Of a stretch of DNA of 40,308 bases, positions 1 to 40,308 are shown piece by piece. The number at the start of each line of letters is the position of its first letter. Within the stretch, counting starts at the first letter, position 1. A program made the translations under genes and the position numbers. The notes beneath the pieces were generated by a model. That model ran no database searches, was not told where the DNA came from, and saw nothing but the letters and a program-made list of their open reading frames with translations. This DNA comes from Planctomycetota bacterium (GTDB lineage Bacteria > Planctomycetota > Brocadiia > Brocadiales > Bathyanammoxibiaceae): assembly GCA_023261505.1 (NCBI GenBank), contig JAHFOV010000016.1, positions 1-40,308 on the forward strand. Direction: 5' to 3'.

Positions 1-479
1 TGTCTTTCAAACCCACTGTGTCCAACGAGCGTCTTTACGGCGATATTCATTTCGTGGAGAATAGTGGAGCAAAGTTTTGGACCTATATGCGCCCCCAGGA
101 GTATAGCCCCCTTCCCCTCCCCAACAGCCTTCTCAATCATTTCCTCATTTTCAGTGGTAATGTACTGTTTAAGGCTGAAAGTAGCTTCATGATATGCTTC
201 TTCCCAAACCCTGTCCCTCCCTCTTTGCACCCAGTAGCACCCTAGATATAACGGAACTGGTAGTGTGCTGCCGGTATGCCTTGCAAATTTTGTAATTTCC
301 CTCCAGCGATTAAATTTCAGGCATAGGAAAACAAAACCTGTAAATAGGCCTAACGTCTCGATTAGAGAAACTTTATAAGGTGCTATCCTTACTAGCAGGC
401 CTACCGTCTTTATACATAAAAGCTCTAGGTTGCAAATGACCCAGGCAAGGACGTTCTTAGAGACAGAGCGTATTGCCAT
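1..479 (-). CDS. Partial LpxL/HtrB-like lipid acyltransferase (N-terminal part)
   Basis: An open frame runs from an ATG at 479 to the left edge (159 residues) and continues outside the window; an in-frame stop lies just upstream of the ATG. The N-terminus is hydrophobic. Around residue 130 is the segment KGAILLGAHIGPKLCSTIL, which matches the first motif of the lysophospholipid/lauroyl acyltransferase family (GxILLxAHxGNWE) that adds a secondary acyl chain to lipid A or related lipids at the inner membrane. The usual acidic residue five positions after the His is Leu here, so the enzyme may be divergent. The gene starts 38 bases after the radical SAM stop on the same strand, so the two are probably co-transcribed. 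The family call is an inference from the motif and hydrophobicity. Confidence 0.72.
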   Translation of the reverse strand, partial: MAIRSVSKNVLAWVICNLELLCIKTVGLLVRIAPYKVSLIETLGLFTGFVFLCLKFNRWREITKFARHTGSTLPVPLYLGCYWVQRGRDRVWEEAYHEATFSLKQYITTENEEMIEKAVGEGKGAILLGAHIGPKLCSTILHEMNIAVKTLVGHSGFER

Positions 480-517
480 ATTACGTCAATTGTCAGTTAA
501 TGTATCTGGAGGAGTTA

Positions 518-1519
518 TTAAACATTCAAAAACCTTTGATTTTTTATGAGCACTTCATCAATCTTCATCCCGCGGTGGAAGGTAGTCATTACATCATTTG
601 AGATAATGTAGCTGCAATCTATTGGATCTAGCCTCTTCACGTCATTAACCCAGGAAGAGATTCTTGCTTGCTTACCTTTTAAAATGATACGACAATTGAA
701 AGGTTCTGTGCCTTTTGTATAGTCCTTCTCCTTCTTTAGATATTTGAGCATATCGGATACAAATATCTGGCTTGTGGGATAGTACACTCCAAAAGGCTTT
801 ACTGCTCTTATAGTTACAGAGAAAATTACTCTTTTATAAGTCCCCAGGACATCTAAAATTGAATCCAATTGGTTAAGCTCATCAATGGTCCGCTGCAACC
901 AGACAGGCATACTGAATTTACAGCAATTATTAAGGGCCTCCAGCTTATTTTGGTAAATTGTTTTAGACTCTTCGTATTCAATGTCATTGAGGGACAGATA
1001 CACATAGTCCAGGCCGTTATCTTTCAACCCTTTTACAAAATTTATATCCCGAAGCCTCTGCCCGTTAGTAGAAATACTTACTATTCGATTATTGTTTGTT
1101 TTTGCAACCCTAATGAGTTGCAATAGGTCTTCTCGTATTGTAGGTTCTCCACCAATTATGTTTATGCTTCCTTCGAAGTTTTTGATTATCTCAGCAAGCG
1201 TTTCAAATGTTCTGTCCTCAGGAAGTGGAAAGGAAGAGTTGGACAGGGTATAGCAGTACCTGCATTTTGTGTTACACCTATAGGTTATGGGTAATACTAA
1301 GTGGTCTTTATAGGGATTCTTACATCCCTCACTTTCATAATCCTCTTCGTACCCCTGCTTAAAAAACTTGCTATCGCCCTCCACTTGTTCCTCGTGTACC
1401 CCATGCTCATTACACTCCACATTAATGTACATGCCGTCGTCCCTTTCTTCGTAATAAGCTGGGGAATCTTTAGCGTATTCAGGACAAAGGCTTACGGTTT
1501 CCAAATAAAGGTTCTCCAT
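518..1519 (-). CDS. Radical SAM protein resembling a shortened tetraether-lipid-synthase-type (COG1964) enzyme
   Basis: This 333-residue radical SAM enzyme has the CxxxCxxC cluster motif at residues 82-89 (CNTKCRYC), followed by a GGEPT segment that helps bind SAM. Before it lies a small Cys-rich N-terminal domain with the pattern CPE...VECNEHG. That layout recalls the N-terminus of the Tes/COG1964 radical SAM family, which joins lipid tails or modifies lipids, but this protein is about 150 residues shorter than Tes and lacks one of the usual N-terminal CxxC cysteines. The start is the ATG at 1519, preceded by AAAGGAGG at good spacing; a TTG at 1552 is less likely. Its downstream neighbour is a lipid acyltransferase, which fits a lipid role. 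The substrate is unknown. Confidence 0.8.
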   Translation of the reverse strand: MENLYLETVSLCPEYAKDSPAYYEERDDGMYINVECNEHGVHEEQVEGDSKFFKQGYEEDYESEGCKNPYKDHLVLPITYRCNTKCRYCYTLSNSSFPLPEDRTFETLAEIIKNFEGSINIIGGEPTIREDLLQLIRVAKTNNNRIVSISTNGQRLRDINFVKGLKDNGLDYVYLSLNDIEYEESKTIYQNKLEALNNCCKFSMPVWLQRTIDELNQLDSILDVLGTYKRVIFSVTIRAVKPFGVYYPTSQIFVSDMLKYLKKEKDYTKGTEPFNCRIILKGKQARISSWVNDVKRLDPIDCSYIISNDVMTTFHRGMKIDEVLIKNQRFLNV

Positions 1520-1687
1520 GTCTAACCTCCTTTTCCAGATGTCCAGTTGCAAGATTTGACCGTTAAATGCCAGAAAGCGAAACGTACAAGGACTATTCTA
1601 GTCTTTGGAGACTAAAAGATGATTATCGTAATATATAGACGCTAGCCGGCTAACGCTTTAAATGTTACGGTTGGAACCCCGTATGCC

Positions 1688-2212
1688 CTAATGCGCAATC
1701 TCCACGGTAAATTCGCCCTCCCATATGCAGGTTTCGCAGTTCAGTTCCTTCCCTGAATAGGTGCCTTTTATCTCTTTTCCCACCACTTCGCCTTTTGTAT
1801 CTTTGCCAACCACTTCACCCAGGATTTCTGTTACCACCCGGCAGTTATCTGGATATAAACCATGCACCGTAGCCGTGACCGTGGTTCCTCTTATTACCCC
1901 TTTGAGATGATTCGTTGTTCTTCTGTCTGCAAAGGTCGCTGAGAGGTTTTCTCCTTGTTGGGTTATATTAAATACAAAAGTGCCCTCCTTCTGTCCATCC
2001 TCTTGAGGATTCTGACAGCCGTACTCTACCCCCTTAAAATGGAGGGTCCACTGCCCCGATACATCCAAGGGCTTCATAGGCTCCTTTTGCTCTGGAAGCA
2101 AGGGTACGGCACCCCGATCCTCTGCACATATTAAGAATCTGTTAGAAAGATAGTGTGATTCTGCAATTATTGTTGCGAGGAGGAAAAAAATACCAAAGAG
2201 AATCTTTTTCAT
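1688..2212 (-). CDS. Secreted hypothetical protein with a beta-rich domain
   Basis: This 174-residue protein begins with MKKILFGIFFLLATIIAES, a plausible signal peptide or membrane anchor. The rest is rich in Thr, Gly and Val and reads like a small beta-barrel or beta-sandwich (VSGQWTLHF, GTFVFNITQQGENLSATF, IKGTYSG). This resembles lipocalin-like hypothetical proteins, but I do not recognise a named family. Four cysteines (including the CETC pair near the end) could form disulfides in the periplasm. It begins 2 bases after the stop of the alcohol dehydrogenase gene and is therefore the last member of the three-gene minus-strand cluster from 3824. Confidence 0.6.
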   Translation of the reverse strand: MKKILFGIFFLLATIIAESHYLSNRFLICAEDRGAVPLLPEQKEPMKPLDVSGQWTLHFKGVEYGCQNPQEDGQKEGTFVFNITQQGENLSATFADRRTTNHLKGVIRGTTVTATVHGLYPDNCRVVTEILGEVVGKDTKGEVVGKEIKGTYSGKELNCETCIWEGEFTVEIAH

Positions 2213-2214
2213 TT

Positions 2215-3243
2215 TTAGGGCCTCAATACAAGTTTTCCGAAGAAATTTCTTTCCTGCATGCGCTTCTGGGCCGAGGCAGCCTCTTTAAGAGGATATACAG
2301 TGTCCACCACTGGCCTGAGTCTCTTTTGTTCTACCAGACTTAACACCTCCAGAAGCTCCTTCTGCCCACCCATGTAGCAGCCATGAATAGAGATTTGCTT
2401 CATGAATAAATAGGGTATGTTTAAGGAAACAATAGGGCCACTCGTGGCCCCACAAATAACCATCCTACCTCCGTGAGCAAGGCAGGCCAGGCTCTTTTCC
2501 CATGTCTCCAGTCCTACATGCTCAAAAACTACCTCCACCCCTTCACCCATGGTGAACCGCTTTACCTCCTGGGTAAAGTCTTTTTCTTTATAATTGATGA
2601 CCTCATGGGCCCCAAGGCCCTTTGCCTTCTCCGCCTTTTCAGGACTGCCCACTGTGGCCACGACAGTGGCCCCTGCCAGGCGGGCTATCTGCACAGCGGC
2701 GCTGCCTATGCCGCTACCTGCCGCATGAATCAAAACCCTTTCGCCAGGCCTCAGTTTTGCCCTCCCAATAAGCATGTGCCAGGCCGTAAGGAACACGAGA
2801 GGCACCGCCGCCCATTCTTCAAAGGAAGTCCCCTCTGGAAGCGGTATTATATTCTGCTCAGGCACGCATACATACTCGGCATATCCCCCCTGCACCTGAT
2901 AACCAAGAATCTTGAATTCCTTACACTGGCTATCATTGCCTTCCAGGCAGTGCTTACATCTTCGGCAGGATAATCCAGGGGCTACCAGTACCTTTTTTCC
3001 TGTCTTCAGATTCTTTACCCCCGTCCCTAGCTCTACTATCTCCCCCGTGACCTCACTACCCAGTATGTGGGGCATAGGTATGTTAGGCCCCCTTAGCCCC
3101 TCTCTTACCCATATATCCAGGTGATTCACCCCACAGGCCCGCACCTTAACCTTCACCTCATGGGCCTGCGGCCCTGGCTCCTCCACCTCTTCGTATCTGA
3201 GTTTTTCAAGTCCGCCGTGTTCGTGAAATACGATTGCTTTCAT
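2215..3243 (-). CDS. Zinc-type medium-chain alcohol dehydrogenase / NADPH:quinone reductase family
   Basis: This 342-residue protein is of normal length for the MDR superfamily. The N-terminal GroES-like domain has the catalytic-zinc Cys (RACGVNHLD), the GSEVTGEIVELG segment and a structural zinc lobe (CRRCKHCLEGNDSQC). A Rossmann domain follows with the nucleotide motif GSGIGSAAVQIARLAGA. These show an NAD(P)H-dependent oxidoreductase acting on an alcohol, aldehyde or enone; the substrate cannot be read from the sequence. Its ATG overlaps the TGA of the upstream membrane-protein gene (ATGA), indicating translational coupling. Confidence 0.9.
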   Translation of the reverse strand: MKAIVFHEHGGLEKLRYEEVEEPGPQAHEVKVKVRACGVNHLDIWVREGLRGPNIPMPHILGSEVTGEIVELGTGVKNLKTGKKVLVAPGLSCRRCKHCLEGNDSQCKEFKILGYQVQGGYAEYVCVPEQNIIPLPEGTSFEEWAAVPLVFLTAWHMLIGRAKLRPGERVLIHAAGSGIGSAAVQIARLAGATVVATVGSPEKAEKAKGLGAHEVINYKEKDFTQEVKRFTMGEGVEVVFEHVGLETWEKSLACLAHGGRMVICGATSGPIVSLNIPYLFMKQISIHGCYMGGQKELLEVLSLVEQKRLRPVVDTVYPLKEAASAQKRMQERNFFGKLVLRP

Positions 3244-3824
3244 TTAATTTTACGTGTTTCGGCAATACTTTTGCTGATACTTTTTAGCCAGAAAAATAAA
3301 CCTATGATGGTTCCAGAGATAAAGAAAATGCCAACAATTAATGTAATAAGTGCTATTAAAAACTGTTGTCTTTCAAGATATCCAAAGTACCAAAGTGCAC
3401 TGGCAAAACCTATACATAAGAGTCCTAACAAGAGAAATCCTCCAATAAAAGAAATATAAGTGAAGCGTGTTTGCTTCCTTTCTTTACGTAACCATTGTTC
3501 CCAATACAGAGCTTCTTCCTTTTCCTTAAGCTTACCATTGATTTCTTTTTCTAGTGCAGAAATATAGTTACCTACCCTGGTCATTCTACCCACTTCACTG
3601 GCCCAAATTGTTGTAATTAATGCGATAACTATAGGAGAAAACAGGGTCAATTCTAGGTAAGCTAGTAGCACGTTAAAGTTTAGCAACGTAAACGCACTAG
3701 CTAATAGAAAACCTAATGCCAAAGCCCCCAAACGCAATGCAGGATGTTGATTTTGTATTGCCTGTAGGCTCTCCGCCCGCAAAGTCTTGTATTCTTCTAA
3801 GGCAACTAGAGTCCAGTCGTCCAT
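3240..3824 (-). CDS. Hypothetical membrane protein with four predicted transmembrane segments
   Basis: The likely start is the ATG at 3824 (MDDWTLVALEEYK), giving 194 residues. A longer frame reaches 3935, but its extra 37 codons run through a terminator-like palindrome and simple AT repeats and are unlikely to be translated. Hydrophobic stretches come in two pairs: residues about 30-70 (LGALALGFLLASAFTLL and LTLFSPIVIALITTIWA) and about 120-185 (ISFIGGFLLLGLLCIGFAS and FLIALITLIVGIFFISG). They are separated by a charged, coiled-coil-like segment (ALEKEINGKLKEKEEAL). No family is recognised. Its TGA overlaps the next gene's ATG. Confidence 0.55.
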   Translation of the reverse strand: MDDWTLVALEEYKTLRAESLQAIQNQHPALRLGALALGFLLASAFTLLNFNVLLAYLELTLFSPIVIALITTIWASEVGRMTRVGNYISALEKEINGKLKEKEEALYWEQWLRKERKQTRFTYISFIGGFLLLGLLCIGFASALWYFGYLERQQFLIALITLIVGIFFISGTIIGLFFWLKSISKSIAETRKIK

Positions 3825-3863
3825 TGCTGAAGATTTTACGCCCTGATTGCCCTGAAGGCAATT

Positions 3864-3888
3864 AAAAACGTTGGAGCAAGCTCCAACG
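3864..3888 (-). terminator. Rho-independent terminator after the P-type ATPase gene
   Basis: On the minus strand a 9-bp perfect stem (CGTTGGAGC/GCTCCAACG, 2-base loop) is followed at once by TTTTT (3868-3864). It lies 65 bases past the ATPase stop. It is preceded by TGTAG, the hallmark of a palindrome family seen elsewhere in the window, so a repeat may have been adopted as a terminator. A second short hairpin (ATTGCC/GGCAAT, 3846-3862) lies just beyond. Confidence 0.65.
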
Positions 3889-3952
3889 CTACATCTTATT
3901 CTCAAAATTTTAAGTTTGAAATTTTCAATTTCCAATTTTCAATAGTATTTTG

Positions 3953-6085
3953 TCATGAACTGTACCTTAGCAGCCTCAGCCCGTTGAAGATGACCAGCAG
4001 GGAGGCGCCCATGTCGGCACCCACTGCCATCCAGAGGGTGGCCAGGCCAAGGGCGGCCAATCCCAGGAAAACGGCCTTCACTCCTATGGCAAAGGCGAGG
4101 TTTTGTTTTATTACCCTCAAGGTCTGCCTGCTGAGTGCCAGGGCAAAAGGTATCTTAGTGAGGTCATCGGCCATGAGGGCAATATCAGCAGTCTCCAGGG
4201 CAGTGTCTGTCCCTGCCGTTCCCATGGCAATACCTATTGTGGCGGCGGCCAGGGCGGGGGCGTCGTTTACGCCGTCCCCTACCATAGCTGTTTTCCCATA
4301 ATTTTGGGTCAAGTGCCTTACCGCCTCCACCTTGTCCTCAGGTGAAAGCTCTGCCATGTATTCCTCTACGCCCAATTTTCCAGCAATAGCCTGGGCCGTT
4401 CCCTTATTGTCACCTGTGAGCATAACTATCTTTTTTATACCCTTTTCCCTTAGTGCAACCATGGTAGGCTTGCTTACTGGTCTTACCTCATCAGCCACAG
4501 TTATAGTTCCTAATAGCTTATCTTCGCTGCCTATCAGCATAACCGTCTTTCCCTGGGATTGGAGCATGGAGAGGAGTTTCTCTGCCTTCGCTGTTGGTAC
4601 TCCTAGTTCTCTAAAGAACTTCAGGTTGCCGATGTAACAGTATTTATCCTGGATTCTGGCCATAGCCCCTTTTCCAGGAACAGTTTTGTAGTCTACAGCC
4701 TCTAACAGTTTAAGTTTTTCTTCTCTAGCCCTTCTGAGGATGGCCCCAGCTAGATGATGTTCTGATCGAGCCTCCACGGAGGCAGCTACCCGCAGGAGTT
4801 CGTCATGCGATAGGGAGTCAATAGGTATGATGTCAATCACCTCTGGCACACCTTTGGTGAGGGTTCCAGTTTTGTCGAAAGCTATTGCCTTCAGGCTGCC
4901 TGCCTCCTCCAGGTGGACACCACCTTTTATGAGAACACCATGCTGGGCGGCACAAGTTATACCCGACAAAAGGCTTACGGGGGTAGCTATAACCAGGGCA
5001 CATGGGCAAGATATTACCAGAAAAACCAATCCCATGTAGAGCCACGGAACAAAATCTGCTCCCAGAAGGGCCCAAGGTACAGTAGCCACGAGAAAGGCTA
5101 TACCTATTACTATGGGTGTGTATATCCTGGCAAACTTATCCACAAAGCTATGGTATGGGGCCTTCTGGGCCTGGCACTCCTCTACAAGATGAATCATACG
5201 GGATAGGGTAGTGTCCTTTGCCAGATGGTTCACCCTCACTTCCAGTACCCCTTCCCTGTTAATGGTTCCGGCGAATACCTCACGGCCAGGGTATTTTTCT
5301 ATAGGGGTGGACTCCCCTGTGATTGGGGCCTGATTTACTGTTGAATAACCTTCTATTACAATTCCATCTAAAGGTATCTTCTCTGAAGGTCTTACAATGA
5401 GTATATCCCCTAACTGTACCTCGTTAACAGGCAGAGATACCTCCTCCTTCCCCCTCCTCACCAGGCCCTCTGTGGGGGTCAGGGTCATAAGCGACCTTAT
5501 TGTGTCTCTTGCCCTGTCAAGGCTATAAGTTTCCAGGAGTTGGGCCAGGGAAAATAGCGCAATGACTGTGGCCGCCTCTCCCCATTCCCCGATTGCCGCT
5601 GCCCCTACCACTGCCATGGACATCAGGGTGTTCATGTCAAGGGAAAGTTCCTTGGCCGCTAGAAACCCTTTGTGGAAAATTCTTACTCCTCCAGTGGACA
5701 TGGCCACCAGGTATATTGGTATGGTTATCTCTCTTGGAAAGCCCCTAAGCGCTAAAGCCAATCCCAAAAGTGCGAATAGTCCGGAGAGGATGGTAAGGAT
5801 AAGCTGTTTTTGTCTCCCCCAGTCCACCTTTCTGGGTGTCCAGGTCTCAAGCAAGGTGGCCTCAAGCCCCGTCTCCTGTATAAGTCCCAGGATTTCTTTT
5901 ATATCTATAAGGCTGCTGTCATATTTTACCCTTACTTCCTGGGAGAGAAGGAGAGTATCCAGTTGTAATACGCCTTTAAGGCCCGAGAGTTTCTTTTTGA
6001 TGAGATGGGCCTCCTCCTGGCAGTCCATAGCCGGCACTTTCAGGGTGACCAATTTTTCTTTTTGATTTTGCATCACGGGGGGCAT
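3953..6085 (-). CDS. Heavy-metal-transporting P-type ATPase (Zn/Cd/Pb type)
   Basis: A 710-residue P1B-type ATPase that would export divalent heavy metals across the inner membrane. An N-terminal ferredoxin-like metal-binding domain carries MDCQEE (20-25), the variant motif typical of Zn/Cd/Pb pumps rather than CxxC. Next come membrane helices, the TGES dephosphorylation loop (256-259), the CPC metal site in the membrane (360-362), the phosphorylated Asp in DKTGT (404-408), MLTGDN (555-560) and GDGVND (603-608). The conserved nucleotide-binding HP pair is HH (SEHHLA, 441-446). It is a single-gene unit with its own promoter and terminator. The start may be ATG 6085 or ATG 6073; neither has a strong Shine-Dalgarno sequence. 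Confidence 0.95.
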   Translation of the reverse strand: MPPVMQNQKEKLVTLKVPAMDCQEEAHLIKKKLSGLKGVLQLDTLLLSQEVRVKYDSSLIDIKEILGLIQETGLEATLLETWTPRKVDWGRQKQLILTILSGLFALLGLALALRGFPREITIPIYLVAMSTGGVRIFHKGFLAAKELSLDMNTLMSMAVVGAAAIGEWGEAATVIALFSLAQLLETYSLDRARDTIRSLMTLTPTEGLVRRGKEEVSLPVNEVQLGDILIVRPSEKIPLDGIVIEGYSTVNQAPITGESTPIEKYPGREVFAGTINREGVLEVRVNHLAKDTTLSRMIHLVEECQAQKAPYHSFVDKFARIYTPIVIGIAFLVATVPWALLGADFVPWLYMGLVFLVISCPCALVIATPVSLLSGITCAAQHGVLIKGGVHLEEAGSLKAIAFDKTGTLTKGVPEVIDIIPIDSLSHDELLRVAASVEARSEHHLAGAILRRAREEKLKLLEAVDYKTVPGKGAMARIQDKYCYIGNLKFFRELGVPTAKAEKLLSMLQSQGKTVMLIGSEDKLLGTITVADEVRPVSKPTMVALREKGIKKIVMLTGDNKGTAQAIAGKLGVEEYMAELSPEDKVEAVRHLTQNYGKTAMVGDGVNDAPALAAATIGIAMGTAGTDTALETADIALMADDLTKIPFALALSRQTLRVIKQNLAFAIGVKAVFLGLAALGLATLWMAVGADMGASLLVIFNGLRLLRYSS

Positions 6086-6113
6086 AAGATTGGTTTCAGC
6101 TAATTGTTAATCT

Positions 6114-6142
6114 ATAATAACAGTAGGAGGGTTTATGGTCAA
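6114..6142 (-). promoter_or_regulatory. Sigma70-like promoter of the P-type ATPase gene
   Basis: On the minus strand TTGACC (6142-6137) and TATTAT (6119-6114) are separated by exactly 17 bases, each one mismatch from consensus. The start site would be near 6107, about 20 bases before the ATG at 6085. The 17-base spacer argues against MerR-type activation, which normally uses 19-20 bases. Confidence 0.6.
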
Positions 6143-6240
6143 GGGACTCGCAACGTCAGTGATCAGTTTTTAGTAGTGAGTTATCAGAGTGTAACTTACA
6201 ATTGCTGACTGTGGCGGATTTCAGCAAAGGAGGAAAAGCC

Positions 6241-6756
6241 ATGGAATTGAAAGGAAAGAAGGTACTAATCCTCGTAGAAGATGATTATGAGGACCTCGAA
6301 GGATGGTACCCTAAGCTGCGTCTTCTTGAGGAAGGAGCAGGGGTGGTAGTGGCAGGCCCTGAAAAGAAGGTTTATAAAAGTAAACATTGGTACCCAATGG
6401 AGGCAGATTGTAAGGTTGATGATGTTAATTGGGAGGACTTCGATGCTGTGATTATTCCTGGGGGCTATGCTCCTGATAGGCTGAGGCGTTACCCTGCCGT
6501 AGTGGATATAGTGCGGGCAATGGGGCAGGCAGGAAAGGTAGTGGCTTCTATCTGCCACGGAGCTTGGGTGCCAATTTCAGCAGGGATTGTTAAGGGTAAG
6601 AGGATGACCTGTTTCTTTGCCATAAAGGACGATCTTAAGAATGCCGGCGCCTTGTATGAGGATAAAGTAGTTGTAGTGGATGGTAACATGATAAGCTCCC
6701 GTCAGCCTTCCGACTTGCCTGATTTTTTGAAGGCAATAATAAAGACCCTTAGCTAG
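6241..6756 (+). CDS. DJ-1/PfpI family protein
   Basis: This 171-residue protein belongs to the DJ-1/PfpI glutamine-amidotransferase-like superfamily, whose members act as peptidases, glyoxalase/deglycase-type enzymes or stress chaperones. The nucleophile elbow is SICHGAW with Cys105-His106, and the acidic partner is probably Glu17 in DDYEDLE. AVIIPGGYAPDRLRR is the usual strand-turn before it. The start is ATG 6241, which follows AAAGGAGG; a TTG at 6202 is upstream of this ribosome site and is rejected. It is monocistronic, divergent from the metal pump. The exact substrate cannot be told. Confidence 0.9.
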   Translation: MELKGKKVLILVEDDYEDLEGWYPKLRLLEEGAGVVVAGPEKKVYKSKHWYPMEADCKVDDVNWEDFDAVIIPGGYAPDRLRRYPAVVDIVRAMGQAGKVVASICHGAWVPISAGIVKGKRMTCFFAIKDDLKNAGALYEDKVVVVDGNMISSRQPSDLPDFLKAIIKTLS

Positions 6757-6857
6757 GGCTAGGTGATAGGGGGCAGGAGAGAAAAATATTTTCTTAACCC
6801 CTATTCCCTAAAATATAGCTTGCTTTAAAGTTCTGTTTAATTCTTTAACCATAACAT

Positions 6858-7021
6858 GAGGTCTCTAAAAAATCCTGGGCAAAGCTGTTCCGCCTGAGGC
6901 GGACGAGGGGCGAAGCCCCGAAGCAATCTCCTAAGTGGTGTGCGCTAGAAAACATGAGATTGCTTCGCTTCGCTCGCAATGACACTTGAAGCGTCGCTCC
7001 TCATACTTTTTCAGAGGTCTC
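6858..7021 (+). repeat. 164-bp palindrome-rich repeat bounded by direct GAGGTCTC copies
   Basis: This fills most of the 325-base gap between the DJ-1 gene and the sugar kinase. It is bounded by GAGGTCTC at 6858-6865 and 7014-7021. Inside are TCCGCCT-G-AGGCGGA (6889-6903) and a perfect 12-bp inverted repeat CGAAGCAATCTC/GAGATTGCTTCG (6919-6930, 6956-6967), then CGCTCGCAATGAC. A second element with the same ends and plan lies at 36685-36858. It looks like a non-coding mobile miniature element (MITE/REP-like). No gene is visible in the gap; the left part (6757-6857) holds AT-rich sequence with a weak GGGG/CCCC inverted repeat. Confidence 0.65.
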
Positions 7022-7081
7022 AATATGTGTTTTTCACTTGAAAGCCGATACATGCGGTTGTAAGCTTGGACTGCAAAGAGG

Positions 7082-8014
7082 ATGATATATACAGTAACGC
7101 TTAATCCAGCCCTTGATCGGGCAGTATATGTAGATAACCTAAAGTTTGATGACCTGAGTCGTGTAAAGGAGGAGGCCATCTATGCGGGTGGAAAGGGCAT
7201 AGACGTCTCCAGGGCCATAAAGGAGCTGGGTGGTCAAAGCGTCGCCCTTGGCATTATAGGGGGGTTTACCGGACTTGAACTTCAAGGGCGTCTTATCAAT
7301 GAGGGAATTACTTGTGACTTTGTTACAATTGCTGAGGAAACTCGCACCAATATCATAATTAAAGACTGTTCAACTAAAAAGCAGATGCTCCTTAGCGCAC
7401 AAGGGCCAGAGTTAAGGCCCCACGACGTTGCCTCTATTTACAATAAGATTTCACGTCTATGTCCTGCTCCCAGCTTTGCGGTTATGGGGGGCAGTCTTCC
7501 CAGGGGTGTAACTCCCAATATATATGCCCAGTTTATAAAAGTGGTAACCAATCAGGGGGGCAAGGCCGTTCTTGATGCCGATAATGAACCCCTACGACTG
7601 GGTCTTGAGGCTAAGCCCTACATAATTAAGCCCAATATCTATGAACTAGGAAGGCTTGCTGGAAGGGAAATAAAGGGCCTGAAGGATGTCTTCCACATAG
7701 CAAGGGAACTTAACAAGTCAGGAATAGAAATAGTGGTTGTGTCCCTTGGAGCAAAGGGGTTGGTCGTGGTCAGTAAAGAGCTAGCAATCCATTGCACACC
7801 TCCGAAAGTAAGGGTGGTAAGCACTGTTGGTGCTGGAGATTCATCTGTGGCAGGGTTGGTATTGAGCCTGGAGCAGGGGAAGCCCCTGAGGGAGGCTGTC
7901 ATATTTGCAACGGCAGCGGGGACTGCTGCCACCCTTTCCCCTGGTACAGAACTTTGCCACAAAGAGGATGTGGAAAGACTTCTACTTAAGATCAAAGCGA
8001 GAGAACTCCGATAG
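7082..8014 (+). CDS. 1-phosphofructokinase-family sugar kinase (PfkB fold)
   Basis: A 310-residue ribokinase-fold (PfkB) enzyme of the 1-phosphofructokinase/tagatose-6-phosphate kinase branch. It starts with the family N-terminus MIYTVTLNPALD, has the GGKG substrate motif at 36-39, MGGSLPRG at 135-142, and the catalytic GAGDS at 250-254, where Asp253 is the base. It would phosphorylate a sugar phosphate such as fructose-1-phosphate or fructose-6-phosphate. No PTS genes are nearby, so the fru operon role is not supported and a glycolytic function is as likely. The purine-rich AAAGAGG sits directly against the ATG, closer than normal. It is first in a three-gene operon. Confidence 0.88.
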   Translation: MIYTVTLNPALDRAVYVDNLKFDDLSRVKEEAIYAGGKGIDVSRAIKELGGQSVALGIIGGFTGLELQGRLINEGITCDFVTIAEETRTNIIIKDCSTKKQMLLSAQGPELRPHDVASIYNKISRLCPAPSFAVMGGSLPRGVTPNIYAQFIKVVTNQGGKAVLDADNEPLRLGLEAKPYIIKPNIYELGRLAGREIKGLKDVFHIARELNKSGIEIVVVSLGAKGLVVVSKELAIHCTPPKVRVVSTVGAGDSSVAGLVLSLEQGKPLREAVIFATAAGTAATLSPGTELCHKEDVERLLLKIKARELR

Positions 8015-8016
8015 CT

Positions 8017-10107
8017 ATGCTTGAACACTTCTTCCAGCCCCGCTCCATAGCGGTGATAGGGGCAGCAAGGGAAGAATACAAGTTAGGTCACAGCATCTTA
8101 AAAAATATCCTGGATTATAACTTTCCTGGAAAGGTCTATCCCATCAATCCCAGGGCAGATAGTATCCTGGGACTGCATGCCTACCCCAGTGTGAAAATGG
8201 TAGAGGACAGTGTAGAATTGGCGGTGCTGGTCTTACCTGCTGAACTATGCTTGCAGGCCATTGAAGAATGCGGCCAGAAAGGAATAGACTCTGCTGTTAT
8301 AATAAGCGGCGGTTTCAAAGAGATTGGTGGGGAGGGGGTTGAAAGAGAAAAAGAACTCTCCCGCCTGGCCAAAAAGTACAACATTAGGGTCGTAGGCCCT
8401 AACTGTCTTGGGATAATTAACACCCATTATAGGCTCAATGCCACCTTTGCCGCTAATCCTCCCCCGAAAGGTCACGTCGCCTTCTTCTCCCAGTCGGGCG
8501 CAATATGTAGCGCCATCCTGGACTGGGCACAGACCCAGCATTTGGGTTTCTCTAAATTTGTGAGTATGGGCAACAATATGGATATAAACGAGGTAGACCT
8601 CCTGAAGGCCTTCGAGGACGACCCAGAGTGCCGAGTAATCCTTGGTTACATAGAGGGTATAAAGGATGGCAGAGCCTTTATGGAGGAGGCAAGTCGGGTA
8701 ACCCGTAAAAAGCCTGTAGTTATTATCAAGTCAGGAAGCACAGGGGCCGGCGCCAGGGCCGTGAGTTCTCACACAGGCAGCCTGGCCGGCTCGGACAACG
8801 CCTTCAGGGCTGCCTTTAAACAATCCGGCATTTTGAGGGTGGAGACCCTGGAAGACTTATTTAGTGTTGCCCAGGCATTGAGTGCCCAGGAGACCCCACC
8901 AGGGCCTCAGGTGGCTATCTTTTCTAACGCGGGTGGACCGGCCATCCTTACTGCTGATGCAGTAGAACGTTCAGACCTCCGTATGGCCTCCTTTTATCGG
9001 GAGACCGTGGAGGCACTCAGGAACTGCCTCCCCCGTATTGCTAGTTTCTACAATCCTGTCGATATTACAGGAGGCGTTAAGGAAGATGTTTATCGTGTGG
9101 CCATGGAAAAGGTACTTCAGGATGAGAATGTACATGCAGTTGTTGCCATAAATGCTCCCCAGGCAGTTGTAAAGGCAGAAGAGGTGGCAAGGGTGGTTGG
9201 AGAACTTTCTAAAAAGTTTAGAAGTAAGACAGTCATAGCCTCCTTCATGGGAGGACCCACAATGAAAGAGGCAGTAGAGTTGCTAGCGCAGTATCAAGTG
9301 CCTAATTACCCTTTCCCCGAAACGGCAGTGGCGGTTTTGGAAGCTATGTTTCACCATAGACAATGGAGGGAGAGGCCGATGGAGAAGCCTAATAACTTCC
9401 GTGGGGACAAAAGGGCAGTAGAAGAGGTCTTCAGAAAGGCACGACTGGAAGGGCGCCTGAATCTGGCAGAGGCTGAGGCAAGGCAGGTCATTGCTGCCTA
9501 TGGGTTTTCTATACCGAGAAGTATTCTTGTCACTGATAAGGCCTTGGCTGTCAAAGCGGCCCTGGAGGTAGGTTTTCCTCTAGTCCTGAAAGTGGCCTCT
9601 CCGGACATTCTCCACAAATCAGACGTTGGTGGCGTGAAAGTGGGTATCAGTAGCCTTGAAGAAGCAGGAAGGGCCTTTGAAGAGATGATGGAGAGGGTAA
9701 GGAAGAGGATGCCTGTGGCCCACATCCATGGAGCCTTTGTTCAGGAGATGATAAAGGGAGGCAGGGAGGTCATCCTGGGTGCTGTTAAGGACCCCCAGTT
9801 TGGGCCTTTGCTTATGTTTGGTTTAGGGGGGATATACGTAGAGGTGTTGAGAGACGTCTCCTTCAGGATAGCACCCATCACCTCTACAGAGGCACGTAAG
9901 ATGATAGAGGAAACTAAAGCCTATTCCGTCCTGAAGGGTACCAGGGGCGAGCGCCCAGCAGATTTGGAGGCAGTGGTAGAAGGGCTCCAGAAGCTGTCTC
10001 AACTGGTAATTGATTTCCCAGATATTCTGGAGCTGGACATAAATCCCCTGGCAGTCTTACCTGAAGGTGCAGTGGCTATTGATGCCAGGATAACCTTGTC
10101 CGCTTAG
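8017..10107 (+). CDS. ADP-forming acetate/acyl-CoA synthetase, fused alpha and beta parts
   Basis: A 696-residue NDP-forming acyl-CoA synthetase, which converts acetyl- or acyl-CoA plus ADP and phosphate to the acid, CoA and ATP (or the reverse) in the cytoplasm. The N-terminal CoA-binding Rossmann domain (IAVIGAA, 11-17) is followed by succinyl-CoA-ligase-like domains with the phosphorylated His252 in SSHTGSLAG. The C-terminal ATP-grasp part (about 470-696) contains VLKVASPDILHKSDVGGV. No acetyltransferase domain is present, so it is not a Pat-type protein acetylase. It starts 2 bases after the kinase stop. Its TAG stop sits in the loop of a perfect palindrome. The neighbouring BioD-like/DRTGG protein is a recurrent partner of such enzymes. 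Confidence 0.92.
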   Translation: MLEHFFQPRSIAVIGAAREEYKLGHSILKNILDYNFPGKVYPINPRADSILGLHAYPSVKMVEDSVELAVLVLPAELCLQAIEECGQKGIDSAVIISGGFKEIGGEGVEREKELSRLAKKYNIRVVGPNCLGIINTHYRLNATFAANPPPKGHVAFFSQSGAICSAILDWAQTQHLGFSKFVSMGNNMDINEVDLLKAFEDDPECRVILGYIEGIKDGRAFMEEASRVTRKKPVVIIKSGSTGAGARAVSSHTGSLAGSDNAFRAAFKQSGILRVETLEDLFSVAQALSAQETPPGPQVAIFSNAGGPAILTADAVERSDLRMASFYRETVEALRNCLPRIASFYNPVDITGGVKEDVYRVAMEKVLQDENVHAVVAINAPQAVVKAEEVARVVGELSKKFRSKTVIASFMGGPTMKEAVELLAQYQVPNYPFPETAVAVLEAMFHHRQWRERPMEKPNNFRGDKRAVEEVFRKARLEGRLNLAEAEARQVIAAYGFSIPRSILVTDKALAVKAALEVGFPLVLKVASPDILHKSDVGGVKVGISSLEEAGRAFEEMMERVRKRMPVAHIHGAFVQEMIKGGREVILGAVKDPQFGPLLMFGLGGIYVEVLRDVSFRIAPITSTEARKMIEETKAYSVLKGTRGERPADLEAVVEGLQKLSQLVIDFPDILELDINPLAVLPEGAVAIDARITLSA

Positions 10108-10116
10108 AGCGGACAA
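10096..10116 (+). repeat. Perfect palindrome with the acyl-CoA synthetase stop codon as its loop
   Basis: A 9-bp stem TTGTCCGCT (10096-10104) and AGCGGACAA (10108-10116) encloses TAG (10105-10107), the stop of the preceding gene. The core TCCGC/GCGGA is like the palindromes in hutI, comB and the two long repeats. No T-run follows, so it is not a standard terminator; it may insulate or process the message before the next gene's AAAAGGAGG. Confidence 0.7.
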
Positions 10117-10138
10117 AGACGGATTAAAAGGAGGTCCG

Positions 10139-11212
10139 ATGATACCTGTTATTATTGGTTCCGTCACCGAATATTCGGGCAAAAGTCTTGTATGGCTAGG
10201 CGTAGGGCTGAGGTTAAGAGAAGACGGCTTCAAGGTGGGATTCTTTAAACCCATTGGTGCCTTGCCTACCAGGGTTGAAGGTGTCCTTGCAGATGAAGAT
10301 GCGGTCTTTCTAAAAAAGACTGTTGATATTGAAGAACCTCTGGACTCCATATGCCCTGTGGTGATTACCGAGGAGACTCTTAACTCTTTACTAAGAGAGG
10401 AGGAGGGGTGGGTGAGGCAAAGGATTATGGAGAACTTCCTTGGTCTTTCCAAAGATAAAGATGTCCTTCTAGTTCATGCCCTAGGGGGGTTGGATAGTGG
10501 TACCATGGTAGGCCTCTCTATGTTAGATTTTGCCACGGAAACCAGAGGAAAGGTTATCATGGTGGACAAATTTGAGGACACCGTAACTACTCTTGATGCC
10601 ATTCTCCAAGCCAGGGAAGTCTTGAAAGATAAGTTGGTAGGTGTTATTTTTAATCTTATTCTCCCTCCCAAAGTGAAACACATAAAAGAGGCGATAGTGC
10701 CTTATCTTAAATCTAAGGGAGTAGATACCCTGGGGATAATTCCCAAAGACCCGTTGATAGGGGCAATACCCGTTCGTGAGTTGGTGAAGACGCTGGAAGG
10801 GGAACTCCTTTGCGGAGAGGAGCGACTGGAGGAACTGGTAGAGCACGTAATGGTAGGGGCCATGAGTGTAGAAAGCGCACTAAGGTACTTTCGAAGGGTG
10901 ATAAATAAGGCAGTAATTACGGGGGGTGACAGGAGCGATATACAGCTAGCCGCCCTGGAGACACCGACCAGGTGTTTAATCCTTACAGGGGGTTTCTATC
11001 CCAGCGAGGCCATACTCAGCCGGGCCAGGGAGAATCATATCCCTGTGGTAGTGGTAAAATTTGATACGGCCATGGCAGTAGAGGCCTGTGAGGGTCTTTT
11101 CAGCCACCTCAAGAGGTGGAGTGAGGCCAAGCTCCCAAGGATTCGTGAGGTTATAAACAAGGAGATAAATTTCCCTCTCTTTTATGAGAAGCTGGGGTTA
11201 AAATCAAAGTAA
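10139..11212 (+). CDS. BioD-like P-loop / DRTGG-domain protein (phosphotransacetylase-family regulator-like)
   Basis: A 357-residue protein with two parts. Residues 1-215 form a dethiobiotin-synthetase-like P-loop domain with a relaxed Walker A (GSVTEYSGKS), as at the N-terminus of long phosphate acetyltransferases. Residues about 215-330 form a DRTGG domain, represented here by the variant ITGGDRSDIQLAALE. The catalytic phosphate acetyltransferase domain is absent, so a regulatory or nucleotide-sensing role is more likely than catalysis. Genes of this type often stand beside ADP-forming acyl-CoA synthetases, as here. Start ATG 10139 has a strong AAAAGGAGG. The operon ends in a terminator 80 bases downstream. 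Confidence 0.82.
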   Translation: MIPVIIGSVTEYSGKSLVWLGVGLRLREDGFKVGFFKPIGALPTRVEGVLADEDAVFLKKTVDIEEPLDSICPVVITEETLNSLLREEEGWVRQRIMENFLGLSKDKDVLLVHALGGLDSGTMVGLSMLDFATETRGKVIMVDKFEDTVTTLDAILQAREVLKDKLVGVIFNLILPPKVKHIKEAIVPYLKSKGVDTLGIIPKDPLIGAIPVRELVKTLEGELLCGEERLEELVEHVMVGAMSVESALRYFRRVINKAVITGGDRSDIQLAALETPTRCLILTGGFYPSEAILSRARENHIPVVVVKFDTAMAVEACEGLFSHLKRWSEAKLPRIREVINKEINFPLFYEKLGLKSK

Positions 11213-11293
11213 TGTGACTACAAAATATCTTACTTTTTTCAGCAAGGAAGGTATATCATAAATATTTAAATTATTGGTTATTTAAACGGTAGC

Positions 11294-11318
11294 GGCAGGT
11301 CTCCTGACCTGCCTTTTT
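11294..11318 (+). terminator. Rho-independent terminator of the kinase/acyl-CoA synthetase operon
   Basis: An 8-bp perfect stem GGCAGGTC/GACCTGCC with a 4-base loop is followed by TTTTT. It is preceded by GGTAGC, matching the palindrome family also seen at 3869, 12062 and 31928. Confidence 0.8.
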
Positions 11319-11354
11319 CGGTTTTATACAAAAGGCAGTTATCAAAGATAAATC

Positions 11355-11783
11355 ATGTATGAAGAACTAAAGAAGTGGGCTGGGACCCTGGGTATGGAGG
11401 TTACAGAGGAGGAATTCTCCTGGGGAGAGGAATCCGGCGTAGAACAGATAACCTGGAAATACCAATCTTCCCGTCTGGGCAGTAACCCTCAATACCTCTC
11501 CTGTGAGAAGCATGCGGACATGCCTTTTTATGACTTTTACAGTTGGTTATTTATACCAGAGCGTGTGCATGATTACGTTGTTGAGAACCTTTTGGAATTC
11601 GTGACCCTAGCAGAGAGGTCAAAGGTCTGTTTCCGTCCCAGAAAGCTAAAGGAAGGCAGAGCAGTCGTAAGACTATCAATTAGGGTCTTCGAACCGGGCC
11701 TGAATGAACAGGTCTTTGAGTATATTAAGGCCCGTTTTGACACATTCAAAAGGCTTTTGCTAGAGAGACTTGCCAAGGTATAG
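11355..11783 (+). CDS. Hypothetical cytoplasmic protein, 142 aa
   Basis: It has normal codon use and no signal peptide or membrane segment. The sequence alternates short strands and helices (MYEELKKWAGTLGMEVTEEE at the start; VFEYIKARFDTFKRLLLERL at the end), which loosely resembles small alpha/beta proteins of the YbjN or secretion-chaperone type, but I do not recognise a family. It stands alone, after a terminator and before a repeat array. The ATG at 11355 has only a weak purine stretch upstream; no better in-frame start is seen. Confidence 0.6.
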   Translation: MYEELKKWAGTLGMEVTEEEFSWGEESGVEQITWKYQSSRLGSNPQYLSCEKHADMPFYDFYSWLFIPERVHDYVVENLLEFVTLAERSKVCFRPRKLKEGRAVVRLSIRVFEPGLNEQVFEYIKARFDTFKRLLLERLAKV

Positions 11784-11953
11784 TTGCAAGTTATCGGTAG
11801 CCAGCGGGCATCTGTCACTAATTAATTACTTCTTAAAACCGAAGACTGACAATTGAAGATTAAGTGAAAATAACCCTCACCCCCAACCCGCAAAAAGGTA
11901 GCAGGTCATGCTAGAGGTCCACCAAAAAGATAGGCGGATTCGCTTATTTCGGA

Positions 11954-11993
11954 TTCGCCAATTTTTGTGGCGAACAGATTCGCCCTCGGCGAA
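11954..11993 (+). repeat. Two adjacent hairpins (TTCGCC/GGCGAA)
   Basis: TTCGCCA/TGGCGAA (11954-11960, 11968-11974) is followed by TTCGCC/GGCGAA with a 3-base loop (11979-11984, 11988-11993). A further GCGGATTCGC lies just upstream at about 11934-11943. This cluster interrupts the first repeat unit in front of comB. Confidence 0.7.
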
Positions 11994-12061
11994 CTTTAAC
12001 CTGCGAAAAGCTTAAATAAACATGAAAATAGCCCTGTCCCTCAACCAACAAGAAATGTAGC

Positions 12062-12079
12062 CGCAGGCTTTAGCCTGCG
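12062..12079 (+). repeat. TGTAGC-family palindrome
   Basis: CGCAGGCT/AGCCTGCG, 8-bp stem with a 2-base loop, preceded by TGTAGC. It is 16 bases upstream of the comB ATG; an RNA hairpin here could hinder ribosome access. No T-run follows. Confidence 0.75.
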
Positions 12080-12094
12080 AAGTTAAATAGAACC

Positions 12095-12880
12095 ATGAAA
12101 ATAACCCTCACCTTCTATCCTTCCGAATTAAAAAGGCTTAAGTCCGCCTCAGGCGGATTAAGGGTAGTAGTCATAGATGTCCTCAGGGCCAGTTCTACCA
12201 TTACCCATGCCTTTTCACAGGGATGCAAGGCTGTATACCCATTTGCCTCCATAAGAGATTGTCTAATTAAGGCAAGAGAGTTGGGTCGTGACAGGGTAAT
12301 CCTTGGAGGCGAGAGGAATGGGCTAAAAATTAAAGGCTTTCGACTGGGAAACTCCCCACAAGAATACTCAAGAGATGTAGTAGAAGACAAGTTTATACTC
12401 ATCACCACCACTAATTGCACCAAAAATGTGCAAACCGTTATCCGCTTAATGACAGCAAAAGAGATACTGGTCTGCAGTTTCCTGAATCTCCCCGCAGTGG
12501 CAGAATATCTGGCCACCAGAAATGACAGGTTGCACATTGCACTATCAGGTGAAGAAGGAGAGGCATCCCTGGAGGATGTCGTCTGTGGGGGAATGCTCAT
12601 ACATAGGCTTCTGGAAAAGACAGATTTGATAGAGGCGGTCCTTTCTGACCCTGCCCGCCTCGCTTATATTGCGTATCTTCACTATAAGGACAACCTCCGC
12701 CAGGCCCTCCTTGATTCCACCCATAGCCAGCTTCTTATAAAGCTGGGCATGGAGAAAGACATCGACTTCTGCGCCCAGGTGGGGATTCACAATTTCATTC
12801 CCTTTTATTTAAAAGGAACAATCAGGTTGAAAGAGCCAGTTAAAGGGCTATATTATTGGGTGGCCAGCCGAAGGAGATAG
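12095..12880 (+). CDS. comB: 2-phosphosulfolactate phosphatase family protein (ComB-like)
   Basis: A 261-residue ComB-family protein. The family hydrolyses 2-phosphosulfolactate to sulfolactate in coenzyme M synthesis, but homologues occur in many bacteria without known coenzyme M, so the substrate here is open. Family segments are VVVIDVLRASSTITHAF, GGERNGLKIKGF, LGNSPQEYS and ITTTNCTKNV. In the last, the usual Gly of TTTNGT is Cys. Near the N-terminus a palindrome encodes residues about 15-23 (LKSASGGLR), replacing the normal short linker. The start is uncertain in the sense that two decayed copies of the same 5' end lie upstream; only the ATG at 12095 opens the full frame. Confidence 0.88.
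   Translation: MKITLTFYPSELKRLKSASGGLRVVVIDVLRASSTITHAFSQGCKAVYPFASIRDCLIKARELGRDRVILGGERNGLKIKGFRLGNSPQEYSRDVVEDKFILITTTNCTKNVQTVIRLMTAKEILVCSFLNLPAVAEYLATRNDRLHIALSGEEGEASLEDVVCGGMLIHRLLEKTDLIEAVLSDPARLAYIAYLHYKDNLRQALLDSTHSQLLIKLGMEKDIDFCAQVGIHNFIPFYLKGTIRLKEPVKGLYYWVASRRR
12137..12162 (+). repeat. Palindrome inside the comB coding region
   Basis: CTTAA-G-TCCGCCT-C-AGGCGGA-TTAAG: a 7-bp core stem (12143-12149, 12151-12157) extended by CTTAA/TTAAG with a single-base bulge. It is the same core as at 6889, 15570 and 36730. Confidence 0.8.
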
Positions 12881-12915
12881 AATAAAGTAAGTTAATCAAA
12901 GAAAAGGAGGTGACC

Positions 12916-13179
12916 ATGGTATCCATTGATTTTGACATTATTGTTTTTAAGGAAGATGAAACTTATGTAGCATATTGCACTGAGCTTGATGTCTCAAGCT
13001 GTGGAAATACCGTTGAACACGCAAAAGAGATGCTCAAGACAGCAGTGAGACTATTTATTGAAGAAGCCGAAAAAATGGGGACGCTTGAGGTCATCCTTGA
13101 GGAGTCAAGATATAAGAAAGATGCGAGTGGGCGTTGGCTACCACCCAAGCTTGTTGCAACCGAAGCGGTAAGCCTGTAG
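12916..13179 (+). CDS. hicB: HicB-family antitoxin
   Basis: This 87-residue protein shows the HicB partial RNase-H fold: FDIIVFKEDETYVAYCTELD followed by GNTVEHAKEMLKTAVRLFIEEA. HicB proteins bind and neutralise the HicA mRNA interferase and often repress their own operon. The ATG at 12916 follows AAGGAGGTGA, a near-perfect match to the 16S anti-Shine-Dalgarno; a GTG at 12910 is inside that site and is rejected. The hicA-like frame begins 4 bases downstream. No separate DNA-binding domain is obvious, so the partner or autoregulation is inferred. Confidence 0.85.
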   Translation: MVSIDFDIIVFKEDETYVAYCTELDVSSCGNTVEHAKEMLKTAVRLFIEEAEKMGTLEVILEESRYKKDASGRWLPPKLVATEAVSL

Positions 13180-13183
13180 TGAA

Positions 13184-13415
13184 ATGCCTAAAATAACGCC
13201 TATGCCAGCAAGTACTCTAAGAAAGGTCTTTGAAAAGGCAGGATTTAAGTGTGTAAGAATTGAAGGAGACCATTTCGTATATACGAAAAAAGGGGGTTTT
13301 AAGACCAGTGGTTATACCCGTAAGGAAAGAAGTCCCGGCATTTGTAATCAAAAATAACTTGAGGACAGCTGGTATAACGAGAGAAGAATACTTTTCCCTG
13401 CTGAAAGACATATAA
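13184..13415 (+). pseudogene. hicA: HicA-family mRNA interferase with a frameshift in an A6G5 run
   Basis: From ATG 13184 the frame reads a HicA-like protein with the catalytic-type His30 in IEGDHFVYTKK. After the run A6G5 (13286-13296) it changes frame and stops about 20 codons later. If one G is ignored, it continues as VLRPVVIPVRKEVPAFVIK and so on to TAA 13413-13415, giving a typical HicA of about 76 residues ending [11 protein letters not shown]. The whole tract is 232 bases, one more than a multiple of three. So it is either a decayed toxin, a sequencing error in the homopolymer, or (least likely) programmed frameshifting. Its TAA shares one base with the hutU ATG. Confidence 0.75.
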
Positions 13416-15112
13416 TGTCTATAAAGAACAACAGGCCAATGTATTACGAGGAAAGGCCTCCTTTCCCCATCAGGGCCTATACCGGTACAGGGTTCCATTG
13501 TAAGACCTGGGATGCAGAGGCGGCCCTGAGGATGCTTATGAACTGTTTGGATCCTGCAGTGGCTACATGTCCTGAGGAACTAATCGCTTATGGCGGGTCA
13601 GGGAGGGCTGCCAGAAACTGGAGGGAGTACAATCGCCTGGTTAGGATCCTTCAGGGACTGGAAAAGGACGAGACACTATGCGTCCAATCGGGCCGACCTG
13701 TTTACATTGCAAAGACCTTTCCGCATTCCCCGAGAGTAATAATCGCTACGGCGAATCTGGTACCAGCCTGGGCCACCCAGGAAAATTTTGATAGATATGA
13801 CGCAATGGGCCTCACTATGTTTGGTCAGATGACTGCGGGGAGCTGGATATATATAGGGTCTCAAGGGATACTTCAGGGTACTTATAATACTTTTGCGGCT
13901 TTGGCGCATAAAGAATACAACCTCAACAGCCTTAAGGGTAAATTCGTCCTTACGGCTGGGATGGGAGGGATGAGCGGGGCCCAACCCCTAGCCGTAACAA
14001 TGAATGAGGGTGTGATTCTGGATGTGGAGGTGAGGGAAGAAAGGATTCTTAAGAGGGTACGTCAGGGCTACTGCGATAGAATCGCCCACAGCCTTGACGA
14101 GGCCCTAAAATGGGTCATGGACGCTAAGGAAAGAAGTGAACCCCTTTCTGTAGGATTAGTGGGCAACGCCGCAGAGGTCCACCCAGAATTGGTTAGAAGA
14201 AAAATTATCCCTGACATCATCACGGACCAGACCCCGGCCCATGACATCTATAGCTATGTCCCTATAGGGAAGGTTTCTGATATGGACAGTCTAAGGGAAA
14301 CAAACAGAGAGGAATACAAAAAGAGGGTCTACGAGGCTATTGCCCTCCACATGGAGGCCGTACTGGAGTTTCAGCGGCGAGGCTCAATATGCTTTGACTA
14401 CGGTAACAACCTCAGGGGTCAGGCAGAACTGGCGGGGGTGAAGGTAAGGGCTCCGGATGGGAACTTTAAGTATCCTGGATTCGTTCCCGCCTATATACGC
14501 CCCCTATTTTGCCAGGGCAAGGGCCCTTTCCGCTGGGCAGCCCTATCTGGAGACCCAGGAGACATAGACCGTCTTGACAAAGCCATTCTGGAGACCTTCC
14601 CTGAGGATCGCTCACTGAGCCGCTGGATAACCCTGGCCGGCCAGAAGGTCTCTCATGAAGGGCTCCCTGCCAGGATATGCTGGCTAGGCTACGGCGACAG
14701 GGCCACATTTGGTAAAGTTATAAATGAATTAGTAGGAAAGGGAGAAATTAAGGCCCCTGTTGTCATTGGCAGGGACCACCTGGATTGCGGTTCCGTGGCC
14801 TCTCCTTACAGGGAAACGGAGGGGATGAGGGACGGTAGCGATGCCATTGCGGATTGGCCGTTATTGAATTTTGCCCTGAATACCGCCTGTGGCGCTAGCT
14901 GGGTGAGCTTCCATCATGGGGGCGGAGTGGGTATTGGAAACTCCCTCCACGCAGGGATGGTCATCGTAGCCGATGGCACCAGGGAGAGGGCAGAGAGGCT
15001 TGAAAGGGTTCTTACCGTAGACCCTGGGATTGGGATAGCCAGGCATGTCGATGCCGGATATGAAGAGGCTATGGAAACCGCCAAGAAAAAGGGTGTAAAG
15101 CTACCTGAATAA
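13415..15112 (+). CDS. hutU: Urocanate hydratase
   Basis: A 565-residue enzyme, slightly longer than the usual 555, converting urocanate to imidazolonepropionate in histidine degradation in the cytoplasm, with tightly bound NAD+. Recognised segments are [16 protein letters not shown], the NAD-site [34 protein letters not shown], the active-site Cys region [14 protein letters not shown] and the C-terminal [18 protein letters not shown]. It precedes imidazolonepropionase on the same strand. Histidine ammonia-lyase and later pathway genes are not in the window. Its ATG overlaps the terminal base of the hicA frame, so it may be read from the hicB transcript. Confidence 0.97.
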
Positions 15113-15172
15113 CCAAGCTGAGGCCTCTGAAAACTGAAGGGCAAGGTGTAAGCCTTACAACTATAAACAATT

Positions 15173-15201
15173 TTTCCCTCCCCCTTGATGGGAGGGGGAA
15201 A
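15173..15201 (+). repeat. C-rich/G-rich imperfect hairpin between hutU and hutI
   Basis: TTTCCCTCCCCC and GGGAGGGGGAAA flank a short TTGAT loop. In RNA the stem closes with G-U pairs. No T-run follows, so it is a weak terminator candidate at best. Similar CCCTC/GAGGG units are common intergenic repeats. Confidence 0.5.
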
Positions 15202-15238
15202 CTGAATTAGAAAGGCGGATAAAAAGGTTCTACTAATT

Positions 15239-16597
15239 ATGAAAGAACGAAGTGGTGAGCAATGTGACATAGTAATCCTCAACTCCAATGAACTCCTCAC
15301 ACTTGCTGGGGCTTCCCAGAGGCCCAGAACAGGCAGAGAGATGCGAGAGCTGGGCCTTATCCCCAATGGTGGGCTGGCCATAGAGGGGTGTGAATTTGCC
15401 GCTGTAGGCCCGTCTAAGGAGATAGAGTCCAGATATGCCAGTAAGGCGAAGAGGATAATAGATGCCTCTGGAAAGGTGGTAATGCCCGGTTTTGTTGACC
15501 CTCACACGCATGCCGTCTTCGCAGGTTGGAGGGATAAAGAGTGGGTGATGAGGCTGGAGGGGACGGTAATCCGCCTAAGGCGGACTGGCATAGAAAAGAG
15601 GGATTATCTTGACATCCTCAAAGCAGGGGGTGGTATCCTGGAGACCGTCAGGGCCACCAGGCTTGCCTCTCAGGAAGAGCTTGTTAAGATGACGAAGAAA
15701 CACCTGGATACAATGCTCCTCCACGGCACTACCACAGCGGAAGTAAAAAGCGGTTATGGGTTAGACCTTGAGAATGAACTTAAGATATTAAAGGTCATTG
15801 AAGCCCTTGGAAAGGAACACCCCATTCGCCTTGTGCCCACCTTCCTGGGCGCCCATGCTGTGCCAGCGGAATATAAGGACAATCCTGAGGGTTATGTGGA
15901 GTCAGTGTTGGGCTGGATGCCAGAGGTAAAAGGCCTGGCAAAGTTTTGTGATGTCTTTTGCGATGAGGGGGCCTTTAGCCTGGCTCAGGCAAGAAAAATA
16001 CTCTTTAGGGCTAAGGAGTTGGGGTTTGGCATAAAGCTACATGCGGGAGAATTCAAAGACCTGGGAGGAGTGGGACTTGCCTTGCAATTAGGGGCAACTT
16101 CCGTGGACCACCTTGATTATGTAGCTGAGAAAGATATAGAAGAAATGGCCCGGGCGGTAGAAGCAAAGGGGCCGATTACAGTGCTCTTGCCGGGTGTTTC
16201 CTTCTTTTTGAGCCGTGAAAATGTAGCCAAGGCAAGGGCAATGATAGACCGTGGGGTACCAATTGCACTCGGTACCGACTTTAATCCCGGGAGCTGTCCC
16301 ACGCCGAATATGCAGTTAATAATGACCCTGGCCTGTCTGACATTGAGGATGACCCCGGAGGAGGCAATAAATGCTGTCACTATTAATGCGGCCCATGCCT
16401 TGGGCTATGCCCACAGGGTTGGCAGCCTGGAAGTAGGCCAGAGGGCAGACGCCCTCATTTTAGATATTCCCACCTATACCCGCCTGGCGTATCAATTTGG
16501 AGTAAATCATGTGGAGACGGTTATAAAGACGGGAAAGGTAGTAGTGGAAGGTGAAAGATTGATGGAATATGTAGGTGGTGGGCCTAAAATAGACTGA
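15239..16597 (+). CDS. hutI: Imidazolonepropionase with a palindrome-encoded insert
   Basis: A 452-residue amidohydrolase that opens imidazolonepropionate to formiminoglutamate, the step after HutU. Zinc ligands are in FVDPHTHAVFAG, and further family segments are TTTAEVKSGYGL, FLGAHAVP, LHAGEF, SVDHLDY and ALGTDFNPGSCPTPNMQ. Family members are about 400-420 residues. An extra stretch of about 12 residues (TVIRLRRTGIEK) lies between RLEG and DYLDILKAGGG, and its DNA contains TCCGCCTAAGGCGGA. So a palindrome appears to have inserted in frame near the substrate-binding loop. The ATG at 15239 lacks a clear ribosome site. Activity cannot be judged, but the rest of the frame is intact. Confidence 0.95.
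   Translation: MKERSGEQCDIVILNSNELLTLAGASQRPRTGREMRELGLIPNGGLAIEGCEFAAVGPSKEIESRYASKAKRIIDASGKVVMPGFVDPHTHAVFAGWRDKEWVMRLEGTVIRLRRTGIEKRDYLDILKAGGGILETVRATRLASQEELVKMTKKHLDTMLLHGTTTAEVKSGYGLDLENELKILKVIEALGKEHPIRLVPTFLGAHAVPAEYKDNPEGYVESVLGWMPEVKGLAKFCDVFCDEGAFSLAQARKILFRAKELGFGIKLHAGEFKDLGGVGLALQLGATSVDHLDYVAEKDIEEMARAVEAKGPITVLLPGVSFFLSRENVAKARAMIDRGVPIALGTDFNPGSCPTPNMQLIMTLACLTLRMTPEEAINAVTINAAHALGYAHRVGSLEVGQRADALILDIPTYTRLAYQFGVNHVETVIKTGKVVVEGERLMEYVGGGPKID
15570..15584 (+). repeat. Palindrome inside the hutI coding region
   Basis: TCCGCCT-A-AGGCGGA, a 7-bp perfect stem with one unpaired base, in frame within hutI. Same core as in comB and in both long repeats. Confidence 0.8.
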
Positions 16598-16620
16598 CTT
16601 TTTGACTTTAAATTGGTTTT

Positions 16621-17073
16621 ATGTTACAAGATTCTATGGTTTCCACAAGGTGTAAAAAGTTAAGTGGATATACACTGGTAGAACTCCTTGTCCTCTTATG
16701 TATAGTGCTTACCATCCTGGGGATTGGCGTCCCAAGAGTAGTGTCCACTATGGGAGCTTTAGAGTTCCGGAGGGGAGTGATGGTAATGTTGAATTTTCTA
16801 AGGCAAGCTCACCTGGATTCAGTGGTTAAGGGGAATACGCTTACTTTAAAATTAGAAGAGAGCGGATTGGCAAGGTCAGATGGTAAAAAGTTTTTACTCC
16901 CGACGGGGTTACAGCTTGGCCTATCCCGGGATAGCAAGGACCCCATACTGGCTATGTACTATCCCAGTGGTAGGAGTAACAGTCAAAGGTTTTTCATTAA
17001 AGATATACACGGCCGTAGCGCTGCCATAAGTATAGACCCGCTGAGCAGTATACCAGAGTGCAAGTATTATTAG
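16621..17073 (+). CDS. Type II secretion minor pseudopilin, GspH-like
   Basis: A 150-residue pseudopilin. A short basic leader ends in Gly, followed by YTLVELLVLLCIVLTILGIG, which is the prepilin-peptidase site and hydrophobic helix; the conserved Glu5 of the mature protein is present. The C-terminal part is a small beta domain with no clear family match. Position before gspG and gspE suggests GspH/FimT. It starts at ATG 16621 or ATG 16636; neither has a strong ribosome site. Confidence 0.75.
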   Translation: MLQDSMVSTRCKKLSGYTLVELLVLLCIVLTILGIGVPRVVSTMGALEFRRGVMVMLNFLRQAHLDSVVKGNTLTLKLEESGLARSDGKKFLLPTGLQLGLSRDSKDPILAMYYPSGRSNSQRFFIKDIHGRSAAISIDPLSSIPECKYY

Positions 17074-17083
17074 GGAGGTCTCT

Positions 17084-17572
17084 ATGAGGACTTTCATGGG
17101 CAAAGATTTAAAAGTGGCCTGGAGAAGTAGTCTTCAGTATACTACAGTCCACCTCATGACTAAAGGACGGGCAGGGTTTACGTTGTTAGAACTGCTGATT
17201 GTGATAGCTATCATAGGACTATTGGCCTCCATAGTAGCACCCAAGTTGATAGGCAGGGTGGGCAAATCCAAGACTGTTATAGCCAAGGCCCAAGTAGAGT
17301 CATTCACTACGGCCCTGGAAACCTACAGGCTTGATACAGGGGAATATCCCCCCCAGGAACAGGGTCTCAAGGCACTCATAGAGAAGCCATCTAACGTCCA
17401 GAACTGGCATGGACCATACCTGAGGAAGAAAATTATACCTGATGACCCCTGGGGCCAGCCTTACATCTATAGATACCCTGGCAAGCAAGGGGATTATGAC
17501 ATCCTCTCTTATGGGGCAGACAAAAGGGAGGGGGGCAAAGGGGAGGATGAAGACATAGTAAGCTGGGAGTAG
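17084..17572 (+). CDS. gspG: Type II secretion major pseudopilin GspG
   Basis: The main subunit of the periplasmic pseudopilus. The prepilin site AG/FTLLELLIVIAIIGLLAS is followed by the GspG core: DTGEYPPQEQGLKALIEKP, WHGPYL, DPWGQPY and YDILSYGADKREGGKGEDEDI, including the calcium-loop region. The frame opens at ATG 17084 after GGGAGG, giving a 31-residue leader. An ATG at 17156 would give the usual short leader of about 7 residues but has no ribosome site. It is 10 bases after the GspH-like gene and 8 before gspE. Confidence 0.93.
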   Translation: MRTFMGKDLKVAWRSSLQYTTVHLMTKGRAGFTLLELLIVIAIIGLLASIVAPKLIGRVGKSKTVIAKAQVESFTTALETYRLDTGEYPPQEQGLKALIEKPSNVQNWHGPYLRKKIIPDDPWGQPYIYRYPGKQGDYDILSYGADKREGGKGEDEDIVSWE

Positions 17573-17580
17573 AAGGGACG

Positions 17581-19323
17581 ATGGTAGAGACCAGAGAAAG
17601 AAAGGGCCTGTTAGAGATTCTCCTTCAGGAGGGCAAACTCTCTGAACCAGATATAGAGAGGGTTAGAGGTGTCCAACAGCAGACCGGCCAGAAGGACTGG
17701 CAGATACTCTTGCAATTGGGGATGCTTTCTGAGGAGGACCTTAGAAATGCCCAGGGTCTTTATTTTAAGCTCCCTGTATGGGAGAAAAAGAAGAAGGAGG
17801 TTTACCCCCTCCTGGGGGATTTGCCTTACAACTTTCTAAGCAGGAACAAAATACTCCCCTTAAGGATGTCAAATGGGGAACTGGATGTTGCTGTTGCTCA
17901 TCCAGAAGATACCACCCTTGTGGAGACCCTTCGCCATACAGCCAGGACAAAGTTAAATGTGAAGAAGCTTAACGTCTATGTGGGGTGCGAGAGGGATATC
18001 CAGCAGGGACTGGATGAGCTCTTTGGGATCGAAGGAGAGAGTAAATCCAGTGAGGTAGTTGTTGGAGCAGGGGTGGCGGATGACATAGAAAAGCTAAAGG
18101 ATATGGCCTCAGAGGCCCCCGTCATCCGCTTTGTACACAACACCATAACCAGGGCGATTGAGATAGGTGCAAGTGATATACACCTGGAAGCATTTGAGAA
18201 AAATGCCAGACTTCGCTACAGGGTGGATGGGATGCTCAGCGACTTTCCTTCTCCAAACAAAGACCTGTACCCTGCTATCATATCCAGGATAAAGATAATG
18301 GCCAGGCTTAACATCGCTGAGAAGAGGCTTCCCCAGGATGGCAGGATAAAAGTACCCCTTTCTGGGAGAGAAGTAGATATAAGGGTTTCTTTAATCCCTA
18401 CTATCCATGGAGAGGGGGTGGTCCTGAGGATACTTGACCGCTCTTCCGTTTGTCTTGAACTGGACAAGCTGGGCTTCCAGGAAGACATACTCAGAAAATT
18501 CAGGTTCCTGGCAAGAAAGTCTGAGGGAATGATTCTGGTTACAGGCCCTACGGGAAGTGGTAAGACTACTAGCCTTTACTCTATACTCCGTGAGATTAAG
18601 TCACCTGATATAAAGATAGTTACCGTGGAAGACCCTGTGGAGTATAGTCTGGATGGTATAAGCCAGATGCAGACAAACCCCCAGATAAACCTCAACTTTG
18701 CCTCTGCCCTGCGAAACATCCTCCGCCACGACCCCGACGTCATCCTCATAGGAGAGATAAGAGACCGAGAGACTGCAGATATTGCCGTCCAGGCCTCCCT
18801 GACAGGCCACCTGGTATTTTCCACCCTCCATACCAATAATGCGGCCTCGGCCTTCACCAGGCTACAGGATATGGGGATAGAGAGTTATCTACTGGCCTCC
18901 TCCGTCATCGGTGTCATGGCCCAAAGGCTACTGCGAACGTTATGCCCAAGATGTAAAGAGGAATATAGAGGAGCGACACCTCCCATAAACCCTCCTCTTG
19001 AGGGATTTTTGAATCCTGCTGTAATTCCCCTCAACAAAGACAAGCAGGATACACTTGACAGGTTGTACAAGGCTGTCGGGTGCGAGGAGTGCATGCAGAG
19101 CGGCTACCGGGGTAGGGCCGCTATAGGAGAACTCCTGGCGGTGGACGATGCCATAAGGGGCCAGGTAATGGCCCAGAAGGACTCCCTTGCCATTAACAAG
19201 CTAGCCATGAGCAAAGGGATGAAGACCCTCTGGCAGGATGGGTTAGAAAAAGTAAAAGCTGGCCTCACCACCCTGGAAGAACTAAAACGGGTAATTGATA
19301 CGGATGATGAGTATATAGAATAA
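17581..19323 (+). CDS. gspE: Type II secretion assembly ATPase GspE
   Basis: A 580-residue hexameric ATPase at the cytoplasmic face that drives pseudopilus growth. The N-terminal MshEN-type domain (1-150) is followed by ASDIHLE, the Walker A GPTGSGKTT (about 322-330), the Asp box VEDPVEY, Walker B ILIGEIRD and His box STLHTNNA. A zinc-binding tetracysteine motif is present (CPRC about 458, then CEEC about 502), with an extended loop between the pairs. It could also be a PilB-like ATPase, but the GspG neighbour and the gsp arm on the other strand favour GspE. Confidence 0.94.
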   Translation: MVETRERKGLLEILLQEGKLSEPDIERVRGVQQQTGQKDWQILLQLGMLSEEDLRNAQGLYFKLPVWEKKKKEVYPLLGDLPYNFLSRNKILPLRMSNGELDVAVAHPEDTTLVETLRHTARTKLNVKKLNVYVGCERDIQQGLDELFGIEGESKSSEVVVGAGVADDIEKLKDMASEAPVIRFVHNTITRAIEIGASDIHLEAFEKNARLRYRVDGMLSDFPSPNKDLYPAIISRIKIMARLNIAEKRLPQDGRIKVPLSGREVDIRVSLIPTIHGEGVVLRILDRSSVCLELDKLGFQEDILRKFRFLARKSEGMILVTGPTGSGKTTSLYSILREIKSPDIKIVTVEDPVEYSLDGISQMQTNPQINLNFASALRNILRHDPDVILIGEIRDRETADIAVQASLTGHLVFSTLHTNNAASAFTRLQDMGIESYLLASSVIGVMAQRLLRTLCPRCKEEYRGATPPINPPLEGFLNPAVIPLNKDKQDTLDRLYKAVGCEECMQSGYRGRAAIGELLAVDDAIRGQVMAQKDSLAINKLAMSKGMKTLWQDGLEKVKAGLTTLEELKRVIDTDDEYIE

Positions 19324-19483
19324 TAATCTTACCTTCCTTATTTACCTCATATTGAGGGAGTGTGAAGATGTCTGCTACAAAATCTTATTTACTTTTCAAT
19401 CTTGACCAGTAAAATGATATTTGTCTTGAGATGACAATAGTTTTCCACCTAAGTGAGGCAGATACGACGGATAGGAGAAAGAG

Positions 19484-19804
19484 ATGCCAGGACAGCTTGA
19501 ACTATATGAGCAGTTAAAGCCCAAACTTGGTGAAAAAGAGGCAAGAGACTTGCTAGAGTTTGTCAGGGACGCCGTAGAGAAAGGTGCCGCTACTAAGGAA
19601 GATATACTACGCCTGGAGGCTTCTACGAAGGAAGAACTACTCAACCTAGACCGTAAAATTGAATCCGTGAAAAATGAACTCTTAAAACAAATGGAGATAT
19701 TGAAAGGCGAACTTTTTAAGGAAATGAATAGCCATTTAAGATGGACCTTCGCCTTCTGGGCAACCGCTATCGCTACTATACTACTTAAAGACCTACTAAA
19801 GTAG
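19484..19804 (+). CDS. Coiled-coil protein with a C-terminal membrane anchor (DUF1640-like)
   Basis: A 106-residue protein: helical N-terminus (LYEQLKPKLGEKEARDLLEF), a heptad coiled coil (about 38-80), and a single C-terminal hydrophobic segment WTFAFWATAIATILLKDLL. This plan matches DUF1640/CCDC90-type proteins, whose role in bacteria is unclear. It has a good ribosome site (TAGGAGAAAG). It stands between the two arms of the secretion locus; a functional tie is not shown. Confidence 0.72.
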   Translation: MPGQLELYEQLKPKLGEKEARDLLEFVRDAVEKGAATKEDILRLEASTKEELLNLDRKIESVKNELLKQMEILKGELFKEMNSHLRWTFAFWATAIATILLKDLLK

Positions 19805-19840
19805 GCTCAATTTCAGGAAAGCGTATACCCTCCACACTTT

Positions 19841-21790
19841 TTACTTACACGGCTGATTAAAGAATTCACTAGGGCATAGCCAATCAGCTTTTATTTCCTC
19901 ATGAATTGGGTCGCTTTTGCTCATTTCACACTCCGTAGAACAGTCATATTTTGGCCATTTAACAGTAATTGCTGCACTGGGTCGTAATGTGCTATTGGGA
20001 TTGGGGGCTACCGAGTATTGTAGCGTTGCGTCACCGTTTCCTTTATCGGGTGAGGTGATGGTAATCCAGTTTCCTTTTGCATCTTTGGAGGCTTTCCAGT
20101 AACATCCACTTCCAGTTACTAAGCTTAGGCTACCATCACCACCATTTGCGGTGAAAGTCCTTTTCGTTGAAGAGATGAGGGGTTTATTGCAAGGGGTTAT
20201 AAGTTTTCCTTCTTGAATTATATCGTAGGTTTGTCCTTGAATTGTTATACTACCTCTGCGTCTTGTGCTGCTAGTATTAGGGGCAATCTTGAATTGCACC
20301 GTCCCATTCCCGTAGCCGCTATTAACTGTGAGGAAGGTAATCCAGCCTACATTTTCAGGTTTGGAGGCTGTCCAGTAACATCCACTCCCGCTTGATACGT
20401 TTAAGCTACCAGTACCCCCACCCGCAGGGAAGATACCACTAGTTGGGGAAAGGGAATAGATACAAGAAGGTGCGGGCGCACCTCCCTCACTTATAGTATG
20501 GGTTTGTTTTGGAGCACGGTAGATAGTGGTATATCCAGGGTAGTACCATTCATTAGTACGAGGGTCGAGTTTTGTTTTGTATGTCCTAGTAAGAGGGTCG
20601 AATCCTCCTAAGTATTCCCCCTTCCTGATTCCAAAATGCAAGTGTGGCCCGCTTCCATAGTCTACCTGTTGATTTGTAATGTATCCAACCGGATCGCCCT
20701 TTTTAATCGTGTTATACCCTGGTTCCATGCTAAGCTTTATAGGTGGCTTCCCTGACCAAGTTTTCTGAATATGGTAATAAACACTTGTTACCTCTGTGCC
20801 ATAGGGGTCACCAGGGGGTAGCGTATGTTGAATATGTACTGCATTCCCAAGCCCTGGAATATAACCTACAAATTTTACAATCCCATCTCCTATTGCCTTC
20901 ACGGGTGTTCCAGCGGAAATATTAATAATCGCGTCATTTACCTTTATTACCTTTACCAAGTCTTCCCCTAAGTGTATCCCACACCATTCACAGTCGAATT
21001 CTCCAAAATGTTGAGTAACCTTCCAGCCAAGGTAATTATCCAGAGGGGGCTGAAAACAGCAGGACCTGCTAAATCTGCAAATAATGTTCGCTGAGACAGT
21101 CGTATCCTGCACCATTGCAGAGGAGGTTGACGGTGTTACTGTAGTATTGTTTACAGTGGCAATTGTGTCACTAACTACGGCATTACTATCTACGCCCGAA
21201 ATGCTGGTATCCATGATAAAATTGCATGAGTCATCTATAGAGCCATCAGGCCTGAGCTTCAAGACCCAGAGGTTCACATATCCAGCACCGAAGGAACCTG
21301 TCCCGCCCGCCACGATGTATCCCCCATCGCTGGTCTGCTGGATGGAAGTGGCCCAGTCATAATAAGCACCCCCGTAGGTCTTCTGCCAGGCAGGAGTGCC
21401 ATCGGCATTAAGCTTTAATACCCAGAGGTCCCAATCTCCAGCACCGAAGAACAATGTCGAGCTCGCCACGATGTATCCCCCATCGCTGGTCTGCTGGATG
21501 GAACCGCCCGTATTAGAATAAGCACCCCCGTAGGCCTTCTGCCAGGCAGGAGTGCCATCGGCATTGAGCTTCAAGACCCAGGGATGTCCACCGAAGGAAC
21601 CTGTCTGGCCTGCCACGATGTATCCCCCATCGCTGGTCTGCTGGATGGAACTGGCCCCGTCACCAGAAGCACCCCCGTAGGTGGCGGCCCACTGGGCATT
21701 AGCAGGAGAGGCATTGAAGAGAAGAAAAATAGAAAAAAGGATAGAGACTAAAGGAGGCAAGTGCACCCTGACGGTGGATTCCATGTCCAT
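19841..21790 (-). CDS. Secreted M23 (LytM-type) peptidase with N-terminal repeats and two BACON-like domains
   Basis: A 649-residue exported protein. Signal peptide residues 1-32 end ANA/QW. Residues 33-185 hold three repeats of about 50 residues (SIQQTSDGGYIVAG, VLKLNADGTPAWQK), a beta-propeller-like unit. Residues 265-400 are an M23 zinc endopeptidase domain with HLGED (H273, D277), YYH (H340) and GPHLHFGI (H383, H385), all ligands intact; such enzymes cut peptidoglycan cross-bridges or surface proteins. Residues about 445-615 are two BACON-like domains (SGSGCYW repeated), often carbohydrate- or mucin-binding. The gene sits next to the type II secretion arms, so it could be a cargo. Its promoter contains a G9 tract. 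Confidence 0.88.
   Translation of the reverse strand: MDMESTVRVHLPPLVSILFSIFLLFNASPANAQWAATYGGASGDGASSIQQTSDGGYIVAGQTGSFGGHPWVLKLNADGTPAWQKAYGGAYSNTGGSIQQTSDGGYIVASSTLFFGAGDWDLWVLKLNADGTPAWQKTYGGAYYDWATSIQQTSDGGYIVAGGTGSFGAGYVNLWVLKLRPDGSIDDSCNFIMDTSISGVDSNAVVSDTIATVNNTTVTPSTSSAMVQDTTVSANIICRFSRSCCFQPPLDNYLGWKVTQHFGEFDCEWCGIHLGEDLVKVIKVNDAIINISAGTPVKAIGDGIVKFVGYIPGLGNAVHIQHTLPPGDPYGTEVTSVYYHIQKTWSGKPPIKLSMEPGYNTIKKGDPVGYITNQQVDYGSGPHLHFGIRKGEYLGGFDPLTRTYKTKLDPRTNEWYYPGYTTIYRAPKQTHTISEGGAPAPSCIYSLSPTSGIFPAGGGTGSLNVSSGSGCYWTASKPENVGWITFLTVNSGYGNGTVQFKIAPNTSSTRRRGSITIQGQTYDIIQEGKLITPCNKPLISSTKRTFTANGGDGSLSLVTGSGCYWKASKDAKGNWITITSPDKGNGDATLQYSVAPNPNSTLRPSAAITVKWPKYDCSTECEMSKSDPIHEEIKADWLCPSEFFNQPCK
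21311..21655 (-). repeat. Three near-identical units in the M23 protein gene
   Basis: A roughly 40-base block starting CACGATGTATCCCCCATC recurs at 21311, 21467 and 21614 on the plus strand, with offsets of 156 and 147 bases. Each unit codes the repeat SIQQTSDGGYIVA. The near-identity at DNA level points to recent duplication or gene conversion and allows copy-number change by recombination. Confidence 0.85.
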
Positions 21791-21855
21791 AATCCTTCTG
21801 AGCTTAAGTAATTAAGCAACCCAATAAAAAACTCTTAACTCCCTATTTTGTGCAA

Positions 21856-21882
21856 ATTTTACCCCCCCCCGTAAAATGTCAA
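21856..21882 (-). promoter_or_regulatory. Candidate phase-variable promoter with a G9 spacer tract
   Basis: Minus strand: TTGACA (21882-21877, perfect -35) and TAAAAT (21861-21856, one mismatch from the -10 consensus), with a 15-base spacer made of TTTTAC plus nine G (C9 at 21862-21870 on plus). It lies 66 bases upstream of the M23 protein ATG. Fifteen is shorter than the optimal 17, so the present length would be weak and gain of one or two G would strengthen it. Confidence 0.6.
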
Positions 21883-21914
21883 GAAAATTTTTCTGGATTT
21901 GTGAAATATTTTAT

Positions 21915-21938
21915 GCCTGAGGAAGACTCACCTCAGGC
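21915..21938 (-). terminator. Hairpin after gspF, possible terminator
   Basis: GCCTGAGG/CCTCAGGC, 8-bp perfect stem with an 8-base loop, 74 bases past the gspF stop and just before the M23 promoter. On the minus strand it is followed by TAAAATATTT, only a weak T tract, so it would be an imperfect terminator between the two transcription units. Confidence 0.5.
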
Positions 21939-22011
21939 GTATGTCTCTAGGGGGCTGGACAAATAGGTGGAAACAGTTCACAGGACTTTATAAAAGCGTA
22001 GGATTTCAGAA

Positions 22012-23208
22012 TCAGAAGCTATCCGTCAGGCTGAAGATGGAGCTAAGCATAGAGACTACTATTAGGCCGATGACCAGCCCCATGAAGAGGATGAGCATGG
22101 GTTCTAGAAGTGTAACAACCCTCTTAATCCTTTCCTCTAGCTCCACCTCCTGGTTATCCGCTATCTTTAGGAGCATTTTGTCCATACAGCCCGTTTCTTC
22201 TCCTGCCGCTAAAATATGTATACTAGAACCCTGGAGGAAGCCCCTCTTGCCCAGCGAGGCAGTCAGGCTCATACCCTGTTTTACCTCGGCCTTTGCCCTT
22301 TCAACACAATCTGCCAGGTAGCTGTTGGTAAGGGTGTTCTGAACAAGGTCAAGGGAGCGGATTAGGGGTACACCGTTTTCCAGAAGGGTGCCGAGGGAGC
22401 GGGCGAACCTGGAGGTCTCTATTTCCCAGAAGACCTTGCCTACATAGGGCAGTTTCAATTTAATACGGTCTAGCTTCTCTCTTATTAATCTGTGGTTTTT
22501 AAGTACCCTCAAATAAAAGAGGAAAAACAAGAGGAGCCCGAGGAGTACTGCCCAACCGTAATCGGAGATGCCTTTACTGATACCGCCGAGTATGTAGAGG
22601 GGCAATGGGGTAGGCATATCCATACTAGCAAAGATTTCTGTGAAGCTGGGAACCACATAGGTGACAATGACAGTGATAGACATCAGGCCGGTAAAGAGTA
22701 GTATTATGGGGTATATCATGGCGGAGACCACGGCGCTCTTTACCTTTTCTACCCTTTCCTCGTATTGGGTAATCCTTTTCAATACGTCAGGCAGTACACC
22801 CCCTTCTTCTCCCGCCTGAATCATACTTATGTGGACAGGGGAAAATATCCTGGGGTAATCAGAGAGGGCCTGGGCTAGAGACCTTCCTGACTTTAGTGAA
22901 ATCAGTACATCTTCCAACAGGGCCTTGGTAGATTTATCCTGCTGGGCGTTCATCATGAGCCTGAGACTTCTATCTATTGGTATGCCACCCTCCAGCAGGG
23001 TAGCCAATTCCCTGGTAATGAGATAGAGGGCCTTCTTAGAAGTTCGCCAGGAGACACCTCTGCGCCTCCTGGCCGCCTTCTGGACCTTCAGGACGATGTA
23101 GCCTTCCCTCTTTAATTCCTCTACCAACTGGGCCTGATTCGGAGCGTCCTTCTGACCCTCTATCAGCCTGTTGGATGTGCTTATGGCTTGATATGAGAAG
23201 GTCTCCAT
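22012..23208 (-). CDS. gspF: Type II secretion inner-membrane platform protein GspF
   Basis: A 398-residue polytopic protein of the PilC/GspF family. Two repeated T2SSF domains (about 65-190 and 270-390) contain ITRELATLLEGGIPIDRSL and FARSLGTLLENGVPLIRSL, with three membrane helices (around 165-190, 215-240 and 370-395). It docks the ATPase GspE at the membrane. Its start overlaps the gspC frame by 28 bases; GGTTTAGGTGG precedes the ATG. It is the last gene of the D-I-J-K-L-M-C-F arm. Confidence 0.95.
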   Translation of the reverse strand: METFSYQAISTSNRLIEGQKDAPNQAQLVEELKREGYIVLKVQKAARRRRGVSWRTSKKALYLITRELATLLEGGIPIDRSLRLMMNAQQDKSTKALLEDVLISLKSGRSLAQALSDYPRIFSPVHISMIQAGEEGGVLPDVLKRITQYEERVEKVKSAVVSAMIYPIILLFTGLMSITVIVTYVVPSFTEIFASMDMPTPLPLYILGGISKGISDYGWAVLLGLLLFFLFYLRVLKNHRLIREKLDRIKLKLPYVGKVFWEIETSRFARSLGTLLENGVPLIRSLDLVQNTLTNSYLADCVERAKAEVKQGMSLTASLGKRGFLQGSSIHILAAGEETGCMDKMLLKIADNQEVELEERIKRVVTLLEPMLILFMGLVIGLIVVSMLSSIFSLTDSF

Positions 23209-23900
23209 CCACCTAAACCTTCGTTACTGCTATTTACTTCCTCTGAGTCTTGAGTGTCAGGAGGGTACGCCCTCGATAACTCCGGTACTTCCTCTTCTTC
23301 CCCTTCGGGAGAACTTTGCCCGGTGCCCGAAAGAGCCCCAATGTCCTTGTAGAGATTGATGAAAAACTCTTTTCCATCCAGGTCCATGCGAATCCTTTTA
23401 GGTTCAATACCTACTACCTTGTAACCATCTATAGCCTCTCCCTCCTTGAGGAAGATAGTATCCTTCTTACCCTTTAATAAGACCTTTTTAACCCCTCCAG
23501 CGATGACAACGCCGAGGATGGATAGCCCTGACCTCTCTGACAGAGTCTGGTCCAATTCTTTCTCTGGGGGTTGCTGGGCTACCTGGGGAAGCTCTTCCCA
23601 TTCTTTTCTGTCAGGAGAAAATATGTTTTTGGAGACAATGAGGGTATAGTCAGCGGGGTCCTTTCTAGGTGGTGCTTCTACCACCTCTTGGCGATTTTCA
23701 ACTCCAACGGTGACGGTCGGCTCAATTTCTGTGGGCAGGTCTGCCCTGACCAGGAAGAACAGGATGTTAAAGATTACCAGCCCCATTACCGCAGCCGAAA
23801 GGCCCAGGTTTACAAAAGACACCAAGCCCTTCCAGCCTCTGATTTTTCGGGTGAGGACTAGCCCGGAGAAGTGAAATTTTTTACCTTTTTCCGATTCCAT
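23181..23900 (-). CDS. gspC: Type II secretion protein GspC-like (HR domain, no PDZ)
   Basis: This 239-residue protein has one N-terminal membrane helix (about 27-50, VNLGLSAAVMGLVIFNILFF) and a periplasmic homology region at about 110-190 (LSILGVVIAGGVKKVLLKGK, then EGEAIDGYKVVGI), as in GspC/PulC, which links the inner-membrane platform to the secretin. The PDZ domain found in many GspC proteins is missing; instead the tail is acidic and disordered. It starts 1 base after the gspM stop. Confidence 0.82.
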   Translation of the reverse strand: MESEKGKKFHFSGLVLTRKIRGWKGLVSFVNLGLSAAVMGLVIFNILFFLVRADLPTEIEPTVTVGVENRQEVVEAPPRKDPADYTLIVSKNIFSPDRKEWEELPQVAQQPPEKELDQTLSERSGLSILGVVIAGGVKKVLLKGKKDTIFLKEGEAIDGYKVVGIEPKRIRMDLDGKEFFINLYKDIGALSGTGQSSPEGEEEEVPELSRAYPPDTQDSEEVNSSNEGLGGWRPSHIKP

Positions 23901-23901
23901 T

Positions 23902-24480
23902 TTATCTATTTATGAGAGCAAAGGTATCTATAGTGGCAGAAAGATGGACTCCTTCGGCATTGTCTAGTTTTTTTAGCTTCAATTCCTTTACTTGACAGAA
24001 AAAATCCTCATCGTTCTCAAGTTGGTAAAGAAATTTCTGCAGTTTTTCTGCCTTGGGGATGGCTTCTATTTCTATAGCCATTTCTAACTTGAGTAAAAGC
24101 GGATCATTACACAGCGCTTCCTTTTGTGTAACATCGCTCTTTGAGAGGACCAGGCCGTTCTGTGCGGATATTTTTTTAAGAAGTCTAGGTATTTCTGTTA
24201 AGACCTGCCCCTCATAGGTAGCCTTTATAAGCCTTATGCCTCCCCATGGCTTAGAGCTAGAGGCTTCTGTCTTTATGAGTTTTTCCCTGCTGATAAGGGC
24301 CTGAAGTTTTCTAAGCAGTGTGGCTTTTTCTTTAAGCTCACTATCTAGCGCTGCATTACTGAAGGCAGACATAAAGTCTAAGTAATAAAACAGCACAAAC
24401 CCAGCTATTGATATTACTACCCATATAAGGGCCTTCTCTCTCTTATTTCTTGTTAAATAGTATTCCCTAAGTCCTCTCAT
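23902..24480 (-). CDS. gspM: Type II secretion protein GspM/PilO-like
   Basis: A 192-residue protein with a short cytoplasmic tail, one membrane helix (about 19-35, LIWVVISIAGFVLFYYL), a coiled-coil stretch and a ferredoxin-like periplasmic domain; this is the GspM/PilO plan. Direct sequence conservation in this family is low, so the call rests on topology and position between gspL and gspC. It overlaps gspL by 14 bases. Confidence 0.78.
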   Translation of the reverse strand: MRGLREYYLTRNKREKALIWVVISIAGFVLFYYLDFMSAFSNAALDSELKEKATLLRKLQALISREKLIKTEASSSKPWGGIRLIKATYEGQVLTEIPRLLKKISAQNGLVLSKSDVTQKEALCNDPLLLKLEMAIEIEAIPKAEKLQKFLYQLENDEDFFCQVKELKLKKLDNAEGVHLSATIDTFALINR

Positions 24481-25825
24481 GTAGCTCTTCTCGCAAGATA
24501 TTACCCTTCAAATGAAAGTGGTCTTTACCATCCTTATCCTTTATCACTGGTGGGATTATCTCGACGTTAGAGAATATAGGAGAATTTTCTAGTAGAAACA
24601 TGGTCTCCGCCAGGGAGGTGGTGAACCCTTCCACCTCAAAGGTGTTCTGCTTTACTGAAAATTCCGTTATCCATGCGTCCTGAGGTAGAAGGGTGGAAAA
24701 CTCTAGCAATATGTCAGCCGTAGTGACATAGTCTTTTTGAGACGCCACAACTGCATCTAATGCCTTTTGAGCCCTTGCCGCTCCTTCGAGCTTCTTTAAT
24801 GTGAAGGCCTGTTTCTTTATCCCTTCTATTTCCGCCTCGACAAGGTTTAGTCTTTCTTTTTTCTTTATTTGTGAAATCTGTGGTATGGCAAACAAAAGAG
24901 AAAGTAGGAGGGTTATCAGGGATACCAAATAAAGGTTCTGATAATTTGTTCTCCTCTTATGCGGCCTCAGGAGGTCAAAATCATAAGGGTGAGCGTATGT
25001 CTCATAAAGGGCCGCACCCGTACTCTCCCAGGAGTAATCCAGGTATGTGACAAAGGTTGACTCTGGGAGGACATCGAGAATATTCTGAGAAAGCTTATTT
25101 TCCTCAAACCCAACAGCAAGGATTGCCGTGGGAGAGTATTGTTGCAGACTTTGTTTTAGTTCTTCGTCACCATTACAGATGCGTGTCCCGGCAAGCCCTC
25201 TCATGTGGTAGAAATTATAAATATACCCCTCCTCTCCGTTCCTGTATAAACATACCACCTTTTCTGCCTTCTTCTCTAGCATAGGTATAAAGGCCAGGGG
25301 CGAGGGGATGATGCGTGAAGGCATTAGCCCCATTACGTCCAGCTTTTCAAGGACATTCTCCAGTTCTCTTTTGTTTACCGCAAAGAGGCAGACCTTCTTG
25401 CCCAAAGCGGATTCCTCCACCGCATTTAGCGAGTTGCATGGGTAAAGGTCAAAGTAGGCCTCCCCGGGTCCTATTGGAAAAAGGCTATCCAGTTGGAGGG
25501 CAAGGGTTTCCCTTAACTCGCGAAGGTTTGTATTACTTACGTATAATTCCCTAACCATAGTCCTCTCTCTGGGCCAGGAAAGGATAATTGGTTTCCATTG
25601 ACCCTTTATGGCAAGGGGGTTTGCTCTCAATGCGGAAGGCTCCCGGGACAAAAAATCTTTTACAGTGAATGACCTTAGCTGGGTACTGAACCGCTTTGTT
25701 GAGTCACTAACAAGAAGGTCGTCTCCCCTCAAGGCAAGACCTACGAAAGACGGGAAGAAGGTGCTTATACGTCCACCCGAAGCAGATTTGTTTTTATTCC
25801 GGGTATACGGCAAGGATGCTTTCAT
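24467..25825 (-). CDS. gspL: Type II secretion protein GspL (PilM-PilN-like fusion)
   Basis: A 452-residue protein. The N-terminal 270 residues form an actin-like cytoplasmic domain (IILSWPRERTMVRELYVSN; LLVSDSTKRF) that binds GspE. One membrane helix follows at about 293-312 (LYLVSLITLLLSLLFAIPQI), then a coiled coil and a PilN-type periplasmic domain (LEFSTLLPQDAWITEFSVKQ). It overlaps gspK by 32 bases and gspM by 14, consistent with coupled translation in fixed ratios. Confidence 0.85.
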   Translation of the reverse strand: MKASLPYTRNKNKSASGGRISTFFPSFVGLALRGDDLLVSDSTKRFSTQLRSFTVKDFLSREPSALRANPLAIKGQWKPIILSWPRERTMVRELYVSNTNLRELRETLALQLDSLFPIGPGEAYFDLYPCNSLNAVEESALGKKVCLFAVNKRELENVLEKLDVMGLMPSRIIPSPLAFIPMLEKKAEKVVCLYRNGEEGYIYNFYHMRGLAGTRICNGDEELKQSLQQYSPTAILAVGFEENKLSQNILDVLPESTFVTYLDYSWESTGAALYETYAHPYDFDLLRPHKRRTNYQNLYLVSLITLLLSLLFAIPQISQIKKKERLNLVEAEIEGIKKQAFTLKKLEGAARAQKALDAVVASQKDYVTTADILLEFSTLLPQDAWITEFSVKQNTFEVEGFTTSLAETMFLLENSPIFSNVEIIPPVIKDKDGKDHFHLKGNILREELHERT

Positions 25826-26984
25826 TGCTTTTATCCACTACTAATGTGTATTGACGGCCCGTGGAACCAACAGAACGAATACTTAAATAAGGAGAATAAT
25901 TGACATTCATGGCGGCCCTGATGTCGTCAAAATCTTTTCCTGCCACCCCAAACTTAAAAAACAGGTCTTTCAACTCATCAAGGTTCGTTATACCGTTTTT
26001 TTCCTTAACAAGTGCGACCACCTCATCCGCCTCTTGAAGGCCAATTCCCAGCACTGCATGGATAACTTCCCTTGAGGCACTATTGATATTAATTTTAAGT
26101 TCTTTACCGTAGATTGTTAAATCCTTTTCTACTTTTCCATAAATCTCTGGACTTACCCCTTTTATCAAGGTAAGCTCTTCCAGATAGTTCAGGGGACCAT
26201 TCCTGCAAGAGTAGGGTTCCGGTAAGGATTCATAATACTTGCTCTCTGCACCTCTGGGCTGAGGGACATCATCCTTATCCAGCCAATCTAACAGACAGTC
26301 TGTTATTATTTCTGCCTCCTGCTGGCTTACCCCCCTGACCTCCAGCAGCCTCTTGAATATGTCCTTCTTCTTGTCAACTAGGGCGTTAACGTTCAGCTTT
26401 CCACCTTCATCCTCTACAAAGACAGAGTATTTCTTTTCTTTAAGTTCAAGGGTATAGGGTTGAAGTTGCGGTTTCCAGTAGTCTTTTTTGGCCTCGTCCT
26501 CTTTTAAAACCTCCTCGTGCCCTTCTAGAATCCCCTCGGATTCAAAATCTGATTGCTCTTCCACATTACCCTCAGTCTCTCCCTCACTCCCCGCTAGGTC
26601 TTCTTCCTGTTTCGGTGGTATATTTTCCTCTACTTGCTGCACTTTTTGGGATTTATCCTCCCCTTTTTGCTCTTTTTGGGGGGATTTTTCCCCTTGCGTA
26701 GCCTCAGTCTTTACTGGAAGCTTCTGGAGGGCAATAAGGCATGCCCCCCTCAGGTTATAACCTTCCTTCACCTTTCCCAGGCAGGCTCCCTCCAATTGAG
26801 CATTGTACCTTAAATTCTTTGTAAAACTTAATAAGACCAGGGACAAGAGCGCTATTGCCCAGAGGACGAAGAAAAGGACGTAGCCACTATTGGTGCTATA
26901 AGCGTTTTCTGCTCTTTCCCCTGAATAAGGGTAAGTTTCAACGCCCTGGGAATTTTTCCGACATCCGTCCATTCGGCCTTCCAT
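25794..26984 (-). CDS. gspK: Type II secretion minor pseudopilin GspK with a long acidic insert
   Basis: A 396-residue pseudopilin that caps the pseudopilus. Prepilin site SG/YVLFFVLWAIALLSLVLLSF at about 34-53; the residue after Tyr follows the GspK pattern, lacking Glu5. The GspK core begins FVEDEGGKLNVNALVDKK and includes LDWLDKDDVPQPRGAE and helix-hairpin-helix-type repeats (INSASREVIHAVLGIG). Between helix and core lies about 85 residues of Glu/Lys/Gln-rich, low-complexity sequence not usual in this family. No ATG, GTG or TTG occurs after the first codons, so the 133-base overlap with gspJ seems real; GTGGAGAA lies at good distance upstream of the ATG at 26984. Confidence 0.88.
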   Translation of the reverse strand: MEGRMDGCRKNSQGVETYPYSGERAENAYSTNSGYVLFFVLWAIALLSLVLLSFTKNLRYNAQLEGACLGKVKEGYNLRGACLIALQKLPVKTEATQGEKSPQKEQKGEDKSQKVQQVEENIPPKQEEDLAGSEGETEGNVEEQSDFESEGILEGHEEVLKEDEAKKDYWKPQLQPYTLELKEKKYSVFVEDEGGKLNVNALVDKKKDIFKRLLEVRGVSQQEAEIITDCLLDWLDKDDVPQPRGAESKYYESLPEPYSCRNGPLNYLEELTLIKGVSPEIYGKVEKDLTIYGKELKININSASREVIHAVLGIGLQEADEVVALVKEKNGITNLDELKDLFFKFGVAGKDFDDIRAAMNVNYSPYLSIRSVGSTGRQYTLVVDKSNESILAVYPE

Positions 26985-27478
26985 GGGTTATTCTCCACTT
27001 CTTCTCCAAGGTATTCAAAACTGATTCCATCGTAACCCTTCAGAAAAACTAATCCTTCAGAGTCTCCTTTCTCTTTTTTCTGGGCTAATCCTGGCGGAGT
27101 AATTCTTTTTTCCTCATATATCAGACTGTACTTATTTCCTTCATCCTTATAGACAGAATAGTGTGCCTCAACCAAGAACCCTTTGCCGCGGATATTTAAA
27201 ACTACTGGGGTTGCAAAGTTTAGCCCTTCCTTTTTGCCAACAAATAGTAAATTTGTTGAATCGGTTACACGGATGGCTGATACTTGTTCTCTCCAGAATT
27301 CCAGTGCCGCAGTCTCCCTAAAGTCTCCTTGTAGCCACCTCTCTCCCCTTGCCATAAGGTCCACAGAAGACTTAATGATTGTACCCGAGGCCACTACTAG
27401 AGCAACACCTATAGTCAAGGCTACTAACAGCTCTAGTAGAGTAAAACCATCAACGCTTCTTGTTTTGTATCCTGACAC
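26852..27478 (-). CDS. gspJ: Type II secretion minor pseudopilin GspJ
   Basis: A 208-residue pseudopilin with the prepilin site DG/FTLLELLVALTIGVALVVA about residue 11, mature Glu5 present, and a beta-rich C-terminal domain (LKGYDGISFEYLG, then WKAEWTDVGKIPRALKLTL) characteristic of GspJ. The start is a GTG at 27478 within the end of gspI (29-base overlap). Its last 44 codons are also the first codons of gspK in another frame. Confidence 0.88.
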   Translation of the reverse strand: MSGYKTRSVDGFTLLELLVALTIGVALVVASGTIIKSSVDLMARGERWLQGDFRETAALEFWREQVSAIRVTDSTNLLFVGKKEGLNFATPVVLNIRGKGFLVEAHYSVYKDEGNKYSLIYEEKRITPPGLAQKKEKGDSEGLVFLKGYDGISFEYLGEEVENNPWKAEWTDVGKIPRALKLTLIQGKEQKTLIAPIVATSFSSSSGQ

Positions 27479-27851
27479 CCTGAAGATAAATGTCTGCTAA
27501 AGTTACATCGTAAAGGAAGATACCTTCATTCTCCTCACTAGCCTGCTCCACCACCTTCCACGGCAATCCATCACCGGTCTTACCACTCCAAACCTTTTTA
27601 TTTTCCACCCCTTCAAATTTACCTCCTAGTATTCCCAGGCAGGCCTCTTCTGTCTTGTTAATGGCGTGGAGAGTATTCGTGTTCTTTTCCTTCAGCTTTC
27701 GCGTAATGTAGAGGTGGTCGGCGACTATACTCAAAAGGAGTACTACGCACATTCCCATTAGGGCCATCCCCACAAGCACCTCCAATAGGGTGAAGCCCCA
27801 ACTATTGAACCACCACACTTTCTTTCGCTGTTTTACTACGCAATCTTTCAA
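27450..27851 (-). CDS. gspI: Type II secretion minor pseudopilin GspI
   Basis: A 133-residue pseudopilin with prepilin site WG/FTLLEVLVGMALMGMCVV and a short C-terminal domain containing TEEACLGILGGK, as in GspI. The frame opens with TTG at 27851, inside the gspD coding end; a GTG at 27818 would give a leader of 8 residues, closer to the norm. Either way the gene overlaps gspD (50 or 17 bases). Confidence 0.85.
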   Translation of the reverse strand: MKDCVVKQRKKVWWFNSWGFTLLEVLVGMALMGMCVVLLLSIVADHLYITRKLKEKNTNTLHAINKTEEACLGILGGKFEGVENKKVWSGKTGDGLPWKVVEQASEENEGIFLYDVTLADIYLQGVRIQNKKR

Positions 27852-29931
27852 TGGCCTTCAGCTTATTCTCAAAATCCTTGGTTATTTTATCAGCCTCTTC
27901 AGGGCTGCTCACTATAAAAGGGGTTAATACTAAAAGTAGTTCTGTTTTCTTTTTTGTGATATCTTGAGATTTAAAGAGATTTCCCAATAGAGGCACACTG
28001 CCGAGGACTGGTATCCGTTTAACACTCTTGGTATTGTTTATATCTATAATACTCCCCAGCACAATAGTCCGCCCATTTTCTACCACTAGGGAGGTGGTAG
28101 CCTTCCTAGTAGTAAAGGAGGGGAAGGTTGTACCTGTCGCTCCTATAGTAACAGATGGCCCAATGAAGGTCACTTCCTGGGTGACATCCATGGTAACCAT
28201 ATTGTTCTCCCCAATCCGTGGGGTTACTGTAAGTATTGTGCCTATATCCTTATATTGGATAGCGTTTTGAGTTGCAATCGTAGCACCTGCCTGTGGAGTG
28301 CCACCAGCAATAGGTACTTGAACCTGTGACGTTGCTATTGGCTGTTGCGAACCCACTTGAATAACTGCCTTTTGTTCATGGCGCACGATTATTCTTGGGG
28401 TGGACAATACCTCTACATGGGTAGTTTGAGCCAAAAAGTTAATAATGACATCAACGTCTTTTTGGAGTAAAAAGAGCTTGGTGCCCCCAGGAAGTGTTAC
28501 ATTCGGAGAAGGTGGAGGTACAGTTCCTCTCCCTATACCAGTAACCCCAGTGGGCTGTAGGCTTACGGCAAATCCTTCGTTTAGAGTTCCATTGTTTCTG
28601 AAGAAGTACTCCACTCCATAAGACAAGGCATCGTCTAAAGTTACCTCAGCGATGAGCACTTCTATTAGCACCTGTTTCGGGGTGGCGTCCATTACCTCAA
28701 TAATCCTGCGGATATTTTGATAATCCTGAGGCAGGGCTTTAATGACAAGAGAGTTGCTGTCTGCGTCGGCTATAACCTTGACGGCACCTGCCTGCGTTAC
28801 AGGACCAGCAGCTTTGCCCGGCTCACCAGGTGGCCCAGGGACAGGGGCCTTCAGCCCTCCTTCCTTGGCAAAAAGATCGTTGAGTATGGAAGCCATAGAG
28901 TCGGCCTTTTTGTGTTGCAACTTATATATGTATAGCTGGGCCTCCCCAGGGGATCTTACATCCAGATGCTTTATCCAGAAGTCGACGGTGGGCAACATCT
29001 CAGGGTTTGCCACAGCTACCAGGAGCTTATTGGTATCGCTCATGGGGATAAATCCAATCTGGGCAGCGGGCCCTTTTGGGGGCGCCCCCAAACTATTGAC
29101 AAGGGACTCTAAATCCTTGGCCAGGTTATCTACATTCACGTGTTTGATATCATAAAACTTTACGGCTTTACCAGCAAAAAAGGGAATGTCAAAGGCGTCT
29201 ATCATCGCAACAATACGCTCTATGTTAGAAGCCTTGTCCACTACCACAATAGCATGGGCATCGTTGGGTGCCATTACTATTCCCGCAGGGGTCATAAAAG
29301 CCCTCAGAGCTGGAATTAACATCTGTGGGGCCACATAGTTCAGAGGAACTACCTGGGTAACGATGTCCGCTCCCTTCTTCTCTATCTTTTCCCCAAGGCT
29401 AAGAGTTCCAGGTTCCATCTTTGCTCTTTCTAATAGGGTGACTTCTACCAGGCCGTCTCTTTTCACAAGGGCAAGGTCGTGGACGTTCAAGACTGTCTGG
29501 ATTATATTCAGCATCTCATCTTTATAGAATTGCCCCACCATGCGGAAGGTTAACTCCCCACCCACCTTCTTGTCTATGACATAGTTAACGTTCAGAAGTT
29601 CCCCCAGTAGTACTTTCAAAACTTCTCTTACATCTGCAGATTGAAAGGTTATTGATACAGGTAGCTTCTCCCCCACAGGGGGTGGCAGTATTACCTCTGG
29701 AGCCTTCAGTTCCCTGGGAGTAATAACCTCAGCGGTCAGAGGTGTCTCTTTTTGTACGGCTTCCTCTTTGGTTATCTGCCACTCCCATTGTTTGGTCTCT
29801 TTAGAAGTAGATGTTTTGGGAGCTTCTTGGGCGGTAGAAACGGACTCACCCTTTTGTGCCTTTGTAGTAAAGCACCCAACCATTTCTAGGGCTATCAGAA
29901 AAAATAGTACTAAGCGTAACCCTTTCTTCAT
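27802..29931 (-). CDS. gspD: Type II secretion outer-membrane secretin GspD
   Basis: A 709-residue secretin that forms the outer-membrane channel. N-terminal signal with a lipobox ending MVGC (Cys20), so it is probably a lipoprotein that may not need a separate pilotin. The periplasmic N0 domain (ITFQSADVREVLKVLLGEL) is followed by N1-N3 repeats (VPLNYVAPQMLIPALR; YKLQHKKADSMASILNDLF). The C-terminal secretin domain contains VLIEVLIAEVTLDDALSYGVE and the signature VPVLGSIPLLGNLF-like segment (here RIPVLGSVPLLGNLF). It is the first gene of the D-I-J-K-L-M-C-F arm and has its own promoter. Confidence 0.95.
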   Translation of the reverse strand: MKKGLRLVLFFLIALEMVGCFTTKAQKGESVSTAQEAPKTSTSKETKQWEWQITKEEAVQKETPLTAEVITPRELKAPEVILPPPVGEKLPVSITFQSADVREVLKVLLGELLNVNYVIDKKVGGELTFRMVGQFYKDEMLNIIQTVLNVHDLALVKRDGLVEVTLLERAKMEPGTLSLGEKIEKKGADIVTQVVPLNYVAPQMLIPALRAFMTPAGIVMAPNDAHAIVVVDKASNIERIVAMIDAFDIPFFAGKAVKFYDIKHVNVDNLAKDLESLVNSLGAPPKGPAAQIGFIPMSDTNKLLVAVANPEMLPTVDFWIKHLDVRSPGEAQLYIYKLQHKKADSMASILNDLFAKEGGLKAPVPGPPGEPGKAAGPVTQAGAVKVIADADSNSLVIKALPQDYQNIRRIIEVMDATPKQVLIEVLIAEVTLDDALSYGVEYFFRNNGTLNEGFAVSLQPTGVTGIGRGTVPPPSPNVTLPGGTKLFLLQKDVDVIINFLAQTTHVEVLSTPRIIVRHEQKAVIQVGSQQPIATSQVQVPIAGGTPQAGATIATQNAIQYKDIGTILTVTPRIGENNMVTMDVTQEVTFIGPSVTIGATGTTFPSFTTRKATTSLVVENGRTIVLGSIIDINNTKSVKRIPVLGSVPLLGNLFKSQDITKKKTELLLVLTPFIVSSPEEADKITKDFENKLKAIERLRSKTAKESVVVQ

Positions 29932-29979
29932 ATCACTTCACTATTTCACTTCTGAACGCCCTCCCCGTATCAACAAAAA

Positions 29980-30008
29980 ATGTTAAACCTTACGGGCCAT
30001 TTTGTAAA
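29980..30008 (-). promoter_or_regulatory. Sigma70-like promoter of the gspD-F arm
   Basis: Minus strand: TTTACA (30008-30003), a 17-base spacer, TAACAT (29985-29980). The start site would be near 29973, about 42 bases before the gspD ATG. Confidence 0.55.
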
Positions 30009-30089
30009 GAAAAATCTTTCGTAATTATGTGAAGTATATGGACATGGGTTACACTTTAGATAAGATTGCTACTACCAGAGCATGCACCG

Positions 30090-30488
30090 CTATGATATTA
30101 CTGCCTGTGGGAATGTATCGGTGTCTCGTGGTTCAAAAGAGATATCCGTAGAGTAAATTAGGTACATATCTCCCTCCCCAATGTTCTTGAATCCATGGAT
30201 AACTCTAGGAGGTACTTTGACTACCCTTAGCTCATCATCCCCCAGGGTTATTTCGGAGGTCTTACGGTTGTCTATATCCTCAAGCACCAGTTTCATCCTG
30301 CCCTTTATGACGCAGTACCACTCTGTCTTATGTAGGTGGTAGTGATTACCCTTGACCATTCCAGGGGTGGCAACTGTAAGATTTACTTGGGCAATCTTTT
30401 CTATTCCGAACTCCTTGCGGAATAGCTCCACAAACCACCCCCTGTGGTCTTGGAGGACTTTAAGGTCTTTTATCTCTATACCTTGCAT
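30090..30488 (-). CDS. Cupin protein related to dTDP-sugar epimerases/isomerases (RmlC/WxcM-like)
   Basis: A 132-residue single cupin domain. DHRGWFVELFRKEFG and NHYHLHKTEWYCVIKGRMKLVLED, followed by KVPPRVIHGFKNIG, resemble dTDP-4-dehydrorhamnose 3,5-epimerase and the short WxcM/FdtA sugar-isomerase cupins acting in nucleotide-sugar synthesis. It is shorter than RmlC (about 180 residues) and no other sugar gene is adjacent, so the substrate is not clear. A good ribosome site (TAGGAGG) precedes the ATG. Confidence 0.8.
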   Translation of the reverse strand: MQGIEIKDLKVLQDHRGWFVELFRKEFGIEKIAQVNLTVATPGMVKGNHYHLHKTEWYCVIKGRMKLVLEDIDNRKTSEITLGDDELRVVKVPPRVIHGFKNIGEGDMYLIYSTDISFEPRDTDTFPQAVIS

Positions 30489-30563
30489 TTACCCTCCTAT
30501 TCGTTATGGGAGATTTTAAGGGGAAGAGGCAAGAAATTAAGAGGAAGGTTCAATTCTGTCTGA

Positions 30564-30592
30564 TTGACATGGCAAGCCACCTTTGCTAATCT
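30564..30592 (+). promoter_or_regulatory. Possible promoter upstream of the M50B-like gene
   Basis: TTGACA (30564-30569, perfect -35), 17-base spacer, TAATCT (30587-30592; only three matches to the -10 consensus). It lies about 70-130 bases before the M50B-like gene, depending on the start used. Confidence 0.4.
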
Positions 30593-30724
30593 ATTGCCCA
30601 GGTGAGGGTTTATGGCCGAGCTTATTAGGCAAGCATAGCGTTAACAAAGAGGAGGTTTAAAATCTACGTCGCCCTTGCAGTATGGCTTATAGGAGTTATT
30701 TTCCTGAGTTTTGGGATAAAGGCC

Positions 30725-31405
30725 TTGTGGTCAAGGTACTTTTGGTGGCTTAATCTTCTTCTCTACCCTGGTATAGTAATTCATGAACTAAGCCACGCCA
30801 TCCTTTGTCTGGTTACAGGTGCTACAATAACGGAGTTTAACCTGTTGAGGTTAAAAGATGTAGAGATAAAGTATGATACACCTAAAGTGCCTGTCTTTGG
30901 TGATTTCTTAATAGTTTTCGCTCCCATTGTGGCATGTACTACAGTATGGATGAGTATTTCTTTTGCCTTGAGTAACCCTGTGGACATTAAGGCCTCCCTT
31001 CCTAATGACATAGCCTTTACAAGTCAAGGCTTTTTTCAATTTGCAAAGGACCTTGTTGACACAGTGAAGTTCACCACCTTAGGACTCTGGCAGACTGCTG
31101 ACATTCGTAACCCCAGGTGGGTTGGCTTTATCATTGCAACCATCATATTCACGGTCTCTATGGCTCCACAAGCAAAAGATCTTAAATACCTCATCCCTGG
31201 GATAGTAATCCTTGCTGCTATTTTGTTTTTCCTGGCAAAGTTCAATATAGGGGTTAGTCCATGGATTGTTGGCAGTTTGTCTTATTTCTGGACAGCGGTG
31301 AACCTCGCTGGTTGCATGCTCCTTAGCATCCTTTTTCTCACATCCATTGCCATGGGGATATATTCAGCCGTTAAACTAACAACACGCAAAGGGAAGGGTG
31401 AATGA
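30725..31405 (+). CDS. M50B-like membrane metalloprotease
   Basis: A multi-pass membrane protein with the zinc motif HELSHA (near residue 20 from the TTG at 30725) inside a hydrophobic segment, followed by GATITEFNLL, as in the Peptidase_M50B family. Four or five further hydrophobic segments follow. The first canonical start, TTG 30725, has only a weak ribosome site. The frame stays open upstream through a further predicted helix (YVALAVWLIGVIFLSFG) to an ATC at 30662 that sits 6 bases after GAGGAGG. The true start may therefore be non-canonical. It overlaps the next gene by 4 bases (ATGA). Confidence 0.75.
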   Translation: MWSRYFWWLNLLLYPGIVIHELSHAILCLVTGATITEFNLLRLKDVEIKYDTPKVPVFGDFLIVFAPIVACTTVWMSISFALSNPVDIKASLPNDIAFTSQGFFQFAKDLVDTVKFTTLGLWQTADIRNPRWVGFIIATIIFTVSMAPQAKDLKYLIPGIVILAAILFFLAKFNIGVSPWIVGSLSYFWTAVNLAGCMLLSILFLTSIAMGIYSAVKLTTRKGKGE

Positions 31406-31965
31406 GGCAGGAGTTATTTTATACCAGCTTCAGAGCGGCAATAGGCCTGGTGCAAGTGGTATGGGATTCTAAGGGGTTGCTCTTTATTTCCTTTCCTGAT
31501 ATGCCCGAGAATGATTTATTAAGAGAGGCGAAGAAGAGGTTTGGGATAGCGCCCACGAAAGGAGAAAGCCCCGCGGGTAAGGCAGTAGAACTCCTTAAGA
31601 GGTATTTCTCGGGTGAGGAGGTCGATTTTTCTGGAATACCGCTGGATTTAGCCCAGGGTACTAGCTTTCAGCAAACGGTATGGAAAAAGCTAATGGAAAT
31701 ACCCTATGGGGAGGTCAGGAGCTACGGTTGGGTTGCAAGAGAGGTAGGATGTGCTAGAGCGGTAAGAGCAGTAGGACGGGCCTGTGGTCAAAACCCATTA
31801 CCGCCCATTGTTCCCTGCCACAGGGTGGTGGGCTCAAGGGGAGAGTTGAAGGGGTATTCGGGTCCAGGGGGAGTTAGTTTAAAGAAAACCTTATTGGAGC
31901 TAGAGGGGGCCAATATCACATCTGTAGGGGCAGGTTTTACACCTGCCCATTTTACTCCATGCTAA
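31402..31965 (+). CDS. ogt: Methylated-DNA-protein cysteine methyltransferase
   Basis: A 187-residue suicide DNA repair protein that removes alkyl groups from O6-alkylguanine. The active-site motif PCHRVV is at about 139-144, preceded by the helix-turn-helix (ARAVRAVGRACGQNP, with the Arg finger) and followed by GGVSLKKTLLELEG. Family members end near LLxLEGA; here about 17 extra residues (ITSVGAGFTPAHFTPC and so on) are encoded by a palindrome, GGGCAGGT/ACCTGCCC, so the tail is probably an accidental extension. It is translationally coupled to the M50B-like gene and followed by the M48 gene. Confidence 0.93.
   Translation: MRQELFYTSFRAAIGLVQVVWDSKGLLFISFPDMPENDLLREAKKRFGIAPTKGESPAGKAVELLKRYFSGEEVDFSGIPLDLAQGTSFQQTVWKKLMEIPYGEVRSYGWVAREVGCARAVRAVGRACGQNPLPPIVPCHRVVGSRGELKGYSGPGGVSLKKTLLELEGANITSVGAGFTPAHFTPC
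31928..31948 (+). repeat. Palindrome forming the 3' end of the ogt coding region
   Basis: GGGCAGGT (31928-31935) and ACCTGCCC (31941-31948), 5-base loop, preceded by TGTAG. Same family as the palindromes at 3869, 11294 and 12062. Confidence 0.8.
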
Positions 31966-31979
31966 AAGGAGAGAAGTAG

Positions 31980-32969
31980 GTGTTGCTCCTCCCATTTATT
32001 TTTTGCGTGTGGATAATACTTAGCGGTTGTGCCACCACCGGTCCAGAGATACCCCAGGAGGAGCTTAAGACCGTAGAAAAGGAACTAGAAGACCTGTCCT
32101 CCAGGAGATATGTTGAAGATCAGGTGAGGATATGGAAGGTAGAGTATAAAATCCTCAAGGCCCTTCCCCCTGGAGAAGTTGGAAAAGAGAAGATCGAGAT
32201 AGGCGCTCTTGTAGAGAGTTCGGAGAAGATAAGTAGGGCCTTAGGACTCCCAGAGGAAGAAAAGTGTATCGTAATTGGTGTTATCGATGGAGGACCGGCA
32301 GACCTTGCGGGCATTAAGCCAAGGGATTTGATATTAAATATTGAGGGTAAGGAGGTAGAAAGCCCTGGGGATATAGAATTTACTGAAGGCAAGCCTAACA
32401 AGGTGGTAGTGCAGCGAGAAGGGGGGAAAATGACCGTTGCTGTCCTACCTGAGAAGGTATCCCACATTGAAATACATCTGAAGGAAACAGATAAAGTCAA
32501 TGCCTTTGCAAAGTTCACGGGCATTGATGTTACCAGGGGAATGCTCCGCTTTGTAGAAAATGACGATGAGCTTGCGGTAATAATTGGACACGAGATAGCC
32601 CACATCTCTCACCAGCATATCCCCAAAGACATGGCCGTAGCGGGTCTCTGCGGCATGGTAGGTGGACTGACAGGTCCCTTTGCAGGGCCTGTTACCCAGG
32701 CCCTTTATGCACCGTATTGCAGGGGGAATGAGAGAGAGGCAGATTATTTTGGATTATTGTATGCCCACAAGGCGGGCTATAATATTGAGAAGGGCATAGA
32801 ACTCTGGAAGCGCTTCGCCATAGAACTCCCGAAAAGCCGCTCCACAAGCTTCCTCCGAACCCACCCCGCTACGCCAGAAAGAATACTAAGGGTCAAAAAG
32901 GTAATGGAGATGATAAAGGAGGGTCATGGGGAGTGGGGCAGTACTACTAAGGAGGAGGAAGAAAACTAA
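31980..32969 (+). CDS. M48 family metallopeptidase lipoprotein with a PDZ-like domain
   Basis: A 329-residue exported protease. A short signal ends in LSGC with lipidated Cys17. Residues about 85-150 form a PDZ-like fold (GVIDGGPADLAGIKPRDLIL). The M48 catalytic domain carries HEIAH at 204-208 and the third-ligand region GNEREADYFGL near 250, then RTHPATPERI. Such BepA/LoiP-type proteases control outer-membrane protein quality. The N-terminal insertion of PDZ before the catalytic core is somewhat unusual. Start: GTG 31980 with AAAAGGAG upstream. Confidence 0.9.
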   Translation: MLLLPFIFCVWIILSGCATTGPEIPQEELKTVEKELEDLSSRRYVEDQVRIWKVEYKILKALPPGEVGKEKIEIGALVESSEKISRALGLPEEEKCIVIGVIDGGPADLAGIKPRDLILNIEGKEVESPGDIEFTEGKPNKVVVQREGGKMTVAVLPEKVSHIEIHLKETDKVNAFAKFTGIDVTRGMLRFVENDDELAVIIGHEIAHISHQHIPKDMAVAGLCGMVGGLTGPFAGPVTQALYAPYCRGNEREADYFGLLYAHKAGYNIEKGIELWKRFAIELPKSRSTSFLRTHPATPERILRVKKVMEMIKEGHGEWGSTTKEEEEN

Positions 32970-32994
32970 TTACGCGTACAATTTCATCTCTTTG

Positions 32995-35394
32995 TCAAAT
33001 CTTCCACTCCAAAGACTTTTGCCCACACCTGCAACTGATGTGCCCGGTAGCTTGATTATAATTCTCCGTATTCACATAGGTCGCGCAGGGAGTGTTAGGA
33101 CACTTAAATAAACTTTCAAGCTTGTCTATATCTTCCAGCATTACATCAATGTCTCCCGACGATACTTCTGATGGATTATCATGGGAAAGCCAGTTAGCCA
33201 AGAAACTTGTTGTCTCAAGATTTTTAAATAGGGGCTCGTCCCTCAAACTGGGAGAATGTCTTTTTATAGCTCCCTTTAATTCACTCCATAACTCTCTAGG
33301 TGTGCGGGCCGCATTAGTATCGTTGGGTCGGTATTGTACTCTAACTGGTAAAACCGTACAAAGTTCCTTGAGAATGTTTTCTAACAAAATCCTAATATCA
33401 TTGCCTACTGGCATACTCTGAGAACGCTTTTGCATTATTAACTGTCTTTGGTCAAGTAAGGAAGGTTTTAATTGAACACCGTTGTCAAAATCCCAAGTTA
33501 CTTCGTTAATTAACCAGCCAAAGCTTGGAAGTTCTCTTTTTATAATGTCAAACCAAAACCTTTCGTGAGTAAGAAGTATAATTTGATAATCAGTAAAATG
33601 TTGTTTCAATAGCCTTAACAGTCTTATCCTATGGTCTGCATCAAAACTTGTTACAATGTCATCGAGAATAAAGAATTTGTTATGTTTATTGAAAAGTTTT
33701 ACCGAAGAAAGAAAAAGTGCAATAGCCAAGCTATTAAGATGGGATTCGCTAAGATATTTTTGCGGTGGACGAGCATTGTGTCCATGAAATCTATATTTGA
33801 ACTCAACACCACCATTGACTATCTCAAGCCTTAATGTATCCACATTATCGTGTGGATGAAGAAATAGGTAGAAGTTACTTATATCTTCTGACATAAGATC
33901 AAGAGCGTCTTGCAACGCAGAGTTTTGAACACTAATGAATTCTTCTTCTAACTTGGCAAGTGAATGAATTTGTTTTTCATAAACATCCTTTTCTAAAGAT
34001 AAACAATTAGTCTCTACAAATAAGTTACTCGACTTCATAAGTTTTTCTAATAGCCTTATTAAATCTTCTTCTTTCTCTGTTAAGCCTAATGCTTTACGCT
34101 GTCCTATAACAGAGTCTATTTCACCCCGCATTGAGCTTTCATCAATCCATTTTTGATATTCATACATCCTCTCCTCTGATACAGTTTCAAACTTGCTTAT
34201 TGTGTCTTCTATACGTTTAAGCCATTCATTAACTTTATCTACAAATGTCTCTAGGCGCTGACGAAATCCAGTGGACACAATTTCTGGTAGAGATACAATC
34301 TGTCCTGCATTACTTAAAGACTCCCTGAAGTTTGTTACAAGATCCTTTTTCACTTTTTCAATTTCTGCACGCTCAGTTCTGACAGAGGAAAGTAGGTTAA
34401 TTCTCTTTTCCACATCGGCTTTGAGTAAGTCTATGTCAACCTCGGAAAAACAGAAAGGGCATTTATCTTCTTCTACATGGCCTTCGACAATAAGCCGCAA
34501 ACCCTTCGACAGAAATTCTTCCACGTTAAGCATTCGAATGCTTTCACGTTTTTTTGTCAATGCACAATATCGGCTGAAGAATTCATCTGCCTTCTTACAT
34601 CCGGTTGAATAACTCTCTTTAAGTTTTTGGAGTTTTTCAATGAGTTCATCCATTTTTAATCTTTTCTTTAGCTTGTCTTCACCGGCCCTCTCCTGTAATA
34701 AGGACAAGCACTTTTTTAAACTATGTTCATCCTTTACCTCAATATCAAGGCTGTTTGGTTTTATAAGTGTATTAACCTTCTGATAATATTCTGCCCTGTT
34801 GGAAGGTGTGGTACCCAGTAGCTGTAGTAAATCACCTCTTTTGGCATCCAGCAAACGGACTATAGGGGATACTTCCTTTTTTAACGAACTTTTTACCTTT
34901 CTGATTGTAGATTCAAAAATATCGAGTTCTTCATACCCAATAATCTTTTCAATTTCCTTTCTTTTCTCTGATTTTATGTCATCGATAAAGGTGTGCATAT
35001 ACTTATTCCGCAGAATAAGCCTTTCCTTTGCACAATCATCCAAATATTTTTTGAAGTTTTCATCCGTATTAGAGTATTCTTCTCCGAGGTTGTCATCTAT
35101 CGATTTTGACGACGATAACCCGGTCTCATTAATTTCGACAACCACCGAAGCGCGCTCTTTGGGGCTTAAGTTCAAGTTTCTTAGGGCTTCTTTTTTACAA
35201 CCTTCTCTCCATAGATGCTCTATCTTATCGTAGAAGAACCACTCAAGAGCGTCCGTTATAGTGCTTTTGCCACTTGCGTTATCTCCAAAGATTGCTATGC
35301 TTCTACAAGTATTCATAAGGTCTAAAACAAAAGGAAATCTTGCACCTCGGAAACCAGCTATTTCAAGCTTCTTTATTTTCTTTATGTTTGCCAA
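32995..35394 (-). CDS. SMC/Rad50-like ATPase with zinc-hook motif, probable defence protein
   Basis: A 799-residue protein. Walker A GDNASGKST at 37-45; coiled-coil arms at about 110-300 and 320-490, meeting at KCPFC (Cys312, Cys315), the CxxC zinc hook of Rad50-type dimers. The ABC signature is YLSESHLNSLAIA (547-559), Walker B FFILDDIVTSFD (574-585, Asp in place of the usual catalytic Glu) and the H-loop LLTHE (607-611). A C-terminal helical domain (665-760) contains NWLSHD and resembles HEPN-like/DUF4145 folds but lacks the RxxxxH triad. A final zinc ribbon uses Cys765, Cys770, Cys788 and Cys790. It starts with TTG after AGGGTAG and overlaps a small gene by 32 bases. It is AT-rich relative to neighbours. 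Confidence 0.85.
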   Translation of the reverse strand: MANIKKIKKLEIAGFRGARFPFVLDLMNTCRSIAIFGDNASGKSTITDALEWFFYDKIEHLWREGCKKEALRNLNLSPKERASVVVEINETGLSSSKSIDDNLGEEYSNTDENFKKYLDDCAKERLILRNKYMHTFIDDIKSEKRKEIEKIIGYEELDIFESTIRKVKSSLKKEVSPIVRLLDAKRGDLLQLLGTTPSNRAEYYQKVNTLIKPNSLDIEVKDEHSLKKCLSLLQERAGEDKLKKRLKMDELIEKLQKLKESYSTGCKKADEFFSRYCALTKKRESIRMLNVEEFLSKGLRLIVEGHVEEDKCPFCFSEVDIDLLKADVEKRINLLSSVRTERAEIEKVKKDLVTNFRESLSNAGQIVSLPEIVSTGFRQRLETFVDKVNEWLKRIEDTISKFETVSEERMYEYQKWIDESSMRGEIDSVIGQRKALGLTEKEEDLIRLLEKLMKSSNLFVETNCLSLEKDVYEKQIHSLAKLEEEFISVQNSALQDALDLMSEDISNFYLFLHPHDNVDTLRLEIVNGGVEFKYRFHGHNARPPQKYLSESHLNSLAIALFLSSVKLFNKHNKFFILDDIVTSFDADHRIRLLRLLKQHFTDYQIILLTHERFWFDIIKRELPSFGWLINEVTWDFDNGVQLKPSLLDQRQLIMQKRSQSMPVGNDIRILLENILKELCTVLPVRVQYRPNDTNAARTPRELWSELKGAIKRHSPSLRDEPLFKNLETTSFLANWLSHDNPSEVSSGDIDVMLEDIDKLESLFKCPNTPCATYVNTENYNQATGHISCRCGQKSLEWKI

Positions 35395-35572
35395 GCGTTT
35401 CTACCCTTAGTTTCACAAGTTCTTGTTCTAACCTGGTGTCTGTTAATGGCCTATTATTTTGGCGGATTTGCTTGATTACTTTAATTATTTCAGTTAAGTT
35501 CTTGTCTTGTTCCATTTTTGTTAAGAATTCATCTATTATTTCAGAGCCGTATTTAATTCTTTTTTGTTCCAA
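35363..35572 (-). CDS. Small hypothetical protein coupled to the ATPase gene
   Basis: A 69-residue helical, charged protein (EIIDEFLTKMEQDKNLTEII; KIRQNNRP). No family recognised. The start is TTG 35572, with TAGGAG at an 8-base distance. Its last codons overlap the ATPase start by 32 bases, which argues for one operon. It could be the small accessory or antitoxin-like member of the ATPase/nuclease module. Confidence 0.6.
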   Translation of the reverse strand: MEQKRIKYGSEIIDEFLTKMEQDKNLTEIIKVIKQIRQNNRPLTDTRLEQELVKLRVETLGKHKENKEA

Positions 35573-35587
35573 CTTTTAGACTCCTAA

Positions 35588-36061
35588 ATGAAACCTGTAC
35601 AACAACAACCTAGCATTACGATAAGCTTCTTTGACAAGTACGACTTTAACGAGACGAACATCGCACTTGTTCAAGGATATACTGGACTTTATTTCATGTA
35701 TCTGAACGACTTACATATACCATATCCATTTTTAAAATCAAGGCTTATCTATATAGGAATGAGTGAATCTAAGCAGAACAGCATTGGTAATAGGTTAAGA
35801 GACCATAGGTCGGGACAATCAGGAAATTTTGCTATAGCCAACTACACTAAGACCTATCAAGCCAAATTCACTTATTTGAGTTTTGAAATACTAAAACATT
35901 TAGGAACGGATAACGTGATGGAGTTAGAGAGCTTCTTTTTAAGGGACTTTTTACAGGTACATGGGGCATGCCCAATTTGCAACAACCAAGTAGGAACGGC
36001 ATTTCCTGAAAGCAATTTGTTTAAAAAGAATATTAATATCCAATGGGATTTTTTCGTTTGA
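35588..36061 (+). CDS. GIY-YIG family nuclease, divergent partner of the ATPase
   Basis: A 157-residue protein with the GIY-YIG core: GLYFMYL (Gly33-Tyr35), LIYIGMS (Tyr55-Gly57), NRLRDH (69-73) and the catalytic-type Glu in VMELESFFLRDF (112 or 114), followed by the Zn-like CPICN (128-132). GIY-YIG enzymes cut DNA as single-domain nucleases. No DNA-binding domain is attached. ATG 35588 directly follows a TAA; no ribosome site is visible and the next in-frame Met is inside the catalytic fold. The start lies 15 bases from the start of the small gene on the other strand. Confidence 0.8.
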   Translation: MKPVQQQPSITISFFDKYDFNETNIALVQGYTGLYFMYLNDLHIPYPFLKSRLIYIGMSESKQNSIGNRLRDHRSGQSGNFAIANYTKTYQAKFTYLSFEILKHLGTDNVMELESFFLRDFLQVHGACPICNNQVGTAFPESNLFKKNINIQWDFFV

Positions 36062-36101
36062 TCTAGCCTTATGCATCTTCACCGCCTTTAAATATTTTTT
36101 C

Positions 36102-36251
36102 CTAGGCTAAGAAATCAATATGGTCAAGTCTTTCACATGCCCTTTTCTTCTCGCCCTTATACTCATTGAAGCTTAATGGTCTAATATCGCTTAGTTCAGT
36201 AACGTAGCCTTCCATCTCGGCGAGTTTGGTCAATATCTTTTCCTTATCCAC
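36102..36251 (-). pseudogene. hepT: Truncated HepT-like (HEPN) toxin
   Basis: A 49-codon frame from GTG 36251 (VDKEKILTKLAEMEGYVTEL, then KRACERLDH) matches the first helices of HepT, the HEPN RNase partner of MntA, but stops at 36102 before the catalytic RxxxxH. The GTG overlaps the mntA stop by 8 bases, the usual coupling. The sequence after the stop does not resume HepT in any frame. The break is 40 bases from the end of the GIY-YIG gene, so the ATPase/nuclease module may have been inserted here. Confidence 0.65.
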
Positions 36252-36618
36252 GTGCCACTGTGTCCAGATAGGTTGAGAAAGCCTTCTTGTATAGCTCAAA
36301 GTCTTTTAGCGTATCAATAGCAATCTGGTAAAGGAAATCTTCGTCTTTACTGTGAAGTATCTTCCCCTCCTGGAGTATTCTTATCCTAATGTATAAAGGT
36401 AGTGCCTGGAAGACCTGTACGTCAATGGTATCGCTCAGGGTGGAGTACTCTAGCCTTTTTCTGAAAGATTCCCTTTCATCCCTAAGCACAATGCATACGT
36501 CAATGTCTGAGGTGGGCCTTGCGTAGCCTCTGGCATGACTGCCAAAGAGGAGGACGGCGATAATCTCTTTATCCTTTTTTGCGAGGGAGAGGAGTTTGTC
36601 AAGGTGACTATTTCTCAT
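36244..36618 (-). CDS. mntA: MntA-type nucleotidyltransferase antitoxin
   Basis: A 124-residue minimal nucleotidyltransferase. FGSHARGYARPTSDIDVCIV (26-43) gives the GSx(9-10)DxD motif with Asp38 and Asp40. In HepT/MntA pairs MntA AMPylates and silences the HEPN RNase. The partner here is cut short, so the antitoxin may be an orphan. No strong ribosome site is seen before ATG 36618. Confidence 0.88.
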   Translation of the reverse strand: MRNSHLDKLLSLAKKDKEIIAVLLFGSHARGYARPTSDIDVCIVLRDERESFRKRLEYSTLSDTIDVQVFQALPLYIRIRILQEGKILHSKDEDFLYQIAIDTLKDFELYKKAFSTYLDTVARG

Positions 36619-36684
36619 GGCAGTGGTATTTTACGCCTTTATTTCTGATGAGACAATAGCAAAGGTTGGAGCATTTGACTGTTT

Positions 36685-36858
36685 GAGGTCTCTGGAGAAC
36701 TTTACGCAGTTGATGTCATTCTGAGGGAGTCCGCCTCAGGCGGACGACCGAAGAATCTCTAAAGGTACGGAGATTCTTCGCTTGCCCTTCGCCTTTGACT
36801 CAGGACTTCGGTTCACTCAGAATGACGTGCGTTTTTTGCGTGATTTTACAGAGGTCTC
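36685..36858 (+). repeat. 174-bp palindrome-rich repeat bounded by direct GAGGTCTC copies
   Basis: The second copy of the element type at 6858. Ends: GAGGTCTC at 36685-36692 and 36851-36858. Inside: an 11-bp perfect inverted repeat GTCATTCTGAG/CTCAGAATGAC (36715-36725, 36816-36826), GTCCGCCT-C-AGGCGGAC (36729-36745), and an 11-bp perfect pair CGAAGAATCTC/GAGATTCTTCG (36749-36759, 36770-36780). The nested hairpins and shared ends suggest a mobile miniature element. It fills most of the mntA/acyl-CoA-ligase gap; no gene is seen there. Confidence 0.7.
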
Positions 36859-36866
36859 TGGTTGAG

Positions 36867-38315
36867 CTACAGCGCCCTTTTTAGTATCTTTCCCGTAGGT
36901 CCGTGGGGGAGTTCTTTGCAGAATTCAAAATAGCGGGGTACCTTATAGTGGGGAAGACGTTGGTGGCAGTATTCGCGGAGTTCCTCTTCGCTTAGACCGA
37001 AATTATCATGGGCCACAACATAGGCCTTGGGCACCTCTCCCCTGAGCCTATCTGGCACTCCTACAACTGCCACCTCAAAGACTGCGGGATGATGGCTAAT
37101 AACATCTTCAATTTCGGCTGGCGCAACGTTTTCCCCGCTGATTATGATAATCTCTTTCTTTCTGCCCGTTATTTTCAGAAAGCCTTCCTCGTCAAGCCTG
37201 CCAAAGTCTCCGGTCTTTAGCCAACCCTCAGGGGTGATTGTCTCACGTGTAAGTTCTGGCTGATTTAAGTAGCCCTTCATAATATTGGGGCCCCTGACCC
37301 ATATCTCTCCCTCTTTCCCTGATGTTAGGGCATGGTTGTTTTCACCCATTATCTTTACTTCCAGGTTCGGTAGTGGACGACCTGCCGTGCCATATTTATA
37401 TGCTTTTGGAGTGTTCACAGAAACAATTGGTGAAGCCTCGGTAAGGCCGTAGCCCTCTAGGAGAGGTATTGAAAAGACCTTTTGGAAGGTATTGAGGAGG
37501 TCCATAGGTACCGGTTCGCCTCCAGTAACGGCCAACCTCAGGCCGGAGAAATTATGGGTGGAGGATTGCGCAGCCCTAAGTATGGCTCTATACATAGAGG
37601 GGATGGCCAGGAGGAAGGTAACCTTATCCTTTTCTATGTGTTCCAGCACTTTCGGTCCAGAAAAACGGTTTAAATAAACCACCCTGGCACCAACCAGGAG
37701 AGGCATAGCTAGCGTAACTGTAAAAGCAAAGGCATGAAAGAGTGGTAAGACTCCAAGTATTATGTCCTCGTCGGTGAAGTCAAAGTAAGGGAGGCAACCT
37801 TCAAGATTGCTCAGTATATTTTTATGGGTGAGCATTACGCCCTTGGGGTTTGCGCTGGTTCCCGAAGTGTAAAAGATAGCTGCAATATCCTCGTCTTTTC
37901 CTATACAAGGGGTGGATTTTGTCAAAGAGGGACCTGCTGAGGAGGAAGACACGGCGTCCAGATATATGCAGTTTTTTACTAATCCCTGTAGCAGGTCTTT
38001 AAAGTAACCAACGGTTATAATGGTATCTATGGAAGAATCTTTTATAGTATAGGCTATTTGAGGAGGAGATAGTAAGGGATTTATTATAATAGGGGTTATG
38101 CCGTTAAAGAGGAGGGAGAAGTAGCTGGCTACAAATTCTTTACCGTTTGGCAAGCATATACCTACCTTTTCCTGGTCCGGTTTCTTAAAAATGCTCGCCA
38201 GACCTAAAGTCATCTTAAGGAGCTCTCCGTACGAGATAGCTCCTCTTTCATCAACAATCGCAGTCTTCTTGGAGAAACGTTCGCAGCAATGGAGAAACTT
38301 TTCTGAAAGCGCCAT
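36867..38315 (-). CDS. AMP-forming acyl-CoA synthetase / long-chain fatty-acid-CoA ligase family
   Basis: A 482-residue enzyme of the ANL superfamily that activates a carboxylic acid as an acyl-AMP and then a CoA thioester. P-loop YTSGTSANPKGVMLTH (about 147-162), YGLTEASP, the linker WLKTGDFGRLDEEGFLKITGRKKE and the catalytic C-terminal Lys in GPTGKILKRAL. It is slightly shorter than the usual 500-560 residues. Chain length cannot be read. It starts 5 bases after the DksA-type gene and is the end of that operon. Confidence 0.93.
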   Translation of the reverse strand: MALSEKFLHCCERFSKKTAIVDERGAISYGELLKMTLGLASIFKKPDQEKVGICLPNGKEFVASYFSLLFNGITPIIINPLLSPPQIAYTIKDSSIDTIITVGYFKDLLQGLVKNCIYLDAVSSSSAGPSLTKSTPCIGKDEDIAAIFYTSGTSANPKGVMLTHKNILSNLEGCLPYFDFTDEDIILGVLPLFHAFAFTVTLAMPLLVGARVVYLNRFSGPKVLEHIEKDKVTFLLAIPSMYRAILRAAQSSTHNFSGLRLAVTGGEPVPMDLLNTFQKVFSIPLLEGYGLTEASPIVSVNTPKAYKYGTAGRPLPNLEVKIMGENNHALTSGKEGEIWVRGPNIMKGYLNQPELTRETITPEGWLKTGDFGRLDEEGFLKITGRKKEIIIISGENVAPAEIEDVISHHPAVFEVAVVGVPDRLRGEVPKAYVVAHDNFGLSEEELREYCHQRLPHYKVPRYFEFCKELPHGPTGKILKRAL

Positions 38316-38320
38316 GGTCG

Positions 38321-38791
38321 CTAGTTAGTAGAGAACTCTCTGTCAAGTTCTTCCACTACGTTCGGCTCCTCTCCCTCCTCGGTTTCAGTCCCTTCTTCTA
38401 AAGGAATCGCCCTTCCAAGTCTCTCAACCATTCTCGATTCCTCTTCTTCCTCTGCCTCTTTGCATTTTACGCAAAGGGTTGCGAAAGGTAGGGCCTTTAA
38501 CCTGTTTATGGGTATCGTATTCCCACAATGTTTGCAGATGCCGTATCTGCCAGAATGTATCCTTGCAATTGCGTCCTCAATCTGCCTCAATTCGCGGACT
38601 TCTGTCTCAGCCGCCTGCAGGGTGAGTTCATCTCCAACAGTGCTAGAGGCAAGGTCTACGATATCCGGGAGCCTGGAACCTCCGGACTCTTTATACTCCT
38701 GAAGTCTGCGATGTATCTCCCTTAAGAGGCGGTTTCTCCTCGTGAAAAGACGCGCCTCAAGATCTTTTAGTGTCCTCTTCTGAATAGGCAT
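38321..38791 (-). CDS. DksA/TraR C4 zinc-finger protein
   Basis: A 156-residue protein: helical coiled-coil N-terminus (about 8-75) followed by the C4 zinc finger CKHC...CVKC (about 96-118), as in the DksA/TraR family that binds RNA polymerase through the secondary channel. The acidic tip residues of DksA (DxxDxA) are replaced by DIVDLAS (about 43-49), a possible match. A long acidic tail follows. It has its own promoter with a strong TAGGAGG site and leads into the acyl-CoA ligase gene. Confidence 0.9.
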   Translation of the reverse strand: MPIQKRTLKDLEARLFTRRNRLLREIHRRLQEYKESGGSRLPDIVDLASSTVGDELTLQAAETEVRELRQIEDAIARIHSGRYGICKHCGNTIPINRLKALPFATLCVKCKEAEEEEESRMVERLGRAIPLEEGTETEEGEEPNVVEELDREFSTN

Positions 38792-38815
38792 GGTAAAACC
38801 TCCTAACTATTAAAA

Positions 38816-38844
38816 AATATAACTCATTTTGCTCTTTTTGTAAA
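38816..38844 (-). promoter_or_regulatory. Sigma70-like promoter of the DksA/acyl-CoA-ligase operon
   Basis: Minus strand TTTACA (38844-38839), 17-base spacer, TATATT (38821-38816); five of six matches at each box. The leader is short, with TAGGAGG at 38805-38799. Confidence 0.65.
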
Positions 38845-38846
38845 CA

Positions 38847-38887
38847 GTTTTTAGAGAATTTTTTACATGAGGAAATGTCCTAAAAAC
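38847..38887 (-). repeat. Inverted repeat just upstream of the DksA promoter
   Basis: GTTTTTAG (38847-38854) and CTAAAAAC (38880-38887) form an 8-bp perfect inverted repeat, with ACAT/ATGT nested inside. It lies immediately upstream of the -35 box, where an activator site could sit; a hairpin role is equally possible. Confidence 0.45.
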
Positions 38888-39004
38888 ACGCGGAGTAGAA
38901 ATGTAACGTCAATTGCTGTAGACAATTGGGTTACTATAGCTAACTTTAAAATTCCCCCTTCATAATGAATTAGTAGAAAAAGCTAGCCCACTGGTTTCGT
39001 CCCC

Positions 39005-39280
39005 TTAACCGCCAGCGATAGCAGGAACAATGCTTATCTGGTCACCGTCTTTTACAGGGGTGTCCTGATTCTTCTGAAAGCGTATGTCTTCATCATTGAC
39101 ATAAAAGTTGATAAACCGGCGGGGTTGACCCTTCTCGTCACAGAGACGGTTCTTAACCCCGGGGAAGTTTGCCTCCAAATTCTCTATAACCTCCTTAATT
39201 GTACGGCCAGAAGCTTCTACTTCTTCTGCGCCACCGGTCAGACTTCTTAGGGGTGTTGGTATCCTTACAGTAACTGGCAT
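39005..39280 (-). CDS. ThiS/MoaD-family sulfur-carrier-like protein
   Basis: A 91-residue ubiquitin-fold protein ending in GG (VPAIAGG), the terminus that carries a thiocarboxylate after adenylation. N-terminal VTVRIPTPLRSLTGGAEEVE and internal GDQISIVPAIAGG match the family, which covers ThiS, MoaD and CysO-type carriers in thiamin, molybdopterin and cysteine synthesis. It lies 43 bases after the threonine synthase gene; CysO-type carriers are known beside PLP-dependent amino-acid synthases, so a sulfur-transfer role in amino-acid metabolism is plausible. No E1 or JAMM gene is in view. Confidence 0.9.
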   Translation of the reverse strand: MPVTVRIPTPLRSLTGGAEEVEASGRTIKEVIENLEANFPGVKNRLCDEKGQPRRFINFYVNDEDIRFQKNQDTPVKDGDQISIVPAIAGG

Positions 39281-39323
39281 CTTGAACTCTCCTTAACTCT
39301 ATCTCCTAGTAAGAACAAACTTG

Positions 39324-40308
39324 TTATTTTGTAACCACAGTGTCTTTCCGCTTCTGAACATCTTTCGCCCTGACAGGAATACCCTTACCATCCTTCTCCA
39401 TGAGGGAGTCAAAATCTTCCAGTCTAGCAGTAATTATCCTGGGGGACACAAGCCTATCTAGCACCGCCTCCTGGGTCTTTAACCCGTTGCCGGTAATGCT
39501 TATAACTATTGACTCATCCTTGGGGATTATTCCTTGCTCTATGAGTTTCTTAGTAACAGCCACAGTGACGCCACCAGCAGTCTCTGTGAAGATGCCCTCG
39601 GTACGGGCTAGTAGCTTTATTCCCTCTACCAGTTCATCGTCGCTAGCATCCTCAGCCCAGCCGCCGCTGTCCCTTATGGTCTTTATGGCATGGTAGCCAT
39701 CGGCAGGGTTACCAATGGCTATAGACTGAGCAATTGTGTGAGGTTTCACAGGCTTTATATTATCCCATTGGTTTTTTACCGCCGTAGAGATTGGTGCACT
39801 TCCTAAGGCCTGGGCACCATAAAGCTTAGTATCAGGTGTTTTTATAAAACCTAGCAGGGCGAATTCCTTTATAGCCTTTGCTATCTTCAGGATGAGTGAA
39901 CCTCCCGCCATAGGCACTACAATGTGCTTGGGTGCCTTCCAACCCAGTTGCTCCACTATCTCGTGACCAAAGGTCTTGGAGCCTTCGGCATAGAAGGGCC
40001 TTATATTTATATTGACGAAGGCCCAACCATACTTACCCGCTATCTCTGAACACAGACGGTTGACACCGTCGTAATTGCCGTTTACGCCTATAACATTTGG
40101 ACCATAAACAAGCGTGCCTATAATCTTGCCTTGTTCTAAGTTGGCAGGCATGAATATATAACTTTCCAGGCCGGCCTGAGCTGCCTGTGCAGCTACAGAA
40201 TTGCCCAGATTCCCCGTGGTGGCGCAGGCCACCGTCTTAAAGCCAAATTCCTTAGCCTTTGCTAGCGCAACAGAGACCACGCGATCTTTAAAACTCCATG
40301 TAGGATAG
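39324..40308 (-). CDS. thrC: Threonine synthase, N-terminus beyond the window
   Basis: The frame enters from the right edge and ends with TAA at 39324 (about 328 residues seen). The first residues read YPTWSFKDRVV, the PLP-binding lysine motif (SFKD) of threonine synthase, which makes threonine from phosphohomoserine. TTGNLGNSVAAQAAQAG is the cofactor phosphate loop and SITGNGLKTQEAVL is near the C-terminus. The apparent GTG start at 40280 is after the PLP Lys, so the real start is outside the window. It leads into the ThiS/MoaD-like gene. Confidence 0.93.
   Translation of the reverse strand, partial: YPTWSFKDRVVSVALAKAKEFGFKTVACATTGNLGNSVAAQAAQAGLESYIFMPANLEQGKIIGTLVYGPNVIGVNGNYDGVNRLCSEIAGKYGWAFVNINIRPFYAEGSKTFGHEIVEQLGWKAPKHIVVPMAGGSLILKIAKAIKEFALLGFIKTPDTKLYGAQALGSAPISTAVKNQWDNIKPVKPHTIAQSIAIGNPADGYHAIKTIRDSGGWAEDASDDELVEGIKLLARTEGIFTETAGGVTVAVTKKLIEQGIIPKDESIVISITGNGLKTQEAVLDRLVSPRIITARLEDFDSLMEKDGKGIPVRAKDVQKRKDTVVTK

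Follow-up and report, generated by a model that had tools for sequence, protein, structure and literature searches.

The window, a 40,308-nucleotide stretch of contig JAHFOV010000016.1 from a Planctomycetota bacterium of the order Brocadiales, carries on its minus strand a gene for an exported protein of 649 amino acids, P0001. Pfam places M23, BACON and the DUF5122 beta-propeller repeat (DUF5122/delta-60 repeats) in P0001, and visual inspection shows an evident signal peptide, in agreement with the first-pass annotation, which had described an exported M23/BACON product. The gene lies, as that annotation had also stated, between the arms of a type II secretion system (T2SS) locus, with T2SSE on the plus strand on one side and T2SSF, a PilN-like gene and a secretin gene on the minus strand on the other (Table 1). 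Translation of P0001 likely begins at the second in-frame ATG, which has a better-spaced AGAAGGA than the first (21790).

Table 1. Genes and promoter features of the P0001 region (window coordinates)
Feature	Position	Strand	Remarks
T2SSE gene, plus-strand T2SS arm	17581-19323	+	PF00437
P0001, exported beta-propeller / M23 / BACON protein gene	19841..21790	-	likely start 21784
Promoter block common to window, C83 and C7 (same genome) and C301 of G001	21852..21892	-	blastn, alignments, motif scans
-10 box TAAAAT	21856..21861	-	
G9 tract in promoter spacer (C9 on the plus strand), candidate slippage element	21862..21870	-	
-35 box TTGACA	21877..21882	-	exact consensus
Hairpin between T2SSF gene and window promoter	21913..21936	-	-16.3 kcal/mol
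T2SSF gene upstream of P0001, begins minus-strand T2SS arm	22012-23208	-	PF00482
PilN-like gene	24467-25825	-	
Secretin gene	27802-29931	-	

Upstream of P0001, the minus strand (21882..21856) reads TTGACA-TTTTAC-GGGGGGGGG-TAAAAT, with a spacer of exactly 15 bases. Every element of this arrangement had been described in the first pass, and each proved exact when the sequence was re-read. The end of the -10 hexamer is 65 bases from the first ATG of P0001. A homopolymer thus sits between recognisable -35 and -10 boxes, as at a porA-type locus, and the predicted promoter precedes the gene of a secreted-type protein. Further upstream, the hairpin GCCTGAGG-N8-CCTCAGGC probably marks the end of the upstream operon; it is without a clear U-run, and its role would be that of a terminator. 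No Rfam family matched between 19300 and 23300.

A blastn search of the genome with the window promoter revealed two further copies, at C83 (TTGACT-TCTTAC-G8-TAAAAT) and at C7 (TTGACT-TTTTAC-G9-TAACCT). Across 62 genomes of the order, the pattern TTGAC-N3-6-TTACGGGGG-TAA occurs three times in the source genome, once in G001, a genome of the same family and another genus (G7, at C301), and nowhere else, while the reversed control pattern has no match in these 62 genomes. Versions of the motif with G6 or G7 are absent from the source genome. The C301 locus is identical to a stretch of JASEHG010000037.

Aligned, the four copies are gapless on both sides of the G run and differ there only in the G count, which is 9, 8, 9 and 7 in the window, C83, C7 and C301, giving spacers of 15, 14, 15 and 13 bases. 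The shared block consists of an AT-rich upstream stretch followed by TTGAC-WTYTTAC-Gn-TAA, and similarity among the copies fades outside it. The C7 product is readable as a lipoprotein (MGTLYILTILSLLIICFSGC...) and the C83 product as a 95-residue membrane protein, both without a Pfam family; the C301 product of 141 amino acids belongs to no recognised family and has no obvious export signal. Two other readings of the motif were rejected: a sigma-54 promoter (GG-N10-GC with TGGC/TTGC elements), since in the alignment TTGCA is present in the window copy only, and a phage origin, since viral contigs gave no match.

Long G tracts were counted over the whole genome (2.5 Mb in 147 pieces, with the window as contig 103), which is most likely a metagenome bin and the only member of its genus in the set. 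A pattern search found 16 tracts of G8 or more, twelve of G8 and four of G9, with none longer. An order-3 Markov model, trained on 245 kb of stretches partly picked for containing known tracts, gives about 68 such tracts per 2 Mb; the actual genome holds far fewer long G runs than composition or Markov models predict. TTGAC lies 9-15 bases upstream of 4/16 G8-G9 tracts, counted by the whole-genome search, compared with 10/1856 G4-G7 tracts in the 245 kb background sample (Fisher P=3.4e-6). The four are the window, C7, C83 and possibly the ambiguous C75, without which the enrichment is 3/16 (P=1.4e-4).

Four or five of the 16 tracts look contingency-like. At G000:C33:3252-4001 (minus strand), a PEP-CTERM protein gene has a G9 in codons 15-18 and a good ribosome-binding site ahead of its frame. 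The frame into the signal peptide is open at 9 or 12 G, and 7, 8, 10 or 11 G lead to a stop within a few codons, which makes this tract a candidate translational switch. The C33 and C7 products are largely lineage-specific. The C75 site (G000:C75:5594) reads TTGACA-N7-G9-TATAAG; a short ATG frame (MKKSIFFQLLLTVLWGGG...) spans both TTGACA and the G9 and soon stops, no gene follows on that strand, and the site may be either a promoter or a decayed coding switch. At C46 (G000:C46:14150), a G8 directly precedes a lipoprotein signal sequence; with G7 a MTTVKGG... start would be in frame, with G8 it would not, and the tract may belong to a ribosome-binding site or be an off-frame tract.

In Neisseria, the PorA transcript follows the G count in the promoter spacer (PMC3899988). 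We propose, with a probability of roughly 0.6, that the window holds a sigma-70-type promoter that works in the same way, with the G9 run as its variable element. Replication slippage would add or remove G's and so alter the length of the spacer, from 13 bp at G7 through 14 at G8, 15 at G9 and 16 at G10 to 17 at G11. Single cells would thereby raise or lower transcription of the secreted M23/BACON protein in steps. At least two further genes of the genome would be served in this way, and a translational version, with G9 in the first codons, may serve the PEP-CTERM protein. The benefit would be a mixed surface phenotype.

Promoters of an E. coli library built on consensus boxes drive high expression at spacers of 15-19 bp, with a peak at 17 and a fall below 15 (PMC8695583). 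Taking this E. coli guide across to the window's phylum, with the uncertainty that such a transfer carries, G10-G11 would be the best states, G9 would be intermediate, on the shoulder of the curve, and G7-G8 would be poor or weak. The first-pass expectation of a weak G9 and strong G10-G11 was only roughly right: its weak G9 is uncertain, and by this guide the weak states would be G7 and G8. Its comparison with porA fits the anatomy and the recurrence of a promoter in which only the G count is gapped; variation of the tract within a population and an effect on transcription are what the comparison would predict. Counting against the switch, G9 is short for fast slippage and the genome has a MutS gene, which speaks against defective mismatch repair as a source of high slippage. 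The TTAC flank and the upstream bases, moreover, are conserved beyond what spacing alone needs.

A pattern scan of GTDB genomes placed the exact motif in only one other genome, the Saccharibacteria bin G062 (WRNW01000005.1). Two sites lie there within 0.8 kb (4129-4152 and 4892-4914) once one left-flank base is relaxed, and this genome of 0.7 Mb has about nine TTGAC / poly-G promoters. In the Saccharibacteria family, 29/198 genomes carry poly-G promoters; the pattern matches 110 times and its reversed control 4 times, both figures being sums in which overlapping matches at one site count more than once. The G runs of 54 sites in the family range from 8 to 14 and the spacers from 11 to 21, mostly 13-18. 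The genes that directly follow encode, among others, prepilins (GFTIVELL; TIGR02532), proteins with signal peptides and a family of repeated MTRLPTPG...DYL proteins, and these promoters possibly control phase-variable pili and surface proteins.

Sister promoters of one genome can differ by one G. G096 has a G12 and a G13 promoter with identical right flanks, and the Planctomycetota genome G398 has a G10 and a G11 promoter; several poly-G sites lie at contig ends of draft assemblies, and such one-G differences may include assembly error. The recurrence of poly-G spacer promoters in another phylum, with sisters one G apart, supports the porA-type reading of the window. Within the window's own phylum the pattern gave about 86 summed matches against about 41 for the control; being only about twice control, poly-G promoters are not a general feature of that phylum. 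Repeated poly-G promoters were seen at or near contig ends in G129 (C31, C55, C65 and C81), G398 (C124, C272 and C64) and G096 (C5 and C17), as if assemblies break there.

The same conservation can be read without any switch. The conserved block could define a fixed class of promoters or operators, bound by a regulator of a small regulon either at TTAC-Gn-GTAA half-sites or at the G run. Conservation does reach past the -35 and -10 boxes, both between different genes and into a second genus, and an inverted repeat of 7 bases, ATTTTAC-G8-GTAAAAT, is present in the window copy. Only 4 bases of this repeat are left in the other copies, however, and the Saccharibacteria promoters differ in their left flank yet keep the G run beside the TA box. 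The operator of a dimeric regulator would keep its half-site spacing fixed in all copies, whereas the TTAC/GTAA gap is 8, 7, 8 and 6 across those found, which is unusual for a dimer site. This variation makes a fixed operator less likely, and we regard it as an unlikely explanation that still deserves serious weight.

Quite improbable, in our assessment, is that the block spread by duplication and left an inherited, short and effectively stable remnant, in which the G run now serves no purpose other than as part of a weak promoter. The shortness of the tract, the presence of MutS and the fading of similarity outside the block are all consistent with such a remnant. Against it, this genome is otherwise strongly depleted of long G runs, yet those at these sites are pure, and a separate G9 occupies a frame-switching position of the PEP-CTERM gene. 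A chance promoter-like match around an ordinary homopolymer is very improbable: G9 alone is unsurprising by composition (1.25 expected per window) and a generic promoter scan of the region found sites no more numerous than in shuffles, but TTGACA-N15-TAAAAT occurs once in the window where dinucleotide shuffles predict 0.01, and the promoter both recurs and is enriched.

The window promoter resembles those of Neisseria porA and opc in having poly-G between its -35 and -10 boxes and an exported product. It differs from porA in its perfect TTGACA, in a block shared by at least three genes and in its Brocadiales lineage. The porA product, moreover, is a porin in the outer membrane, in contrast to the secreted M23/BACON protein of the window, whose switching is a prediction. 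A Campylobacter genome carries several poly-G/C tracts, in coding as well as intergenic positions (PMC8355987), and the coding G9 of the C33 PEP-CTERM gene resembles the poly-G contingency genes found there. The source genome, in contrast, has only its 16 tracts of G8 or more, and at the window a switch would act on transcription.

The Saccharibacteria promoters share with the window TTGAC, a short left flank and a G run, there G8-G14, followed by a TA box, and they precede pilin and secreted-protein genes; the exact motif is common to the window and one such genome. They belong to another phylum, however, with more sites per genome, longer tracts and varied left flanks, and a common origin is not indicated. 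Poly-G spacer switching could be a device that evolved repeatedly and independently in uncultured bacteria, environmental as well as episymbiotic, to randomise their surface and secreted proteins; a lineage of the order Brocadiales would have a small set of such switches, and Saccharibacteria a large set at pilin and secreted-repeat genes. We hold this broader view tentatively, at slightly less than even odds.

Most known cases of simple-repeat phase variation come from pathogens and commensals adapted to a host. The broader view, if true, would add uncultured bacteria, both free-living and episymbiotic, and would suggest that chance variation diversifies their surfaces, perhaps as a defence against phages or as an aid to host attachment. 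A search of the literature on phase variation in anammox bacteria, Brocadia, Planctomycetes, Patescibacteria and Saccharibacteria, with subscription papers mostly outside its scope, found no such switch. The mechanism is already known from Neisseria porA, and its apparent occurrence in a Brocadiales lineage would be new.

A protein search of the genome contigs with P0001 found no relative there. Relatives elsewhere match mainly the repeat part, and the M23 and BACON parts are matched only piecemeal, in other proteins, so that P0001 offers no orthologous promoter comparison. The beta-propeller repeat region itself belongs to a large multi-copy family in genomes of family f1, some copies of which have in-frame stops.

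Follow-up and report, generated by a model that had tools for sequence, protein, structure and literature searches.

The question raised by this locus is whether three adjoining genes in a 40,308-nucleotide stretch of Planctomycetota DNA (the window, meaning the whole stretch analyzed) belong together and, if so, what they do; a preliminary description had seen in them a possible defense module. Two of the genes lie on the minus strand, each with a TTG start in the ORF list: one encodes a 799-residue ATPase (32995–35394) and the other a 69-residue protein, here called the middle component or MC (35363–35572). The third, on the plus strand with an ATG start, encodes a single-domain GIY-YIG nuclease of 157 residues (35588–36061). 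The MC and ATPase reading frames overlap by exactly 32 bp, and the GIY-YIG start lies 15 bp from that of the MC on the opposite strand, across a divergent spacer (35573–35587) that carries AGGAG on the minus strand (35581–35585), 8 nt ahead of the MC start codon. A promoter and terminator scan gave no signals above those of shuffled sequence. The module has a GC content of 36.5–37%, against 41–54% in the rest of the window. Outside the module lie a truncated hepT toxin gene (36102–36299, minus strand) and an intact mntA antitoxin gene (36244–36618, minus strand; NCBIfam MntA_antitoxin, 61.9 bits against a cut-off of 60). The hepT remnant shares 86% identity over codons 1–42 with the intact HepT of a relative (G007), and homology stops at position 36126; the window lacks the remainder of HepT, and the module occupies the place of the hepT end that is intact in G007. 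The overlap, the spacing, the AT-richness and the truncated toxin gene next door had all been reported in the preliminary description, and each was borne out.

The three genes make up a single conserved module that moves horizontally and has kept its catalytic motifs intact. When 84,980 genomes were scanned for the GIY-YIG protein, 80 loci emerged, every one with the ATPase and/or the MC adjacent (the MC was called in 79 of them and the ATPase likewise in 79). In a set of 147 related genomes the module was patchy, and the seven genomes bearing the GIY-YIG gene all carried the trio together. Given that co-occurrence extends to all the relative loci found, the grouping of the genes is not due to chance, and the survey upheld the earlier view of the three as a unit. 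Pairwise distances of the GIY-YIG and ATPase proteins were correlated (r = 0.85, with none of 2000 permutations as high), and the two are co-inherited. The trio spans more than fifteen bacterial phyla, its carriers including Bacteroidota, Planctomycetota, Nitrospirota, Pseudomonadota, Cloacimonadota, Elusimicrobiota, Chloroflexota, and Calditrichota. Most loci have a single operon in the order GIY-YIG, MC, ATPase; the divergent layout of the window, with the GIY-YIG gene facing away from MC and ATPase, is common to 13 other loci and forms a single clade in the tree, the layout having changed once. Because the window clusters with divergent-layout modules of Alphaproteobacteria (99% SH-aLRT), and apart from the copies in Brocadia and Scalindua, members of its own order, its module was probably acquired horizontally. 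A plasmid-borne copy adjoins transposon genes of the TniA/TniB/TniQ type. A phage origin was considered and rejected, as viral contigs contained no homologues of the GIY-YIG protein and phage records none of the ATPase.

By sequence, the ATPase is a zinc-hook SMC/Rad50-like ABC ATPase with a C-terminal HEPN-like domain and zinc ribbon. It matched Pfam SMC_N (E = 2.6e-13) and AAA_23 (E = 3.5e-8), and a search of solved structures returned SMC/Rad50 heads only. Among 65 ATPase sequences, the Walker A motif G37-DNASGK-S44 (35263–35286, minus strand, as are all ATPase features) kept G37, G42, and K43 in 100% and S44 in 97%; the ABC signature-like motif LSESH, residues 548–552 (33739–33753), kept S549-E550-S551 in 100%; and Walker B (residues 574–579; 33658–33675), ending in the LDD of 577–579, kept both D578 and D579 in 100%, with no E-to-Q change. 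The D-loop and the H-loop histidine H610 were kept at 94% or above. Between the coiled coils lies a CPFC zinc hook, C312 to C315 (34450–34461), in which C312, P313, and C315 are 100% conserved and the third residue varies; the hook is present also in 12 divergent family members. The zinc ribbon (C765, C770, C788, and C790; 33025–33102) kept its first three cysteines at 97, 98, and 94%, respectively. The full set of ABC motifs (each conserved at 94% or above), the hook and the ribbon seen in the preliminary description were thus recovered across the family.

The HEPN-like region proposed earlier (33115–33432; R668-x3-E672 … N734-x2-S737-H738) is conserved as well, with R668, E672, and S737 kept in 100%, H738 in 98%, and N734 in 95% of the 65 homologues. 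In an AlphaFold2 model of the ATPase (mean pLDDT 85) this region is a helical bundle, for which a PDB fold search placed HepT (HEPN) chains among the best matches, all below significance (none at E < 0.001). Profile comparison likewise gave weak HEPN homology (hhalign: 7% probability and a score of 21.9, where shuffles reached 13.2 at most). The HEPN superfamily is characterized by an all-helical fold with an Rx4-6H or PrrC/RloC-type active site. In the 12 divergent members E672, N734, and H738 are invariant, and the arginine occupies position 668 in some and the canonical HEPN position 733 in the others, with no member having it at both; the canonical RN(x3-4)H occurs in the divergent relatives L134, L033, and L138. 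The same R-x3-E…N-x2-S-H motif is found in RloC-family proteins (L131, L158–L160), in line with the RloC catalytic signature R-x3-E…SH, stated as Arg-x3-Glu-x36-52-His, often with Ser before the His (PMC2610378). The window ATPase and RloC further share a Rad50-like head split by a coiled coil with a CxxC hook, a D-D Walker B, and a similar length of about 750–800 residues. They differ in that the Glu-to-His spacing is 65 residues here (R668-x3-E672-x65-H738, with S737) and 36–52 in RloC, that the window protein has an extra zinc ribbon, and that RloC stands alone whereas this ATPase has the MC beside it and, within this group, a GIY-YIG enzyme as well. Membership of the RloC family was rejected because the window ATPase had no match to Pfam AAA_13 (the RloC/PrrC family of anticodon nucleases) at E ≤ 1; AAA_13 scores reach 1e-149 for other proteins in the same order. 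The C-terminus resembles an RloC-type RNase domain, so that the ATPase is probably more than a sensor and the GIY-YIG protein may not be the sole effector.

The GIY-YIG protein of the window matched Pfam weakly when searched alone (E = 0.09); 26 of 47 homologues matched GIY_YIG_2 and eight matched GIY-YIG at E ≤ 0.01. Across 74 sequences Y35 (of GxY), the YIG of 55–57, R69, H73, E114, and N132 are 100% conserved, so that the window protein, judged by its residues, has the GxY and YIG motifs and the catalytic Arg, Glu, and Asn of a GIY-YIG enzyme, as had been described. Its profile matched no solved structure. The MC (58–81 residues among homologues) is predicted to form three helices (AlphaFold2 pLDDT 83) with no useful PDB match, and none of 52 MCs matched an ABC-3C or other curated family in Pfam. 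No natural MC/ATPase or MC/GIY-YIG fusions were found among the homologues. At related loci the ATPase and MC stand beside other nuclease or modification proteins, namely an HNH protein (L134), an Eco57I-type protein (L031), and an SNF2 protein with a methylase (L033).

Searches of PADLOC, Pfam, NCBIfam, and PHROGs, which did not take in the 2020 ABC-ATPase classification (10.1093/nar/gkaa726), assigned the trio to no system, in agreement with the preliminary description, which had not recognized the combination. Septu likewise joins an ABC ATPase (PtuA) to a small nuclease, and the relative ATPase at L134 pairs with an HNH protein as PtuA does with the HNH protein PtuB. The window, however, has no HNH partner, its ATPase matched PtuA at 4.3e-5 over the Walker A end only, and the MC and HEPN-like domain are extra. 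Dnd ABC ATPase-DndE cores also combine an ATPase with a small protein and in some cases include a URI/GIY-YIG nuclease (PMC10853773), but no Dnd genes adjoin the module and the MC falls in no library family. A GIY-YIG domain is shared with the anti-phage systems PD-T4-3 and PD-lambda-1 (PMC10952713); PD-T4-3 is a single-gene system (PMC12409345) lacking an ATPase-MC operon, and the window GIY-YIG protein matched no PADLOC model. Menshen, whose description combines DUF262 with a predicted OLD nuclease, was rejected as a match.

We consider it probable that the trio is a three-component, ABC-ATPase-gated nuclease system, its most likely role being that of an anti-phage or anti-plasmid defense module. 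In its mode of action it would best be read as a cross between RloC and Lamassu/ABC-3C. Two ATPase protomers would pair through the zinc hook and respond to something abnormal in DNA; by analogy with Rad50 and RloC, the likeliest trigger would be the ends of incoming DNA or its replication intermediates. The small MC would relay ATP-driven engagement of the heads to the GIY-YIG enzyme, which may stay inactive until that signal and then cut DNA. The same movement would probably unmask the HEPN-like domain, a predicted RloC-type RNase that would halt translation, and the outcome would probably be attack on the invading DNA or shutdown of the cell. Against this reading count the weak HEPN homology, the long Glu-to-His spacing, and a relative that retains the MC and ATPase without the GIY-YIG gene (G034, below). 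PADLOC counts are not decisive for defense-island enrichment: 125 ORFs near the module matched 186 models, and 120 ORFs from control regions of the same genomes matched 149.

That the module is instead a Lamassu/ABC-3C subtype proper, with the GIY-YIG protein as the LmuA-type effector, the MC as LmuC, and the ATPase as LmuB, we regard as unlikely. Both have the same gene order, from an effector through a small middle protein to a zinc-hook ATPase in a shared operon, effectors are exchangeable in both, and LmuB models gave the best PADLOC matches to the ATPases (1.6e-22 for the window, up to 2e-27 for L037). Yet the LmuB model PDLC03865 also matched proteins, presumably ordinary Rad50/SbcC, in control genomes of E. 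coli, Thermotoga, Methanocaldococcus, and Sulfolobus, hosts not noted for Lamassu, so that the match by itself does not mark the ATPase as LmuB. LmuB is described as a protein of about 650 residues with an E-to-Q change in Walker B, and LmuA as bearing a C-terminal docking domain (PMC10586767); here the ATPase is larger, with an invariant D-D, the HEPN-like domain, and the ribbon, the nuclease is a bare domain, and the MC lies outside the known middle-component families. Neither the GIY-YIG protein nor the MC matched a Lamassu or ABC-3C model. A filing under Lamassu on the LmuB match was rejected because that model also hits the control genomes and Walker B has no E-to-Q change.

Less likely again is an accessory complex for DNA repair or DNA-end processing, similar to SbcCD/Rad50-Mre11 with an SLX1/UvrC-like GIY-YIG nuclease and no part in defense. 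A zinc-hook Rad50/SMC-like ATPase beside a nuclease fold also found in repair enzymes would suit such a role, as would a PHROG match to SbcC (4.2e-13) and the indecisive island counts given above. The patchy spread and horizontal transfer, the transposon-linked plasmid copy, the RNase-like C-terminal site, and the exchange of partners with HNH and restriction-modification proteins are all unlike housekeeping repair. The least probable of these alternatives is that the module is mainly an RloC-like, translation-disabling RNase, with the HEPN-like domain as effector and the MC and GIY-YIG proteins regulating it, for instance by making activating DNA ends. The shared hook, Walker B, and C-terminal site fit this, and linear DNA and agents that induce DNA breaks activate RloC (PMC3874168). 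A close relative (G034, locus L029) keeps the MC and ATPase in the absence of the GIY-YIG gene, which is therefore not strictly required to retain the rest. Against it stand the missing AAA_13 match, an RNA target that is only putative, and the invariance of the GIY-YIG catalytic residues, from which it follows that cutting by this enzyme matters.

A broader reading, which we offer as a tentative possibility, is a widespread, previously undescribed dual-effector immune family in which a DNA-end-sensing zinc-hook ATPase with its own HEPN RNase would also drive an interchangeable DNase through an adaptor of about 60 residues, a single sensor giving both DNA destruction and translation arrest; the DNase would be GIY-YIG here and HNH or restriction-modification proteins elsewhere. 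The presence of the module in cultured strains of Ruegeria, Pedobacter, Flavobacterium, and Draconibacterium makes direct testing possible. The module links RloC-type translation disablers with Lamassu/ABC-3C effector operons, lines of work that are usually separate. If it is a defense system, GIY-YIG would be one more nuclease type under the control of Rad50-like immune ATPases, in an arrangement where the sensor seems to carry an RNase and a separate gene supplies the DNase.

The coordinates and gene features in the preliminary description proved exact to the base. The zinc-hook ABC ATPase (799 residues; 32995-35394, minus strand) lies downstream of the gene for the middle component (MC; 69 residues; 35363-35572, minus strand), which it overlaps by 32 bp, and the GIY-YIG nuclease gene (157 residues; 35588-36061, plus strand) begins 15 bp from the MC start on the opposite strand. 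The AT-richness noted earlier also stood, with 36.5-37% GC in the module vs. 41-54% in the rest of the window. Because an AGGAG sits on the minus strand of the spacer (35573-35587), 8 nt upstream of the TTG start of MC, the spacer is essentially the MC ribosome-binding site; inspection of the sequence upstream of the GIY-YIG gene revealed no comparable site. With divergent start codons 15 bp apart, any promoters would lie inside the opposite gene, and the two transcripts would therefore overlap.

The GIY-YIG nuclease was found in 7 of 147 genomes related to that of the window (its own included), each time with the ATPase alongside. When the GIY-YIG alignment was scanned over 84,980 species genomes and the best 80 of 114 relatives were kept, the ATPase and/or MC adjoined the nuclease in all 80 loci; MC and ATPase were each called in 79, and the sole locus without a called ATPase lay at a contig end. 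Carriers span more than 15 phyla, as named in record titles, and include numerous metagenome-assembled genomes. The genes run GIY-YIG, MC, ATPase on a single strand in 67 loci, and the nuclease is divergent in 13 loci plus the window. Nuclease and ATPase distances were correlated (r = 0.85), a value reached in none of 2000 permutations. Three Pedobacter species (L098, L100, L101) carry identical ATPases, suggesting recent transfer, and five loci (L040, L043, L049, L079, L088) have the ATPase in two reading frames, reflecting either decay or assembly errors.

Alone, the window nuclease matched Pfam weakly (E = 0.09); 26 of 47 relatives matched GIY_YIG_2. Y35, Y55-I56-G57, R69, H73, E114, and N132, residues expected for an active enzyme, were invariant in 74 sequences, and no match was found in viral contigs, PHROG or PADLOC families. 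MC varies in length from 58 to 81 residues and is predicted to form three helices (pLDDT 83); it matched no curated family and no known fold, and its gene position suggests a putative adaptor.

Walker A, signature, D-D Walker B, D-loop, H-loop, and CPxC hook are all conserved in the ATPase alignment, with D578-D579 of Walker B invariant, whereas Lamassu LmuB reportedly has a Walker B glutamine substitution and ∼650 residues (PMC10586767). Since the D-D pair is shared with RloC-family proteins, and the ATPase activity of RloC is DNA-dependent (PMC3874168), ATP hydrolysis is expected.

The structural model of the C-terminal 168 residues (pLDDT 85) combines a helical bundle with a zinc ribbon; HepT (HEPN toxin) chains were among the top fold matches, none significant. 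RloC is reported to have a catalytic triad, Arg-x3-Glu-x36-52-His, often Ser-His, and loses activity when any one residue is replaced (PMC2610378). The window ATPase has R668-x3-E672-x65-S737-H738, 98-100% conserved, with a longer Glu-to-His gap (65 vs. 36-52), and its GN-x2-R-x2-LE … ANWLSHDN compares with N-x2-RRVLE … VNTFSHND in same-phylum RloC-family relatives. Profile comparison (score 21.9, shuffle maximum 13.2, probability 7%) is only suggestive. A stronger hint comes from 12 divergent ATPases of the same kind, all of which retain E672, N734, and H738: the presumed catalytic arginine is at 668 (codon 33391-33393) in nine and at 733 (codon 33196-33198) in three, where it gives the textbook HEPN RN…H, and at both in none. 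We infer a single RNase site with a relocated arginine.

The ATPase tree shows a single change to the divergent layout. The window ATPase falls in the divergent-layout clade with Alphaproteobacteria (99% SH-aLRT), apart from the Brocadia and Scalindua copies of its own inferred order (Brocadiales), which indicates probable horizontal acquisition; its long branch makes exact placement less certain. The truncated toxin gene reported beside the module is hepT, of an mntA-hepT pair (36102-36618) at the module boundary; mntA is intact, whereas homology to HepT extends only through codon 42, ending at 36126, and the rest of hepT is missing from the window. A relative's genome, G007, has an intact pair beside the same AMP-ligase gene and no module there (L150:662-1445). 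On an Aliiroseovarius plasmid (L117) the divergent module directly adjoins Tn5053/Tn402-type recombinase, Mu-type transposase, TniB, and TniQ genes (L117:4238-9286), suggesting transposon cargo. Given the truncated hepT and this plasmid copy, the family is mobile.

Distant ATPase-MC pairs have an HNH nuclease (L134), an Eco57I-type modification enzyme (L031), or an SNF2 helicase with a DNA methylase (L033, L138) as partners, and a close relative (L029) keeps MC and ATPase with GIY-YIG absent; the pair thus behaves as a core that takes on nucleases or restriction-modification proteins. The wider ATPase(+MC) family with HNH, Eco57I-type, or SNF2-methylase partners (also L036, L137) looks like further uncatalogued defence operons.

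No library (Pfam, NCBIfam, PADLOC, PHROGs) assigns the three-gene set. The open-access literature searched held no description of the operon; an earlier mention is possible in a 2020 ABC-ATPase survey, which reportedly defined ABC-3C. The module resembles Lamassu/ABC-3C in operon logic and RloC in its ATPase, but does not pass a defining test for either. Its neighbors include OLD/Gabija/PARIS-type ATPases, type III methylases, PDC-S01, Shedu, and one AAA_13 (RloC/PrrC-family) protein; by this measure enrichment was not convincing, with 186 PADLOC models matched by 125 ORFs near the module vs. 149 by 120 control ORFs from 24 of the same genomes. Mobility, patchiness, exchangeable nucleases, and an RNase-like site nevertheless point toward a role in defence.
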